A stretch of 64,000 bases of DNA, taken from Tomitella fengzijianii. Lineage in GTDB: Bacteria > Actinomycetota > Actinomycetes > Mycobacteriales > Mycobacteriaceae. The stretch is from positions 2,352,679 to 2,416,678 of the forward strand of contig NZ_CP041765.1 of assembly GCF_007559025.1 (NCBI RefSeq), given 5' to 3'. Position numbers and translations under genes: made by a program. Below are positions 1 to 64,000 of this stretch, one piece after another; position 1 is the first letter of the stretch, and every line of letters begins with the position of its first letter. Under the pieces are notes generated by a model. That model was not told the origin of the DNA. It ran no database searches and saw nothing but the letters and a program-made list of their open reading frames with translations.

Positions 1-517
1 CCTCGGGCTCCGCCGGGGCCGCGATCGCGCTCTCCGCGGGCGGGGCGGACTCCTCCGCAGGGGTCTCCGCGGGAGCAGGGGCCGCGGGGGCCGCAGGCCG
101 ACCCGGGGTCGCGGGTTCTTCAGCCTTGGCCGGCTTCTCGGTGGCAGGCTCTTCAGGCGCAGCCGGCTTCTCCGGAGCGGTCGGCGCAGCAGGTTCGGGC
201 GGAGCGGTCGGCGCAGCAGGCTCCACCGGAGCGACCGGGGCGGGCGGCTCGGCGCGCGGGGCGGGCTCAGGTTCCCGGGGCTGCTCGGGCGCCGCGACAC
301 CTCCGCCGCCCCCGGACCCCTCGCTGAAGTCGAACCCGGTCGAGGTCGTGTATCCCCCGGGCTTGGCCTTGCGCTCCTCGATCTCGGCATCCGGCGGCGG
401 GGTGAAGCTGATCTGCCGGCGCCGGTAGAGCACCGCCCCGGCGACGACGGCGATGACGACCAGCGCCGCCACGACTGCGATGACGATCCAGAGTGCTGAG
501 TTCACGCGCCCCATCAT
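1..517 (-). CDS. ftsY: FtsY, signal recognition particle receptor, N-terminal part (runs off window)
   Basis: The minus strand is open from 517 to the window edge (172 codons) and begins with one hydrophobic segment (SALWIVIAVVAALVVIAVV) followed by RRRQ and then a long Pro/Ala/Glu-rich stretch. This is the layout of actinobacterial FtsY: a membrane anchor and a variable acidic A domain ahead of the NG GTPase domain, which lies outside the window. FtsY docks ribosome-SRP complexes at the membrane. Position next to smc matches the conserved smc-ftsY order. Starts at ATG 517, ATG 514 or GTG 505 are all possible; none has a strong ribosome-binding site. The identification rests on architecture and synteny because no GTPase motif is visible. 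Confidence 0.8.
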   Translation of the reverse strand, partial: MMGRVNSALWIVIAVVAALVVIAVVAGAVLYRRRQISFTPPPDAEIEERKAKPGGYTTSTGFDFSEGSGGGGGVAAPEQPREPEPAPRAEPPAPVAPVEPAAPTAPPEPAAPTAPEKPAAPEEPATEKPAKAEEPATPGRPAAPAAPAPAETPAEESAPPAESAIAAPAEPE

Positions 518-635
518 CGCAGCCGCCCCGGACAGGCGTCACATCCGCTCCGGCGCACCGCGCGTGTCGACGGCGCGGACGGCCGGCCGGTATGACGTCA
601 TCGGCCGCAGCGTGCCGGCCCGGCCACCCCACCTC

Positions 636-671
636 TTGCATGAGACAGACGGTCACACTAAACTGTGTGAC
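636..671 (+). promoter_or_regulatory. Promoter with palindromic operator ahead of the diiron oxygenase
   Basis: A TTGCAT hexamer (636-641) and a TAAACT hexamer (659-664) are separated by 17 bases. The -10 hexamer is flanked exactly by GTCACAC (652-658) and GTGTGAC (665-671), a perfect 7-bp inverted repeat. A protein bound here would cover the -10 element, so repression is the simplest reading. The design is typical of TetR- or GntR-type operators; no obvious cognate regulator lies beside the gene. Confidence 0.55.
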
Positions 672-708
672 ACAGGTAACGCATGATCGATCGCTTCGGG
701 AGGCCGGC

Positions 709-1728
709 ATGACACTCCAGGATTCCGACACCGCGGTTGACCGCCGCGCAGGCCACGCCCCCGGGCTGTCCCCCCGGTACCGGCGGATGCTCCGCACGCT
801 GTCCGAGGGATCGGTGGACAAGCACTTCCACCCGTACCTCGACATCGACTGGGACAACCCGGACCTCGCACTCGATCCGCAGGATCCGCGCTGGGTCCTG
901 TCCCCGAAGATCGACCCGCTGGGCGCCACGCGGTGGTATCAGGAGCAACCGCTGGACAAGCAGATCGAGATGGGCCGCTGGCGCCAGGCCAACGCGATCA
1001 AGGTCGGCGCGTCGTTCGAGACCATCCTGATCCGCGGCCTCATGCACTACGTGATGACGCTGCCGAACAACTCGCCCGAGTTCCGCTACTGCCTCCACGA
1101 GATGACCGAGGAGTGCAATCACATCCAGATGTTCCAGGAGCTCGTCAACCGCATCGGCGTCGACGTGCCCGGCATGCGGCCCGCGTTCCGGCGCACCTCC
1201 CCGTTCATCGGCCTGGCCGGCGGGTACGCCTTCGTGGTGTTGTTCATCGGCATCCTCGGCGGCGAGGAACCCATCGACCACTACCAGAAGTCGCTGCTAC
1301 GCCACGATGTGGAACTCCCGCCGCTGGTCCGGCGGGTCATGCAGATCCACATCGCCGAGGAGGCACGCCACATCTCCTTCGCCGGCGACTTCCTGCGCAC
1401 GCACATGCCCCGCATGGGCCGCGCGTCGCACGCGACGTGCTCGGTGCTCTTCCCGCTGACGATGCGCTGGCTGGCCGGCGAGATCATGACCCCGCCCAAG
1501 TCGTTCGCCCGCCGCTTCGAGATCCCCGACGCGGTCATCCGCGAAGCGTTCTGGGACGGCCCGCGCTCGCGCCAGATCATGTCCGGGTATTTCGACGACA
1601 TGCGCACTCTCGCCGATGAGCTGGGGCTGATGAACCCGGTCACCCGTCGGCTCTGGCGCAGGCTGGGCATCGACGGCCGCCGCGCCCGCTACCGCGGCGA
1701 GCCCGACCGGCGCGAGTTCGCCGCCTGA
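709..1728 (+). CDS. AurF-type diiron oxygenase
   Basis: A 339-residue protein of the AurF/p-aminobenzoate N-oxygenase family, non-haem di-iron enzymes that oxidise aryl-amines or related substrates; the substrate here is unknown. Visible metal-ligand motifs are EMTEECNH and HIAEEARH, the second having the H-x3-E-x2-H spacing of the family. ATG 709 is chosen over the longer open frame from 493 because upstream codons are not protein-like, overlap ftsY and would cross the promoter at 636-671. GGGAGG lies 9-14 bases upstream of this ATG. The gene is monocistronic, convergent with smc and divergent from ftsY. Mycobacterial relatives are usually annotated only as diiron oxygenase, so function is inferred at family level. 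Confidence 0.85.
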   Translation: MTLQDSDTAVDRRAGHAPGLSPRYRRMLRTLSEGSVDKHFHPYLDIDWDNPDLALDPQDPRWVLSPKIDPLGATRWYQEQPLDKQIEMGRWRQANAIKVGASFETILIRGLMHYVMTLPNNSPEFRYCLHEMTEECNHIQMFQELVNRIGVDVPGMRPAFRRTSPFIGLAGGYAFVVLFIGILGGEEPIDHYQKSLLRHDVELPPLVRRVMQIHIAEEARHISFAGDFLRTHMPRMGRASHATCSVLFPLTMRWLAGEIMTPPKSFARRFEIPDAVIREAFWDGPRSRQIMSGYFDDMRTLADELGLMNPVTRRLWRRLGIDGRRARYRGEPDRREFAA

Positions 1729-1764
1729 CCGCGCTGCCCGCTCCGGTGGCGGATATCGGAGCGG

Positions 1765-4700
1765 CTAGTCGGTGACGGGCACGTCGCCCAGGTCCACCCC
1801 GCGCATCCGCTGGGAGATGACCTGGGTGATCCCGTCGCCGCGCATGCTCACCCCGTACAGGGCGTCCGCGATCTCCATGGTGGACTTCTGGTGGGTGATC
1901 ACGATCAGCTGGGAACGCTCGCGCAGCTGCGTGAACAGGCTGATCAGCCGGTTGAGGTTGACCTCGTCGAGGGCGGCCTCCACCTCGTCCATGACATAGA
2001 ACGGGGACGGCCGCGCGCGGAAGATCGCGACGAGCATCGCCACGGCGGTCAGCGACTTCTCGCCGCCGGACAGCAGCGACAGCCGCTTGACCTTCTTGCC
2101 CGGCGGGCGGGCCTCCACCTCCACCCCGGTGGTCAGCATGTCGTTCGGGTCGGTGAGGACCAGGCGCCCCTCGCCGCCCGGGAACAGCGTGGCGAACACG
2201 TCGACGAACTCGCGCTCGACGTCCGCGTAGGCCTCGGTGAACACCTGCAGGATCCGCGCATCCACCTCGTCGACCACGTCGAGAAGATCCTGGCGCGCCT
2301 TCTTCACGTCCTCGAGCTGCGTGGCGAGGAAGCTGTAGCGCTCCTCCATCGCCGCGAACTCCTCCAGCGCCAGCGGGTTCACCTTGCCGAGCGTCCGCAG
2401 GTCCTTCTCAGCCTGCTTGGCCCGGCGGATCTGGGTGGCACGGTCGAACGGCATCGGCGCCGGCGCCACCACCTGTTCGCCGCGTTCGCGCGCCTGTTCG
2501 TACTCGGCCATCTCGAGCTCCGACGGGGGCAGCGCGATGTGCGGACCGTACTCTGCCACCAGGTCGTCCGGGGCCATGCCGTTCTGCTCGAGGATCTGCT
2601 CCTCGAGCTGCTCGATGCGCAGCGCGATCTTCGCCCGGGCCATCTCGTCGCGGTGCGCCGCGTCGGTGAGCGTGTGCAGCGATTGCGTCAACTCGGTCAC
2701 GCGCCCCCGCGTCTCGCGCACGCGCTCGGAGCGCTCGACGCGCTGGGCCTCCAGGTCGTCCCGCCCCTGCGCGGCCGACGACACCTCGGCCGCCAGCCGC
2801 TCCGCGACCTTCTCCCCCATCTCGGCGACGACGGAGGCGACGGCGGCAGCCTTCCGACGTCGCAGCCGCGCACGCTCGGCCCGTTCCCGCGCCTGACGTT
2901 CGGCCGCGGCCGAACGGCGCAACGAATCCGCCCGCCCGCGCAGGGCGGCCGCGCGCTCCTCCGCGGTCCGCAGCCCCAACCGGGCCTCCACCTCTATGGC
3001 GCGCGCCTCCGACACCGCGGCGACCGCGTCGTCCCGCGCCTCCGCCAACGCGCCGTCGCCCGCCTCCTGCTCGTCGTCCCCGGGAATGGACTTCTCGGCC
3101 AGGCGCAGGCGCTCCTCCAGCCCGGTCAGCGCGGCGACCGTGTCCTCGCGGCCGGCCTCCGCCTCCTGCCGCTGCCTGCTCAGCCGCCCGTGTTCGGCCT
3201 CCGCGGCGCGGGCGGACTGCCCCAGCCTGCCGAGCTGTTCATACACGGCCGACATGGACGCATCGGACTCCGTCAGCGCCGCGAGCGTCACCTCGGCGTT
3301 CTCCCGCCGCACGTCCTCCTCGGCGACCGCCCCGGCCAGCGCGGCAGCGAGTTCCTCGGCGCGCGCGGCCGCGGCCACGGCCGCCTCGCCCGCCTCGTCC
3401 ACCGCGGCCTGCACCTCGAGCATGCTCGTGGCCGACTCCGACCCGCCCACCGACCAGCCGTGACCCACCAGGTCGCCGTCGCGCGTGGCGACCCGCACCC
3501 CCGGGGACGCCTCGACCGTGCGAAAAGCCGTCTCCAGGTCGTCGACCACCGCGACCCGGGACAGCAGCGACCGCACCGCCGCGCCCAGGTCGCCGTCCAC
3601 ATCGACCAACGATTCCGCCCACAGCGCGCCACCGGCGGGCGCACCGCCGTCGACTCCCGGCGCGGACTCCCCCGCCACCGTGGTGATGAGCGCGGCGCGG
3701 CCCGCGTCCCCCTCCTTCAGCGCCGCGATCGCCTCGGCCGCGGAGCCCGCATCACGCATCGCCACCGCCTCCGCCGCGGGACCGAGCGCCGCGGCGATGG
3801 CGCGCTCGTAGCCGGCCCGCACGCGCATGCGCTCCGCGAGCCGGCCCACCACCCCGTCCGCGGACGCCTGCGCGGCGCCGGGTTCCGCCGCGGAACCGTC
3901 GCCCAGGCCGGCACGCTCGAGCAGCCACGCGGCGCCGTCCTTGCGCGCGAGACTCATCTCCAGCGCCTCGATGCGGGCACGGAGCGACACCACCTTCTGC
4001 TCCGCCTCCCGCTCGCCGGCACGCAGCTCGGCCACCCGCGCCTCCGCGGCCTCGAATGCTGCGGCGGCGCGCTCGTGATGCTCGTCCAGGGCGGCCTCGT
4101 CTCCCTCCAACTCGTCCGCCTGGGCCTGCGCCTGCTCGAACTCGCGGTGCGCCGACACGGCACGCTCCTGCGCCTGCACCATCGCCTCGGTGAGGCGCGT
4201 CACCTCCGCGTCCACGGATTCCGTGCGGCTGCGCAGCGTGTTCACCTCGCCGACCAGGCGCGCGAGCCCCTCCCTGCGGTCCGCCACCGCCCGCACCGCG
4301 GCCACATGGGCGCGGTCGGCCTCCGCGGCGACCTGCTCGCGTTCGTCGAGTGCCTCGCGCGCGGCGTCGAGCACCTCGGCCGCCGATTCCACCGACTGCT
4401 CCAGCTCGGCCTCCTCCTCGGCCGCGCGCTCCGCCTGGCGGTCCAGCTCGTCGGGGTCGCGCCCCGGTGACTGCTGCTGCTCCGTGGCCAGGGTGGAGGC
4501 ACGGTCGTGCGCGATGCGCACGGTGGCGTCGACCCGTTCCGCCAGCGCCGAAAGGCGGAACCACGATTGCTGTGCGGCCTTGGCCTCCGGCTCCAGCCGC
4601 GCGAGCGCCTCCTCGTCCTCCGCGAGCCGCCCGGCGGCGTCGTCCTGCTCCGCCTGCGCCGACTCGAGCTGCGCGCGCAGCTCGGCCTCCTGCGCCGCGC

Positions 4701-5430
4701 CCTGCTCCATCTCGGTGCGGCGCGCGACCAGGTCGTCCGCCGCCAAGCGCAGGCGCGCGTCGCGCAGGTCGGCCTGCACGGTCTGCGCGCGCCGCGCCAC
4801 CTCCGCCTGCCGTCCTAGCGGCTTGAGCTGGCGCCGCAGCTCGGTCGTGAGATCCGTCAGCCGGCTGAGGTTCGCCTGCATCGAGTCGAGCTTGCGCACG
4901 GCCTTCTCCTTGCGGCGGCGGTGCTTGAGCACCCCCGCCGCCTCCTCGATGAAGGCCCGGCGCTCCTCCGGGCGCGATTCGAGGATGCCGGTGATGCGGC
5001 CCTGGCCGACGATCACGTGCATCTCGCGGCCGATGCCGGTGTCGCTGAGCAGCTCCTGCACGTCCATCAAGCGGCACGACGAGCCGTTGATCTCGTACTC
5101 GCCGCCGCCCTCGCGGTACACCCGGCGGGTGATCGACACCTCGGAGTACTCGATGGGCAGGGCGCCGTCCGCGTTGTCGATGGTCAGCGTCACCTCGGCG
5201 CGCCCCAGCGGCGACCGCCCGGAGGTGCCGGCGAAGATCACGTCGTCCATCTTGCCGCCGCGCAGCGCCTTGGCGCCCTGCTCACCCATGACCCAGGTCA
5301 GCGCGTCGACCACGTTGGACTTGCCCGACCCGTTGGGGCCCACCACGCAGGTGATCCCAGGCTCGAACCGGAGCGTGGTCGAGGACGCGAACGACTTGAA
5401 GCCCTTGAGCGTGAGGCTCTTCAGATGCAT
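1765..5430 (-). CDS. smc: Chromosome segregation ATPase SMC
   Basis: A 1221-residue structural-maintenance-of-chromosomes protein that, with ScpA/ScpB, compacts and segregates the chromosome. The N-terminal Walker A motif GPNGSGKSN is at residues 31-39. Two long Ala/Glu/Arg-rich coiled coils flank a hinge near residues 510-670. The C-terminal head carries [10 protein letters not shown] and the Walker B region [12 protein letters not shown]. The start is set at ATG 5430 ([14 protein letters not shown]), the standard SMC N-terminus; an in-frame extension to 5487 is open but not conserved. It follows acyP by 81 bases on the same strand and precedes ftsY, as in M. tuberculosis, with the diiron oxygenase gene inserted between them. 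Confidence 0.97.
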
Positions 5431-5511
5431 CCGCCACGGCTCCCAGAGACGACGCATCCGCTCCCGACGATCATGGTCCTGAACCATACCGGCAGGTACC
5501 CGCGGCGGCGC

Positions 5512-5805
5512 TCATCGTTCGACGAACCCGTCGAGTCCGCCGCGCGGCGCGCCCCAGGAGGCGACGACGTTGTCGACGCGCCCGGGCGTGCCGCCCGACT
5601 CGAGCAGCTCCAACAGCCGCCCGCACGCGGCCGACGGCCCCTCGGCGACGACGAGGACGCGCCGGTCCACCGTGTTCGTCGCGCTGCCGACCAGCCCGAG
5701 TTCGAGCGCCCGCGAGCGTGTCCACCAGCGGAAGCCGACACCCTGGACGTCGCCGTGCACCCACGCGGTGAGCCGTGCCGGGTCGCGAATCGGATCGGAC
5801 GTCAC
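5512..5805 (-). CDS. acyP: Acylphosphatase
   Basis: A 97-residue acylphosphatase, which hydrolyses carboxyl-phosphate bonds. The catalytic region reads VHGDVQGVGFRWWTRSRA; the family's key Arg and Asn appear as GFRWW and SATNTVD. GTG 5805 is the start because it overlaps the upstream OsmC gene's stop by four bases (GTGA), a translational-coupling arrangement, and because the protein then has the usual family length. The long open frame extending upstream is a shadow of the OsmC gene. The acyP-smc pairing is widespread in actinobacteria, but no functional link is established from sequence. Confidence 0.93.
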   Translation of the reverse strand: MTSDPIRDPARLTAWVHGDVQGVGFRWWTRSRALELGLVGSATNTVDRRVLVVAEGPSAACGRLLELLESGGTPGRVDNVVASWGAPRGGLDGFVER

Positions 5806-6245
5806 GAGTCCGCCCGGATCTCCAGTTCCACCTCGGCGCCCCGCTTGACGGTGCGCCCCACCGTGCACACGCGGTCGACCGCGCGCTCGACGACCACCAG
5901 CAGCCGCTCCTGGGCATCCGGCGTGAGTTCGCTGAGGTCCAGCTCCAGGACCTCGCTGAGCACCGGATACCACTCGTTGTCGCGGTCCGCGTCCCCGGAG
6001 ACGCGGACCGTGGCGTCGTAGTCGTCGCCCAGCCGGCGCGAGAGCGGCTTGTCCGAGCTCATCGCCGTGCACCCGGCCAGCGCGATCTTGAGCAGCTCCC
6101 CCGGCGTGAACACGCCGGGCACGTCCTCGGAACCGATGAGCACCTCGGCCCCCCGTGAGCTGCGGCCGGTGTAGCGCCTCGTGCCCGTGCGCTCCACTGT
6201 GAGTTCGGTGTGCGCGACGGCGTCCTGTTCAGTCATGACCGACAT
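5802..6245 (-). CDS. OsmC/Ohr-family peroxiredoxin-like protein
   Basis: A 147-residue OsmC-family protein. The two cysteines of the family are visible in ALAGCTAMS and DRVCTVGRTV, consistent with thiol-dependent reduction of organic hydroperoxides. GGAG seven bases upstream supports ATG 6245; a second ATG at 6236 is the alternative. It overlaps acyP by four bases and likely heads an OsmC-acyP-smc transcription unit. In M. tuberculosis the equivalent gene (Rv2923c) lies directly beside mutM; here 9.4 kb of accessory DNA intervenes. Assignment to the general OsmC group is firmer than a specific Ohr versus OsmC call. Confidence 0.9.
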   Translation of the reverse strand: MSVMTEQDAVAHTELTVERTGTRRYTGRSSRGAEVLIGSEDVPGVFTPGELLKIALAGCTAMSSDKPLSRRLGDDYDATVRVSGDADRDNEWYPVLSEVLELDLSELTPDAQERLLVVVERAVDRVCTVGRTVKRGAEVELEIRADS

Positions 6246-6323
6246 TGTTCCACTCCGATGCCGTCTCACCGGCCGACGCGACGCGCTCGCCCGCGTCGGC
6301 GATCCAGCTCTGACGATTGCACC

Positions 6324-6354
6324 GATAACAAGTCATTGTTATCGTCGATAACAT
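6324..6354 (+). promoter_or_regulatory. TetR operator ahead of the TetR-SDR pair
   Basis: GATAACAA (6324-6331) and TTGTTATC (6336-6343) form a perfect 8-bp inverted repeat with a four-base spacer. A third half-site, GATAACA at 6348-6354, overlaps the TetR start codon. The clustering suggests autoregulation by the TetR protein encoded immediately downstream. Confidence 0.6.
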
Positions 6355-7024
6355 GTCCACGCGATCACTGATCCTGCAGTGCGCCGCAGAACTCCTCGCG
6401 AACTCGGCCTCCGGCGACGTCTCGACCCGTGCCGTGTGCCAGGCCGCAGGCGTGGGGCAACCCGTGCTGTACCGGCTGTTCGGCGACAAAGACGGACTGC
6501 TCGCCGCAGTCGCGGACCAGGTGTGGAACGAGTACCTGGCGACGAAGCGGGCAGCCGTCTCGAGCGAGGATCCCATCGAGGACCTGCGCACGGGCTGGGA
6601 CCGGCACACCGCGTTCGCGCTGGCACACCCGCACGCCTACCGGCTGGTGTTCGCCACGTCGATGTCCGCCCGGCCCGCGGCCGCGGATGAGGCGATGGGC
6701 CTGTTGCAGGGCATCCTCGACCGCCTCGCCGCGCAGGGAAGGCTGCGGATGACGCCGGCCGACGCGGCGCGCACGGTGATGGCGGCCAACAGCGGGGTCG
6801 CGCTGGCGATACTGCTGCGCCCGCAGCAGTATCCGGACACGGCACTGTCGGCGACCATGCGCGAGGCGACTCTCCAGGGGATCCTCACCGACGCCGCCGC
6901 CGAGCCGGATGCGCAGCGCATCGCCGCGACGACGCTGCAGGCGGGCCTGCAACGCTCCACACGCTTTTCGCACGCGGAGTCGGCGCTCCTGCACGAATGG
7001 CTCGGCCGCGTCCAGCAGCCCTGA
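6353..7024 (+). CDS. TetR-family transcriptional regulator
   Basis: A 223-residue regulator. The N-terminal helix-turn-helix is typical TetR (DVSTRAVCQAAGVGQPVLYRLFGDKDGL, residues about 22-50 when taken in two parts), followed by an all-helical ligand domain. The ATG at 6353 lies within the last operator half-site and has almost no leader, suggesting a leaderless or very short 5' UTR. The SDR gene begins 46 bases downstream and is the likely co-transcribed target. The ligand is unknown. This is the first gene of the accessory block. Confidence 0.92.
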   Translation: MSTRSLILQCAAELLANSASGDVSTRAVCQAAGVGQPVLYRLFGDKDGLLAAVADQVWNEYLATKRAAVSSEDPIEDLRTGWDRHTAFALAHPHAYRLVFATSMSARPAAADEAMGLLQGILDRLAAQGRLRMTPADAARTVMAANSGVALAILLRPQQYPDTALSATMREATLQGILTDAAAEPDAQRIAATTLQAGLQRSTRFSHAESALLHEWLGRVQQP

Positions 7025-7070
7025 GCCGCACGCCCCGCCCATGATCATCACCCACCATCAAGGAGCGACC

Positions 7071-7811
7071 ATGACCGATAAGACCGCTACCCGCGTCGCA
7101 CTCGTCACCGGAGCGTCCGGTGGTATCGGCTCGTCCGTCGTCCGAAGGCTCGCCGCGGACGGCTACGCCCTGGCCGTGCACTACGCCGGCAACAAGGCCC
7201 GGGCGCAGGACCTTGTCGAGGAGATCGCCGCCGGCGGCGGCAGCGCCGTGGAAGTGGGCGGCGACGTCGCCGACGATGCCGCCATGCGCGCACTCTTCGG
7301 CCAGGTCGAGCAGGAGTTCGGCCGGATCGACGTCGTGGTCAACACCGCCGGCATCATGCCGCTGGGACCGATCGCCGACTACGACCTGCGGACCTTCGAC
7401 CACGTGATGCGCACCAACGTGCGCGGCACGTTCGTGGTCTCCCAACTGGCAGCCCGACACGTCCGCCCAGGCGGGGCGATCATCAACTTCTCCACCACGG
7501 TCACACGCACCCTGTTCCCCTCGTACGGCCCCTACGTCGCCAGCAAGGCCGCAGTGGAGGGCATGACCATGGTTCTGGCCCGCGAGCTGCGTGGCAGGGA
7601 CATCACAGTGAACACGGTCGCGCCCGGACCGACCGCCACCGCCCTGTTCCTCGACGGCAAGGACGAGCAGACCGTCGAGCGCCTTGCCCACGCCGCCCCC
7701 CTCGAGCGTTTGGGCCGGCCGGAGGACATCGCCGAGACCGTCGCCCACCTCGCGGGCCCCGCACGCTGGATCAACGGGCAGACCATCTTCGTCAATGGCG
7801 GACTCGCCTGA
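7071..7811 (+). CDS. Short-chain dehydrogenase/reductase (SDR)
   Basis: A 246-residue classical SDR. The NAD(P)-binding motif is VTGASGGIGSS near the N-terminus; VNTAGIM corresponds to the NNAG motif, the catalytic region is YGPYVASKAAVEG (Tyr-x3-Lys), and GPTATALF and NGQTIFVNGG close the fold. ATG 7071 has a strong AAGGAG nine bases upstream. It is arranged as an operon with the preceding TetR gene, so it is probably an inducible detoxifying or catabolic reductase; the substrate cannot be read from sequence. Confidence 0.92.
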   Translation: MTDKTATRVALVTGASGGIGSSVVRRLAADGYALAVHYAGNKARAQDLVEEIAAGGGSAVEVGGDVADDAAMRALFGQVEQEFGRIDVVVNTAGIMPLGPIADYDLRTFDHVMRTNVRGTFVVSQLAARHVRPGGAIINFSTTVTRTLFPSYGPYVASKAAVEGMTMVLARELRGRDITVNTVAPGPTATALFLDGKDEQTVERLAHAAPLERLGRPEDIAETVAHLAGPARWINGQTIFVNGGLA

Positions 7812-7887
7812 GGATGCAACGATCAAGCCTGTCAGCGGCGGCCGGCGCGTCGTCGCGAGGAATGGTCACGACCCGCGGATCGGCGCG

Positions 7888-8811
7888 TCAGAGGCGCACA
7901 ACGAGTTTGCCGCGGACGTGGCGGGTCTGGACTCGGGACAGCGCCTCGGCGGCACGATCGAACGGATATATACGTTCGATCTCAAGGTGGAGGTCATTCG
8001 TGATCACGTCGGTCATCAGATCTGCAAGTTCGCCGCGAACGTCTCTGTCGTAGGCGATCATGCCGACCTGAATGCCTCGCTCGGGAGTAACGCTGTCTCC
8101 GGAAACGGTGACGACACTTCCACCGTCTTTGACGACACGCAGGCAATCTGTGCTCGTGTCAGGGTGTACCGCTATCGCGGCGTCGACACCATCCGGTATC
8201 GAGCGGCGAACCTCGTCGGGCCAATTGCTGTCGTGGTAGTCGACCGCCACATTCGCGCCGAGCGAACGCAGGTAGTCATGATTGTGCTCCGAAGCGGACG
8301 CCGCAACACGCCATCCTCTCCGGCGCGCGAGCTGGATCGCCAAGGTGCCGATGGCCCCGGCCCCTCCGGCTATGAAGATCGAGGCGCCGGCGGGCAGGTC
8401 GCCAAGCGCGGCGAGAGCACGCAGAACGGTATTACCGGCCACCGGTAGCGCTGCTGCTTGCACGAAGTCGAGTTCGGCGGGTATCGGCAAGATGAGTGAA
8501 CCCGCATCGACCGCGGCGTACTCGGCCCATGTTCCGCCCTTCGGCTGCATCGAGCTGACGAAGGCGACCCGGTCCCCGGGCCGGTACTTCACGATCTCGC
8601 TGCCGGCCTCTTCGACGACGCCCGCCCCCTCGATGCCGATCGGGAAGGGATAACCGGCGTCCTGCGGCAGGAAATAGGAATCATGGATCCCCACCCCGAC
8701 CGCGTGCATCAGCACCAGAAGTTCACCGGCGTCGATCCGGGGCTTGTTCGCCTCTTCCGGCACGATGGTGCTCGCTGCGGGGTCCGGCTTGACGAAGGCT
8801 TTCATGGCCAT
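7888..8811 (-). CDS. Quinone oxidoreductase-like medium-chain dehydrogenase (MDR)
   Basis: A 307-residue zinc-independent MDR protein. GroES-like N-domain motifs (GVGIHDSYF, PIGIEGAGVVEEAGS, KYRPGDRVAF) precede a Rossmann domain (GGAGAIGTLAIQLARRRGW). The usual zinc-binding cysteines of alcohol dehydrogenases are absent, placing it with NADPH:quinone reductases. ATG 8811 (MAMKAF) is chosen; ATG 8805 is equally plausible and neither has a clear ribosome-binding site. It is convergent with the SDR gene and lies 161 bases downstream of the UvrA-like gene on the same strand. Base composition looks somewhat less GC-rich than neighbouring core genes. Confidence 0.88.
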   Translation of the reverse strand: MAMKAFVKPDPAASTIVPEEANKPRIDAGELLVLMHAVGVGIHDSYFLPQDAGYPFPIGIEGAGVVEEAGSEIVKYRPGDRVAFVSSMQPKGGTWAEYAAVDAGSLILPIPAELDFVQAAALPVAGNTVLRALAALGDLPAGASIFIAGGAGAIGTLAIQLARRRGWRVAASASEHNHDYLRSLGANVAVDYHDSNWPDEVRRSIPDGVDAAIAVHPDTSTDCLRVVKDGGSVVTVSGDSVTPERGIQVGMIAYDRDVRGELADLMTDVITNDLHLEIERIYPFDRAAEALSRVQTRHVRGKLVVRL

Positions 8812-8972
8812 CACGGTATCCGTTCGACATCCGGGAAGGTCAATGCCGCTTTGCCCCCGTGATGTCCGGAGACTCCGATTGTCGGGAAGGCTGGCGTCAT
8901 GCCGGGGAAGACCGTCGACGTAGCCGAAATCGTCCCCGCCACATCCATCGAGGTCCTCCCCGGACCCGAGGG

Positions 8973-11201
8973 TCACTCCCGCAGTGCGCGTCCCGTCGAG
9001 GTGTCGCCGATGCCGTCGACGAGCCCCGTGTAAAGCACCCGTCCACCGTGGCGGCCGGGGCCGGGGCCGAGGTCGATGAGCCAGTCGGCCACCCGGATCA
9101 CCTCGAGGTTGTGCTCGATGACGACGACGGTATGGCCGTGGTCGATGAGGTCGTAGAGTACCGATATGAGCCGTGCGGTGTCGCTGAGGTGCAGTCCCGT
9201 CGTCGGCTCATCAAGCAGGTAGATGCTCGGCTCGATCGCGTCCCGCAGCTCCTTCGCGATCTTCACCCGCTGCGCCTCACCCCCCGAGAGCGTGTTCAGC
9301 GGCTGCCCCAGTGCGAGATAGCCCAGCCCGACCCGGTCGAGGTGCACGAGCCGCGACCGTATCGCCGGCTCAGCGAGCCGATCGATCGCCTCGCTGACCG
9401 TCAGGTGCTCGACGTCGGCGATGGACAGCCCGTCGACGGTGTGGGCAAGCGCCTCAGCGGTGAATCTCGCCCCCTGGCACGTCGGGCACGTCGTCTCCTG
9501 CACGTCCATGAACGCGAGATCGGTGTAGACGATTCCGAGGCCTTTGCACACCGGGCAGCCGCCGTCCGAGTTCGCGCTGAACAGTCCGACGGCTGCACCG
9601 GTGATCCTTGAGAAGTGCCTTCGCAGCGCCTGCGCGATGCCCGTGTACGTGATCGGAGTCGATCGACGATTGGCCGACACCGGCTTCTGACCGATCGTGA
9701 TCGCCCCGTGCTGAGCCGAGAGTTCGGCTGCCAGACTCGACTTTCCGGATCCTGCGACCCCGGTGAGGACGGTGAGCACACCGCGGGGAATGTCGACGGT
9801 GACGCCGTCGAGGTTGTTCGTCCTCGCATTCACGATCGTGGCCCAACCTGTCGGGCTCCTCGGCGTCGGCGTCGTCGGCGCAGGTGCCCTCAGTGCTCGG
9901 CCCGTCGGTCCGTCCGAGTCGAGGAGACCGCGGAAGCTTCCCTGGAACACAAGGCGGCCGCCGTCGCGGCCGGGTCCGGGGCCGATCTCGATGATCTCGT
10001 CGGCGCAGGCCATGACGGCGGGGTCGTGTTCGACGACGAGGACGGTGTTTCCACGGTCGCGAAGCCGGCAGAGAACCTCGACCATCGCGGCGACGTCGTG
10101 GGGGTGGAGTCCCACGGTCGGCTCGTCGAAGACGTAGAGCATCTCGATGAGGCTCGACCCGAGGTGCTTGACGGCCTTGATGCGCTGGGACTCACCGCCG
10201 GAGAGAGAGGAGGTTGCGCGGGCGAGGTGGAGGTACCCGAGGCCGATCCCATCCATTGCGTCGAGTCGCTCGAGCAGGGCGGCGGCGACGCTGGCCACCT
10301 CCGTCCGGCCCAGACGCGCCACCACGTCGCGCAGTTCGGGGATTTCGATGCGGGCCAGTTCGCCGACCGTGCGGCCGTCGACGGTGGCGCTCCGGGCGGC
10401 CGCATTGAGGCGCTCGCCATGGCAGTCCGGACACATCGTGGAGCGGGTGAACTCGGCGACCGTCTTCAGCTTGCGTTCGGAGACCGTCTCGGAGGTCCGC
10501 AAGTAGATCCGCTCGAAGCGGTCGGCAACGCCTTCGTAGTCCTTCGGCACTTCGACGGCGAGGGACTCGGCCCAACGCCCGCCGTAAAGCAGGGCGTCGA
10601 CGTGCTCCCGGGGCCAATCGCCCAACGGCGCGTCGACGGCGAAGACTCCGAGCTCCGCGTACTTCCGGTACCAATACCGGCCCTCCCCGAAGCCGGGCAG
10701 GACGATCGCTCCTTCGTCGAGCCTGCGGCCCAGGTCGAGGAACTTCTCGACGTCGGGCGCGACGACCTCCCCGATCCCCGAACAGGTCGGGCACATGCCC
10801 GAAGGGTCGTTGAAGGAGAATGCCGAGGACTCGCCGACGTGCGGCTTGCTCAGCCGGGAGAAGATGAGACGTAGATACGTCCAAGTGTCGGTGACCGTGC
10901 CGACGGTCGAGCGCGCGTTTCCGCCGAGTCGTCGTTGACCGATGACGATGACGGGTGAGAGCCCCTCGATGCTGCCGGCCTCGGGCCGCGTCCACTTGGG
11001 CAGGCGATTGCGGGTGAACGGCGGGTAGGTCTCGTTGAGCTCGGCACCCGCCTCGGCTGCGATGGTGTCGAAGACCAACGACGACTTCCCCGAACCGGAG
11101 ACGCCTGCGATGACGACGAGGAGACCCCGACGGATGTCCAGGTCAAGGTGGTCGAGGTTGTTCGTCACGGCTTGTCGGATGCGAATGGTCCGGTCACTCA
11201 T
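8973..11201 (-). CDS. Short UvrA-like ABC ATPase (UvrA2/DrrC type)
   Basis: A 742-residue, two-nucleotide-binding-domain protein related to UvrA but about 200 residues shorter than excision-repair UvrA. Domain I has GVSGSGKSSLVFD, LSGGESQRIKA and YVFDEPTVGLHPHD; domain II has GVAGSGKSSLAAEL, LSGGEAQRVKIAKEL and IYLLDEPTTGLH. Zinc-module cysteine pairs remain (CPTCSG, CPDCHG, CPVCKG, CPTCQG). Such class-II UvrA proteins lack the full UvrB-binding region and are linked to tolerance of DNA-intercalating drugs (DrrC of Streptomyces is an example). It is divergent from a broken WYL-type regulator, probably its former controller. Confidence 0.9.
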   Translation of the reverse strand: MSDRTIRIRQAVTNNLDHLDLDIRRGLLVVIAGVSGSGKSSLVFDTIAAEAGAELNETYPPFTRNRLPKWTRPEAGSIEGLSPVIVIGQRRLGGNARSTVGTVTDTWTYLRLIFSRLSKPHVGESSAFSFNDPSGMCPTCSGIGEVVAPDVEKFLDLGRRLDEGAIVLPGFGEGRYWYRKYAELGVFAVDAPLGDWPREHVDALLYGGRWAESLAVEVPKDYEGVADRFERIYLRTSETVSERKLKTVAEFTRSTMCPDCHGERLNAAARSATVDGRTVGELARIEIPELRDVVARLGRTEVASVAAALLERLDAMDGIGLGYLHLARATSSLSGGESQRIKAVKHLGSSLIEMLYVFDEPTVGLHPHDVAAMVEVLCRLRDRGNTVLVVEHDPAVMACADEIIEIGPGPGRDGGRLVFQGSFRGLLDSDGPTGRALRAPAPTTPTPRSPTGWATIVNARTNNLDGVTVDIPRGVLTVLTGVAGSGKSSLAAELSAQHGAITIGQKPVSANRRSTPITYTGIAQALRRHFSRITGAAVGLFSANSDGGCPVCKGLGIVYTDLAFMDVQETTCPTCQGARFTAEALAHTVDGLSIADVEHLTVSEAIDRLAEPAIRSRLVHLDRVGLGYLALGQPLNTLSGGEAQRVKIAKELRDAIEPSIYLLDEPTTGLHLSDTARLISVLYDLIDHGHTVVVIEHNLEVIRVADWLIDLGPGPGRHGGRVLYTGLVDGIGDTSTGRALRE

Positions 11202-11263
11202 GGATTCGACACTATGGCCAGATCCGGCCGGATCCTGACCGCAATTCGTGGAATCGTCGGGAC

Positions 11264-11389
11264 GTGGCCGATGTGACCCGAAGTATGCTCGATCTGCTCG
11301 CCCTGCTGCAGACGAAGCGGCGGTTCACGGGTGCCGAACTCGTCACCCGCCCCGGCGTGAGCGAACGGACCGTCCGCCGCGAACCGGGC
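11264..11389 (+). pseudogene. Truncated WYL/HTH transcriptional regulator (5' remnant)
   Basis: A GTG at 11264 opens a frame encoding about 42 residues that closely resemble the N-terminus of YafY/WYL regulators: MLDLLALLQTKRRFTG followed by the recognition-helix segment SERTVRRE. Homology then stops abruptly at about 11389, where the sequence becomes the 3' end of the oppositely oriented RidA gene (stop at 11391). The remaining roughly 270 codons are missing. The fragment is divergent from the UvrA-like gene, the usual place for its regulator, so a deletion or the arrival of the RidA-HxlR pair probably removed the body of the gene. Confidence 0.7.
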
Positions 11390-11390
11390 G

Positions 11391-11789
11391 TCACTCCAGA
11401 ACGGCGGTGGCCTCGACTTCGACGAGCACGTCCGGCTCGAAAAGGCACTCGACGCCGATCAGCGACGCCGGTGGCATCGGGGTCGGCAGTGCGAGCTCGC
11501 CGGCCACCCGGTCGACGCCGGCCAGGAACGGCGCCATCATCTCCGGTTCCCACCCTGCGACGTAGAAGGTCAGCCGAACGACGTCGCCGAAGGACGCCCC
11601 CGCACCGTTCAACCCGGTCGCGGTGTTCCGCAACGCCTGCGCGACCTGGCCGGCAAGGTCACCGGCCGTGTCGGCCGTCATGCCGACCTGGCCGGCGACG
11701 TGGACGTGACGGGTACCGCTGCCGATGGCGACCTGCCGGTAGGGAACGTCTTGGCTCATGCCGTCGGGGCTGAACAGCTGTACGGACAT
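11391..11789 (-). CDS. RidA family protein
   Basis: A 132-residue Rid (YjgF/YER057c/UK114) protein. The fold signature is seen in VHVAGQVGMTADTAGDLAGQ and DVVRLTFYVAGW. Canonical RidA deaminates reactive enamine/imine intermediates using a conserved Arg near the C-terminus; that Arg is not evident in PPASLIGVECLFEPDVLVEVEATA, so this is probably a Rid3-7-type paralogue rather than true RidA. GGAGG seven to eleven bases upstream supports ATG 11789. It is divergent from the HxlR gene, which likely regulates it. Confidence 0.85.
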   Translation of the reverse strand: MSVQLFSPDGMSQDVPYRQVAIGSGTRHVHVAGQVGMTADTAGDLAGQVAQALRNTATGLNGAGASFGDVVRLTFYVAGWEPEMMAPFLAGVDRVAGELALPTPMPPASLIGVECLFEPDVLVEVEATAVLE

Positions 11790-11869
11790 CGGGATCGCCT
11801 CCTGTTGAACGGATGTGGTTTCTCATTGATACTTGGTTCATCCAGGACACTTCAACGAGACCAGGTTTC

Positions 11870-12292
11870 ATGACCGATACCTCAGACGATTCCGGCCACG
11901 AGCTCACCATCGACGCACCACACCGGGAGCTGCTCGATCAGGTCCTCGACAAGTGGTCGCTCAGCGTTCTGGGCGAGCTCTGCGAGCGCCCCTGCCGCTT
12001 CAACCAGCTCCGTCGAGCCATCCCGGCGGTCACGCAGAAATCCCTGACGGCGACGCTGCGCCGGCTGGAGCGCAACGGCATCATCGAGCGCGTAGTGCTC
12101 GGCACCCGCCCGGTGGCTGTCGAGTACCGGATCACCCCCCTGGGCAAAACGCTGCGGCCCCCGGTCGATGTCCTGCTGGAGTGGGCCGAGGCCCATGGGC
12201 CCGAGATCGAACGCGCCCGTGAGCACTTCGACGCCGAGGTACTCACCCTCGGCGGACAGTCCTACCGGACCAAACCCGCCGAAACCTCATGA
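11870..12292 (+). CDS. HxlR-family winged-helix regulator
   Basis: A 140-residue HxlR/MarR-like DNA-binding protein. The winged-helix core runs from DQVLDKWSLSVLGEL through RFNQLRRAIPAVTQKSLTATLRRLE to VEYRITPLGKTL, the standard HxlR pattern. ATG 11870 is selected; an in-frame upstream ATG at 11813 would extend into the probable divergent promoter region. Its head-to-head placement with the RidA-family gene is the common HxlR-target layout. The inducing signal is unknown. Confidence 0.9.
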   Translation: MTDTSDDSGHELTIDAPHRELLDQVLDKWSLSVLGELCERPCRFNQLRRAIPAVTQKSLTATLRRLERNGIIERVVLGTRPVAVEYRITPLGKTLRPPVDVLLEWAEAHGPEIERAREHFDAEVLTLGGQSYRTKPAETS

Positions 12293-12317
12293 CCGCACAG
12301 ACCGACAACCAGAGCGG

Positions 12318-13334
12318 TCAAAGTTCCCCCGTCACGTAGGGGTCAGACTTCGCCCGCCGTTGACACGCGTGGAGCATCCGGGCTGCCGCCGTCCGCACCC
12401 GGTCCCGGAGCTCGTCCGGACGCTCGATGACCACCTCGCAGCCGAGCGCCGCGATCACGGACGGTAGCCAGTCCAGGCTCTCCGCGTGGATCTCCACCCG
12501 GTGCCAGGGCAGGGCGCCGTCACGCGGCTCGTCCGACGCACGGCCCAGCTGTTCGAGTCGGGCCACGCTGCGCGGGAGCTGGGCGCGGATGTGCTCCTCG
12601 GTCTCCCGGATACGGAGCACAACCTGCCACTGGTAGTCGGCGTCGGCGAAGATGTCGAGAAGATGACTTCCCATTCCAGGGTGCTGCGATGGCGCGAACG
12701 TCGTCGGCAGCGATCGGGCGGTCCGGATCCGATCCACACGGAACGTGCGTTCCTCCTGCCTGCCGGTGTCGAACGCGACGAGATACCACCGCCCCGAGTG
12801 CGTCACCAGGCCATAGGGGTGGATCTCGCGTCGCGTAGGAACATCGTCACCGCTGAGGTAGCGCAGGTCGACGACGCGCCGAAGGTCCACGGCTTCGGCC
12901 AGGGTCAGCATCACGCCAGGGTCAGGGGCAACGCGTTCCCGCCGAGACGTGCGCGTCATCACGGCGAGCAGTGTCTCGACCCGCGCGACGTCAGCTGTCG
13001 GCAATGCCCGTGTGATCTTGGCCAGGGCGGTCTGCTCGGCAATCTCCGGGTCGTGTGCCGCCGACTGTGCCCGGACGAGCCCGAGAATGACCGCGACCGC
13101 TTCCTTGTCGCTGAACATGAGCGGAAGAACCCGTTGGCCGGGTGCGAGCCGATAGCCGCCGTAGCGGCCTCGTAGCGTCTCGACGGGCACCCCCAGGTCG
13201 TGAAGACGCTTGACATCCCTGCGCACCGTCCGCTCGTCCACGCCGAGGCGTTCTGCAATCTCGGCAACAGTGCGCATCTGCGCGGACTGCAGCAGCTCCA
13301 AAAGCTGCAACGCCCGGGCGGTGGTGTCGGCCAT
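12318..13334 (-). CDS. WYL-domain HTH transcriptional regulator (YafY family)
   Basis: A 338-residue regulator. An N-terminal HTH_11 domain (MRTVAEIAERLGVDERTVRR) is followed by the WYL domain (VDLRYLSGDDVPTRREIHPYGL, SGRWYLVAFDTGR, TFRVDRIRTA) and a WCX C-terminal extension. WYL domains bind nucleic-acid-derived or other small ligands. ATG 13334 is chosen at MADTTARALQ; upstream in-frame ATGs exist at 13346 and 13355. It is divergent from a VOC-domain gene, with an inverted repeat between them, so this is probably a self-contained regulator-target pair. It is an intact relative of the broken regulator at 11264. Confidence 0.92.
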   Translation of the reverse strand: MADTTARALQLLELLQSAQMRTVAEIAERLGVDERTVRRDVKRLHDLGVPVETLRGRYGGYRLAPGQRVLPLMFSDKEAVAVILGLVRAQSAAHDPEIAEQTALAKITRALPTADVARVETLLAVMTRTSRRERVAPDPGVMLTLAEAVDLRRVVDLRYLSGDDVPTRREIHPYGLVTHSGRWYLVAFDTGRQEERTFRVDRIRTARSLPTTFAPSQHPGMGSHLLDIFADADYQWQVVLRIRETEEHIRAQLPRSVARLEQLGRASDEPRDGALPWHRVEIHAESLDWLPSVIAALGCEVVIERPDELRDRVRTAAARMLHACQRRAKSDPYVTGEL

Positions 13335-13353
13335 GACACCGATCATCCCTCGC

Positions 13354-13378
13354 ATACCGGACAACTCCCGCCCGGTAT
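13354..13378. promoter_or_regulatory. Inverted repeat between WYL regulator and VOC gene
   Basis: ATACCGG (13354-13360) and CCGGTAT (13372-13378) form a perfect 7-bp inverted repeat with an 11-base spacer in the divergent 113-base intergenic region. Its place suggests an operator used by the WYL protein on both genes; this is inference from position and symmetry. Confidence 0.45.
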
Positions 13379-13447
13379 CGCAAATATCGTCGTGACCGCG
13401 GCCAGGTTCGTCGGCCGCATCCATGTCCACCGCAGAAGGAGACCGCC

Positions 13448-13864
13448 ATGCAGTTGGCAGCCACCCGCATCATCACCGACGACGTCGATGCCCTCGTCGC
13501 GTTCTACGAGGCGGCGACCGGTATCGCAGCCGTGCGCCTTCACCCGTTGTTCGCCGAGCTGCGCACCCCATCCGGCACTCTGGCCATAGCGAGCACGGCC
13601 ACGGTCCCGCTGCTCGGGGACGACGTCGCCGAAGCCCACGCCAATCGCAGCGTCATGTTCGATTTCCTCGTCGACGACGTCGACGAGACCAATACAGCAC
13701 TCCGGGACGTCGTCGAAGTGTTCGTCAAGGAGCCGACTGACATGCCATGGGGTAATCGCTCGCTCCTCGTCAGGGACCCGGACGGCAACCTGATCAACTT
13801 CTTCACACCGATCAGCAGCGATGCCCGGGACCGATTTCCCAATGAACTACACAACGAGAACTGA
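13448..13864 (+). CDS. VOC-family (glyoxalase/bleomycin-resistance fold) protein
   Basis: A 138-residue vicinal-oxygen-chelate protein with paired beta-alpha-beta-beta-beta modules: N-terminal ATRIITDDVDALVAFYEAAT and C-terminal WGNRSLLVRDPDGNLINFFT. VOC proteins include glyoxalases, dioxygenases and drug-sequestering proteins; nothing here narrows the substrate. GAAGGAG lies just upstream of ATG 13448. It is divergent from the WYL regulator gene. Confidence 0.9.
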   Translation: MQLAATRIITDDVDALVAFYEAATGIAAVRLHPLFAELRTPSGTLAIASTATVPLLGDDVAEAHANRSVMFDFLVDDVDETNTALRDVVEVFVKEPTDMPWGNRSLLVRDPDGNLINFFTPISSDARDRFPNELHNEN

Positions 13865-14246
13865 ACCGTTTCGACACCCCGAGCCGCTCGCGCCGATACT
13901 CATTCGATGCCGGCACTGTCGAGGAGGAGTTTTGTCCGTCCAGCCGTAGCGATGAGGATTACCGAACCCGCGCTCGGTCTCAGACCCATCCCTCGTGAAC
14001 GTCGAAGCGGGGCATCCGATCAGTGCATGCCCCGCTTCGCTCCGCCGCCCTGGCCGAAACCGACACGTCTGCGACTGCCGCCGCGGCTTCTTCCCCGCAA
14101 GCCCAAGGTTCTGCGGGCCGACTGAAAACCCTCGTCAGCCAACGGATTCCATGGACGTCGAGCATTCCGACCCTACTGGACCGCACTCCAGTGGCGACCC
14201 CCGAGCGGTTGACATCAACCTAGGGACGCCCCCGCCGAGAGCGTAC
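13865..14246. other. Non-coding stretch with one hairpin
   Basis: No open frame in this 382-base stretch resembles a protein family. A 13-bp perfect hairpin lies at 14003-14039 (arms CGAAGCGGGGCAT and ATGCCCCGCTTCG, 11-base loop), without a following T run, so it may be a weak terminator or an element end. The stretch ends at the duplicated mutM tail and may be degraded DNA from an earlier insertion. Confidence 0.5.
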
Positions 14247-14388
14247 TCACCGTCTCCGCTGGCAGCGGGGGCAGAAGTAGCTCGAGCGGTTCATGAACTG
14301 CGCCCGCTCGATCGGGGTGCCGCACCGTCGGCACGGCTCCCCCGCACGCCCGTAGACGTTGAGGCTCCGGGAGAAGTACCCCGACTCG
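14247..14388 (-). pseudogene. Duplicated 3' end of mutM (zinc-finger segment only)
   Basis: On the minus strand this segment encodes [18 protein letters not shown], then [12 protein letters not shown] and [12 protein letters not shown], with its own TGA at 14247. It matches the last 47 or so residues of the intact mutM at 15667-16653, including all four zinc-finger cysteines. At the DNA level 14257-14386 aligns without gaps to 15689-15818, with about 18 mismatches in 130 by hand count. Homology begins abruptly at the SGYF codons and no upstream mutM coding sequence is present. The copy is the distal boundary of the islet between the two mutM ends. Confidence 0.85.
14257..14386. repeat. Direct repeat, distal copy (mutM-tail repeat)
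   Basis: This 130-bp segment is the left member of a direct repeat; the right member is 15689-15818 inside mutM. Two long identical runs are shared: 14287-14306 with 15719-15738 (20 bp) and 14357-14381 with 15789-15813 (25 bp). Either could have served as a recombination core. Confidence 0.8.
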
Positions 14389-14406
14389 ACTCGTTTGTGA
14401 CATCGA

Positions 14407-14444
14407 TGAATCGTCAGTCGAATGATCATTCGACTGACGATTCA
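14407..14444. repeat. 38-bp perfect palindrome
   Basis: The left arm is TGAATCGTCAGTCGAATGA and the right arm is its exact reverse complement, with no loop. It starts 29 bases after the HepT stop codon and about 20 bases from the duplicated mutM tail. It could terminate the minus-strand hepT transcript, form a cruciform, or be a recombinase-recognition site at the islet edge. Long zero-loop palindromes are rare in chromosomal DNA. Confidence 0.75.
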
Positions 14445-14472
14445 ATGAGGTGTCTGCACGTTCTGGGTCGGA

Positions 14473-14769
14473 TCAGTCGTCGGCGACGTGGTCCCGCAGC
14501 GCCTCGGCGAGCGGCGGGAGGTAGGTGTCGACGACATCGCGGACAACATCGACGTCGACCCCGAAGTACTGATGGACGAGGATGTTGCGGAGTCCTCGGA
14601 TCTGTGGCCAGCCGATCTCCGGGTGCGCGTCGGTGATCTCCGCCGGGAGATGGTTCACGGCTTCGCCGATGATCTGCAGGTTGCCCTCGATCGCGTCCTC
14701 GGCCATCTCCACGACATCCCCATCGCCGTCCAGAGCGCCGACATACCGACGGCACCGCTCGACGGCCAC
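14473..14769 (-). CDS. hepT: HepT-like HEPN-domain toxin (DUF86)
   Basis: A 98-residue HEPN ribonuclease of the DUF86/HepT family. The active-site motif R-x4-H-x-Y is visible as RNILVHQY; in the HepT-MntA systems studied so far the toxin cuts RNA and is silenced by AMPylation of this Tyr. GTG 14769 is the only standard start codon after the preceding in-frame TGA, yet the twelve codons before it (AWRVTDVL and so on) look family-like, so the N-terminus is uncertain or slightly degraded. It follows mntA by 36 bases on the same strand, the usual two-gene layout. Confidence 0.85.
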   Translation of the reverse strand: MAVERCRRYVGALDGDGDVVEMAEDAIEGNLQIIGEAVNHLPAEITDAHPEIGWPQIRGLRNILVHQYFGVDVDVVRDVVDTYLPPLAEALRDHVADD

Positions 14770-14805
14770 CAGGACGTCAGTGACGCGCCAGGCCGGCGTC
14801 GCGGC

Positions 14806-15135
14806 TCACAACGCGACCGCGTCGGCGAGGGCGGAGGCCGGGATCGGGCGCTTGAGCAACTGCACCGGGAACACGTCGATGTCGTCGCGACCGAACAGTG
14901 CCTGCGTTTCCTCCATCAGTCCGGAGGCCCGCATGAGGAGATTGCCGTCTTCGGGATCCATCTCGACGAGGATGTCGATGTCGGAGTCAGAGTGCGCGGT
15001 GCCCCGAGCGACGGAGCCGAAGAGCTTCGGATTGGTCGCGCCGTACTTGACCAGCAGCGCCTGAAACTCGCCTCGGCGCTCCTCGATGGGCTCGCGCAGG
15101 GCGAGCGTCTCGGGCGTCACGACGGTCTTCGGCAT
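14806..15135 (-). CDS. mntA: MntA-like minimal nucleotidyltransferase antitoxin
   Basis: A 109-residue MNT-type nucleotidyltransferase. The catalytic motif GSVARGTAHSDSDIDILVE shows the GSX10DXD signature needed for nucleotide transfer. In characterised pairs MntA neutralises HepT by transferring AMP to the toxin's tyrosine. ATG 15135 opens the gene and a TATCCT hexamer lies only a few bases upstream, suggesting a leaderless or near-leaderless transcript. Both genes appear intact, so the module could be active. It sits between the duplicated mutM ends. Confidence 0.88.
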   Translation of the reverse strand: MPKTVVTPETLALREPIEERRGEFQALLVKYGATNPKLFGSVARGTAHSDSDIDILVEMDPEDGNLLMRASGLMEETQALFGRDDIDVFPVQLLKRPIPASALADAVAL

Positions 15136-15326
15136 GCCTTCAGGATACCGGCAACGCGCCCGTCACAGCCAGGATCCGAGGGCCACCGCCTCATCGACGA
15201 ACCGCCGGATCTTCGCCCTTGTTTGACCTCACCATCCAAGTGTCTGGTTCTCGTTCCGACCGTGACCATTCGGCGAGACGGCGTGCCTTCCTCAACCGAG
15301 TAGGCGAGCGATACCGTCAGGAAACC

Positions 15327-15354
15327 TGGACTCGGGCCCGCTCCGCGCTATCCT
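15327..15354 (+). promoter_or_regulatory. Possible promoter ahead of the Abi_2 remnant
   Basis: TGGACT (15327-15332) and TATCCT (15349-15354) are separated by 16 bases. Transcription would begin near 15361, just before the hairpin at 15367-15397. The -10 match is good and the -35 match is moderate. Confidence 0.4.
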
Positions 15355-15403
15355 CGCATCATCACCATCAGCCCGTTGCCACAAGACGCGGGCTGATTTT
15401 CTT
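15355..15403 (+). ncRNA. Candidate small RNA upstream of the Abi_2 gene remnant
   Basis: Directly after the promoter-like hexamers there is a 9-bp stem, ATCAGCCCG (15367-15375) and CGGGCTGAT (15389-15397), with a 13-base loop, followed by TTTCTTT. This is a terminator-like end 21 bases before the Abi_2 start codon. Abi_2/AbiF genes in other bacteria are known to carry a conserved small RNA immediately upstream (the abiF RNA motif), so the arrangement may be a relic of such an RNA-toxin system. Only position and shape are seen; covariance with that family was not tested. Confidence 0.3.
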
Positions 15404-15417
15404 TCCCGGCGAGGACC

Positions 15418-15666
15418 ATGACGGAGTACACGAAGCCGTGGCTGTCCGTTGACGAGCAGATCGATCGACTGTCAGGGCACGGGGTCGAAATCGAGGATCG
15501 CGGCCGAGCCGCGTCGGTTCTGCAGGCGGCCGGCTACTACCGCCCCACCGACTACCACTACCCGTTCCGCGAATCAGCGACCTGCGTCGGCGATCAAGGT
15601 CGCGCGCAGATCCGGATTCTCTGCGAATACATGGTGGTTCTCTTGCAGACCCGAGCGAGCAGGCTT
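15418..15666 (+). pseudogene. Truncated Abi_2/AbiF-family abortive infection gene
   Basis: ATG 15418 opens a frame whose first 70 or so residues look like the N-terminus of Abi_2-family HEPN proteins: MTEYTKPWLSVDEQIDRL, RAASVLQAAGYYRPTDYHYPF and GRAQIRILCEY. After about 15628 resemblance ends and the frame runs into mutM antisense sequence. Full-length family members are about 300 residues, so more than three quarters is missing, including the expected HEPN catalytic motif. The gene therefore cannot be functional; it marks the junction between the islet and the mutM 3' end. Confidence 0.7.
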
Positions 15667-16653
15667 CTACTTCGCGGTCCGCGGTCTGCGCTGACACTTC
15701 GGACAGAAGTAGCTGGAACGGTTCATGAACTGCGCCCGTTCGATGAGGGTGCCGCACCGCTTGCACGGCTCCCCCGCCCGCCCATAGGCGTTGAGGCTCC
15801 GGGAGAAGTACCCGGACTGCCCGTTGACGTTGACGTACAGCGCGTCGAAGCTGGTGCCGCCCTGCGCGAGCGCGTCGGCCATGACGTCACGGGCGGCTTC
15901 GACGACGCGGGTGAGCGCCGGGCGGCTGAGCGTATTCGCCGGCCGGGCGCCGTGCACGCGGGCCCGCCACAGCGCCTCGTCCGCGTAGATGTTGCCGATG
16001 CCGGAGACCACCGTCTGGTCCAGCAGCAGGCGCTTGATCTCGGAGCGCTTCGACTTGAGCACGCGCACCACCCCGGCGACGTCGAACCGCGGGTCCATCG
16101 GGTCGCGCGCGATGTGGGCGACCGGGGCGGGCACCGACGTGCCGTCCACGTCGACGAACGGCGCCGGAAGCCACCAGCCGAAGGTCCGCTGGTCGACGAA
16201 CTCCACGCGCACGTCGTCCGTCTCCCCCGGAGCGCAGCCCAGGACGAGCCCGGCCCGCAGGTGCCGGTGCGGCATGGCATGCTCCGCCACTGCCCCCTCC
16301 GACGCCGTACCGACCGACACGGGAACATCCGGCACCGGGCCGCCTGCCGTGTCGCGGACGAGCATCTGCCCGCTCATGCCCAGGTGCACAACGAGAGCGG
16401 ACCGCCCGTAGTCGTCGGCCGCCGCGCCCGGCACGGGTGGCGGCGCGCCGGCCAACTCGAACCACAGGTACTTGCCGCGGCGGCCCACGTCGGCGACGAC
16501 GCCCCCGGCGAGCCACGCCGCCATCGCCTGCGCGCCCGGCTCGAACCGTCGCGCAGTCCGCTCGCTGTGGACGGCGGCGGAGACGATGCGCCGCCCGCGG
16601 ACGTGCGGCGCCAGCCCGGCGCGGACCACTTCCACCTCGGGAAGCTCAGGCAT
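15667..16653 (-). CDS. mutM: Formamidopyrimidine-DNA glycosylase (Fpg/MutM)
   Basis: A bifunctional DNA glycosylase/AP lyase removing 8-oxoguanine and formamidopyrimidines. The catalytic N-terminus [13 protein letters not shown] is intact and a C-terminal zinc finger is present (GEPCKRCG then [11 protein letters not shown]). At 328 residues it is 40 or so longer than typical family members, mainly through a Pro/Gly-rich insertion near residues 75-90 and another in the [17 protein letters not shown] region. It begins 9 bases after rnc ends. Its 3' end carries the proximal copy of the 130-bp repeat shared with 14257-14386. Confidence 0.96.
15689..15818. repeat. Direct repeat, proximal copy (inside mutM 3' end)
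   Basis: Right member of the 130-bp direct repeat described at 14257-14386. Here it is part of the intact mutM gene and encodes the zinc finger. The pair brackets about 1.3 kb carrying the HepT-MntA pair and the Abi_2 remnant. Confidence 0.8.
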
Positions 16654-16662
16654 CGTCCTCTG

Positions 16663-17415
16663 TCAGCTTTCGCCCACGCCGGTCTCGTCCGGCGCGGGGA
16701 ACTCCTCGGTGATCCGGTTCCACGCCTCCGCGGCGGCCTTCTGCTCGGCGACCTTCTTGGTGCTCCCCACCCCCACGCCGAACGCGCGCTCGGCGACGAC
16801 GACGGTGGCGGTGAACTCGCGCTGATGATCCGGGCCCGTGCCCTCGATCTCGTACCGCGGCACGCCGAGATCCTTGACGGCCGTGAGCTCCTGCAGGCTC
16901 GTCTTCCAGTCCAGGCCGGCCCCCAGGCGCGGCGCCCTCTCGATGAGGCCCGCGAAGAGCCGGAGAATCATCTCGCGCGCGGTCTCCAGGCCGTGCTGCA
17001 GGTAGACGGCGCCGATCAGCGACTCCATGCCGTCCGCGAGGATGCTGGATTTGTCGCGTCCGCCGGTGAGCTCCTCGCCCTTGCCCAGCCGCACATACCG
17101 GCCGAGCCCGCCCGGGCCCAGCCCGCGCGCGACCTCGGCGAGCGCGTTCATGTTGACGATGCTCGCGCGCAGCTTGGCGAGCTCGCCCTCCGGCCGCTCG
17201 GGAAAAGTCCGGTACAGGTGCTCGGTGACGACCACGCCCAGTACCGAGTCGCCCAGGAACTCCAGGCGCTCGTTGGTGGGCAACCCGCCGTGCTCGTGCG
17301 CGAACGACCGGTGGGTCAGTGCAAGGGTGAGCAACTCACCGTCGACATCGATGCCGACCGCAGTCACCAATGGACCGTGGTCGGCATCGTGGGTCGACGC
17401 ACCCCGCCGCGTCAT
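16663..17415 (-). CDS. rnc: Ribonuclease III
   Basis: A 250-residue double-stranded-RNA endonuclease that processes rRNA and structured mRNAs. The RNase III signature [13 protein letters not shown], the second acidic motif [14 protein letters not shown], and a C-terminal dsRNA-binding domain ([31 protein letters not shown]) are all present. ATG 17415 overlaps the rpmF stop by four bases (ATGA) and is preferred to the longer open frame, which is rpmF antisense-frame sequence. It is co-oriented with rpmF and mutM. Confidence 0.95.
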
Positions 17416-17594
17416 ACGGCCGAGGTGACCTGGCGCCCCTTGTAAGTCCCGCAGGACGGGCATGCGGTGTGCGGGGGGATCTTGGCGTCGCATCCACGAC
17501 CGGCGCAGGTGACCAGCGTGGGCGCGGAGGTCTTCCACTGGCTGCGGCGCGACCGGGTGTTGGAACGCGACATCCTGCGCTTGGGAACGGCCAC
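17412..17594 (-). CDS. rpmF: 50S ribosomal protein L32
   Basis: A 60-residue L32 starting [20 protein letters not shown], with the zinc-ribbon cysteines in TCAGRGC and CPSCGTYKG. This is the cysteine-containing (C+) form that binds zinc. It is three bases downstream of the DUF177 gene and overlaps rnc, making a DUF177-rpmF-rnc-mutM unit that is widely conserved. Confidence 0.97.
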
Positions 17595-17597
17595 GGC

Positions 17598-18344
17598 TTA
17601 ACTCTCCTCGAATCGGTGGTCTGTGTCTTCCGGGACACCGCGTCCGGGCGATGTGCGCCCGTGTTCCGCGTCCCGGTCCTCGGGCCGAACCGCCGCATCA
17701 TCGAGCTTTGCGGCGAGGGCGGCCCAGCGAGGATCCATTGTGTCATGCCCGTGCTCGGGACCTGCAATCGCCAGGTCGATTCCGCACACGGAGCACAATC
17801 CGGGGCAATCGTCCCGGCACAGCGGCTGCAGGGGAAGATCCACCCCGACCCCGTCGACGACGGTCTGCGTGAGGTCGATCAGGCCGTCGACGACGCGGGG
17901 GACCTCGTCCTCTTCGGTGGTCTCCTCGGTCACGCTGTCCGGAAACGCGAACAGCTCCGTGAGCTCGAGCTCCACCGGTTCCTCGACCGGCTTCAGGCAC
18001 CGGGCGCATTCGCCGACGGCGGTCCCGGACACGGTGCCGGACGCGAGAACGCCCTCCATCACCGACTCCAGGCGCACGTCGATGTCCAGCGGAGCGCCCT
18101 CTTCGATGGCGATGAGGTCGAGGCCCAGCCGCTGCGGCGCTCGCGCGGCGCGGTGCGTGGTCTCCATCTGACCCGGGCGGCGACCCAGCGGCCGCACGTC
18201 GAAGACGAACGGGCTGTCCGCATCCGGGCGCGCGGCGCCATGCCGCTCGGCCGGGCGGGGGTCTTCTGGAACTTCGTTGCGGGGCACGAGCCTCTCCGTG
18301 GTATCAGGGGTGGGAGTGTCAGAGTCGGGAACAGTGGGCTGCAC
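17598..18344 (-). CDS. DUF177 (YceD/Rv2926c-like) protein
   Basis: A 248-residue DUF177 protein, a family linked to 23S rRNA maturation and almost always encoded beside rpmF. Four cysteine pairs typical of the family are visible ([23 protein letters not shown]). The start is GTG 18344; the first 60 or so residues are Pro/Asp/Arg-rich and probably disordered. No strong ribosome-binding site is present, so a later start within that tail is possible. Confidence 0.88.
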
Positions 18345-18449
18345 GGTGCCTTACGGCCGGCCACACAGGTCTTCGGGAACGCCTCGCAGGAGGTCTCGAA
18401 CGCGGCCGAACCAGGCTACGCGATCCGCCCCGTCCGCGCCCCTCCGGGC

Positions 18450-19205
18450 CTATCGGGCGTTGCCGTACCGCGGCCCCGCGCCGAAATCGGGTTGGCCGGT
18501 GCTGCGCAGCTGCTGGCGGCCGCGCCCCACCGAGCGCAGCGTGCCGGAGAGCAGATCCTCGAACTCGCCCAGCTTCGTGTCCACGTACACGTCGCATTCG
18601 CCGCGCAGCCGCTCGGTCTCCTCGTGCGCCTCGTCGACGAGCCGCGCCGACTCGGCGTGCGCGGATTGGACGACCTCGCTCTGCGAAACCAGCCGTTGCT
18701 GCTCGGCCGCGCCCTCCGCGATGGCCCGCTCGTACGACGCGTTGCCGGCCTCCATGATCCTGTCGGCGTCGGCGTGGGCCCTGCCGGTCGCCGCCTCGTA
18801 CTCGCGACGCCCGGCCTCCACGGTCCGGTCCGCGTCCGCCTCCGCCGTGGCAACCAGCTCCGCAGCGTGCGCCCGCGCGTCCTCCACCATCCGGTCGGCC
18901 TGGTCCTTGGCGTCGGCCACCATCCTGTCGGCCTGCTCGCGCGCGTCGGCCAGCGTCGACTCGGCGTGCTCGTTGGCCCGGCCGACAAGGTGATCCGCAT
19001 TCTCCCGCGCCTCGCCCAGCATCCCGTCGCGACGGTCGAGCACATCCTGCGCGTCGTCGAGCTCGGGCGGCAGAGCCTCTTTGATGTCGTCGAGCAGGTC
19101 CAGGACGTCACCGCGCGGTACGACGCACCCCGCGGTCATCGGCACCCCGCGCGACTCCTCCACGATCACGACCAGTTCGTCGAGCGCCTCGAATACCCGG
19201 TACAC
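18450..19205 (-). CDS. sepIVA: SepIVA, DivIVA-domain septation protein
   Basis: A 251-residue coiled-coil protein. The N-terminus YRVFEALDELVVIVEESRG, then GVPMTAGCVVPRGDVLDLLD, matches mycobacterial SepIVA (Rv2927c), an essential regulator of septation and polar envelope assembly. The rest is Ala/Glu/Asp-rich coiled coil (ADAREQADRMVADAKDQAD). GTG 19205 is preceded by GAAGGGG seven bases upstream; the longer open frame overlaps coaD. In M. tuberculosis the lipid-synthesis (PDIM) region separates this gene from coaD; here coaD lies only 271 bases away. Confidence 0.93.
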   Translation of the reverse strand: MYRVFEALDELVVIVEESRGVPMTAGCVVPRGDVLDLLDDIKEALPPELDDAQDVLDRRDGMLGEARENADHLVGRANEHAESTLADAREQADRMVADAKDQADRMVEDARAHAAELVATAEADADRTVEAGRREYEAATGRAHADADRIMEAGNASYERAIAEGAAEQQRLVSQSEVVQSAHAESARLVDEAHEETERLRGECDVYVDTKLGEFEDLLSGTLRSVGRGRQQLRSTGQPDFGAGPRYGNAR

Positions 19206-19476
19206 CCTTACCCCTTCTCGTCGGATCCCGTCCGCCTTGCCGCGCCGGTGTTCCCCGGCCCAGTCTGCCCGCATCGGCGCCCCGGCGTGCGGCGACGGCG
19301 CCGGTGTGTCGCATCGGCGGGCACGCCATCGTCGGATACACCGCAGGTGGGCCGTCGCCCGCAGGCCCCGGAGGCGGCCCGCCGGGTGGCGCGTCCCACA
19401 CGCGCCGCCCGGTGCGGACCGCACCGCTGCGGGACGGCCGGCGTCGTTCCCGGACGGGCAGGCGCCGGTAGCCCAG

Positions 19477-19965
19477 TCAGCGCGCGGCGCGCTCGGCCAA
19501 CCGCTTCTGCAGCGCCGTGTGCACGTGCTCAGGCAGCATCCCCGCCACCTCGCCGCCGAAGGTCGCGACCTCCTTGACCAGCGAGCTCGACAGGTAGCCA
19601 TACTGCGGATCGGCGGGGACGAAGAACGTGTCCACACCGGTCAGCGCCCTGTTCATCTGCGCCATCTGCAACTCGTAGTCGAAGTCGTTGGCACCGCGCA
19701 GTCCCTTGACGATAGCGGTGGCGGCGTTCTGCCGCGCGTATTCGACGAGCAGGCCGTGCCAGGAGTCCACGCGCACGTTCGGAAGGTCGCGCACTGCGTC
19801 CTCGAGGAGCTCGATCCGCTCCTCGACACTGAACATGCCCTGCTTGGACTTGTTGATCATCACTGTGATGATCACCTCGCCGAACTGCGCGGCGACTCGC
19901 CGGAAGACGTCCAGATGACCGTTTGTCACCGGGTCGAAGGACCCGGGGCACACCGCGATGCTCAT
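19477..19965 (-). CDS. coaD: Phosphopantetheine adenylyltransferase
   Basis: A 162-residue enzyme catalysing the penultimate step of CoA synthesis. The nucleotidyltransferase (T/H)xGH motif is in CPGSFDPVTNGHLDVF, and the YLSSSLVKEV segment is the second ATP-binding motif. ATG 19965 overlaps the rsmD stop by four bases. rsmD-coaD coupling is common in actinobacteria. Confidence 0.96.
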   Translation of the reverse strand: MSIAVCPGSFDPVTNGHLDVFRRVAAQFGEVIITVMINKSKQGMFSVEERIELLEDAVRDLPNVRVDSWHGLLVEYARQNAATAIVKGLRGANDFDYELQMAQMNRALTGVDTFFVPADPQYGYLSSSLVKEVATFGGEVAGMLPEHVHTALQKRLAERAAR

Positions 19966-20525
19966 GAGCCCAGACCGTAACAGGTGGCGATCTCGACCCG
20001 CGTCTCTCCGTAGCGTTTGACCGCGACGTCGCCGTACGCATCGGGCCACGGCGTCGCCGCCCCGCGTGCCGAGCGTTCCACGACCACGATCGCCCCGTCC
20101 GTCAGCCACCCGTCCGCCAGCGCCTCGAGGGCCGCGGCGACCTCCTCGTCCGGCACCGCGTACGGCGGGTCGGCGAACACCAGGTCGAACCGCTGCGGCG
20201 GCGGCTTCGCCAGGAACGCGGCGACGGCGGACCTGCGCACCCGCGCGCCGCCGAGCCCGGTGGCCGTGATGTTGGCCGAGATGATGCGCGCCGCCCGCGC
20301 GTCGGATTCCACCAGCAAGGCGCCCGACGCCCCGCGTGAGAGCGCCTCGAGGGCCAGGCCACCGGACCCTGCGTAGAGGTCGAGCACTTGCATGCCGGAG
20401 AAGTCGACGCGCGCGTCGAGGGCGCTGAACAGTGCCTCCCGGACGCGATCCGAGGTGGGTCGGGTGCCGGCGCCGGGGACCGCGAGCCTGCGGCCCCGCG
20501 CGCTGCCCGTGATGATCCGAGTCAG
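19962..20525 (-). CDS. rsmD: 16S rRNA (guanine966-N2)-methyltransferase RsmD
   Basis: A 187-residue class-I methyltransferase. The SAM-binding motif VLDLYAGSGGLALEAL and the catalytic FADPPY motif are clear. The conserved N-terminus TRIITGSARGRRLAVPGAGT begins directly after a CTG codon (20525-20523) that overlaps the pyc stop codon; no ATG, GTG or TTG is available in frame near this point. Translation therefore probably starts at CTG, coupled to pyc termination. A sequencing error or a downstream start would be the alternatives, but a later start would delete conserved residues. Confidence 0.9.
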   Translation of the reverse strand: MTRIITGSARGRRLAVPGAGTRPTSDRVREALFSALDARVDFSGMQVLDLYAGSGGLALEALSRGASGALLVESDARAARIISANITATGLGGARVRRSAVAAFLAKPPPQRFDLVFADPPYAVPDEEVAAALEALADGWLTDGAIVVVERSARGAATPWPDAYGDVAVKRYGETRVEIATCYGLGS

Positions 20526-23500
20526 GGCTCGATCACCACCAGCAGGTCGCCGCCCTCGACCTGGGCGACCTCGGCGACCGCGATGCGGCCCACGGTGCCG
20601 CCCACGGGCGCGGTGATCGCGGCCTCCATCTTCATCGCCTCGATGCTCCCGACGACGTCGCCCGCCGAGAGCCGCGTCCCCGTCTCCACGGCGAGGGTGA
20701 CCACTCCCGCGAACGGCGCGGGCACCTGGCCGGGAACCGAGCGCTCGGCCTTCTCCGCCTGCGGCCGGGCGTCCCGCACCGCGCGGTCGCGTACCTCGAC
20801 GGGACGTAACTGCCCGTTGAGCAGGCACATCACCGTGCGCATGCCGCGCTCGTCCGGCTCGGAGATCGATTCGAGGCGGACTATCAGCGTCACGCCCGGC
20901 CCAAGCTCTACGCGATGCTCCTCGCCGGGAACGAGGCCGTAGAAGAACTCGCGCGTGCCGATGGACGCGGTGTCGCCGTACTTCTCGCGGTGTTCGGCCA
21001 TCCCCCGCGCCGGCCCCGGGAACAGCAGCTCGTCGAGCATCGCCCGGCGCCCGGCCGGCTCCCCGTTCAGCGCGCTCCGCTGATCGTCGGTGATCTCCGC
21101 CGCACGCTCGGGCGCCGCCCGCCGCCCGCCGAGCACGGCGGCGCGCAGCGGTTCGGGCCAGCCGCCGGCAGGCTCGCCGAGGTCGCCGCGGAAGAACCCG
21201 GTCACCGAGTCCGGGATGTCGAACGAACGCGGGTCGGCGGCGAAGTCCGCCGCCGTCGCATCGGCTCCCACCAGCGCCAGCGCCAGGTCGCCGACGACCT
21301 TCGACGACGGGGTGACCTTGATCAGCCGGCCCAGCATGCGGTCGACGTCGGTGTAGGCGGTCTCGATGTCTTCGAACCGGTCGCCGAGCCCGAGGGCCAC
21401 CGCCTGGGTGCGCAGATTCGACAGTTGCCCGCCCGGGATCTCGTGGGTGTACACCCGCCCGGTCGGCGCGGGCAGGCCCGCCTCGAACGGCGCGTACACC
21501 CCGCGCAGCGCCTCCCAGTACGGCTCGAGCGCGCACACCGCGCCCAGGTCCAGGCCGGTGTCCCGGTCGGTGTGGGCGGTGGCGGCGACGATCGCCGACA
21601 GCGACGGCTGACTCGTCGTCCCCGACAACGGGGCCGCCGCCCCGTCGACCGCCGACGCCCCGGCCGCCGCGGCGGCCAGATACGTGGCCAGCTGGCCGCC
21701 CGCGGTGTCGTGGGTGTGCACGTGCACCGGCACGTCAAATTCCTGTACGAGCGCGCCGACCAGTCTGGTGGCCGCCGCCGGGCGCAGCAGCCCGGCCATG
21801 TCCTTGACCGCCAGGATGTGCGCCCCGGCATCGACGAGCCGCTCGGCGATGCGCAGGTAGTAGTCCAGGGTGTAGAGGTCCTCGGCCGGATTCGCCAGGT
21901 CCCCGGTGTAGGCCAGGGCGGCCTCGGCGACGGCGGTGCCGGTGGCGCGCACCGCGTCGATGGCCGGGCGCATCCGGTCGACGTTGTTCAGGGCGTCGAA
22001 GATGCGGAAGATGTCGATGCCCGTGGCCGCGGCCTCGGCGACGAACGCGTCGGAGACGTCGGTGGGGTACGGGGTGTAGCCGACGGTGTTGCGGCCGCGC
22101 AGCAGCATCTGCAGGCAGATGTTCGGCGCGGCCTCGCGCAACCGGGCCAGCCGCTCCCACGGGTCTTCCTTGAGGAACCGCAGCGCCACGTCGTAGGTCG
22201 CTCCGCCCCACGCCTCGATCGAGAGCAGTTCCGGGGTCATCCGCGCCACGTGCTCGGCCGCCGTGACCAGGTCGCGGGTGCGCACCCGGGTGGCCAGCAG
22301 CGACTGGTGCGCATCGCGGAACGTCGTGTCCGTCACGCCCAGTGCCGGCTGTGCGCGCAGCGCCGCGGCGAAGCCCTCGGGCCCCAGCGCGCGCAGGCGC
22401 TGCCGCGAGCCGTCCGGCGGCGCGGCGGACAGATCGAGGGAGGGAAGCTTGTCCATCGGCCGCACGCCCGCGGGCCGCTCGCCATGGGGCGAGTTCACCG
22501 TGACGTCCGCGAGATACTCGAGGATCTTGGTGCCGCGATCCGCGGACCGCCGCGCTGTGAGCAGCTCGGGATGCTCCTCGATGAACGCCGTCGTCACCGC
22601 GCCGGCCCCGAAGTCCGATTCCTCGAGCACCGCCTGCAGGAACGGGATGTTCGTGGACACCCCGCGGATGCGGAACTCCGCCAGCGCGCGGCGGGCCCGG
22701 GTGAGCGCACTGGCCCGATCTGCGCCGCGGCAGGTGAGCTTGACCAGCATAGAATCGAAGTAGGCGCCCACCTCCGCGCCCACCGACGTGCCGCCGTCGA
22801 GCCGGATCCCCGCCCCGCCGGGCGTGCGGTACGCGGTGATCCGCCCGGTGTCCGGGCGGAAGTCGTTGGCCGGGTCCTCGGTGGTGATGCGGCACTGCAC
22901 CGCTGCGCCGCGGATCCGGATCGACTCCTGTGTCAGCCCGATCTGCGCGAGCGTGGCCCCGGCGGCGATGCGCATCTGCGCGCCCACCAGGTCCGCGTCG
23001 GTGATCTCCTCGGTGACGGTGTGTTCGACCTGGATGCGCGGGTTCATCTCGATGAACACGTGCCGGCCGGCCTCGTCGACCAAAAACTCCACCGTGCCGG
23101 CGCAGGTGTAGCCGATGTGCCGGGCGAAGGCGACCGCATCCGCGCAGATCCTTTCGCGCAGAGCAGGGTCCAGATCCGGGGCGGGCGCCTGCTCGATGAC
23201 CTTCTGGTGCCGGCGCTGCACCGAGCAGTCCCGCTCGTACAGGTGCACCACCTCGCCTGCCGTGTCCGCCAGGATCTGTACCTCGATGTGCCGCGGCGCG
23301 ATGACCGCCTGCTCGAGATACACCGCCCCGTCCCCGAACGCGGACGCGGCCTCGCGTGAGGCCGAATCCAGTGCGCCGGGCAGATCCGCCGGGTCGTCGA
23401 CGCGGCGCATGCCCCGCCCGCCACCGCCGGCAACCGCCTTGACGAACACCGGGAACGCCATCCGCTCCGCCTGTGCGCCCAGCCCGTCCAGGTCGGTGGA

Positions 23501-23911
23501 GGGCGCCGACGACTCGAGCACCGGCAGCCCCGCGGCGCGGGCGGCGTCGATGGCGCGCGCCTTGTTGCCGGCCAACTGCAGCGTCGCCGCGTCGGGCCCG
23601 ATGAAGGTGATGCCCGCCTCCTCGCAGCCCCGGGCCAACGCCGGGTTCTCCGACAGGAACCCGTAGCCCGGATACACCGCGTCCGCGCCGCACTCGCGCG
23701 CCACCCGCAAGATCTCGTCCACATCCAGATACGCGCGCACCGGGTGCCCCTGCTCGCCGATCTGGTATGCCTCGTCGGCCTTGGTGCGGTGCAGCGAGTT
23801 GCGATCCTCGTAGGGGTACACCGCGACCGTCTTCAGCCCGATTTCGTAGGCCGCGCGGAACGCGCGGATCGCGATCTCACCGCGATTGGCCACCAGAACT
23901 TTTGTGAGCAT
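20522..23911 (-). CDS. pyc: Pyruvate carboxylase
   Basis: A 1129-residue single-chain pyruvate carboxylase, which makes oxaloacetate for anaplerosis. Order of domains: biotin carboxylase (VLVANRGEIAIRAFRA, AVAGGGGRGMRR, FIEMNPRIQVEHTVTEE), carboxyltransferase (VTDTTFRDAHQSLLATRVRT), and C-terminal biotin carrier with biotin-accepting Lys in EAMKMEA. Length agrees with other actinobacterial enzymes. It overlaps rsmD by four bases. The strong GC3 bias yields several long shadow frames that are not genes. Confidence 0.97.
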   Translation of the reverse strand: MLTKVLVANRGEIAIRAFRAAYEIGLKTVAVYPYEDRNSLHRTKADEAYQIGEQGHPVRAYLDVDEILRVARECGADAVYPGYGFLSENPALARGCEEAGITFIGPDAATLQLAGNKARAIDAARAAGLPVLESSAPSTDLDGLGAQAERMAFPVFVKAVAGGGGRGMRRVDDPADLPGALDSASREAASAFGDGAVYLEQAVIAPRHIEVQILADTAGEVVHLYERDCSVQRRHQKVIEQAPAPDLDPALRERICADAVAFARHIGYTCAGTVEFLVDEAGRHVFIEMNPRIQVEHTVTEEITDADLVGAQMRIAAGATLAQIGLTQESIRIRGAAVQCRITTEDPANDFRPDTGRITAYRTPGGAGIRLDGGTSVGAEVGAYFDSMLVKLTCRGADRASALTRARRALAEFRIRGVSTNIPFLQAVLEESDFGAGAVTTAFIEEHPELLTARRSADRGTKILEYLADVTVNSPHGERPAGVRPMDKLPSLDLSAAPPDGSRQRLRALGPEGFAAALRAQPALGVTDTTFRDAHQSLLATRVRTRDLVTAAEHVARMTPELLSIEAWGGATYDVALRFLKEDPWERLARLREAAPNICLQMLLRGRNTVGYTPYPTDVSDAFVAEAAATGIDIFRIFDALNNVDRMRPAIDAVRATGTAVAEAALAYTGDLANPAEDLYTLDYYLRIAERLVDAGAHILAVKDMAGLLRPAAATRLVGALVQEFDVPVHVHTHDTAGGQLATYLAAAAAGASAVDGAAAPLSGTTSQPSLSAIVAATAHTDRDTGLDLGAVCALEPYWEALRGVYAPFEAGLPAPTGRVYTHEIPGGQLSNLRTQAVALGLGDRFEDIETAYTDVDRMLGRLIKVTPSSKVVGDLALALVGADATAADFAADPRSFDIPDSVTGFFRGDLGEPAGGWPEPLRAAVLGGRRAAPERAAEITDDQRSALNGEPAGRRAMLDELLFPGPARGMAEHREKYGDTASIGTREFFYGLVPGEEHRVELGPGVTLIVRLESISEPDERGMRTVMCLLNGQLRPVEVRDRAVRDARPQAEKAERSVPGQVPAPFAGVVTLAVETGTRLSAGDVVGSIEAMKMEAAITAPVGGTVGRIAVAEVAQVEGGDLLVVIEP

Positions 23912-23975
23912 GCCCGCAAACCTACCTTCCGCGCACCGCGCCGCCGCCCCCCGCGCGCGCCGTCGACGGGGGTTC

Positions 23976-26309
23976 TCAAGCCCGGAAGAGGAACTCCCCG
24001 CGCTCCGTTCCCTCGACCGTCGAGACCATCTCCGCCAGCCCCGGATGCCGCGTGAGCCCCGGATCCCGCTCCACCATGTCCGCGGCGAACTCGCGGGCGT
24101 CGAGGATGACGTCCTCGTCCTCGAGCACCGACAGCAGCCGGAGGCCGCTGGTGCGGCCGGACTGCGCGGTGCCGACCACGTCGCCCTCGTGTCGCAGCTG
24201 CAGGTCGAGCCGGGCCAGTTCGAAACCGTCGGTGGTGGCCGCGACCGACTCCAACCGTGCGCTCGACTGCGCGGCGGCCGGGCGGCCGCTGATCAGGATG
24301 CACAGGCCCGGGGCCTCCCCCCGCCCCACCCGTCCGCGCAGCTGGTGCAGCTGGCTGACGCCGAAGCGCTCGGCGTCGAGGATCACCATCACGGTGGCGT
24401 TGGGCACGTCCACCCCGACCTCGACGACGGTGGTGCTGACCAGGACGTCGATCTCTCCCGCTGCGAACCGGCGCATCACCGCGTCCTTGTCCGGGGACGG
24501 CATCCGCCCGTGCAGCAGGTCCACGTGCACCCCGGCCAGCGCTCCCCGCACCAGCTTGTCGTACACGTCCACCGCGGCGTTCGCGTCGGGCTGCGACCCC
24601 TTCCCCGCACCGGCGGCGCCCTGCGGCGCGGAATCGGACTGCGACGCCGGAGCCGACGACGGTCCCGATCCGGCCGGGGGCTCGGCGGCCTGGTCCCCGA
24701 TCCGCGCGCACACGACGTACGCCTGACGGCCGTCCGCAACCTCCTCGACGATCCGCTCCCACGCGCGTTTGACCCACCGCGGGTTGTCGGGCATCGACAC
24801 CACCGACGTCCGGATCGGGGATCGCCCGCGCGGCAGTTCGCGCAGCGTGGACGTGTCCAGGTCGCCGAACTGCGTGAGCGCGACGGTGCGCGGGATCGGC
24901 GTCGCCGTCATCACCAGCAGATGCGGCACGAGCCCCTCACGGGCCTTGCCGTGGAGGCGGTCGCGCTGGTGCACGCCGAAGCGGTGCTGCTCGTCGACCA
25001 CCACCAGGCCCAGGTCGAAGAACGTCACGGCGTCCTCGAGCAGCGCGTGCGTGCCGACGACGATCCCGGCCTCACCGGAGGTGATCTCCAGCAGCGCGCG
25101 CCGCCGTTCGGCCGTGGTCATCGACCCGGTGAGCAGGGTGACGCGCGTCCCGTCCTCCGCCCCGCCGAGCTCCCCCGCGCGGGCCAGCGGGCCCAGCAGT
25201 TGCCGGATGGAACGGGCGTGCTGCACCGCCAGCACCTCGGTGGGCGCCAGCATGGCGCACTGGTGCCCGGCGTCGACGGCCTGCAGCATGGCCAGTACGG
25301 CGATCACGGTCTTGCCGGACCCCACCTCGCCCTGCAGGAGACGGCGCATGGGGACGGCGCCCTGCAGATCCTCGCGCACCTCGGCGAGCACCTCTTGCTG
25401 TCCGTCCGTCAGCGCGAACGGGAGACGCGCGGTGAACGCGTCCACCGCCGCTCCCGGCCGCAGGCGACTCGCCGGCGCCGCGGCCCGCTGCTCATCCGCG
25501 CGCCGCCGGGCCAGCATGAGCTGCATCGACGCGGCCTCGTCGAAGCGCAGCCTGCCGCGCGCGGCCTCCGCCTCTTCTTCCGACGACGGCCGATGGATGC
25601 CGCGCAACGCGGCATCGAGAGACATGTGCCCGTACCGGGCGACGATGTCCTGGGGAAGCGGGTCCGACACCGGCTCGAGCTGGTCGAGCACCTGGCGCAC
25701 GCACCGCATGATCGTCCAGGTCTGCGCCTTGGCGGACGCGGGGTAGATGGGCAGAATCGCGCGGTCGAGATCCGCGGCGCTGAGGCCGTCGCCGGAGTCT
25801 TGCAGCGCCTCCGCCATCCGGGCGAGGGAGCCGCCGCCCTGCACCCGCTGGCCCGCGGCCAGCAGCGCCCCGCCGCCCCCCGCGCCGGTCTGCGCGGTCT
25901 CCGGCAGCAGCAGGTAATCGGGATGCGTCAGCGACAGCCGTCCGTTGAAGGTGCCCAGCTGTCCCGAGAACAGCCCGCGGCGCCCCACCACGATGTGATG
26001 GCGCACCTTGTGGGGGCTGAAGAACGTCACGCCCAGGCGGTTGCGCCCGTCGTCGAGCACCGCCTTGAGCAACTTCTTACGCGGATTGCGGCGCATCGGC
26101 CTGACCTCCGCCTCCACCACCCGGGCCGCAATGGTGACGTGGGTGCCCGAGGCGAGGTCCTCCGGCGCCATCAAAGCCCCGGCGCGCAGGTATCTGCGCG
26201 GATAGTGCCGCAGCAGGTCCCCGACCGTCCGCAGTTCGAACTGGTCGGCCAGCACGCCCGCCGTCGCGTCACCGAGCAGCAGGTCCAGCCTGTCCGTCAG
26301 CGTCGCCAC
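23976..26309 (-). CDS. recG: ATP-dependent DNA helicase RecG
   Basis: A 777-residue branch-migration helicase acting on stalled forks and Holliday junctions. Motifs: LQGEVGSGKTVIAV (Walker A), DEQHRFGVHQRDRL (DExH), TATPIPRTVAL, and GRVGRGEAPG (motif VI). An Ala/Ser/Pro-rich insertion lies near motif IV in the region SSAPASQSDSAPQG. GTG 26309 is preceded by GGAGGGGG, making it a better start than any upstream codon. The gene lies 43 bases after the DAK-phosphatase gene. Confidence 0.95.
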   Translation of the reverse strand: MATLTDRLDLLLGDATAGVLADQFELRTVGDLLRHYPRRYLRAGALMAPEDLASGTHVTIAARVVEAEVRPMRRNPRKKLLKAVLDDGRNRLGVTFFSPHKVRHHIVVGRRGLFSGQLGTFNGRLSLTHPDYLLLPETAQTGAGGGGALLAAGQRVQGGGSLARMAEALQDSGDGLSAADLDRAILPIYPASAKAQTWTIMRCVRQVLDQLEPVSDPLPQDIVARYGHMSLDAALRGIHRPSSEEEAEAARGRLRFDEAASMQLMLARRRADEQRAAAPASRLRPGAAVDAFTARLPFALTDGQQEVLAEVREDLQGAVPMRRLLQGEVGSGKTVIAVLAMLQAVDAGHQCAMLAPTEVLAVQHARSIRQLLGPLARAGELGGAEDGTRVTLLTGSMTTAERRRALLEITSGEAGIVVGTHALLEDAVTFFDLGLVVVDEQHRFGVHQRDRLHGKAREGLVPHLLVMTATPIPRTVALTQFGDLDTSTLRELPRGRSPIRTSVVSMPDNPRWVKRAWERIVEEVADGRQAYVVCARIGDQAAEPPAGSGPSSAPASQSDSAPQGAAGAGKGSQPDANAAVDVYDKLVRGALAGVHVDLLHGRMPSPDKDAVMRRFAAGEIDVLVSTTVVEVGVDVPNATVMVILDAERFGVSQLHQLRGRVGRGEAPGLCILISGRPAAAQSSARLESVAATTDGFELARLDLQLRHEGDVVGTAQSGRTSGLRLLSVLEDEDVILDAREFAADMVERDPGLTRHPGLAEMVSTVEGTERGEFLFRA

Positions 26310-26352
26310 CGCCCACCCCCTCCGTCGTCCCGGGTAGAGTTCCGCGGAGCCG

Positions 26353-28092
26353 TCACTCCACCCCGATCTGCAGCACGTCCGCGGACTGCAGGCCCGGGTA
26401 CACCGACAGCTCCACCGCCGGGTGCCGCTGATCCACGTGCGCCCGCGCGGCCGATGCCAGGGCATCATCCGCCGCGGCACCGACAAGAAGCGTCACCAGC
26501 TCACCACCGGTGCCGAGCATCAAGTCCAGCAGGGTCGCCACCGCCGTCGATGCACGGGGCTCGACCACCATCACCTCGCCGCCGATCACGCCCAGCGCAT
26601 CCCCCGGCTCACAGGTGCCGGACCACGTCAGGGCGCGCGTCTCCGCCACGCGCAGATGCGCGCAGCGCGTGGCGGCCGCGGCCTCCGCCATCGCGTAGGT
26701 GTCGTCGCTGGACGGGCGGTGCGGGTCGTGCACCGCGATCGAGGCCAGCCCCTGCACCATCGATGAGCACGGTAGCGGCAGCACCTGCTGCCCCTGCCGG
26801 CGCGCCGCGGCGCTGACCACCACCAGGTCTTCGGAGCGCACGGCGCCGTTCGGCAGCACCAGGACCTCGCCCGCGTCGGTTTCCCCGATGGCCGCGAGCA
26901 GCGCCGAGCCCGACGCGGTTCCGTCGACGGAGAGCACCCGCGCCCCCGCCGCCTCGAACAGCGGCACCGCGCCCGCGCCGTCGACCACGGCGAGGACCGC
27001 GCGTCCCGGGCGCAGGCCCGTCTGCCGGCTCTGCTGCACGCCGAGGTGGGTGATGCGGACCTTCCGGATCCGGCCCGCCTCGAGACCGCTGTCGACGGCC
27101 AGCCCCGCGTCCTGCAGATGCACGTGGACGGACCAGCCGCCGGTGCCGTCGCCGACGATCACCACCGAGTTTCCTGTCGCCTCCAACCGTCGGCGCAGCG
27201 CGGCCACCGCCGCGTCGTCGGCGTCGTCGAGCAGGTACATCACCTCGTACTCGTCGGCGCTCGCGGAGCAGCGGTCCGCCGGCGCCGCCGCGGCGGCGAC
27301 ATCGGACAGGTCCAACCGTGCTATCGCGGCGCCGGACCTGCCCAGGCGCGCGTCGACCGACCTCTCGAACGCCGGCCGGTGCACCCGCTCCCCCGTCAGG
27401 GTCTCTACCAGGCAGTCCAGAATCACCAGCAGTCCCGCCCCGCCCGCGTCGACCACACCCGCGGCCTCGAGGACGTCCAGCTGACCGGTCGTCCGGCCCA
27501 ATGCCTCGAACGCGGATTCGGCCGCCGCGCGCGCCGCGGAATCGAGCGCCCCCTCGCCCGCGCACCCCGCCGCCGCCGCGTCGATCACCGTCAGCACGGT
27601 GCCCTCCATCGGCATGCTGACCGCGCTGCGGGCCAGCCTCGCCCCGCGCGTCAGGCCCGCGCTGAGCCCCCGGCCGTCCAGGGTGTCCCCCGGGCCGCCC
27701 CCGGCCGCCTCCTGCGCGAGCCCCACGAACACCTGCGAAAGGATCACGCCCGAGTTGCCGCGCGCCCCGTCCACCGATCCCGCGGCGAGCTCACGCAGGG
27801 CGTCCGCGGCGGTCCGCACCGCCGACTCACCGCCGCCACGGATCCGTCCGGCCGCGGCGGTGAGGGTGTGCAGGATGTTCGTACCGGTGTCCGAGTCCGG
27901 CACAGGGAACACGTTGAGCGCGTCGATCTCCCTGCGCCTGCCGGCCAGCGCATCCACGCTCGAAACCGCCCAGCGCCGGACCGTCGCCGCATCGAGCCCG
28001 GGATCGCCCACTGCCGTCGTCCCCTTCCCTCGTGCCGCGCGGTCGCCGCGGCGGACGTCCGCGAGCACCGCGGCAGACGACGCTGCCGACAT
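26353..28092 (-). CDS. DAK2/DhaL-domain protein (YloV family, fatty-acid kinase FakA-like)
   Basis: A 579-residue protein with an N-terminal DhaL domain (LNVFPVPDSDTGTNIL, DGARGNSGVILSQVFVGL, MEGTVLTVIDAAA) and a C-terminal YloV/DegV-like region (GDALGVIGGEVMVVE). Firmicute relatives are the kinase subunit of fatty-acid kinase; M. tuberculosis Rv2974c is the positional homologue. ATG 28092 is chosen as the last good start before the conserved domain; the upstream open frame contains antisense rpmB-leader sequence. It is probably co-transcribed with recG. Confidence 0.88.
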   Translation of the reverse strand: MSAASSAAVLADVRRGDRAARGKGTTAVGDPGLDAATVRRWAVSSVDALAGRRREIDALNVFPVPDSDTGTNILHTLTAAAGRIRGGGESAVRTAADALRELAAGSVDGARGNSGVILSQVFVGLAQEAAGGGPGDTLDGRGLSAGLTRGARLARSAVSMPMEGTVLTVIDAAAAGCAGEGALDSAARAAAESAFEALGRTTGQLDVLEAAGVVDAGGAGLLVILDCLVETLTGERVHRPAFERSVDARLGRSGAAIARLDLSDVAAAAAPADRCSASADEYEVMYLLDDADDAAVAALRRRLEATGNSVVIVGDGTGGWSVHVHLQDAGLAVDSGLEAGRIRKVRITHLGVQQSRQTGLRPGRAVLAVVDGAGAVPLFEAAGARVLSVDGTASGSALLAAIGETDAGEVLVLPNGAVRSEDLVVVSAAARRQGQQVLPLPCSSMVQGLASIAVHDPHRPSSDDTYAMAEAAAATRCAHLRVAETRALTWSGTCEPGDALGVIGGEVMVVEPRASTAVATLLDLMLGTGGELVTLLVGAAADDALASAARAHVDQRHPAVELSVYPGLQSADVLQIGVE

Positions 28093-28332
28093 CACCGCAA
28101 GACTAGTTGCGCCGGAGCGGTTTGGCGCCGGCGGCCGAGGGGCGCTATTCTGGTTCGGTTGCCTCGACCCGAGCACGGTTGCGCGCCACCCGCGTGCTGT
28201 CCCATCGCGTGAGGCCGCTATCCTCTTTGCCGGGAAGGCTTGACTGCTGCGCCGGTGGGAAGAGATCGACTTACCTGCTTGCAGGAAAGACCTGACAACA
28301 ACCATCCAGACTATTCGAGGAGTTCGACGACT

Positions 28333-28524
28333 ATGGCTGCCGTCTGCGACGTCTGTGCCAAGGGACCCGGCTTCGGAATGTCCGTCTCGCACTCGCACCG
28401 GCGGACCAAGCGCCGTTGGAACCCCAACATCCAGACCGTGCACGCACGCCTGGACAACGGCACCCCTAAGCGCATGAACGTGTGCACCTCATGCATCAAG
28501 GCCGGCAAGGTCGCCCGCGCCTGA
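28333..28524 (+). CDS. rpmB: 50S ribosomal protein L28, zinc-binding form
   Basis: A 63-residue L28 ([20 protein letters not shown]). Both CxxC pairs are present (VCDVC and CTSC), marking the zinc-containing form. GAGGAG ten bases upstream supports ATG 28333; the longer open frame from 28240 is leader sequence. A TATCCT hexamer near 28220 could be its -10 element. It is monocistronic and convergent with ung. Confidence 0.97.
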
Positions 28525-28565
28525 GCTGCACGTCGGCACCCCCGCGGTGCCCCGAACACCCCCGG

Positions 28566-28587
28566 AACCCCACGGTGACGGGGGTTT
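28566..28587 (+). terminator. Likely rpmB terminator
   Basis: AACCCC (28566-28571) and GGGGTT (28581-28586) form a short stem followed by TTCGTCTT. It lies 41 bases after the rpmB stop. Confidence 0.45.
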
Positions 28588-28601
28588 CGTCTTGTGCGGG
28601 C

Positions 28602-28675
28602 GCCGTCGGTATGTGCCGGCGCCGTCGGTATGCGCCGGCGCCGTCGGTATGCGCCGGCGCCGTCGATGTGCGGGC
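28602..28675. repeat. 19-bp tandem repeat, three copies plus a partial fourth
   Basis: Units at 28602-28620, 28621-28639 and 28640-28658 share GCCGTCGGTATGCGCCGGC (the first has one T for C), and 28659 onwards is a degenerate fourth copy. Each unit contains GCCGGCGC-type self-complementary sequence at its junction. It lies between convergent rpmB and ung. Confidence 0.85.
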
Positions 28676-28711
28676 CGACCCCCGGCCCGCACACGCACAC
28701 CCGCGGTGGCG

Positions 28712-29404
28712 CTACCGCAACGCCCAGTCGACGGGTTCGGCGCCCTGCGCGGTCAGCAGTGCGTCGGCCCGGCTGAACGGCCTGGATCCGAAGAACCCCC
28801 GTGACGCGGACAGCGGCGACGGGTGCGCCGACTCCACCACCGGCACGTCGCCCAGCCAGGGCTTCAGGCTTCGCGCGTCGCGGCCCCACAGGATGGCCAC
28901 CAGCGGCAGATCGCGCGCGACCAGCGACCGGATGGCCTGTTCGGTCACCTCCTCCCACCCCTTTCCGCGGTGCGATCCCGCCTCGCCCGGCCGCACGGTG
29001 AGCACCCGGTTGAGCAGCAGCACTCCGTTGCGGCTCCACGGCGACAGGTCTCCGGTGACCGGCACCGGGAGTCCGAGGTCCTCGGAATACTCGCGATAGA
29101 TATTGGTCAGGCTGCGCGGGATCGGCCGCACAGACGGGTCCACTGAGAAGCTCAGGCCGACGGCGTGCCCGGGCGTCGGGTACGGGTCCTGCCCCACGAT
29201 GAGCACGCGGACCCGGTCCATCGGCTCGGCGAAGGCGCGGAGCACCGCGTCGCCCGCGGGCAGGTAGGGCCGTCCGTCGGCAAGCTCGGCGCGCAGGAAC
29301 CGGCCCATGGCCGTGATCCGCTCCGCCACCGGCTCCAATGCGGGCACCCAGGTGGGGTGGACGAGGCCGTCGAGCGGCCCGGACGCGGAACCGCGCACCG
29401 CCAT
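28712..29404 (-). CDS. ung: Uracil-DNA glycosylase, family 1
   Basis: A 230-residue UDG that removes uracil from DNA. Family-1 motifs are complete: water-activating [34 protein letters not shown], and the DNA-intercalating [17 protein letters not shown] 29404 shares one base with the stop of the upstream hexapeptide-repeat gene (TGATG), implying coupling. The long open frame upstream is a shadow of thiL. Confidence 0.97.
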
Positions 29405-29925
29405 CACCCGATCCTCCGCAGCGCGGTGCGGTAGTGCTCCGCATTGGCCGCGTACATGTCGACGTTGAGCTGCAGGTGCCCCTCCGGCACGGTGAAGCCC
29501 TCGCGGACGCGGGCGGGAACGCCCAGCGCCATCGACCGGCCCGGCACCGCGGCGCCGAACGGCACCACCGCGCCCGCGCCCACGATCGACCCGGCGCCCA
29601 CGTGGGCGCCGTTGAGCACCACCGAGCCGGACGCGATGAGGGTCTCGTCCTCGATCACCGCGCCCTCCACATGCGCGTTGTGGCCCAGCACGCATCCGGC
29701 GCCGATGATCGTGGGGTGGGTCGTCGTGCAGTGGACCACCGTCCCGTCCTGGATGTTGGTCCGTGCTCCCACCTCGATGCGCCCGTAGTCGCCGCGCAAG
29801 ACCGCGTGCGGCCACACCGAGACGCCGGCGGCCAGGGTGACCGCGCCGATGACCACCGCTTCCGGGTGCACGTAGGCGGACGGGTCGATGTGGGGGACTC
29901 TGTCGTCCAGTGCGTAGATCGCCAT
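29404..29925 (-). CDS. Gamma-carbonic anhydrase-like left-handed beta-helix protein
   Basis: A 173-residue hexapeptide-repeat protein with the gamma-class fold. Repeats run from [20 protein letters not shown] to [20 protein letters not shown]. Possible zinc ligands are seen in [13 protein letters not shown] and LGHNAHVEG (two His in HNAH). Many such proteins are inactive or act as metallo-chaperones, so carbonic anhydrase activity is not assured. It is coupled to ung and follows thiL by 21 bases. Confidence 0.88.
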
Positions 29926-29946
29926 CCCCGCAATCTATCCATCGCC

Positions 29947-31029
29947 TCACCCGCCGAAGGCGACCCACCCCGGTGCGCCGCCGTAGCAGGAGTCTCCGAC
30001 GAGCACCGCCGGCCCGGCGGGCAGCCGGGCGCCGCCCGCTTCCGCCGCTCCGGTGGCGTGCACCGTGCCCACCGCACGCCACCCCTCCGGTAGCGGCCCG
30101 GCCGCCGGGAACGTCGCCGCAAGCGGATGGTCCTCGCCTCCGCCCAGCGCCCAGTCCCACGGATCGGCTCCCAGCGCGTCCGCGGCGGCCCGCAGATCGT
30201 CGAACCCGGCGCCGCCGCCCGCGTCCTCCGCCAGGCGGGCGGGGTCCAACCGGAGCACCACTCCGGATTCCGCCGCGAGATGCCCCAGGTCCGCCACCAG
30301 CCCGTCGGAGATGTCGATCATCGCCGTGGCCCCCGCGTCGGCGGCCTGCGGGCCCGCGCCGTACGGGGGATGGGGGCGAAGGTGCGCGGCGATCAGCCGC
30401 GCCGCCGCCGCCTCGTCGAGCGCGACGGCGCATTCCGAGGTGCCCCAACCGGACTCCAGTAGCGCCAGCCCGGCTGCGGAGGCGCCGGTGCCCCCGCACA
30501 GCGCGACGACGTCCCCGGGGCGCGCCCCGGAGCGGCGCACCGCACGCCGCCCCGACAGGGCGCCGAGGGCGGTCACGCTCAGCACGACCTGCTGCGCCTG
30601 CACCAGGTCGCCGCCGACGATCGCCGCACCCACCCGCGCGGCCTCCGCGCGGGCCCCGGCCGACATCTCCTCCAGCACCCGCACGGGCGTCGACGGCGGA
30701 CAGCCGAGAGCCACCAGGAAGCCGGTGCACTCGCCGCCCATCGCGGCGATGTCCGCTGCGTTCTGCGCTATCGCCTTGCGCCCCACATCCGAAGGCGCCG
30801 ACCATTCCAGCCGGAAGTGCCTGCCCTCCACAAGCATGTCCGTGCATGCCACCACCCGCCCGTCCGAGGTCGCGAGCACCGCGGCGTCGTCGCCGGTGTC
30901 CACGAGCACGGTCCCGTCCGTTCCGGGAGGCCGGTCGCCGGCCAGCCTCCTGATGACGCCGAACTCCCCCACCTCGGCCACCGTCGGTTCGTCCACTTCT
31001 GTGCGCATCCCTTCCATCGCGGGCGGCAT
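29947..31029 (-). CDS. thiL: Thiamine-monophosphate kinase
   Basis: A 360-residue kinase making thiamine pyrophosphate. Metal/ATP motifs [40 protein letters not shown] and [16 protein letters not shown] are conserved. The start could be ATG 31029, 31017 or 31008; none has a well-spaced ribosome-binding site, and the outermost is listed. It is divergent from the DUF3515 gene, as in M. tuberculosis (Rv2977c/Rv2980). Confidence 0.94.
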
Positions 31030-31205
31030 CCACGGGCAAGGTGCACGCCGGGGTGATCCCGCCTACACGGGTACCGTGGTCGCCGGTCGCGATACTAGCC
31101 GGGGACCGTGGGGTCACCGAGCGGCCGCCGACAGACCGCCCGGCTCTGCACGCCGATGCGGAGCACCCGAGGATCCCCCGCACCCACGAGGAAAACCGCG
31201 TACCC

Positions 31206-31877
31206 ATGACGAAGCCCGACGGCCGCCCGAACCCCGACGAGCCACAAGACCCGCAGGAGGATCCGGCTGGTCCGCCCGCGAATACGGAGCACCGCTTCCA
31301 CCCGGCAGTCATCGCCACCGCCATCGCCCTGCCAGTCGCGCTGATCGTCGGCGTCGTCGTGGCCGGCGTCATCGTGGCTGGAACCGACGACGCCGCCGAC
31401 ACGGGACCCGTCGCCGTCAGCGGCGCAGTGCCCGCGCCCCAATCGGGATCCGACTCGTGCTCAACGCTTCTCGCGGCACTGCCGGACGCTCTCGGCGACT
31501 ACACCCGCGCCGAGCTCGCCGATCCCGCCCCCGAGGGCGCAGCCGCCTGGCGGCCGGAGTCCGGTTCCGACGATTCCTCGGACCCCTCCTCGACCGAGCC
31601 GATCGTGCTGCGCTGCGGCCTGGACCGGCCCGCGGAGTTCCGCCAGGGGGTCGGGATCCAGCAGGTGGACGCGGCGCAGTGGTTCGAGGTCTCCGGCGAG
31701 GACATGGGGCTTGCATCGTCGACGTGGTACGCAGTCGACCGGCCCGTGTACGTGGCGCTGACCCTCCCGGACGGTTCCGGACCCGCGCCGATCCAGGAGA
31801 TCTCGACGGCCATCACGCAGTCGCTTCCGGCGCAGCCGATCGATCCCGCCCCCGTCGTGGGCACGACCGGCGACTGA
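31206..31877 (+). CDS. DUF3515 membrane-anchored protein
   Basis: A 223-residue protein with a charged N-terminus, one transmembrane helix ([20 protein letters not shown], residues about 40-60) and an extracytoplasmic DUF3515 domain with two conserved cysteines ([26 protein letters not shown]). It corresponds to Rv2980, unknown in function, and its location between thiL and ddl is conserved. ATG 31206 begins MTKPDGRP. It is convergent with ddl. Confidence 0.88.
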
Positions 31878-31941
31878 GCGCCACGGGACCGCCCGCGCGC
31901 GTCACGGCTCAGCCGTCCCCGGAAGCCGTCCTCCGAGACGG

Positions 31942-33093
31942 TCAGCGCAGCCCTGTTCCCCGGGCGGTCGCGGTGTCGACCATCTCGGTGAGCAGGTCCG
32001 CGTATCCGGTGCCGGCCGCCGCCCACATCTTCGGATACATCGAGATGGCGGTGAACCCGGGCATCGTGTTGATCTCGTTGATCACGGGCCCCTCCGCGGT
32101 GACGAAGAAGTCGACGCGGGCCAGTCCCTGGCAGTCGAGCGCGCGGAACGCCCGCACCGCCATTGCGCGGACCTCGTCCGCCACCGCGTCGTCGAACTCG
32201 GCGGGGATGTCGAACTCGCAGACGTCGTCTAGGTACTTGGTGTCGAAATCGTAGAACGCCCCGCCGTCGGATCCTGCTGCATCGTCATCGGCCTCCGGCA
32301 TGCGGATCTCGGCCAGCATGCTCGCCGACACCGTCCCGTCCGCGCGTTCGAGCACGCCGCATTCGACCTCGCGGCCCACGATGGCGGCCTCCACGATGAC
32401 CTTGGGGTCGTGGCGGCGGGCCTCGGCGAGCGCGGCGGGGAAGCCGTCCCAGGAACCCACGCGGGTGATGCCGATCGACGATCCCCCGCGGGCCGGCTTG
32501 ACGAACACCGGCAGGCCGAGCCGCTCACGCTGCGACGCGGTCAGGTCGTCCTCGCCGCGCCGCAACACCACCTGGGTGCCCACGGGCAGACCGTCCGCGG
32601 CGAGCAGCTTCTTCGTGAACTCCTTGTCCATGCCCGCCGCACTCGCCAGGACGCCCGGGCCCACGTACGGCACGCCGGCCAGCTCGAGCAGCCCCTGGAT
32701 GGTGCCGTCCTCGCCGAAGGGGCCGTGCAGCACGGGGAACACCACGTCCACCTCGCGCAGCACGTCGCCGGCCGCACCGTCGGCCAGCGACAGCAGCGCG
32801 CCGGCCCGCGTGGGGTCGGCGCTGAGCGCGACCGGCGTACGGGTGCCGTCGACTACGGGCAGCCGCCGCCCGTCGGGGGCCAGCTCGGCCGCCGGGCCTT
32901 CCGCGCCATCGGCGCAGTCCGGGCCCAGCACCCACCGGCCCTCCTCGGTGATCCCCACGGCTACCGGTTCGAACCGGTCGCGGTCGAGGTGAGCGAGGAC
33001 GCTGCCCGCCGACACGCATGACACGGAGTGCTCGCTGCTGCGCCCGCCGTAGACGACCGCGACCCTTGTACGACGATTATTCACGTCCAGCAC
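31942..33093 (-). CDS. ddl: D-alanine-D-alanine ligase
   Basis: A 383-residue ATP-grasp ligase making D-Ala-D-Ala for peptidoglycan, the target of D-cycloserine. Motifs: [43 protein letters not shown] and [14 protein letters not shown]. The start is GTG 33093 or, more in line with related proteins, GTG 33084 ([14 protein letters not shown]). It is 76 bases downstream of gpsA. Confidence 0.96.
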
Positions 33094-33169
33094 CGTACCC
33101 GCCGGGGCGCGCGATCCCGCCGCCAGTTCCGGGCTACGCGCGGCCCCGCGCCGCCGCGGCGGGACCGGC

Positions 33170-34168
33170 CTATTCCGGTTTGATCCGTCGCCCGAGCAGC
33201 TGCACGAGCACCTGCGCCACCGGCATCTGCTCGTGGCACACGCTGTGCACGGCCTCGGTCAGTGGCATCTCCACCCCGTAGCTGCGGGCGAGCTCGAGGA
33301 TCGACGAGCACGACTTGACGCCCTCGGCCACCTGCCCGTGCGTGGCCTGCTGCGCCTGTTCGAGCGTCTCCCCCCGGCCCAGGCGCTCACCGAAGGAGCG
33401 GTTGCGCGACAGCGGTGACACGCACGTCGCCACCAGGTCGCCGACGCCCGCGAGCCCGGCGAGCGTCTTGGGCCGCGCGCCCAGCGCCACCCCCAGCCTC
33501 GTCATCTCCGCCAGCCCGCGGGTGATGATCGCGGCGGACGTGTTCTCCCCCAGCCCGATGCCGGCCGCCATGCCGCTGCACAATGCGATCACGTTCTTGC
33601 ACGCCCCGCCCACCTCGCAGCCGATCACGTCGGTATTGGTGTACGGCCGGAAGTACCCGGTGGCGCACGCCCGCTGCACGGCGACGGCGCGCACCGAGTC
33701 GGGGCAGGCGATCACCGTCGCGGTCGGCTGCTCCACAGCGATCTCCTTGGCCAGGTTGGGCCCGGACAGCACCGCGATCCGGTCGGCTTCCGCGCCGGTC
33801 ACCTCGGCGATCACCTGGCTCATCCGCATCAGCGTCCCCACCTCGACGCCCTTGGCGAGGCTCAGCAGGGTGGCCGACGGCGGCAGATCGCCCGACCACG
33901 CACCCAGGTTGCCGCGCAATGACTGCGACGGCACCGCGAGGACCACCACGTCCGCGCCGCCGAGCGCCTCGGCATGATCGTGCGTCGCGTGCAGTCCCTC
34001 GGGCAACCGCACCCCGGGGAGGTAGTCCGGGTTGACTCTCCGCTCCGCAATGGATTCCGCGACGTCCGACCGCCGAGCCCACATCGTGACCTCCGTGCCC
34101 GCGTCCCGGAGCACCTTCGCGTAGGCGGTTCCGAACGAGCCCGCCCCCATCACCGCTGCCTTGACCAA
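33170..34168 (-). CDS. gpsA: Glycerol-3-phosphate dehydrogenase [NAD(P)+]
   Basis: A 332-residue enzyme supplying sn-glycerol-3-phosphate for phospholipids. The N-terminal dinucleotide motif is [15 protein letters not shown]; the catalytic Lys is in [17 protein letters not shown] and the Asp/Arg region is [23 protein letters not shown] 34168 is chosen because GGGGA lies five bases upstream and the Rossmann strand starts right after it; no ATG is suitably placed. It is divergent from cofC. Confidence 0.95.
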
Positions 34169-34370
34169 CAGTCCCCGTCCTTCCCGACACACTTCCCACG
34201 GCTGCACCGCGCGGGCCACCGACGGCGGTGTGTCCTGCGCCGCCGCCGATCCCCGCCGCCGGACGCAGCACGCCTCCCGACCGCCCTGACCGTACCGGCC
34301 CGGCGCCGCATCCGTTCGGCGTAGATCCCACGGTGCAGCCGCACACGCACCTGCTGGCATCATCGGACGC

Positions 34371-35117
34371 ATGACGACGCGTGCGGCCGCATTTCCCGGT
34401 GTGCATGTCATCGTCCCCGTCAAGAACCTCGCGGGCGCCAAGTCCCGCCTGACGCCGGGGATCGACGAGTCTGCGCGGCGCGGGTTGGTGCTCGCGATGC
34501 TCGAAGACACGCTGCGGTCGCTGTCGGCCTCTCCGGCGGTCTCCGCCGTCACGGTGGTCACGCCCGACGCCGCGGTCGCCGCCGTGGCCACCCGGTGCGG
34601 CGCGTGCTGCGTCGACGAGCAGCAGGCGCTGATCCGGGCCACCGCGGACGGCGGCGCGTCCGGCGGCCCGCGCGCCTCGCTCAACGCTGCGCTCACCGGC
34701 GCCGCGTATCGGGTGCGCGATGCCGCCGCGCCGGCCCACCTCGCCTTCGTGCAGGCCGACCTGCCGTCGTTGCGCCCCGGGGAGTTCACCGCCGCAGCCG
34801 CGTCGGCCATCGCGTCGGCAGCCGCACCGGACGCGCCGGCCGGGCACGGACGGGCCTACATCGCCGACAGGTCCGGAGACGGCACCACCGCCGTCTTCGT
34901 CTCCGGCGCGACGACACGCCTCCGCCTCGCCTTCGGCACCGACTCCTCGCGGCGTCACGCGGCACAGGGCGCCGTCGCCCTGCACGGATCGTGGCCCGGG
35001 CTCCGCGCCGACGTCGACACCGTCGCAGACCTGCACCACGTCCGCCGCCTCGGCACCGGGACCGCCACCGCCGCGATGCTCCGACGGATAGGCGTACCGG
35101 ATACGAATCCGCGGTGA
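34371..35117 (+). CDS. cofC: CofC/FbiD, phosphoenolpyruvate/2-phospholactate guanylyltransferase
   Basis: A 248-residue nucleotidyltransferase of the F420 pathway. The N-terminal motif [17 protein letters not shown] and the FVQADLPSL metal-binding Asp motif match CofC. In mycobacteria the homologue (FbiD, Rv2983) activates phosphoenolpyruvate with GTP on the way to dehydro-F420. Its presence implies that the organism makes coenzyme F420. It overlaps the first possible ppk start (GTGA). Confidence 0.93.
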
Positions 35118-35179
35118 ACAAAGCGGAAACCGCGGCCGGGCACCATGCATCACGCGCCGGGATGCGGAAGGATCGAGGT

Positions 35180-37477
35180 GTGCGCGACGAATCAGACGGG
35201 GCCCGGACCGCGAAAACCCGGACCGACATCACCGGGGCCGACGGGGCAGGGTCCGACCGGGCAGAGGCCACCCCACTCGGTCATGCCGGAGTGCCGCCGA
35301 CCGCGGGCGCGCCCGCCGGCGGCCCCGTCGACAACGCCCCGCCGCCGGCCACCACCCCGTCCGCTCCGCCCGCCGCGACGGTGCGGGCCCCCCGCCCGGA
35401 CACCGACCTTCCGCACGACCGCTATCTCAACCGCGAGCTGAGCTGGCTCGACTTCAACTCCCGGGTGCTCGCTCTCGCGGAGGACGCGTCGCTTCCGGTG
35501 CTCGAGCGGGTCAAGTTCCTGGCGATCCACGCGTCGAACCTCGACGAGTTCTACATGGTCCGAGTTGCGGGGCTCGGCCGCCGCGACGAAGCGGGGCTGC
35601 CGGTGCGCTCCGCCGACGGTCTCACGCCCCGGGAGCAACTGCAGCTGATCGGCCGCCGCACGCAGGCCACCGCGGTCACCCACGCGCGGGTGTTCCTCGA
35701 CCACGTGCTGCCCGAGCTCGCGAGCGCGGGCATCCATCTGACCCGCTGGGAAGAGCTCGACGACGACGTCCGCAAGGGGCTCTCCGAGTACTTCCACGAG
35801 CGCGTCTTCCCCGTCCTCACCCCGCTCGCGGTGGACCCCGCGCACCCGTTCCCCTACATCAGCGGATTGAGCCTCAACCTCGCCGTGACGGTGCGGGACG
35901 GCGAATCGGGCGGCGAGCACTTCGCCCGCGTGAAGGTCCCCAAGAACGTCGATCGCTTCGTGCCCGTCGGCACCGGGGCCGGCGACGCGGACCGTGCGGA
36001 TACGGTGACCTTCCTGCCGATCGAGGACCTCATCGCAGCGCACCTGGAAGTGCTCTTCCACGGCATGCAGGTGGTCGAGCACCACGTGTTCCGCGTGACC
36101 CGCAACGCTGACTTCGAGGTCTCGGAGGACCGGGACGAGGATCTGCTGCAGGCGCTCGAACGCGAGTTGGCCCGTCGCCGGTTCGGCTCGCCCGTGCGCC
36201 TCGAGGTGACGGACGATATGAGCGAGCACATGCTCGAGCTGCTGCTGCGCGAGCTCGACGTCAGCCCGGGCGACGTCATCCGCATCCCGGGCATGCTGGA
36301 CCTGACCGGCCTGTGGCAGTTGCACGGGCTCGACAGGCCCGCGCTCAAGGACACCCCGTTCGTCCCCGCGACACCGCCCGCATTCGGCGAGCGGGAGACC
36401 GCCAGGAACGTCTTCTCCGCCCTGCGCCGCGGCGACGTCCTCGTGCACCACCCGTACGACTCGTTCTCCACCTCGGTGCAGCGGTTCATCGAACAGGCCG
36501 CAGCCGACCCGCAGGTTCTCGCCATCAAGCAGACTCTCTACCGCACCTCCGGCGATTCGCCCGTCGTCGACGCGCTCGTGGACGCGGCGGAGGCCGGCAA
36601 GCAGGTGGTGGCCCTCGTGGAGATCAAAGCGCGCTTCGACGAACAGGCCAACATCCGCTGGGCACGCAAGCTCGAAGAGGCCGGAGTGCACGTCGTCTAC
36701 GGGATGGTCGGCCTCAAGACCCATTGCAAGACCTGCCTGGTGGTGCGGCGCGAGGGCGCGGCGATCCGCCGCTACTGCCACATGGGCACCGGTAACTACA
36801 ACCCCAAGACGGCCCGGCTCTACGAGGATGTGGGGCTTTTCACCGCCGACCCGGAGATCGGCGCCGACCTCACCGATCTGTTCAACTCGCTCACCGGGTA
36901 TTCGCGGGTCAACCACTACCGGAATCTGCTGGTCTCCCCGCACGGGATCCGCCGCGGCATCGTCGAGCGCATCTCGGCGGAGATCGACGCCCACCGCGCG
37001 GGGCGCGCCGCGGGGATCCGGCTCAAGGCCAATGCCCTCGTCGACGAGCAGATCATCGACGCCCTCTACCGCGCCTCGCAGGCGGGCGTGCCGGTCGACA
37101 TCGTCGTGCGCGGCATCTGCTGTCTCACACCGGGCGTGCCGGGCCTGAGCGACAACATCCACGTCCGCTCGATCCTCGGCCGGTTCCTCGAGCACTCGCG
37201 CATCCTGCACTTCGTCGGCGCGCAGGAATATTGGATCGGCAGCGCCGACATGATGCACCGGAACCTCGACCGCCGGGTGGAGATCATGGTCCGCGTCGAC
37301 GCCGAGGAGCTCACCCCTGCCCTCGGCAACGTTTTCGACCTGGCTCTCAGCGCGGACACCCGCTGCTGGGTGCTCGGCGCCGACGGCACGTGGAGCGCCT
37401 CACCCACCGGCGGATCGGACGTCCGCGACTACCAGGAGACGCTCCAGCAGGCCAGCCGCAGCGGACCCGCCGACTGA
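35180..37477 (+). CDS. ppk: Polyphosphate kinase 1
   Basis: A 765-residue enzyme polymerising the ATP gamma-phosphate into inorganic polyphosphate. The N domain begins [18 protein letters not shown]; the autophosphorylated-His region is [15 protein letters not shown] and later PLD-like motifs are [18 protein letters not shown] and [20 protein letters not shown] 35180 has GGAAGG 9-14 bases upstream. GTG 35114, which overlaps the cofC stop, and ATG 35162 are alternatives that would add up to 22 residues to an already disordered Pro/Ala-rich tail. Confidence 0.95.
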
Positions 37478-37547
37478 TCCGCGCGCCGCGGGCATCGGCC
37501 CGGGGGCGGGTGCCGTCCTGCCCCGGCCCGACGCGCACAATCGGAGC

Positions 37548-38474
37548 GTGAGCATCCAGAGCGGCCCGGCGCAGCAGTCCAGCACAGTCCATGCGGCCGG
37601 GACCGTGTTGTGGCGGTACCGCGGGACGGGCGCGAAGCGGGAGTTCGCGGTGGTGCACCGGCCCGAGTACGACGACTGGTCGCTGCCCAAGGGCAAACTG
37701 GACCCCGGCGAGTCCGCGCCCGCCGCGGCCGTCCGCGAGACCGTCGAGGAAACCGGGTACTCGGCCCGGCTGGGCCGGTATCTGCAGTCGGTGTCCTATC
37801 CCCTCAGCCCGCGCCGCACAAAGACCGTCGACTATTGGGAGGCCCAGGCCGTCGGCGGCAGCTTCCTGCCGAACTCGGAGGTCGACGAATTGCGCTGGGT
37901 GCGTTTCCGGCACGCGGTGGAGATGGTGACCCACGACCTCGACCGGGCCGTTCTCGCGCGCTTCCGCGCGCGGCGCCCCGGCGATTCGACGCTGCTGCTC
38001 ATCCGCCACGCGCGCGCCGGCCGCCGCGGCCGATTCGACGGCCCCGACACCGCCCGTCCGCTCGACGCCAAAGGCCGGGAGCAGGCCCGCCGGCTCGTCG
38101 CGCAGACCGCAGCGTTCCGTCCCGCGGTCGTGTATTCCGCGGACCGCGCACGGTGCGTGGACACCGTCGCCCCACTGGCCCGGGAACTGCGGACCGACGT
38201 CGTCCTGGAGCCGACGTTGTCCGAGGAGGCGTATGCGCTCGATCCGGGTGCAGCACTGCGCCGCATCCAGGAGATCGCGCGCGGAGGTCGCGTCGCCGCC
38301 GTCTGCAGCCAATCGGGTGTGATTCCGGATCTGCTGCGGTGGTGGTCCGCCCGCGATGGGATGACCCTTCCCACCGCTACGACACGCAAGGCGGACACCT
38401 GGGTGCTTACCCTGCGCGCCGGACGGTTGATCGCCGCCGACCGGCTGCCCGCGCCCTCTCCCGTCGCGTCCTGA
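37548..38474 (+). CDS. mutT1: MutT1-type Nudix hydrolase fused to histidine phosphatase
   Basis: A 308-residue two-domain protein. The Nudix box is complete (GKLDPGESAPAAAVRETVEE, then TGY), followed by a histidine-phosphatase domain with LLLIRHARAG. The mycobacterial homologue (Rv2985) sanitises 8-oxo-dGTP/GTP and hydrolyses diadenosine polyphosphates. GTG 37548 is the start. It is downstream of ppk on the same strand and convergent with hupB. Confidence 0.94.
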   Translation: MSIQSGPAQQSSTVHAAGTVLWRYRGTGAKREFAVVHRPEYDDWSLPKGKLDPGESAPAAAVRETVEETGYSARLGRYLQSVSYPLSPRRTKTVDYWEAQAVGGSFLPNSEVDELRWVRFRHAVEMVTHDLDRAVLARFRARRPGDSTLLLIRHARAGRRGRFDGPDTARPLDAKGREQARRLVAQTAAFRPAVVYSADRARCVDTVAPLARELRTDVVLEPTLSEEAYALDPGAALRRIQEIARGGRVAAVCSQSGVIPDLLRWWSARDGMTLPTATTRKADTWVLTLRAGRLIAADRLPAPSPVAS

Positions 38475-38498
38475 CGCCGACCGGGTTCCGGGCGGGGC

Positions 38499-39488
38499 TT
38501 ACTTCGCGGGCGACTTTCTCGCGGGCGACTTGCGCGCCGTCGTCTTCTTCGCAGCCGTCGTCTTCTTCGCCGGCGTGGCCTTTTTCGCCGCGGTGGTCTT
38601 CTTCGCGGCGGTGGTCTTCTTTGCGGCCGTCGCCTTCTTTGCGGCGGTCGTCTTCTTTGCGGCAGTGGTCTTCTTCGCAGCCGACGTCTTCTTCGCCGGC
38701 GTGGACTTCTTCGCCGCCGTCGTCTTCTTCGCCGGCGTGGACTTCTTCGCCGCCGTCGTCTTCTTCGCCGCCGTCGTCTTCTTGGCAGCCGTCGCCTTCG
38801 TAGCCGCGGTCTTCTTCGCGGCCGTCGTCTTCTTCGCCGCCGTCGTCTTCTTGGCAGCCGACGTCTTCTTCGCCGGCGTGGACTTCTTCGCGGCGGCCGT
38901 CGCCTTCGTAGCCGTCGCCTTCGCAGCCGCAGTCTTCTTCGCGGCGGTCGACTTGGCGGCGGTCTTCTTCGCCGGCGCCGCCTTCGCAGCCGCGGTCTTG
39001 TTCGCGGCGGTCGTCTTCGCGGCGGTCTTCTTCGCCGGCGCCGCCTTCGCAGCCGCAGTCTTCTTCGCCGGCGTGGACTTCTTCGCGGCTGTCGACTTGG
39101 CGGCCGTCTTCTTCGCCGGCGTCGCCTTCTTCGCTGCGGGAGCAGACGCCGCGGGCAGCGTGGGAGCGCCGGAGCCTCGTTTGACGGCGACGCCGGAGGT
39201 ACTGAGTTTCTGTTTGCCGGAGACGAGTTCCTTGAACTGCGCTCCCGGGCGGAACGCGGGAACCCGTGTAGCGCGCACCCGCACCGTCTCGCCCGTCCTC
39301 GGATTCCGGGCCACACGCGGTGCCCGGGCGCGCTTCTCGAAGACGCCGAATCCGGTGATGGTCACGTTCTCGCCGGCGTGCACCGCACGGACCACGGCGT
39401 CGACGAATCCCTCGACCACCGCCGTCGTCGTGCGGCGCTCGGTGCCCAGCTTCTCGACCAGACCATCGATGAGTTCTGCCTTGTTCAT
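38499..39488 (-). CDS. hupB: HupB, HU-type nucleoid protein with very long Lys/Ala tail
   Basis: A 329-residue histone-like protein. Residues 1-95 are a standard HU fold ([40 protein letters not shown]). The rest is a eukaryotic histone-H1-like tail built from repeats such as [15 protein letters not shown] and AAPAKKTAA, ending [12 protein letters not shown]. tuberculosis HupB is 214 residues, so the tail here is over 100 residues longer. ATG 39488 has a strong GGGAGG upstream. The repetitive tail produces a hydrophobic shadow frame on the other strand that is not a gene. Confidence 0.95.
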
Positions 39489-39667
39489 CAGAAAGACCTC
39501 CCCTGACCGTGTTCCTGTCGCGGACCATTTGCACGCCACGATAAACCGGGTTCGCCGTGCCCGTGGGCTTCCACAGCAAACTTGATCCGGAATTCTAACG
39601 CGCAATTGCGTTCTGGGCAGGTTCTCGGAGATCTTCCGCTCTGGTGGGCGCGTCCCGGAGCAGGGCC

Positions 39668-40273
39668 TCAGCCGGCAGCGGGCTCAGGCAGCGTGAGCGG
39701 TTTCCATTGCGGGCGTTGCTGCTCGAAGGCGTCGATCGCATCCTCGACGCGCAGGGTCAGGCCGATGTCGTCGAGCCCTTCGAGCAGCCGCCACCTGGTG
39801 TAATCGTCGATTTCGAACGGGACGACGAGGGTGCCCGCACTCACAGTCTTGGCCTGCAGATCCACGGTCAGCTCCGTGCCGGGGCGCTCCTCGATCGCCT
39901 TCCACAACAGCTCGACGTCATGCTGATCGACCTCGGCAGCAACCAGGCCCTGCTTGCCGGCGTTGCCGCGGAAGATATCGGCGAACCGGGACGAGATGAC
40001 CACGCGGAACCCGTAATCGGACAGCGCCCACACCGCATGCTCGCGCGATGATCCGGTCCCGAAATCCGGCCCCGCGACCAGGACGGAACCACGGTCGTAT
40101 GGAGCCGTGTTGAGAATGAACTGCGGATCGCCGCGCCAGGCCGCGAACAGCGCGTCCTCGAAGCCTGTGCGTGTCACCCGCTTGAGGTATACGGCCGGAA
40201 TGATCTGGTCGGTGTCGACATTCGAACGTCGCAGGGGCACACCGATACCGGTGTGGGTGGTGAAGGGCTCCAT
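39668..40273 (-). CDS. leuD: 3-isopropylmalate dehydratase small subunit
   Basis: A 201-residue subunit of the isopropylmalate isomerase of leucine synthesis. Conserved features: [19 protein letters not shown] and [17 protein letters not shown], where GSSREHA is the swivel-domain signature. It follows leuC by 66 bases on the same strand and partners with it. Confidence 0.97.
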
Positions 40274-40339
40274 GTTTCTCGATTCCCGTCTGTGCTGTGC
40301 GTGCGGATCAGGGGTTGCGCGGGGAGCGCGCGGGCGCGG

Positions 40340-41782
40340 CTAGCCCAGGTCGGCGGGCGCGGAGAGCGTGCCGCGCACGGCGGTCGCCGCCGCCACCGCC
40401 GGCGACACCAGGTGCGTGCGCCCCCCTTTTCCCTGCCTGCCTTCGAAATTGCGGTTGGATGTGGACGCGCACCGCTGGCCGGGCGAGAGCTGGTCGGGAT
40501 TCATCCCCAGGCACATCGAGCATCCGGCCTGCCGCCATTCCGCTCCCGCCGCGGCGAAGACCTCGCCGAGGCCCTCGTCATCCGCCTGCGCGCGCACTCG
40601 CATCGAGCCCGGCACCACGAGCATCCGCACGCCCTCAGCCACTTTCCGGCCACGGAGCACGTCGGCGACCACGCGCAGATCCTCGATCCGGCCATTGGTG
40701 CACGAACCGACGAAGACGGTGTCGACGGCGATGTCGCGCAGTGGCGTGCCCGGACGCAGATCCATGTACTTCAGGGCCGATTCCACGCCGGCGGCGGTGT
40801 CGGCATCGGCGATCGCCGCGGGGTCGGGCACCGAAGCGCCCAGAGGAGAACCCTGGCCGGGGTTGGTCCCCCAGGTGACGAAAGGGGTCAGCGTGGCCGC
40901 GTCGATGCGGACCTCCTTGTCGAAGACCGCACCCTCGTCGGTGCGCAGGTCCCGCCAGTGGGCCACGGCCGCGTCCCAATCCGCCCCTTCCGGCGCGTGC
41001 GGGCGGCCTTTGATGAACTCGTAGGTGGTCTCGTCGGGTGCCACCATGCCGGCCCGCGCGCCGGCCTCGATCGACATGTTGCAGATCGTCATCCGCGACT
41101 CCATCGACAGCGCGCGGATCGCCTCGCCGCGGTACTCGATGACGTGCCCCTGGCCGCCGCCGGTGCCGATCTCCGCGATCACCGCCAGGATCAGGTCCTT
41201 CGCCGTCACCCCGTCGGGCAGGATGCCGTCGACGGTGACCGCCATGGTCTTGAACGGACGCAGCGACAGCGTCTGCGTCGCCATCACGTGCTCGACCTCG
41301 GACGTGCCGATCCCCATGGCCAACGCGCCGAACGCCCCGTGCGTGGAGGTATGGCTGTCGCCGCACACCACGGTCATCCCCGGCTGCGTCAGCCCCAGCT
41401 GCGGTCCCACCACGTGCACAATGCCCTGCTCGATGTCCCCCATGGGGTGCAGACGCACGCCGAACTCCTCGCAGTTGCGGCGCAGGGTTTCGACCTGCGT
41501 GCGCGAGGTCGGATCGGCGATCGGCCTGTCGATGTCGATCGTCGGGACGTTGTGGTCCTCGGTGGCGATCGTCAGGTCCGGCCGCCGCAGCCGCCGCCCG
41601 CCGAGACGCAGGCCCTCGAACGCCTGCGGGCTCGTGACCTCGTGCACCAGGTGCAGGTCGATGTAGATCAGGTCCGGCTTGCGCTGTGCGCCCTCACCCT
41701 CCCCCTTGACGACGACGTGCTCGTCCCAGACCTTCTCCGCGAGAGTGCGGGGTCCCGACGCCCGAGTCGCTCCATCACTCAT
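40340..41782 (-). CDS. leuC: 3-isopropylmalate dehydratase large subunit
   Basis: A 480-residue aconitase-family subunit with a [4Fe-4S] cluster. Cysteine ligands are in [14 protein letters not shown] and [10 protein letters not shown]; substrate-binding motifs include [20 protein letters not shown] 41782 is chosen; an upstream TTG at 41791 is possible. Its promoter region is shared with the divergent IclR-type gene, whose probable operator lies at 41843-41878. Confidence 0.97.
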
Positions 41783-41842
41783 GCCAACCAAATCCCTTCA
41801 CCGCGCCGTCCCTCGGCCCGAACACCGGCCCCGACCGTGGAA

Positions 41843-41878
41843 TCTCAACATGCGAGACGATAATATCGTTCTGTGAGA
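41843..41878. promoter_or_regulatory. leuC / IclR-gene divergent operator
   Basis: An inner inverted repeat ACGAT-AAT-ATCGT (41857-41869) is flanked by outer half-sites TCTCA (41843-41847) and TGAGA (41874-41878). TAATAT (41861-41866) is a good -10 element for the IclR gene, placing its transcription start at or next to the GTG start codon, so that message is probably leaderless. In Corynebacterium the homologous IclR protein LtbR represses leuCD and leuB; the same role is inferred here. Confidence 0.55.
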
Positions 41879-42574
41879 CATCATAGCGGCATCGGAGTCC
41901 TCGACAAGGCGATGGGGGTTCTCCTGGCGGCCGCCGAGCACCCGTGCAACCTCTCCCAACTCTGCGAACGCACCGCACTGCCGCGCGCGACCGCCCATCG
42001 TCTCGCCGTGGGCCTGGAGACGCACGGCATGCTGCTCCGCAATGGGGACGGGCTCTGGCAGATCGGCCCGCGGGTGGGCGAGCTCGCTTCCGCGGTGCAG
42101 GATCCGCTGATCGACGCCGCCGCGCATGTCCTCCCCCGGCTTCGCGACATCACGGGCGAGTCGGTGCAGCTCTACCGCCGTGACGGCACCGAGCGGGTCT
42201 GCATCGCCGGCGCCGAGCCGCCTTCCGGGCTGCGCGACACGGTGCCCACGGGCACCCGGCTGCCCATGACCGCGGGTTCCGGAGCGAAGGTGCTCGCGGC
42301 CTGGTGTGCCGATCACGTGCGCAAGGATCTGCTCAGAGAGGCCCAATTCACCGAGCGGACCCTGGCCGAGGTGCGCCGGCGCGGATGGGCGCAGTCCAGC
42401 GCCGAAAGGGAGCGGGGCGTCGCCAGTGTCGCGGCCCCCATCCGGGACCCGCGCGGCGCCGTCGTGGCCGCGATCTCGGTGTCGGGGCCCACCGACAGGA
42501 TCGGCCGCCGCCCCGGCACACGCTGGGCGGACGACCTGCTCGCCGCCGCAGATGCGCTGCAGCGCAGGCTCTGA
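41873..42574 (+). CDS. ltbR: IclR-family regulator of leucine synthesis (LtbR-like)
   Basis: A 233-residue IclR protein: N-terminal winged helix (CNLSQLCERTALPRATAHRL) and C-terminal effector domain (RRGWAQSSAERERGVASVAA). It is divergent from leuC, as in C. glutamicum (LtbR) and M. tuberculosis (Rv2989). The GTG at 41873 lies inside the operator and just after the -10 element. Regulation of leuCD is inferred from position and family, not shown by sequence. Confidence 0.88.
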   Translation: MRHHSGIGVLDKAMGVLLAAAEHPCNLSQLCERTALPRATAHRLAVGLETHGMLLRNGDGLWQIGPRVGELASAVQDPLIDAAAHVLPRLRDITGESVQLYRRDGTERVCIAGAEPPSGLRDTVPTGTRLPMTAGSGAKVLAAWCADHVRKDLLREAQFTERTLAEVRRRGWAQSSAERERGVASVAAPIRDPRGAVVAAISVSGPTDRIGRRPGTRWADDLLAAADALQRRL

Positions 42575-42612
42575 TCCGCCCGCTGCCGGTAACGAAGCCG
42601 TGACCGGACCGA

Positions 42613-42618
42613 TATACT
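42613..42618 (+). promoter_or_regulatory. -10 element for the small ORF
   Basis: TATACT at 42613-42618 is a strong -10 match; the -35 position holds TAACGA, a weak match at 17 bases. A start near 42625 would give the small ORF a leader of about 70 bases. Confidence 0.4.
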
Positions 42619-42693
42619 CTGCGGGCGGCGCGGCTGCGGTGACGTCGCTCCAGTACCGCCATGCACCTATGTGCAGTCAGAAAGGACCCGCCC

Positions 42694-42813
42694 ATGCCCA
42701 TTGACCAGATCGTCGGCTCCAGCCTCGGAATCCCGTCCTTCTTCATCGTGAAGCTCGCCCAGCTGTCCGTCGTCATCCAGGGACGGGCCGGACTGGACTC
42801 GCTGCTGAGCTGA
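42694..42813 (+). CDS. 39-residue hydrophobic small protein, function unknown
   Basis: ATG 42694 opens a 39-codon frame reading MPIDQIVGSSLGIPSFFIVK then LAQLSVVIQGRAGLDSLLS. GAAAGGA is seven bases upstream, a -10 element lies at 42613, and a strong terminator follows at 42832-42862, so this is a self-contained transcription unit. The middle is hydrophobic (residues about 13-29) and could form one amphipathic or membrane helix. No family is recognised. Small mycolate-membrane porins of corynebacteria (PorA/PorH) are of similar size, but no sequence likeness is evident. It could be a membrane peptide or a small-RNA-encoded micropeptide. Confidence 0.55.
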   Translation: MPIDQIVGSSLGIPSFFIVKLAQLSVVIQGRAGLDSLLS

Positions 42814-42831
42814 CAGCCACGCAGAACACCG

Positions 42832-42862
42832 CGCCCCCAACCGGCCCTGCCGGATGGGGGCG
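42832..42862 (+). terminator. Terminator of the small ORF
   Basis: CGCCCCC (42832-42838) pairs with GGGGGCG (42856-42862); CCGG pairs within the loop add stability, and TTCGTGT follows. It ends the short transcript at 42.6-42.9 kb. Confidence 0.65.
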
Positions 42863-42967
42863 TTCGTGTATTCGAAGGACCGCACGGAGCCGCGCACTCG
42901 TTGCACCGGCCCGGAGCCTGACCAAGAAAGCGGGCCCACCTCCGATGAGAGGTGAGCCCGCTTGTTG

Positions 42968-43040
42968 TAGCCCCGACGGGATTCGAACCCGCGTTACCGC
43001 CTTGAGAGGGCGGCGTCCTAGGCCTCTAGACGACGGGGCC
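42968..43040 (-). tRNA. tRNA-Glu (CUC)
   Basis: A 73-base cloverleaf on the minus strand: acceptor GGCCCCG pairs with CGGGGCT, the anticodon arm is CCGCC-CTCTCAA-GGCGG with anticodon CUC, and the T arm has GGTTCGAATCC. CCA is not encoded. It lies in the same tRNA pair upstream of leuC as in M. tuberculosis, next to gltX, the enzyme that charges it. Confidence 0.93.
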
Positions 43041-43241
43041 AGGAACTTGCCGTGTATTCACTTGTCACCAGGTTTCCCCGACTACGACCGCATCCGGGCA
43101 CAGCATTGACCTTCGCGCTGTGATCGGTGAGCCCCAGCCAGTTTAACCGGCTCGAATCCGCTCTCCAAATCGCCTCCGCGACCGAACTCGGCGCAGTGTC
43201 GTCGGGCTTTACCCCCCGGCGACGGCGAGAACGAACTCTTC

Positions 43242-43314
43242 GCTGGGGTACCAGGACTCGAACCTAGAATGGCTGAACCAGAATCAGCTGTGTTGCCAAT
43301 TACACCATACCCCA
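43242..43314 (-). tRNA. tRNA-Gln (CUG)
   Basis: A cloverleaf on the minus strand: acceptor TGGGGTA pairs with TACCCCA, the anticodon loop is TTCTGGT with anticodon CUG, and the T arm has GGTTCGAGTCC. A non-discriminating gltX and gatB in this window suggest the indirect Glu-tRNA(Gln) amidation route for charging it. Confidence 0.93.
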
Positions 43315-43532
43315 TCGCTTCGAACAGGCACGCGAACGATCCGGCATTCACCGGCTTCCCGCGCTCCCGCTCGAACGTTGAGAACACTACCAGGGCCTCC
43401 CCCGGTTTACACAAATCGACTGGTGGTGGCACCCCTCACTCCGGGGCGCCACCAGCCCATCGGCGCAGGCCGGGGCGCTCCCGGCCGCCCGCCCCACAGG
43501 TCCATCCGGCACTGCGGGGCGAGCCGGGCGGG

Positions 43533-45023
43533 TTATTCGGCTGCGGTGGCCGCGGCGAGTTCAGCCGCCGCAGCGAGCCGGCGCATGCTCCGCTCCCGGC
43601 CCAGCAGCTCCATCGACTCGAACAGCGGCGGGCTGATGTGCGAGCCGCTCACGGCCACCCGGACCGGCCCGAAGGCCTTGCGTGGCTTGATGCCCAGACC
43701 GTCCACGAGCGCGTCCTTGAGCGCCTGCTCGATCGCCTCGGTGGTCCACTCGCCCAGCCCCTCCAGGGCCGCGGTGGCCGCCGTGATCACCGGCACCGCA
43801 TCCTCCTTGAGGTTCTTGGCCGCAGACTTCTCGTCGATGACGAACTCGGCGTCCGGGGCGAACAGGAAGCGCAACAGCCCCCAGGCATCGGAAAGTACGA
43901 CGATGCGCGTCTGCACCAGGTCCGCAGCCGACCGCCACACCGCGTCATCGACGTCCGCGGACAGCTGACCCGTCTCGGTGAGGAACGCACGCAGGCGATC
44001 CGCGAAGTCCACCGGCTCGAGCAGACGGATGTGCTCGGCGTTGATCGCGTCGGCCTTCTTCTGGTCGAAGCGGGCCGGGTTGGAATTGACCGACCCGATG
44101 TCGAAGGCCGCGACCATCTCGTCCATCGAGAACACGTCGTGATCGTCGGAGATCCCCCAGCCCAACAGTGCCAGGTAATTGAGCAGCCCCTCCGGGATGA
44201 AGCCGCGGTCGCGGTGGTGGAACAGGCTGGACTCCGGGTCCCGCTTGGAGAGCTTCTTATTGCCCGCACCCATCACGAAAGGCAGGTGGCCGAACCGCGG
44301 GGTGAACTCCGCCACGCCGATCCGCTCGAGGGCCGCATACAGCGCGAGCTGCCGCGGCGTGCTGGAGAGCAGGTCTTCGCCGCGCAGCACGTGGGTGATG
44401 CCCATCATCGCGTCGTCGACCGGATTGACCAGGGTGTACAGCGGCACACCGTTGCCCCGGGTCAGGGCGAAGTCCGGGACGCTTCCTGCCCGGAAGGAGA
44501 CCTCCCCTCGCACGAGGTCCGTCCACGTCAGTTCCTCGTCGGGCATCCGCAGGCGAACCACGGGCCTGCGCCCCTCCTCGACGAATGCCGCCCGCTGAGC
44601 CTCGGTGAGCCCGCGGTCGAAGTTGTCGTAGCCCAGCTTCGGGTCACGGCCGGCAGCGCGGTGACGCTCCTCGACCTCCTCCGGGGTGGAGAACGACTCG
44701 TAGGCATCGCCGGACTCCACGAGCCGCCGCACCACGTCCAGATGGAGATCGCGACGCTGCGACTGCCGGTACGGTGCGTGCGGGCCTCCGATGTCCGGCC
44801 CCTCGTCCCAGTCGAGCCCCAGCCACTGCAGCGCGTCGATGATCGCGTGGTAGGACTCCTCACTGTCCCGCGCGGCATCGGTGTCTTCGATCCGGAAGAC
44901 CAGCTTGCCTCCGGTGTGCCGGGCGTATGCCCAGTTGAACAACGCGGTACGCACGAGTCCCACGTGCGGGGTGCCGGTGGGCGACGGGCAGAATCTGACG
45001 CGGACGGGTGACGGAGTGCTCAT
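43533..45023 (-). CDS. gltX: Glutamate-tRNA ligase
   Basis: A 496-residue class-I aminoacyl-tRNA synthetase. The HIGH-like motif is [18 protein letters not shown] and the KMSKS-like motif is [11 protein letters not shown]. In actinobacteria this enzyme usually also charges tRNA-Gln with Glu, corrected by GatCAB (gatB is at 60435). ATG 45023 is the start. Immediately downstream are the tRNA-Gln and tRNA-Glu genes. Confidence 0.97.
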
Positions 45024-45077
45024 GACCTGCAGCCTAGTCGGCGCACGACGGATGCCCCGCAGCCGTGGCCCCCGCGG

Positions 45078-46763
45078 TCAGCCCTGCACGCGCGAGGACC
45101 GCCCCTCCCATTCCTTGTCGCGCAGCGTGTTCTTGCGGATCTTGCCGGTCGACGTCGTGGGCAGTTCCACCAGGAACTCCACCGCCCCCGGCGCCTTGTA
45201 CCGGGCGATGCGGGTCTTGACGTGCTCGATCAGGTCGATGGCGTCCACCTCGGCCCCGTCGGCGAGCACGACGAAGGCCTTGGGCCGCTCGCCCCACTTC
45301 TCATCCGGCGCCCCGACGACGGCCACGTCCCGCACCGCGGGATGGGTCAACAGCGCCTGCTCCACCTCGATGGTCGAGATGTTCTCACCTCCGGAGACCA
45401 CGACGTCCTTCGCCCGGTCCAGGATCTGCACGTACCCGTCGGGGTGCATCACCGCGAGGTCGCCGGAATGGAACCAGCCGCCGCGGAAGGCCTCGGCGGT
45501 CGCCTCCTCGCCATCGAAGTAGCCCTTCATCACGCCGTTGCCCCGCATCACGATCTCGCCCATCGTGGCCCCGTCGCGCGGAACATCCACCAGCTCGTCC
45601 CCCGCGCGCTGCTCGACCACCCGCATCCGGTCCCCGCTGACCATGCCGATGCCCTGGCGCGACATGAGCGCGGCGCGCTCGTCCGCGGGGAGATCCGCCC
45701 ACGCCGGTTGCGGTTCGCACGACGAGTACGGCCCGTACGTTTCAGTGAGCCCGTAGACGTGGATGACGGTGATGCCGAGCTCCTCGAACTTCGCGATGAT
45801 CGTCGGCGACGGGGGCGCACCCGCCGTCACCATCGACAGGGCACCGCCCATCGGGCGCGCACCGGGAGAGGCGGCCATGGAGTTGAGCACCGTGGGCGCG
45901 CCGGCCATCCGCGTGATCCGCTCGTCGCCGATGAGCCGCCAGACGTCGTCGCCACGCACGGCGCGCAGGCACACGTGCGTGCCCGACACCGACGTCAGCG
46001 CCCACGTTGTGCACCACCCGTTGCAGTGGAACATCGGCAGGGTCCACAGGTACCGGGTGAGCGGGGCGAAGTCCTGGGTGATCACCTCGCCCAGCGAGTT
46101 CAGGTACGCGCCGCGGTGCGTGTACATCACACCCTTGGGCCGGCCTGTCGTGCCAGAGGTGTAGTTGACGGTGATCGTCGCCGTCTCGTCGTCGACCTCC
46201 CACGCCAACGGCTCCGACGGTGCCCGCGAAATCCAGTCGGCATACGCCTCGACCCGATCGCCCTCGCCCGGACTGCCGACTGCGCCCGGACTGCCGACTG
46301 CGCCCGGACTGCCGACTGCGCCCGGACTGCCGACTGCGCCCGGACTGCCGTCCTCATCCGGGTGCACGACGACCGCCCCGACCCCCGCCGGCACCCCCGA
46401 CTCCACGACCGGACCCAGCAGCTCCGCATCACCGAACAGGAACCGGGCCCCGGAATGCTCCAGGATGTACTGGACCTCCGGCACCGCCAGCCGGGTGTTC
46501 ATCATCACCAGCACGCCCCCGGCCAGGGGCACCGCGTAGTGGGCGATGAGCGCCTCGGCGCTGTTCGGCGCCAGCACCGCCACCCGCTGCCCGGACTCCA
46601 GCCCCCGCACGCGCAGGCCCTCGGCCAAGCGCTGCACGGTGTCCGCCATCTCCCGGTAGGTGAACCGCCGGGGCCCGTCGACGATCGCCTCGGCGTCGGG
46701 GTGGCCTTCCAGCGAACGCTCCAGGAATCGCAGCGGGGTGAGCGGTGTGTCCAGGCCGGCCAT
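45078..46763 (-). CDS. Long-chain/medium-chain acyl-CoA ligase (AMP-binding, FadD-like)
   Basis: A 561-residue adenylate-forming enzyme. Motifs: YTSGTTGRPKGVMYTH (P-loop-like A3), YGLTETYGPYSS, GWFHSGDLAVMHPDGY, and catalytic Lys in TTSTGKIRKN. Between residues about 140 and 170 it carries the hexapeptide GAVGSP repeated, encoded by an 18-bp DNA repeat. GAGGAGA upstream fixes ATG 46763. It is inserted between gltX and the FAH-family gene, which are adjacent in M. tuberculosis. The substrate is unknown; sequence resembles FadD13/medium-chain types. Confidence 0.9.
   Translation of the reverse strand: MAGLDTPLTPLRFLERSLEGHPDAEAIVDGPRRFTYREMADTVQRLAEGLRVRGLESGQRVAVLAPNSAEALIAHYAVPLAGGVLVMMNTRLAVPEVQYILEHSGARFLFGDAELLGPVVESGVPAGVGAVVVHPDEDGSPGAVGSPGAVGSPGAVGSPGAVGSPGEGDRVEAYADWISRAPSEPLAWEVDDETATITVNYTSGTTGRPKGVMYTHRGAYLNSLGEVITQDFAPLTRYLWTLPMFHCNGWCTTWALTSVSGTHVCLRAVRGDDVWRLIGDERITRMAGAPTVLNSMAASPGARPMGGALSMVTAGAPPSPTIIAKFEELGITVIHVYGLTETYGPYSSCEPQPAWADLPADERAALMSRQGIGMVSGDRMRVVEQRAGDELVDVPRDGATMGEIVMRGNGVMKGYFDGEEATAEAFRGGWFHSGDLAVMHPDGYVQILDRAKDVVVSGGENISTIEVEQALLTHPAVRDVAVVGAPDEKWGERPKAFVVLADGAEVDAIDLIEHVKTRIARYKAPGAVEFLVELPTTSTGKIRKNTLRDKEWEGRSSRVQG
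46267..46350. repeat. 18-bp in-frame tandem repeat in the acyl-CoA ligase gene
   Basis: Four complete copies of CCCGGACTGCCGACTGCG (46267-46338) plus 12 bases of a fifth, all identical. Each encodes GAVGSP on the minus strand. Identity between copies indicates recent expansion by slippage. Confidence 0.9.
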
Positions 46764-46783
46764 GAAGTCTCCTCGATCGCAGC

Positions 46784-46798
46784 AGGTACTCAATACCT
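46784..46798 (-). promoter_or_regulatory. Inverted repeat upstream of acyl-CoA ligase
   Basis: AGGTA-CTCAA-TACCT lies 21 bases upstream of the ligase start codon. It may be an operator for a fatty-acid-responsive TetR-type regulator; the arms are short, so this is tentative. Confidence 0.3.
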
Positions 46799-46866
46799 AG
46801 ACTGTGATCCCCGGCACGTGATTTGTCACCCCCTGATCGGGGGTCACACGCGCGTCCGCCGCTTCC

Positions 46867-47667
46867 CTACCGCCTGTCCGCGACGGGGTTGCGCAGCAGC
46901 CCGATGCCGTCGATCGCCACGCCCACCGCCTGGCCCGCCGTCATCGGCCCCACGCCGGCGGGCGTGCCGGTCAGGATGACGTCGCCGGGCAGCAGGGTCA
47001 TCACATCCGAGACCCAGGCGATCAGCGACGGGATATCGTGCAGAAGCAGCGAGGTGTTCGAGTCCTGGACCACGGCGCCGTCGAGCGTCGTGCGCAGGCG
47101 CACCGCGGACGCGTCCAGGTCGGTTTCGATCCAGGGGCCCATCGGGCAGAACGAGTCATGCCCCTTGGCGCGCGTCCACTGTCCGTCCTGGCGCTGCTGG
47201 TCGCGGGCGGTGACGTCGTTGGCGCACGTGTACCCCAGCACCACGTCGAGCGCGCGCTCCTCGGGCACCGACTTGGCCACCTGACCGATGACGACGGCCA
47301 GCTCACCCTCGTAGTGGACCTCCTGCGAGGTGGGCGGACGGTTGATCGGCACGTCCGGGCCGATGATCGAGGTGGACGGCTTGATGAAGATCACCGGGTC
47401 CGCCGGCGGCTCGCTGCCCATCTCGGCAGCGTGGTCGGCGTAGTTCTTGCCCACGCAGATCACCTTGCTGGCCAGGATCGGGGCCAGCAGCCGGACCTCC
47501 GCCAGCGACCAGCTGCGGCCGGTGAACGTGGGGGTGCCGAAGGGGTGGTCCTTGATCTCGTGCGCGCGCATCTCGGCGGGCACGCGGCCTGTGGCCATGT
47601 CCACGTCGCCTTCGTCGATCTTGACGAAGGCGACGCCGTCGGTGCTGATCACTCGTCCCAGTCGCAT
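46867..47667 (-). CDS. Fumarylacetoacetate hydrolase-family protein
   Basis: A 266-residue FAH-family enzyme: ICVGKNYADHAAEMGS, VHYEGELAVVIGQVA (metal-binding Glu residues), GYTCANDVTARDQQR and TGTPAGVGPM. It corresponds to Rv2993c; members include decarboxylases and hydratases of aromatic degradation and oxaloacetate decarboxylases, so the substrate is open. AGGA seven bases upstream favours ATG 47667 over GTG 47673. A strong leuB terminator precedes it. Confidence 0.9.
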   Translation of the reverse strand: MRLGRVISTDGVAFVKIDEGDVDMATGRVPAEMRAHEIKDHPFGTPTFTGRSWSLAEVRLLAPILASKVICVGKNYADHAAEMGSEPPADPVIFIKPSTSIIGPDVPINRPPTSQEVHYEGELAVVIGQVAKSVPEERALDVVLGYTCANDVTARDQQRQDGQWTRAKGHDSFCPMGPWIETDLDASAVRLRTTLDGAVVQDSNTSLLLHDIPSLIAWVSDVMTLLPGDVILTGTPAGVGPMTAGQAVGVAIDGIGLLRNPVADRR

Positions 47668-47701
47668 GCGCACATCCTAACGGCGCCCGATCGGACCGTG
47701 T

Positions 47702-47754
47702 GCGACGGCGACGGCCCGCCCCGGAATGCTCCCGGGACGGGCCGTCGCCGTCGC
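47702..47754 (-). terminator. leuB terminator
   Basis: A perfect 17-bp stem (47702-47718 with 47738-47754; arm GCGACGGCGACGGCCCG) encloses a 19-base loop that itself folds. It begins 16 bases after the leuB stop and separates leuB from the FAH gene. Confidence 0.75.
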
Positions 47755-47769
47755 TGCTGCGGGCGCGCC

Positions 47770-48777
47770 TCAAATGCGCGCGATGATGCGCGCGCCGGTC
47801 TCGGCGGTGCCGACCGCCCCCGCGCGCTCGCGCAGATCCGCCGCGACTGCCTGCTCGATGCGGGCGGCCTCGTCGGTGCGGCCCAGATGTTCGAGCAGCA
47901 GCGAAGCCGACAGGATCGCCGCGGTGGGATCCGCCTTGTCCTGGCCGGCGATGTCCGGGGCGCTGCCGTGCACCGGCTCGAACATGCTCGGGTTGGTGCC
48001 GGTGGCGTCGATGTTGCCGCTGGCCGCCAGCCCGATCCCGCCGCTGACCGCGGCCGCCAGGTCGGTGATGATGTCGCCGAACAGGTTGTCGGTGACGATC
48101 ACGTCGAAGCGGCCCGGATCGGTCACCATGTGGATGGTGGCGGCGTCGACGTGCATGTACGCCCGCTCCACGTCCGGGTACTCGGCCCCGACCTCTTCGA
48201 CGGTCCTGGTCCACAGCGTGCCCGCATAGGCGAGCACGTTGTTCTTGTGCACCAGCGTCAGGTGCTTGCGGCGCGCCATCGCCTTCTCGAACGCGTAGCG
48301 CACCACCCGCTCCACGCCGAACCGGGTGTTGGTGCTGACCTCGGTGGCCACCTCGTGCGGCGTGTCCACCCGGATCGCCCCGCCCGTGCCGGTGTACGGC
48401 CCCTCTGTGCCCTCGCGGACCACGAGGAAGTCGATGGCCGGCTCCCCGGACAGCGGGCTTGTCACGCCCGTGTACAGCTTGGAGGGCCGCAGGTTCACGT
48501 GGTGGTCGAGCGCGAACCGCGTGTTGAGCAGCAGGCCGCGCTCGAGCACGCCGCTGGGCACGGACGGGTCGCCGATCGCGCCCAGCATGATCGCGTCGTG
48601 CCCGCGGATCTCGTCGAGGACGCCGTCCGGCATGAGCTCGCCGGTGCGGTGGTACCGCTGGGCGCCCAGGTCGTATTCGGTGGTCTCCACTCCCGGGACC
48701 ACCGCGCGCAGCGCCCCCAGTGCCTGGCCGACCACCTCGGGGCCGATCCCGTCGCCTGCGATGACGGCGAGCTTCAT
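47770..48777 (-). CDS. leuB: 3-isopropylmalate dehydrogenase
   Basis: A 335-residue NAD-dependent oxidative decarboxylase, third step of leucine synthesis. Motifs: [47 protein letters not shown] and [17 protein letters not shown] six bases upstream fixes ATG 48777; the frame continuing upstream belongs to serA antisense-frame sequence. It lies downstream of serA with a hairpin between them. Confidence 0.97.
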
Positions 48778-48844
48778 CGTTTCCTCACTTCGCAAGATCT
48801 GCGGCGGGCCGGGCGGCGCGCCGCGATGGGGTCGATCGATCGGA

Positions 48845-48875
48845 GACGCTGCCGCCGGTCCGCGGCGGCAGCGTC
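48845..48875 (-). terminator. Hairpin between serA and leuB
   Basis: GACGCTGCCGCC (48845-48856) pairs perfectly with GGCGGCAGCGTC (48864-48875) around a 7-base loop. It is 24 bases after the serA stop. No T run follows on the minus strand, so termination may be partial. Confidence 0.55.
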
Positions 48876-48898
48876 GGGAACTGGCCCGTTGCGCCGCG

Positions 48899-50494
48899 TC
48901 AGGACAGGTCGACCTGCTCGACGCGCGACGCGGACACGGCGTCCTTGAGGCCGGCGAGCACGGCGTCGGACGACGTCTCGGAGAGCCGCAGGATGATCGT
49001 GGCGCCGGTGCCCTCGGCATCATGCGACAGCGCCGCCGCCTGGATGTCGATGCCCGCGTCGCCCAGCACGGTGCCGATCTTGCCCAGCGCGCCGGGGGCG
49101 TCCGCATAGCTGATGAGCACGTTGTTGCCCTCGGCGCGGATGTCGAAGCTGCGGCCGTTGATCTGCACCAGCTTCTCGACCTGCTCCAGGCCGGTGAGCG
49201 CGCCCGCCACCGACACGACGCCGCCGTCCGCAGTGACGGCCTTGACCTCCACGACGCTGCGGTGCGTGCTGCTCTCGGTGTGCGTGTCCACGCTGACCGT
49301 GACCCCGCGCTGCTCGGCCATCTGCGGCGCGTTGACGAAGGTGACGGCGTCATCGGTGATCGCGGAGAACATGCCGCGCAGAGCGGCCAGACCGAGGATG
49401 TCGACGGTGGCGGAGGACAGCTCGCCGCGCACGTCCACCTGCACCGTGCTGGGCGCGCCCTCCGAGAGGACCCCGGCGACCAGGCCCAGCTTGCGCACCA
49501 GCTCCAGCCAGGGCGAGACCTCCTCGCCCACGGGGCCCCCGGAGACGTTGACGGCGTCCGGGACGAACTCGCCGGCCAGCGCCAGCAGCACCGACTTGGC
49601 GACGTCCGTGCCCGCGCGGTCCTGCGCCTCCGCCGTGGACGCGCCCAGGTGGGGGGTCACCACGACCTGGTCCAGAGAGAACAGCGGGGAGTCCGTGCAC
49701 GGCTCGGTGGCGTAGACGTCGAAGCCCGCGCCCCGCACCCGACCGGAGACGATGGCGTCGTGCAGGGCGGCCTCGTCGATGAGGCCGCCGCGCGCGGCGT
49801 TGACGATGATGGCGCCTTCCTTGATGCCCGCCAGCTGCTCGGCCCCGATGAGGCCCTTGGTCTCCGGCGTCTTCGGCAGGTGCACGGTGATCATGTCCGC
49901 CCGCGCCAGCAGCTCGTCGAGGCTGAGCAGCTCGATCCCGAGCTGCGCCGCGCGCGCCGCGGGCAGGTAGGGGTCGTAGGCGACGATCTTGGTCTCGAAC
50001 GCCGCCAGCCGCTGCGCGACCAGCTGGCCGATGCGCCCCAGGCCGACGATGCCGACGGTCTTGTCCAGCAGCTCGACGCCGTTGAAGCTGCTGCGCTTCC
50101 ACTCGCCGTCGCGCAGCGTCCGGTCCGCCGCCGGGATCTGCCGCGCCGTGGACATTAGCAGCGCGACGGCGTGCTCCGCCGCCGAGTGGATGTTGGAGGT
50201 GGGCGCATTGACCACCATCACGCCGCGTTCTGTGGCGGCGGGGATGTCGACGTTGTCCAGGCCGACCCCGGCGCGCCCCACGATCTTCAGGTTGGGGGCG
50301 GCGGCGAGCACCTCGGCGTCCACCGTCGTCGCGGAGCGCACCAGCAGCGCGTCCGCATCCGGCACCGCGGCGAGCAGCTCGGCCCGGTTGGGGCCGTCGA
50401 CCCAGCGGACCTCGACATCTCCGCCGAGCGCCTCGACGGTCGACTGGGCCAGCTTGTCTGCGATCAGGACTACGGGACGGCCTGACTGGGTCAC
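48899..50494 (-). CDS. serA: D-3-phosphoglycerate dehydrogenase
   Basis: A 531-residue type-I PGDH, first enzyme of serine synthesis. Rossmann motif [17 protein letters not shown], catalytic His in [13 protein letters not shown], an intervening ASB domain, and a C-terminal ACT domain ([20 protein letters not shown]) that binds serine in mycobacteria. GTG 50494 has GGGGAG eight bases upstream. Confidence 0.97.
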
Positions 50495-50626
50495 GGGTGA
50501 GTCTCCCCTGCGGTAGTGGAATATCGGGACCGATTCAGTTTACGGCCCGGCGGCCCCGACGCCGACGCCGCATCCGGGACCGCTGCCGCGGGAGTCGTGC
50601 CGGTGCGTTCCCCGTGTCCTCTTCTT

Positions 50627-50700
50627 GCGGCGGCATGTGTCCCCATCGACGCGGCGGCATGTGTCCCCATCGACGCGGCAGCCCGTGTCCCCTTGATGCG
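50627..50700. repeat. 24-bp tandem repeat upstream of the protease gene
   Basis: Two near-exact units, 50627-50650 and 50651-50674 (GCGGCGGCATGTGTCCCCAT then CGAC), are followed by a degenerate third (50675-50697). They lie in the 281-base serA/protease divergent region, which otherwise shows no gene. Confidence 0.8.
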
Positions 50701-50775
50701 GCGGCACGGATTGTGCTCTGATTCGATAGCACCGTCCGCGACCGTTGCGGACAGGTCGAGACGAGGGGATCACCC

Positions 50776-51531
50776 GTGCACGTTCTTACCCGCACTCCAG
50801 GCTCGATGCCGCGCACACGGCGCACGGCGTCCCGCACACGACGCGGGGCGCCGCACCGGCTGCGCGCGGCGTGGGCGGCCGCTGCCGCGACGGTGGTCGC
50901 AGCGGCGTCGGCGGTCTCACTGGCCACGCCCGCCACCGCCGCGCCGGCCCAGGCGGTACTGGGCGGCGGCTCCGGGATCCTTCTGGCCGACGCGGCGGGC
51001 GACGTCGCGGCGTGCACGCTCACGACGATCGGGCACGACGGCGCGGGCAGGCTCGTCGGGATCACCGCAGGCCACTGCGGCGACCCGGGCGACGCAGTCA
51101 TCCCGGAGTTCGGCTGGGACGGCACGCCCGTCGGCACGATCGTCGACGACTATCCGGCGCTCGATGTCGCCGTCGTGCAGTTCGATCCCGCACGCGTCGC
51201 CCCCGTCAACCAGGTGGGCGGCATGACGATCACCGGCACCGGCAGCCCCGTGGATTTCCCCGGCGTCGCATGCAAGGACGGGCGCACCACCGGGGTCACG
51301 TGCGGCGTCACCTGGCTCACCGACACCGTGCGGCATGAGACCTGGACCCAGATCTGCGTCATGGAGGGCGATTCCGGCGCACCGGTCGTGGTCGGCACCA
51401 CCCTCGTCGGCATGATCAACGCCTTCATCCAGGTGCCGTGCCTGAGCCCCACCGTGGGCACCACGATGGACGCCGCGCTGGGCGCGATCAACGCGGCAGG
51501 AGGCGTCGGCGCCGGGTTCCGGCCCATCTGA
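50776..51531 (+). CDS. Secreted S1-family (chymotrypsin-like) serine protease
   Basis: A 251-residue protein with an Arg-rich N-terminus, an Ala-rich signal sequence (AAAAATVVAAASAVSLATPA, cleavage likely after ATPATA) and a trypsin-like domain. Catalytic triad: His in GITAGHCGDPG, Asp in ALDVAVVQF and Ser in MEGDSGAPVVVG. Cysteines near His and Ser are placed for disulphides. GAGGGGA precedes GTG 50776. The substrate is unknown; the gene is not part of the amino-acid cluster and is transcribed against ilvC. Confidence 0.9.
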   Translation: MHVLTRTPGSMPRTRRTASRTRRGAPHRLRAAWAAAAATVVAAASAVSLATPATAAPAQAVLGGGSGILLADAAGDVAACTLTTIGHDGAGRLVGITAGHCGDPGDAVIPEFGWDGTPVGTIVDDYPALDVAVVQFDPARVAPVNQVGGMTITGTGSPVDFPGVACKDGRTTGVTCGVTWLTDTVRHETWTQICVMEGDSGAPVVVGTTLVGMINAFIQVPCLSPTVGTTMDAALGAINAAGGVGAGFRPI

Positions 51532-51541
51532 CCGTCGCGTA

Positions 51542-51590
51542 CGAACGACGCCGCCCGCCCCTGACTTCCAGGGGCGGGCGGCGTCGTTCG
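51542..51590. terminator. Bidirectional terminator between protease gene and ilvC
   Basis: A perfect 22-bp stem (51542-51563 with 51569-51590) with a 5-base ACTTC loop lies 10 bases after the protease stop and 33 bases from the ilvC stop. Because the genes converge, it probably serves both strands. Confidence 0.8.
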
Positions 51591-51623
51591 TCCTGCAATG
51601 CCGCGACTACGCGCGGCGCAGCG

Positions 51624-53240
<1,617 letters not shown>

Positions 53241-53244
<4 letters not shown>

Positions 53245-55238
53245 TTGTCGGACCCCTCCGTCTCGATCTGTGCCGTGTCTCCGCCGTCCGCGGCGGCGGT
53301 GAGACTGTGCTGTTCCTTCGCCTCCGCGGCGGCCTCGACGGCGGCCGGTTCGGCGGTCTCGTCGTCGTCGAACAGCGGGCGGATGTCGCGGGCCGCCATG
53401 ATCTGGTCGTTGCCGGTGCCCGACGCGACCATCGGCCACACCTGCGCGTCGGCGCCCACGATGAAGTCGATGACCACCGGGCGGTCGTCGATGGCGCGCG
53501 CCCGGGCGATCACCTCGTCGACGTCCTCCTCGCGCTCGCACCGCAGACCGACGCAGCCCAGCGCCTCGGCGAGGGCGACGAAGTCGGGGATCCGCCTCGA
53601 ATGGGTGGCCAGGTCGGTGTTGGAGTACCGCTCTTCGTAGAACAGGGTCTGCCACTGGCGGACCATACCCAGGTTGCCGTTGTTGATCAGGGCGACCTTG
53701 ATCGGCACGCCCTCGATGGCGGCGGTGGCGAGCTCCTGGTTGGTCATCTGGAAGCAGCCGTCGCCGTCGATTGCCCACACCTCGGCGTCCGGCCGGCCCA
53801 TCTTGGCTCCGAGCGCCGCGGGGATGGCGTACCCCATGGTCCCCAGCCCGCCCGAGTTGAGCCACGTGCGCGGCTTCTCGTAGTCGACGAACTGCGCGGC
53901 CCACATCTGGTGCTGGCCCACGCCGGCGACGTACACGGCGTCGGGCCCGGCGGCCTTGCCGACCGCCTCGATGACGAGCTCGGGCGACAGCGCGCCGTCG
54001 GCCGGCCGGTCGTAGCTCAGCGGGTACGTGGCCCGCAGCCCGTCGAGGTAGGCCCACCACTCGGACAGGTCCGGAGCAGGCGTCGCGGTGCGCTCCTCGC
54101 GGATGGCGCGCAGCAGCTCGATGATCACCTCGCGGCAGTCGCCGACGATGGGGACGTCCGCATGCCGGTTCTTGCCGATCTCCGCCGGGTCGATGTCCGC
54201 GTGGACCACCGTCGCAAACGGCGCGAACGAGTCGAGCTTGCCGGTGACGCGGTCGTCGAACCGCGCCCCCAGCGTGACGAGCAGGTCCGCGCGCTGCAGC
54301 GCCGCGACCGCGGACACGGCCCCGTGCATGCCCGGCATGCCGCAATGCTGGGGGTGGCTGTCCGGGAAGGCGCCGCGCGCCATGAGCGTGGTGACCACCG
54401 GTATGCCGGTGAGTTCGGCCAGCTCCAGCAGCTCCGCCGAGGCCTCAGCCTTGATGATGCCGCCGCCCACGTAGAGGACGGGCGCCTTGGCGGCCGCGAT
54501 GAGCCGCGCCGCCTCGCGCACCTGCTTGACGTGCGGCTTGGTGACCGGCCGGTACCCGGGCAGGTTCATCTCCGGCGGCCAGATGAACGTGGTCTGCGCC
54601 TGCAGCACGTCCTTGGGGATGTCCACCAGCACCGCGCCCGGGCGGCCGGAGGAGGCGATGTGGAAGGCCTCGGCGATCACCCGCGGAATGTCCGCCGCGT
54701 CGCCGATCAGGAAGTTGTGCTTGGTCACGGGCATGGTGATGCCCGCGATGTCCGCCTCCTGGAACCCGTCGCTGCCGATGAGGTTCCGCGCCACCTGCCC
54801 GGTGATCGCGACGATCGGCACCGAGTCCATCTGCGCGTCCGCCAGCGGGGTGACCAGGTTGGTCGCACCCGGGCCGGACGTCGCCATGCACACGCCGACG
54901 CGGCCGGTGGCCTGCGCGTACCCGGTGGCGGCGTGGCCCGCCCCCTGCTCGTGCCGGACGAGGACGTGCCGCACGCGCTGCGAGTCGAACAGCGGGTCGT
55001 AGACCGGCAGGATCGCACCGCCCGGGATGCCGAATACCGTGTCGGCGCCGAGCTCCTCGAGCGACCGGACCACCGACTGCGCGCCGGTGACGGACTCCGG
55101 GGGCAGGCTGCGGCGGCCGGAGAGCGCCGCAGTCGCATCGGGGCCGGCGACGAGCGTGCCGTCGGTTGCCGATTCATCGGCACTGGTGGACGTGGCCTTC
55201 CGCGGCTGCGGCTGCGGCCGCGCGGTGGGTGCGCTCAC
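53241..55238 (-). CDS. ilvB: Acetolactate synthase catalytic subunit
   Basis: A 665-residue TPP enzyme making acetolactate/acetohydroxybutyrate. The catalytic Glu is in [17 protein letters not shown], and the TPP-Mg motif is [19 protein letters not shown] ending [13 protein letters not shown]- and C-terminal tails are Ala/Glu-rich. GTG 55238 has AGGAAG about 8 bases upstream. Expression is probably controlled by the leader peptide and attenuator at 55310-55470. Confidence 0.97.
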
Positions 55239-55309
55239 TGCTTGCTTCCTCTGATCGGGCCCGCCGGGCACGGCGTACGTGTGCGGGGGCGGTGGGTGGT
55301 GGGGACAAC

Positions 55310-55346
55310 AAAAAACCCCCGCCAGCAGAAGCTGCTGTACGAGGGT
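55310..55346 (-). terminator. ilvB attenuator (Rho-independent terminator)
   Basis: On the minus strand ACCCTCG pairs with CGGGGGT (with one G-T pair), enclosing CAGCAG-CTT-CTGCTG, and the structure ends in TTTTTT (55315-55310). It stands 72 bases before the ilvB start and 40 bases after the leader-peptide stop, the classical attenuator position. Confidence 0.8.
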
Positions 55347-55385
55347 GGCGCGTCGAAGCGGGAACGGCTCAGGCGACTGGTCGGT

Positions 55386-55433
55386 TCACGCTTGGACGCG
55401 CCAGCCGATTACGAGCAATTCCGGGTGCTTCAT
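55386..55433 (-). CDS. ilvB leader peptide (branched-chain amino-acid sensor)
   Basis: A 15-residue peptide, MKHPELLVIGWRVQA, encoded between the promoter and the attenuator. Its centre, Leu-Leu-Val-Ile, places codons for all three branched-chain amino acids together. Ribosome stalling at these codons when charged tRNAs are scarce would alter folding of the following RNA and prevent termination. ATG 55433 is only seven bases after the -10 hexamer, so the message is probably leaderless. It is too short to be found by size-filtered gene calling. Confidence 0.75.
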   Translation of the reverse strand: MKHPELLVIGWRVQA

Positions 55434-55440
55434 GCCCACG

Positions 55441-55470
55441 ACGATAAGCGTGCAGCCGGCGAATAGTCAA
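55441..55470 (-). promoter_or_regulatory. ilvBNC promoter
   Basis: TTGACT (55470-55465) and TATCGT (55446-55441) are 18 bases apart on the minus strand. The expected start falls at or within a base or two of the leader-peptide ATG. Confidence 0.6.
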
Positions 55471-55582
55471 CTTCAGCGGCAACGGACCGCGCCGGGCGTG
55501 CCGGCCGCAGTCGTGTACCGAACCCCCACGAGGGGTATCCCGTGGTGAGGGAACCCGAGGCCGGGATGCGAGGATCAGGATC

Positions 55583-56110
55583 GTGTCGCCCTCGCATGAC
55601 GTGCCCCCAGATGCTACCCCGGCCGGTGGACAGCCCCGCGCCGATGCCGCCCCGGCGGTCTTCCGCCTCCCCGGCAGCGGCTACTTCGTCGTCGCCTGCC
55701 TGGCCGCGATCATCATGATCCCCGTGCTCAACTGGCCGGCCTACACGGGCTGGCTGCTGATCGTCCCGATCCTCCTGGCGTGGTGGGTGGCGCGCATGCG
55801 CACCTCCGTCTCCCCCGCCGGCGCGGAGGTCCGCACGCTCACCGGCCACCGGGCCGTGCCGTGGGACCAGGTCCGCGGCATCGTGTTCCCGCACCCGCGG
55901 GTGTTCGGCATCAGCTGGGCGCGCGCATACCTGCGCGACGGGGCGGTCGTGCGGCTGCCCGCCGTCACCTGGAACGACATCCCGCACGTCTCCGACGCCA
56001 GCGGCGGCCGCCTCCCCGACCCGACCGTGTTGCGTTCGCAGGCTCCCGCCGACGAGCCCGGCGACGACGGGCCTGCCCGCGCGGACCGGGTCGACGAGGA
56101 CCCCGAGTAG
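55583..56110 (+). CDS. CFP6-like PH-domain membrane protein
   Basis: A 175-residue protein with two transmembrane helices (GYFVVACLAAIIMIPVL and GWLLIVPILLAWWVAR) followed by a bacterial PH domain (bPH_6, VPWDQVRGIVFPHP). It corresponds to M. tuberculosis low-molecular-weight antigen CFP6 (Rv3004), and lies beside ilvB as there. GTG 55583 is the start. Function is unknown. Confidence 0.85.
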   Translation: MSPSHDVPPDATPAGGQPRADAAPAVFRLPGSGYFVVACLAAIIMIPVLNWPAYTGWLLIVPILLAWWVARMRTSVSPAGAEVRTLTGHRAVPWDQVRGIVFPHPRVFGISWARAYLRDGAVVRLPAVTWNDIPHVSDASGGRLPDPTVLRSQAPADEPGDDGPARADRVDEDPE

Positions 56111-56173
56111 CCTCCGGAACAGGCCACCCCACCACAAGCCTAACGACGAGACGACGAGACGACGAGGTCGAGC

Positions 56174-58015
56174 ATGCCACCACTCCGCTCCAGAACCACC
56201 ACCGCCGGCCGTGGGGCCGCGGGCGCCCGCGCTCTGTGGCGGGCCACCGGCATGACCGATTCGGACTTCGGCAAGCCCATCGTCGCCATCGCGAACTCGT
56301 ACACCCAGTTCGTCCCCGGCCACGTGCACCTCAAGGACGTCGGCGAGATCGTCGCCGAGGCCGTGCGCGAGGCCGGCGGGGTGGCCAAGGAGTTCAACAC
56401 GATCGCGGTGGACGACGGCATCGCCATGGGACACGGCGGCATGCTCTACTCGCTGCCGAGCCGCGAGATCATCGCCGACTCCGTCGAATACATGGTCAAC
56501 GCGCACACCGCCGACGCCCTGGTGTGCATCTCCAACTGCGACAAGATCACCCCGGGGATGCTCAACGCGGCGATGCGCCTGAACATCCCCACCGTCTTCG
56601 TCTCCGGCGGCCCGATGGAGGCCGGCAAGGCCGTGGTGGTCGACGGGGTGGCGCAGGCCCCCACGGACCTGATCACCGCGATCTCCGCGAGCGCCAGCGA
56701 CGCCGTCGACGATGCCGGGCTGGCCGAGGTCGAGGCTTCCGCCTGTCCCACCTGCGGGTCCTGCTCGGGCATGTTCACCGCCAACTCGATGAACTGCCTC
56801 ACCGAGGCCCTGGGCCTGGCACTGCCCGGCAACGGCTCCACGCTGGCGACGCACGCCGCCCGCCGTGCACTGTTCACCGACGCCGGCCGCACCGTCGTCG
56901 ACATCGCGAAGCGCTACTACGGCGACGACGACGAGTCCGTCCTGCCGCGGTCCGTCGCCTCGCGCGACGCCTTCGCCAACGCCATGTCGCTGGACGTGGC
57001 CATGGGCGGCTCCACGAACACCGTCCTGCACATCCTCGCCGCCGCGCAGGAGGGCGAGATCGACTTCGACCTCGAGGACATCGACGCCATCAGCCGCCGC
57101 GTGCCGTGCCTGTCCAAGGTGGCGCCCAACTCCGACTACCACATGGAGGACGTGCACCGGGCCGGCGGAATCCCCGCGCTGCTCGGCGAGCTGCACCGGG
57201 CGGGCCTGCTCAACAAGGACGTGAGCACGGTGCACACCCCGACCATCGACGAGTGGCTGGGGGCCTGGGACATCCGCTCAGGCACCGCCACCGCCGAGGC
57301 GCTCGAGATCTTCCACGCCGCGCCCGGCGGAGTGCGCACCACCACACCGTTCTCCACCGACAACCGCTGGTCGTCGCTCGACACCGACGCCGCGGGCGGC
57401 TGCATCCGCGACCTCGCGCACGCCTACACCGTGGAGGGCGGGCTGTGCGTGCTGCGCGGCAACATCGCCGAGAACGGCGCGGTGCTCAAGACCGCCGGCA
57501 TCGACGAGGACCTGTTCAGCTTCACCGGGCCCGCGCACGTCGTGGAGTCGCAGGAGGAGGCGGTCTCGGAGATCCTCAGCAAGAACGTCCAGCCCGGCGA
57601 GGTGGTCGTCGTGCGCTACGAGGGCCCCGCGGGCGGCCCGGGCATGCAGGAGATGCTGCACCCCACGTCGTTCCTCAAGGGCCTCGGCCTGGGCAAGGTG
57701 TGCGCGCTGATCACCGACGGCCGCTTCTCCGGCGGCACCTCCGGACTCTCGATCGGCCACGTCTCCCCCGAGGCGGCGGCGGGCGGCGCCATCGGCCTGA
57801 TCGAGAACGGCGATCAGATCCGCATCGACGTGGCCACCCGCACGCTCGAGGTCCTCGTCTCCGACGACGAGCTGGCCCGTCGCCGCGCGGCGATGGACGC
57901 CTCGGAGCAGCCGTGGACGCCCGTCGGCCGCGAGCGGACGGTCACCAAGGCCCTGCGCGCCTACGCCAAGATGGCGTCGTCCGCGGACAAGGGCGCGGTG
58001 CGCGTAGTCGACTGA
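56174..58015 (+). CDS. ilvD: Dihydroxy-acid dehydratase
   Basis: A 613-residue Fe-S dehydratase, third step of valine/isoleucine synthesis. Cluster ligands: [12 protein letters not shown] and [19 protein letters not shown]; Mg/substrate motif [23 protein letters not shown] 56174 has GAGG nine bases upstream. Unlike ilvBNC it is on the plus strand, so it needs its own promoter. The stop codon region holds a 13-bp tandem duplication (CGTAGTCGACTGA). Confidence 0.96.
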
Positions 58016-58046
58016 CGTAGTCGACTGAGCAGCCCCCCCGCAGACG

Positions 58047-58080
58047 CCGCTGCCCCTCCCCGTGCGGGGAGGGGCAGCGG
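58047..58080. terminator. Bidirectional terminator between ilvD and DoxX genes
   Basis: CCGCTGCCCCTCCCC (58047-58061) pairs perfectly with its complement at 58066-58080 around a GTGC loop, 31 bases after the ilvD stop and 40 bases from the convergent DoxX stop. Confidence 0.75.
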
Positions 58081-58120
58081 TGCGCTTTCGGGAACGGCCC
58101 GCCACGCGGCCGGCGGGTGG

Positions 58121-59092
58121 TCAGCCGAAGGGGTTGGCCCCGTTGAAGACCACCCAGACGACCACGCCGGCCGCGACGCCGAGCAGCAGGAACGCGAACG
58201 AGCCGAGGAACGGCCTCCGCGTCCACCCGCGTTTGACGTCCAGCGAGATCAAACCCGCGCCGGTGAGCGCGACACCCACGGCCGCGGCCAACAGCATCGT
58301 CTCGAACTCCACGCCCGACCCGGCCGCCCCGGACTGGTTCGTGAAGAACTGCAGGCCCGGCGTCGACGCCTGCATGAAGCACCACGCGTTGATGAGGATC
58401 GCCACCGCGCCCGCCGCCGCCAGGGGCGTGAGGAACCCGACCACGAGCAGCACGCCCACCACCACCTCGCCGACCGGGCCGGCGATCGAGAGCGCGTGCG
58501 CATAGTCGAACCCGCTCGACTCCAGGACTGTGCGGAACCCGTCCAGGTCGGGGCCGCCCCAGTTGCCGGTGAGCTTCTGCAGGCCGTGGGCGAACAGGAT
58601 TCCGCCGAGCACCACGCGGATGACCAGCAGGCCGATGTCGAGGGTGCCGCGCCTGACCTTGGCCGGCGAATCCGTCAACGCCTGGTCCATCGCCGCGGCG
58701 ATGTCCGCGGGTTCGCGTCGGGCCGGGTCCGGGGCCCCCGCGCTCAATTCCTCATACGACGGGATCCGCGTCGTCTGCTGCTCGTCGCCGCCGGGACCGA
58801 ACACATCGTCCTCGCGGCTGATCACCTGCCCGCGCGGAATCACCCGGGTCTCCGGGTCGGGCTCGTCGGATCCGATGCCGCTCCACCCGGGGCCGCCCGT
58901 GGCCGGCGGGAACTCGCCGGTGGGCTCGTCGAACGGGCTGGTGCCCACGCCCATCGCCGACGTCTCCGCGTCCCCCTCCTGCGTCGCGGCCCCCGTCCGG
59001 GCGCCGCCCTGCCGCCGCGGCTGGACGGAGTCGTCCGGGGCCGCGGAATCGCCTTCGTCGTGGCCGTCTGACGGCCGGAATGCGTCGCTCAC
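58121..59092 (-). CDS. DoxX-family membrane protein with long acidic N-terminus
   Basis: A 323-residue protein. Residues 1-140 are charged, Gly/Pro/Asp-rich and probably disordered; the rest has four hydrophobic helices with DoxX signatures (GLLVIRVVLGGILFAHGLQK, GPVGEVVVGVLLVVGFLTPL). The positional homologue is Rv3005c, part of a membrane oxidoreductase complex in M. tuberculosis (with SodA and SseA). GTG 59092 is the start; it is divergent from the lppZ-like gene. Confidence 0.88.
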   Translation of the reverse strand: MSDAFRPSDGHDEGDSAAPDDSVQPRRQGGARTGAATQEGDAETSAMGVGTSPFDEPTGEFPPATGGPGWSGIGSDEPDPETRVIPRGQVISREDDVFGPGGDEQQTTRIPSYEELSAGAPDPARREPADIAAAMDQALTDSPAKVRRGTLDIGLLVIRVVLGGILFAHGLQKLTGNWGGPDLDGFRTVLESSGFDYAHALSIAGPVGEVVVGVLLVVGFLTPLAAAGAVAILINAWCFMQASTPGLQFFTNQSGAAGSGVEFETMLLAAAVGVALTGAGLISLDVKRGWTRRPFLGSFAFLLLGVAAGVVVWVVFNGANPFG

Positions 59093-59205
59093 AGCCCTAG
59101 ACTAGAACGTATGCGCGTCCCGGTCGGGGACCTCGGCGGGGCGTGGCGGCGGCCGCACGGCCCGGACCAGGCCCCGTCGGCGCGGATTCCGTAAGGTTGG
59201 CGGGC

Positions 59206-60372
59206 GTGGAGTGGAATTCGTCGGCGCGCCTGCGGTCCCTGAGGTCGGTGGCCACGGGGGCCGCCGCGGCCGCGGCGATGGTGGGGCTGCTCACCGGGTG
59301 CGCACGCTTCGGCGGAGCGGAGACCGCGCCGTTCCACGCGGTGCCGGAGACGGTGTCCGGCGCGGGCATCGAGCCCGAGCAGCCGCCCCCGGGGCAGGCG
59401 CCGCAACCGCCCCCGCCGCCCGGGCAGAGTCCGGCACCGCCGCCGCCCACAGGCCCCTGCGACGACCCCGACCCGTCGGTCATCGCCACCTGCCTGGACA
59501 CCACCGGGGCCATGGTGATGCTCCCGGACGGCAACACCGCCCTCGTCGCCGAGCGCACCACGGGGCGCATCATGGCGGTCCCGCGCGACGGAGACCCCAC
59601 CGAGTTCGCGAGCGTGCCTGTCGATCCCGCGGGCGACGGCGGCCTCACCGGCCTGGCGCTGTCCCCCTCGTTCACCGAGGACCACCTGGTCTACGCCTAC
59701 ATCACCACCCCGCAGGACAATCGCGTGGTCCGCTTCACCCAGGGCGACGCACCCAAGCCCATCCTCACGGGCATCCCGAAGGGCCCCACCGGCAACGCCG
59801 GAGACCTCGTCTTCACCGAGCCGCGCCAGCTGACTGTGCTCACCGGGAACGCCGGCGGAGGTGGCGATCCCGCGTCGCTGTCCGGAAAGCTGCTGCGCGT
59901 GCAGGACCCCGCCCCCGGGGCGCGGAACCCCGCCGTCGTCGCCGCGGGCTTCGGCGCCTCGGGCGGCCTGTGCCGCGACCCGCAGACCGGCTCCCTGTGG
60001 ATCACCGACCGCGCGCCGACGATGGACCGGCTGCAGCGGATCACCGCCGACGGCTCCACCCCCACGCTCGTGTGGTCGTGGCCGGACAAGCCGGGGGTCG
60101 GCGGCTGCGCGGCCGCCGACGGCACCGTCGTCACCGCCCTCGACGGCGCCAAGTCCGTCGCCGCGGTGACCGTGAGCAAGGAGAGCGGCGCGGTCACCGG
60201 CGACCCGCTGGTGCTCGCCGAGGACAAGTACGGTCACTTCGGCGCGGCGGTCATAGCCGGTGACGGCACCGTCTGGGGCTCGACGGTCAACAAGTCCTCG
60301 GGCGGCGCGGTGGCCACCGACGACCGGGTGGTCGTCATCCCGTTCGCGGGCGGCGGCGGCAGCCGGGTCTGA
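59206..60372 (+). CDS. lppZ: LppZ-like lipoprotein with glucose/sorbosone dehydrogenase fold
   Basis: A 388-residue lipoprotein. Signal peptide with lipobox LLTGC (Cys at residue 30 or so), a Pro-rich linker, then a beta-propeller of the PQQ-sugar-dehydrogenase type (GDGGLTGLALSPSFTEDHLV, GASGGLCRDPQTGSLWITD). The homologue is Rv3006 LppZ, adjacent to the DoxX gene in the same orientation. GTG 59206 is preferred over the upstream open frame because the signal sequence starts there. Catalytic activity is doubtful. Confidence 0.87.
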   Translation: MEWNSSARLRSLRSVATGAAAAAAMVGLLTGCARFGGAETAPFHAVPETVSGAGIEPEQPPPGQAPQPPPPPGQSPAPPPPTGPCDDPDPSVIATCLDTTGAMVMLPDGNTALVAERTTGRIMAVPRDGDPTEFASVPVDPAGDGGLTGLALSPSFTEDHLVYAYITTPQDNRVVRFTQGDAPKPILTGIPKGPTGNAGDLVFTEPRQLTVLTGNAGGGGDPASLSGKLLRVQDPAPGARNPAVVAAGFGASGGLCRDPQTGSLWITDRAPTMDRLQRITADGSTPTLVWSWPDKPGVGGCAAADGTVVTALDGAKSVAAVTVSKESGAVTGDPLVLAEDKYGHFGAAVIAGDGTVWGSTVNKSSGGAVATDDRVVVIPFAGGGGSRV

Positions 60373-60434
60373 CGGCCGGACCGCGACGGCGGCCCGGGCG
60401 ACGGAGCCCGGCCCCGCCGGGGCCGGGCGCTCCG

Positions 60435-61943
60435 CTACGAGCAGGCGGCGATGACAAGCTCCTGCACGCGCGCCGGGTCGGCCTGGCCGCGCGTGGCCTT
60501 CATCACGTCGCCGACGATCTTGCCGGCGGCCTTCACCTTGCCGCCCTTGATCTTCTCGACGATGTCCGGGTTGGCTGCAAGGGCGTCGTCGACCGCCTTC
60601 TGCAGGGCGCCGTCGTCGCGGACCACCTCCAGGCCGCGATCGGCCATCACCTGTGCGGGGCCGCCCTCGCCCGCCAGGACCCCGTCGACCACCTGGCGTG
60701 CCAGCTTGTTGGTGAGCTTGCCGTCGGCGACCAGGGCGATCACCTCCGCCACCTGCGCGGGCGTGATGGGCAGGGCGTCGAGTTCCTCGCCGCGGGTCTT
60801 GGCCTGCTGGCTCAGGTACGACACCCACCACGAGCGTGCCGCATCGGCGGGGGCGCCGGCGTCTGCCGTCGCCGCGATCAAGTCGAGCGCCCCGGCGTTG
60901 ACGAGGTCGCGCATCTCCTCGTCGGACAGGCCCCAGTCCTCCTGGATGCGGGCGCGGCGGAGCCACGGCATCTCCGGCAGCGTCCCGCGGAGCTCCTCGA
61001 CCCACGCAGCGTCGGGGGCGACGGGCTGCAGGTCCGGCTCCGGGAAGTAGCGGTAGTCCTCGGCCGTCTCCTTGCGGCGGCCCTGACGGGTGCTGCCGTC
61101 GGCCTCCTGGAAGTGGCGGGTCTCCTGCGTCACCGAGCCGCCGTCGGCGAGCACCGCGCCCTGGCGCCGCATCTCGTAACGCACCGCCACCTCGACGGAC
61201 TTGAGCGAGTTGACGTTCTTGGTCTCCGTGCGGGTGCCGAACTCGGCGGCGTCCTTGGCCATCAACGACACGTTGGCGTCGCAGCGCAGCGAACCCTGGT
61301 CCATGCGGACGTCCGAGACCTCGAGGGCCTTGAGCAGGTCGCGCAGGGCGGTGACGTAGGCCCGCGCCACCTCGGGCGCCCGCTCGCCCGCGCCGACGAC
61401 GGGCTTGGTGACGATCTCCACCAGCGGCACACCGGCGCGGTTGTAGTCGATGAGCGAATGACTGGCCCCGTGGATGCGCCCGGTCTCGCCGCCCACGTGC
61501 GTGAGCTTGCCGGTGTCCTCCTCCATGTGGGCGCGCTCGATCTCCACGCGGAACGTCTCGCCGTCGTCGAGCACCACGTCGAGGAACCCCTCGGTGGCGA
61601 TGGGCTCGTCATACTGCGAGATCTGGTAGTTCTTCGGCTGGTCGGGGTAGAAGTAGTTCTTGCGCGCGAAGCGGCCCCACGGGGTGATCGAGCAGTTCAG
61701 CGCCAGCCCGATGCGGATCGCCATCTCCACGGCCTTGTCGTTGACCACCGGCAGCGCCCCCGGAAACGCCAGGCACACCGGGCACACCTGGGTGTTCGGT
61801 GCGGCGCCGAACGCGGTGGGACACCCGCAGAACATCTTGGTGACGGTGCCCAGCTCCACGTGGACCTCCATGCCCAGGACCGGGTCGAAGCGTCCGATCA
61901 CGTCGTCGTAGGACATGAGCTTGGCGGCGGTGGCTGCAGTCAT
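60435..61943 (-). CDS. gatB: Aspartyl/glutamyl-tRNA amidotransferase subunit B
   Basis: A 502-residue subunit of GatCAB, which converts Glu-tRNA(Gln) and Asp-tRNA(Asn) to the amides. Motifs: [18 protein letters not shown] (zinc Cys), [25 protein letters not shown] and [14 protein letters not shown]; the C-terminal tail domain (YqeY-like) is present. It is convergent with lppZ and 86 bases after pfkA. gatA and gatC are not in the window. Confidence 0.96.
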
Positions 61944-62029
61944 GGCCCGAGTCTATTCACTCCGCGACGCCCTCCGGCTACCGGGCGCGCCCTCCCCGAC
62001 GGCGCGCCCGCGCCGGCGAACCCGCGCGC

Positions 62030-63064
62030 TCAGCCGAAGAAGATCCGCGCCTCCCGGTACAGCTCCAGCGGCACCGTCTTGAGCTCGCACACCGCATCGG
62101 CCAGCGGAGTCAGCGTCATCCGGGTGCCCCGGACCGCCGCCATCGTGCCGAACGCCCCGTCGTGCACCGCGCGGGCCGCGTGCGCGCCGAGCCGGCTGGC
62201 CAGCACCCGGTCATAGGAGCTGGGGGTGCCGCCGCGCTGGATGTAGCCGAGCACTGTGGTGCGCACCTCGACGCCGGCGTCCCGCTCGATCAGCGGGGCC
62301 ATCTGCGCGGCCACGCCGGTGAAGATCTCGTGGCCGTACTCGTCGACGCCGCCGTCGCGCAGCGCCATACCGCTGCCCGCACGCGGCACCGAGCCCTCGG
62401 CGATGACACCGATCACGTGCCGGTCCCCGCGGCCGAAGCGGGCGCGGATCAACCCGCAGATCTCGTCGATGTCGAACGGGTCCTCGGGGATGGTGATGAT
62501 GTGCGCGCCGGTGGCGATGCCCGAGCGGAGCGCGATCCACCCGGTGTGCCGCCCCATCACCTCGACGAGCATGACCCGCCGGTGCGACTCGGCGGTGGTG
62601 TGCAGGCGGTCCATCGCATCGGTGGCGATGGACACCGCGGTGTCGAACCCGAAGGTGTAGTCGGTGCCGCCGATGTCGTTGTCGATGGTCTTGGGCACCC
62701 CCACCACCGGCACCCCCTCGTCCGAGAGCCACCGGGCGGCCTTGAGAGTGCCCTCCCCGCCGATGGGGATCAGCGCGTCGATCCGGTTGCGTTCGAGCGT
62801 GGCCCGGATGTCGCCGAGACCGGCCCTCAGCCGCTCCGGATTCACCCGGGCCGTCCCCAGGATGGTGCCCCCGCGCGGCAGGATGCGGTCGAGCCGCTGG
62901 CCGCCGGACATCTCCCGGTGGCTGTCGGTGAGCAGGCCGCGCCAGCCGTCGTGGAATCCGACCACCGTCGACCCGTACTGGTCGAGCGCCGCCCGGGTGA
63001 TGCCGCGGATCGCGGCGTTGAGGCCCGGGCAGTCGCCGCCGCCGGTGAGGATTCCGATGCGCAT
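62030..63064 (-). CDS. pfkA: 6-phosphofructokinase
   Basis: A 344-residue glycolytic enzyme. GILTGGGDCPGLNAAIRG is the ATP/PPi-binding loop. GGEGTLKAA carries Gly at the position that distinguishes ATP-dependent enzymes from PPi-dependent ones, and PKTIDNDIGGTDYTFGFDTA carries the Lys seen in actinobacterial group III enzymes; the ATP-dependent assignment is therefore likely. ATG 63064 is the start. Confidence 0.94.
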   Translation of the reverse strand: MRIGILTGGGDCPGLNAAIRGITRAALDQYGSTVVGFHDGWRGLLTDSHREMSGGQRLDRILPRGGTILGTARVNPERLRAGLGDIRATLERNRIDALIPIGGEGTLKAARWLSDEGVPVVGVPKTIDNDIGGTDYTFGFDTAVSIATDAMDRLHTTAESHRRVMLVEVMGRHTGWIALRSGIATGAHIITIPEDPFDIDEICGLIRARFGRGDRHVIGVIAEGSVPRAGSGMALRDGGVDEYGHEIFTGVAAQMAPLIERDAGVEVRTTVLGYIQRGGTPSSYDRVLASRLGAHAARAVHDGAFGTMAAVRGTRMTLTPLADAVCELKTVPLELYREARIFFG

Positions 63065-63149
63065 GGCTGTGAACACCTCCGGCCCCCAGCGTGCCAGGTC
63101 GAAGGCCGCTGCGGGTCCGTTGTGCGCGCAGCCTCGTGGCGCCGCTGCT

Positions 63150-63207
63150 TCGATCAAGCGATCCGGGTACGTCTCCGCGCGGAGACGTACCCGGATCGCT
63201 TGATCGA
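63150..63207 (-). terminator. 58-bp perfect palindrome; probable terminator of the glycine-rich protein gene
   Basis: Bases 63150-63178 are the exact reverse complement of 63179-63207, with centre CGC-GCG and no free loop except that set by stem sterics. It ends 18 bases after the stop codon of the upstream gene (63226) and 85 bases before the pfkA start. No T run follows. It may terminate transcription or act as a cruciform element. Confidence 0.6.
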
Positions 63208-63225
63208 GCGCTGGTGCCCCTCCTG

Positions 63226-64000
63226 TCAGCTCAGCGAGCCGAACAGATTCCCCAGACTCCCCAGGCTCCCGGCCATCTGACACACCGATCCGGTGCAGAT
63301 CGTGTAGGAGATCGTCACCGACGGAGCCTGGTCCTCGCCGGCGAGGGTCACCGAACCGCCCGCGGGCACCAGCGAGGAGCCGCCGCCACCGCCGCCGCCG
63401 GGATAGAGAAACGCATCGTCGCCGCCGCCACCGCCACCGCCATAGAGGCCACCACCCCCGCCTCCGGACATATCGAAGCCGGCCCAGTGACCCGCGCCGC
63501 CGACGCCGAGTGCACCGTCATGGCCTCGGTAATCCCCCGATCCGCCGCCCACGCCGGGAGCATCGACCGTGGCAGCCGTTCCCCCACCACTGCCTTGACC
63601 ATCCTCGCCTGCGTTCCCGCCATCACGGTCGGTTCCGGCTCCACCGCCGCCCGCAGCAACGATGAGCCTGGAGTCCAGCGCATCAGATGTCCGCACGTCG
63701 GAGGCACCGCCCCCACGGCCGTTACCGTAGCCGCCCCCGTTGAATCCGCCGTCGCCACCGTCGCCTCCGACGAGTACCTGGAGGTCCGCGCCTGACTGCA
63801 CATCGACTGTCCCGTCGACCTTCGCGCCGAGGCCCCCTGATCTATTCGCACTCTGCCCCTGCCCGCCGACCGCCGTCACATCCAGCTCGCTGACCCCGTC
63901 CGGCACGTGGAACGTCTGCGCCGCCCCGGTGAAGGCGAAGTCGCAGACCACCTGTGTGGAGGCGAACGGCGGCGTGTACGACGTGCAGTTCTCCGGCAAC
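63226..64000 (-). CDS. Secreted glycine-rich protein, C-terminal part (runs off window)
   Basis: At least 257 residues are open to the window edge. After a cysteine-containing segment (VVCDFAFTGAAQTFHVPDGV) it has the glycine-rich, ALK/LTK-like domain seen in surface proteins: TAVGGQGQSANRSGGLGAKV, GRGGGASDVR, RLIVAAGGGGAG, GGGGGGLYGGGGGGG and GGGGGGSSLVP. A Cys pair (CTGSVC) lies near the C-terminus. It is likely extracytoplasmic and possibly adhesive, but function is unknown and the N-terminus is missing. It resembles PGRS proteins only in composition; no PE domain is visible. Confidence 0.75.
   Translation of the reverse strand, partial: LPENCTSYTPPFASTQVVCDFAFTGAAQTFHVPDGVSELDVTAVGGQGQSANRSGGLGAKVDGTVDVQSGADLQVLVGGDGGDGGFNGGGYGNGRGGGASDVRTSDALDSRLIVAAGGGGAGTDRDGGNAGEDGQGSGGGTAATVDAPGVGGGSGDYRGHDGALGVGGAGHWAGFDMSGGGGGGLYGGGGGGGDDAFLYPGGGGGGGSSLVPAGGSVTLAGEDQAPSVTISYTICTGSVCQMAGSLGSLGNLFGSLS

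Follow-up and report, generated by a model that had tools for sequence, protein, structure and literature searches.

The 3′ end of mutM in Tomitella fengzijianii very probably received a site-specific insertion at codon Ser280, most likely through a large serine recombinase (LSR), and the islet found there today would be a remnant resembling a cis-mobilizable element (CIME). The proposed explanation treats the 1,432-nt unit between two TCnGG cores as a small integrated element, or what is left of one, that entered mutM at Ser280 by conservative site-specific recombination, most likely LSR-catalysed. A circular element with its own mutM 3′ end would have recombined with mutM, which would have kept its 5′ part and gained the zinc-finger tail of the element in frame, while the host's own tail would have been stranded at the far end as an orphan. 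The islet now holds MntA-HepT and an Abi_2 fragment, without a recombinase.

The window (the whole 64,000-nt stretch analysed) has a single long direct repeat between positions 12500 and 18000, in which 14252–14386 matches 15684–15818 over 135 nt at 86% identity with a spacing of 1,432 nt. By blastn, the two mutM-end copies are 85.9% identical (19 mismatches in 135, E = 3.7e-41), and their alignment contains identical runs of 25 and 20 nt. Pfam places mutM at 15667–16653 and a zf-FPG_IleRS domain in the orphan ORF at 14247–14429 (E 6.9e-12). The repeat and the Pfam domains agree with the first-pass annotation, which had described a mutM 3′ end duplicated in direct orientation around HepT-MntA. 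The host 5′ part of mutM (15817–16653, minus strand), with Fapy_DNA_glyco and H2TH domains by Pfam, runs up to the crossover; in the 110 codon columns preceding that point, it shares 94% nucleotide identity with the congener G003. The mutM-side crossover core is TCCGG at codons Ser280-Gly281 (15812–15816, minus), where orphan starts converge and past which three hybrid mutM genes switch. It is followed by the mutM 3′ tail (15667–15811, minus), which carries the zinc finger (zf-FPG_IleRS at residues 294–322) and the stop and for which the topology of G004 and G119 suggests an origin in the islet. At the far end, comparison of orphan starts and hybrid genes places the orphan-side core TCGGG at 14380–14384 (minus), next to the orphan tail with its own stop (14247–14379, minus), recognized by repeat and Pfam and probably the native tail displaced by the islet.

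The distal element half-site, CGATGTCACAAACGAGTCGAG (14385–14405, minus), agrees at 16/21 positions with L090 and L135, at 14/21 with L075 and at 13/21 with the LSR element of L078. A repeat search found an inverted repeat adjoining this distal att site (14400–14451, no strand assigned), with 26-nt arms that are 88% complementary and two TTCGACTG motifs. By synteny, the acylphosphatase and OsmC genes (5512–6245, minus) are the native downstream neighbours and form the outer edge of the variable region, followed by smc (1765–5487). The stretch behind the window mutM stop is common to Gordonia liuliyuniae. Window-wide Rfam (gathering threshold) and tRNA scans returned two tRNAs near 43 kb and nothing else.

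The islet carries a HepT toxin with the RX4HXY motif (RNILVHQY; 14473–14769, minus), supported by Pfam (4e-21) and alignment, and an MntA-type MNT antitoxin with the GSX10DXD motif (14806–15135, minus), supported by a Pfam nucleotidyltransferase match (8e-10) and by the motif as read from sequence. The two motifs are those given for HepT/MntA in PMC7641770, and the window pair has PF01934 with RX4HXY next to PF01909 with GSX10DXD. It thus shares both motifs with the toxin-antitoxin system described there, but is present as cargo only, and its HepT has a shortened N-terminus. The shortening arose through a 1-nt insertion relative to related proteins, and the catalytic motif is kept. On the strand opposite to mutM lies a truncated Abi_2-like N-terminus (15418–15666, plus). 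Pfam gives this ORF no match even with a cutoff of E 5; it aligns over 71 residues (68%) with an Abi_2 protein of L168 that Pfam confirms, and over 50 residues (46%) with a second Abi_2 protein, in L091. These alignments identify it as an N-terminal Abi_2 fragment, so that the broken Abi_2 gene proposed earlier is upheld, though without a Pfam match of its own. Both cargo types occur singly at mutM elsewhere. Five MNT relatives were found in the genome contig collection, four of which lie downstream of mutM, three of those directly before an orphan, and a further relative sits at mutM in another family (L037). MntA-HepT before an orphan tail is seen in Gordonia and Corynebacterium, Abi_2 stands alone between mutM and the orphan tail in L168, and in G053 MntA-HepT has an orphan before it and none behind. 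The window islet is perhaps two former islets joined by deletion.

The position of the crossover is common to many genomes. In a set of 32 non-redundant orphan copies, which includes three tails away from mutM and leaves out L059 as a full gene whose frame is broken, homology starts by best fit at most 4 nt from codon Ser280, just before the zinc finger, in 22 copies and farther away in 10; related elements in this set are non-independent, and several fits have wide intervals. The hybrid mutM genes of L032, L075 and L088 switch directly past TCnGG, and TC is found at Ser280 in 68 of the 79 full mutM genes compared. The orphan flanks also share a half-site in fixed register: 9 of the 35 sequences listed have GTCACA (at most 1 mismatch) at −17. 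This set of 35 counts one place twice (L134 = L135) and has L155, L157, L158 and L134 added; the 12 locus labels left out are repeats of used places, the truncated G205 orphan, the frame-broken G328 gene and L089, omitted because its flank repeats that of L074. The common orphan start at Ser280 fits site-specific recombination rather than gene conversion.

A candidate enzyme is found at the same site. In two Gordonia genomes, G065 (L078) and G724 (L159), LSR genes begin about 40 nt from the orphan tail, and both proteins have PF00239 (Resolvase) and PF07508 (Recombinase). Among PDB structures, the L078 protein best matches the catalytic domain of the TP901-1 integrase, and it has a 62–64% relative in the G724 LSR. 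The G724 element spans about 22 kb between mutM (630 kb) and the orphan (652 kb) and encodes a relaxase (PF03432) and a TraG-D_C coupling protein. A tblastn search of 168 loci and of the window's first 20 kb placed LSR matches at mutM in L078 (= L098) and L159 (= L155) only, and the one LSR query matched no serine recombinase in that part of the window. Among the matches listed from 401 family genomes, with at most 4 candidates scored per genome, this LSR had a mutM match in its flanks in G065 only. For the remaining 21 LSRs in the family sample (at most 45% identity), flanks of about 1.5 kb contained no mutM match. An LSR search of the plasmid collection gave no match at E 1e-40, and that of the phage collection gave 29 records at E 1e-30, at about 30–34% identity in the 20 listed. 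Eight viral contigs contain an LSR relative (33–43% identity), none with a MutM match. We infer that an LSR of the G065/G724 family inserted the window islet.

The first-pass annotation had proposed the mutM 3′ end as a candidate integration hotspot, and orphan 3′ ends with other cargo are indeed found at the same place in many genomes. Orphan tails downstream of mutM with varied cargo were read in 25 genomes, the window included, and in scaffold MT835574; the genomes were picked largely for extra matches, so that this number is no estimate of frequency. OsmC, acylphosphatase or smc lies behind the orphan in 24 of the 25. An extra MutM-tail copy is present in 11 of 59 Gordonia genomes, compared with 0 of 59 for a control segment of the neighbouring RNase III gene. 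This count comes from 12 genomes with at least two matches, after leaving out G195, whose second match (start 33119) is paralogue-like; a weak, paralogue-like G724 match was ignored, and the extra copy in G358 is a longer partial gene. The family rescan covered 120 genomes with at least two matches, a subset of such genomes, and family counts are therefore lower bounds; of the 18 comparison loci L137–L154, 10 did not contain mutM together with OsmC in the retrieved stretch. Arrays in L032, L075, L087, L088 and L161 contain complete extra mutM genes, and four orphan-like tails (L074, L089, L095, L097) lie away from mutM. The four zinc cysteines are kept in 79/79 full-gene tails and in 27/33 tail-only copies, L059 included among the latter. 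A MutM-tail search matched 26 phage-collection and 56 plasmid-collection records, of which the best phage record alone was read. This record, MT835574 (‘Bacteriophage sp.’), reads as a piece of actinobacterial chromosome (coaD-like, RNase III, mutM) rather than as a phage, and is itself a further orphan-tail case. A viral contig scan with the MutM tail found no relative. Within the genus, four other genomes were compared: G004 carries an orphan together with different cargo, and in G001 (81% complete), G002 and G003 no mutM copy beyond the full gene was detected. The outcome that would have spoken for an old duplication, one unchanging copy at identical spacing in every close relative, was thus not seen among these four congeners.

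Mosaic comparisons indicate which tail belongs to the host. Over 2,926 pairs of 77 genes, tail identity minus 5′ identity averages 0.007 (sd 0.068). Against this baseline, G004 compared with G003 has 96% identity in the mutM 5′ part, 57% in the mutM tail and 95% in the orphan, and G119 compared with G025 has 94%, 63% and 95%, respectively. By identity, this pattern shows the orphan of G004 and G119 to be the host's own tail and mutM to bear a foreign one. In G035 compared with G005 (5′ part 92%, tail 92%, orphan 88%), identity gives no sign of a foreign mutM tail, and the last codons and stop matching G005 belong to the orphan, not to mutM. For G092 and G076 compared with G027, the tails are at 59–60% and the orphan at 62%, values that do not decide between them. 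The two window tails each show 89% identity to G003, the closest congener, and identity does not discriminate between them either; from the topology of G004 and G119, we infer that the native tail was displaced here too, with the orphan as its remnant.

The first-pass annotation had allowed for either integration of an element at the mutM 3′ end or recombination with a foreign allele, and the common start codon and the two adjoining LSR genes favour site-specific integration over allele exchange. Homologous recombination of a circular or linear fragment from a related species, carrying mutM and downstream cargo and leaving a partial second copy after a single crossover, would produce the same topology and diverged tails, and could account for the arrays with complete extra mutM genes. 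It predicts crossovers over some 900 nt of mutM, however, whereas 22 of the 32 orphan copies begin no more than 4 nt from a single codon, orphan flanks carry the common half-site in fixed register, and an LSR gene stands at the junction in two genomes. We consider this explanation improbable.

We give similarly little credence to insertion of the window islet at the same sequence by a tyrosine integrase or another type of recombinase, with the two LSR elements as latecomers to a hotspot. The site yielded just two LSR elements, and the window half-site is closer to L090 and L135, where no LSR was found, than to the LSR element of L078; in addition, a PF00589 tyrosine integrase lies near the remote orphan of L074. 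Against this, that integrase, used as one tblastn query that distant relatives could escape, matched no other locus of the 168-set nor the first 20 kb of the window, and in two genomes an LSR gene begins right beside the site. Moreover, LSR sites characteristically pair a short common core with unequal flanks. An old tandem duplication of the mutM end in the lineage, with cargo arriving later in unrelated events, would agree with the equal identity of both window copies to G003. This scenario is highly improbable given the recurrence of MntA-HepT before orphan tails in Gordonia and Corynebacterium and of Abi_2 in another actinobacterial scaffold, the different cargo and different foreign tail of the congener G004, and the three congeners with a full mutM only.

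Following a probable LSR-type insertion at Ser280, the window islet is best described, from its sequence features, as a CIME-like remnant of the mutM element family. As CIMEs are defined in PMC5704250, the likeness lies in two retained recombined att sites, the lack of integration and transfer genes, the adjoining site of complete elements and tandem accretion. In the window, attL and attR are retained at cores 15812–15816 and 14380–14384, placed by comparison; between them lie the mutM tail, the Abi_2 fragment, MntA and HepT, with no LSR, tyrosine-integrase or HTH match, and the LSR elements of G065 and G724 are complete relatives at the same site. Unlike the CIMEs of PMC5704250, the right half of the window att site is the coding tail of a repair gene. 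It is the retention of both recombined sites together with the lack of a recombinase that points to a CIME-like remnant, which would depend on help in trans for any movement, if it can move at all.

Staphylococcal cassette chromosome (SCC) elements at rlmH likewise use serine recombinases and the 3′ end of a housekeeping gene, and form composite and recombinase-less islands. The window islet lacks the SCC combination of ccr genes and rlmH target: here the target is mutM, the replaced tail is much longer, and no ccrAB pair was seen, the one LSR query having matched no serine recombinase in the initial 20 kb of the window. The Dehalococcoides ssrA islands, as presented in PMC3146451, are similar in being serine-recombinase elements at one single-copy gene, with tandem islands bounded by gene-3′-end repeats and variable cargo. 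In Dehalococcoides the repeated segment comprises 20 bp of an RNA gene (PMC3146451), whereas at mutM it is about 135 nt of diverged coding sequence with a whole zinc finger. Actinobacterial AICEs with serine recombinases, as presented in PMC3218068, are conjugative and in some cases inserted in protein genes; mutM is absent from the main text of that account. The element of G724 encodes a relaxase of MOB type together with a TraG-type coupling protein.

A conserved protein-coding repair gene thus appears to join the docking sites of serine-recombinase elements, with an entry point readable from sequence. A host protein is rebuilt as a chimera, in one case (G004) with its whole zinc finger swapped for a tail only 57% identical. 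The mutM site may also predict where accessory defence genes sit, and it supplies two LSRs with a defined site. A broader view, which we offer tentatively as possible rather than probable, is that elements carry lineage-specific MutM tails, and some a complete mutM, as portable parts, each insertion rebuilding the host 8-oxoguanine repair enzyme with the element zinc finger; a dedicated, site-confined HTH_17 protein would let recombinase-less cassettes move in trans, and mutM would act much like an integron, as a loading dock at which defence and resistance cargo is taken up across Actinomycetes.

The HTH_17 companion, a small protein that marks many element ends, was searched for in the window islet and is absent from it, and the HTH protein of L033 had no match at E 1e-3 in the phage and plasmid collections. 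It was found in at least 2 of 397 order-level and 2 of 296 class-level genomes, with at most 11 and 15 candidates scored per genome, respectively. All four matches listed lie in the mutM locus, three directly upstream of an orphan tail; the fourth, in G099, immediately precedes a complete extra mutM belonging to the same array.

In the window, mutM (15667-16653, minus strand) has its 3′ end duplicated downstream as an orphan of 135 nt (14252-14386; 86% identity to the mutM end, spacing 1,432 nt), which retains the zinc finger and stop (zf-FPG_IleRS, E 6.9e-12). The two copies enclose cargo consisting of MNT antitoxin and HepT toxin genes plus an N-terminal Abi_2 fragment on the opposite strand. 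Beside the orphan lies an inverted repeat (14400-14451; 26-nt arms, 88% complementary) that carries two TTCGACTG motifs. Among the relatives compared, mutM is followed in the base arrangement by OsmC, acylphosphatase and smc, and some lack OsmC or other members. The window spaces mutM and OsmC by ~9.4 kb, and its congeners G003 and G004 fill this space with other genes. The window's mutM-OsmC interval includes a UvrA-like gene (8973-11201); G853, which belongs to another family of the class, has an 84% identical relative (L162:5039-7342) close to its mutM orphan.

A MutM search of 61 genomes found tail-only copies in other genera. A 54-aa tail query was run against 401 family genomes, 120 of which were rescanned, and the resulting intervals and later loci were read. 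In these intervals and loci, an orphan tail lies downstream of mutM in 25 genomes, counts being frequencies only for the HTH_17 order and class samples and the Gordonia tail and RNase III scans: the window, G004, G035, G053, G305, G099, G323, G065, G395, G083, G375, G198, G101, G336, G183, G119, G092, G076, G124, G205, Corynebacterium glyciniphilum, G706, G724, G916 and G853. OsmC, acylphosphatase or smc follows the orphan in 24 of the 25, and none of the three was found behind that of G205 within the stretch examined; orphan and mutM are on different contigs in G004, G065 and G101. An extra MutM-tail copy is present in 11 of 59 Gordonia genomes (the genus of G065); a segment of the neighbouring RNase III gene, searched in the same 59, has an extra copy in none. 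Among 18 comparison loci (L137-L154), of which just eight have both mutM and OsmC visible, an orphan occurs only in L139 (G205). Scaffold MT835574 carries mutM, a complete Abi_2 gene and an orphan tail, in that order, with the same boundary as elsewhere.

A single crossover point is indicated. When aligned to full genes, 22 of 32 orphans have their best-fit homology start ≤4 nt from the Ser280 codon, and the mutM genes of loci L032, L075 and L088 follow the usual sequence as far as TCnGG before switching to an unrelated-looking tail, which together place the crossover within TCnGG. On the MutM protein this point falls in the linker that follows H2TH (181-268) and precedes the zinc finger (294-322). 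Across 35 sequences, with one place counted twice, the 21 nt that precede the orphan core have a mean pairwise identity of 0.354 between elements, and stretches further out (offsets 21-50) a lower 0.258-0.281. The window half-site, CGATGTCACAAACGAGTCGAG, has 16 of 21 positions in common with L090 and L135, and 13 of 21 with L078, an element with a large serine recombinase (LSR). Just beyond the element half-site, TTCGACTG motifs are inverted in the window (14400-14451) and direct in L033:8380-8399; they are possible binding sites for the small HTH_17 protein described below.

In G065, a 470-aa LSR (PF00239, PF07508) starts ~40 nt from the orphan, and the mutM contig gave a marginal relaxase match. 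G724 encodes a relative of this LSR (62-64% identity), also ~40 nt from an orphan, on a contig that has mutM at 630 kb and the orphan at 652 kb. The intervening DNA encodes a relaxase (MOB-type), a coupling protein (TraG-D_C), and DUF5906/D5-like and HTH_17 proteins. The G065 and G724 elements are candidate complete elements. This LSR had no match at any other mutM locus compared, and the tyrosine integrase of the remote locus L074, used as a query, matched that locus alone. By analogy with these relatives, the window islet was probably inserted by an LSR. CIME, described in PMC5704250 as an element that keeps attL and attR having lost its integration and transfer genes, is the fitting class for it.

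A small HTH_17 protein, whole or as a remnant, is encoded close upstream of the orphan at L033, L083, L087, L088, L091 and L092, and of a complete extra mutM at L032 and L075. A blind search for this protein gave two hits among 397 genomes of the order-level sample (G099 and G706) and two among 296 of the class-level sample (G916 and G853). Each of the four sits at the mutM locus: in G099 (L075) the protein is upstream of the extra mutM, and in the other three it stands immediately upstream of an orphan tail. The protein had no match in phage or plasmid collections and is not in the window islet; judged by its family it is similar to excisionases, its putative role.

In two genomes the mutM tail is foreign and the orphan is the host's own. 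Relative to its congener G003, G004 is 96% identical in the 5′ part of mutM, 57% in the tail and 95% in the orphan, and G119 relative to G025 is 94%, 63% and 95%, respectively. In a baseline of 2,926 pairs of 77 genes the mean difference between tail and 5′ identity is 0.007 (sd 0.068), which makes both strong outliers. Otherwise diverged hosts can have similar tails: G004 and Gordonia G099 are 82% identical in the tail against 65% in the 5′ part, and G065 and G101 83% against 68%. Because tail excesses of up to 0.198 are also found among some pairs with no known insert, a shared tail is weak evidence by itself. The mosaic comparison does not discriminate for G035 (5′ part 92%, tail 92%, orphan 88%), G092 or G076. 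Both window tails are 89% identical to G003, so the direction of replacement there would follow only by analogy. The stretch right after the window mutM stop is common with Gordonia liuliyuniae, whose MntA-HepT has 95% nucleotide identity over 811 nt to the window pair, and this shared sequence suggests that tail and cargo moved together.

The islet cargo is mobile. A scan of genome_contigs returned MNT relatives at five loci, four of them downstream of mutM (Skermania, Gordonia asplenii, Gordonia liuliyuniae, Corynebacterium glyciniphilum); three of these four lie directly before an orphan, and the Gordonia liuliyuniae orphan is just 27 aa. No mutM was seen at the locus of the Brevibacterium copy. 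In G053, from another family, the MNT copy lies behind an orphan, with none after it. Abi_2 is the sole cargo gene called between mutM and orphan in MT835574. As MntA-HepT and Abi_2 each occur at mutM elsewhere, the window islet may be two former islets fused. MNT matched PADLOC PDC-S09, and HepT had no PADLOC match. Other cargo identified by profile includes type I restriction (L083), type IIG-like (L037), AbiD (L091) and a PDC-S06 ATPase (L073), and by eye only, HipA/HipB-like pairs and arsenic and copper genes. HepT is broken or truncated in four of six relatives of the pair (L120, L121, L122, L123, versus L037 and L124), and the MNT match is at least 104 aa in all six, indicating that the toxin decays first.

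The nearest described architecture found is that of the Dehalococcoides ssrA islands (PMC3146451), and serine-recombinase elements inserted in protein genes of actinobacteria are already known (PMC3218068). Among the papers listed by the literature searches, with subscription papers and supplementary tables outside their scope, none describes attachment at mutM, though LSR catalogues may list such sites; word look-ups in PMC10083194, PMC10654092, PMC8092301 and PMC3218068 returned no mention of mutM.

Several further loci deserve mention. L168 (GenBank MT835574.1:54508-66636), from a faecal sample and labelled Bacteriophage sp., has its coaD-like, RNase III and mutM genes ordered as on a chromosome, so it is probably a bacterial scaffold. 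In L096:1407-2284 (G328, Gordonia), mutM matches in two different frames and appears frameshifted, with no orphan seen behind it. In different genera, arrays at the mutM locus contain a further complete mutM of distinct type (L032:7300-8139, L075:3039-3872, L087:14787-15641, L088:6482-7321, L161:13413-14279). These genes look element-borne; those compared in the crossover alignment have YVDVAGSSG before the zinc finger. Four orphan-like tails are remote from mutM (L074:7629-7772, L089:6637-6903, L095:9880-9978, L097:9521-9619), and L074 and L089, from two genera, have neighbouring genes in common, with similar ones, by eye, in the G724 element.
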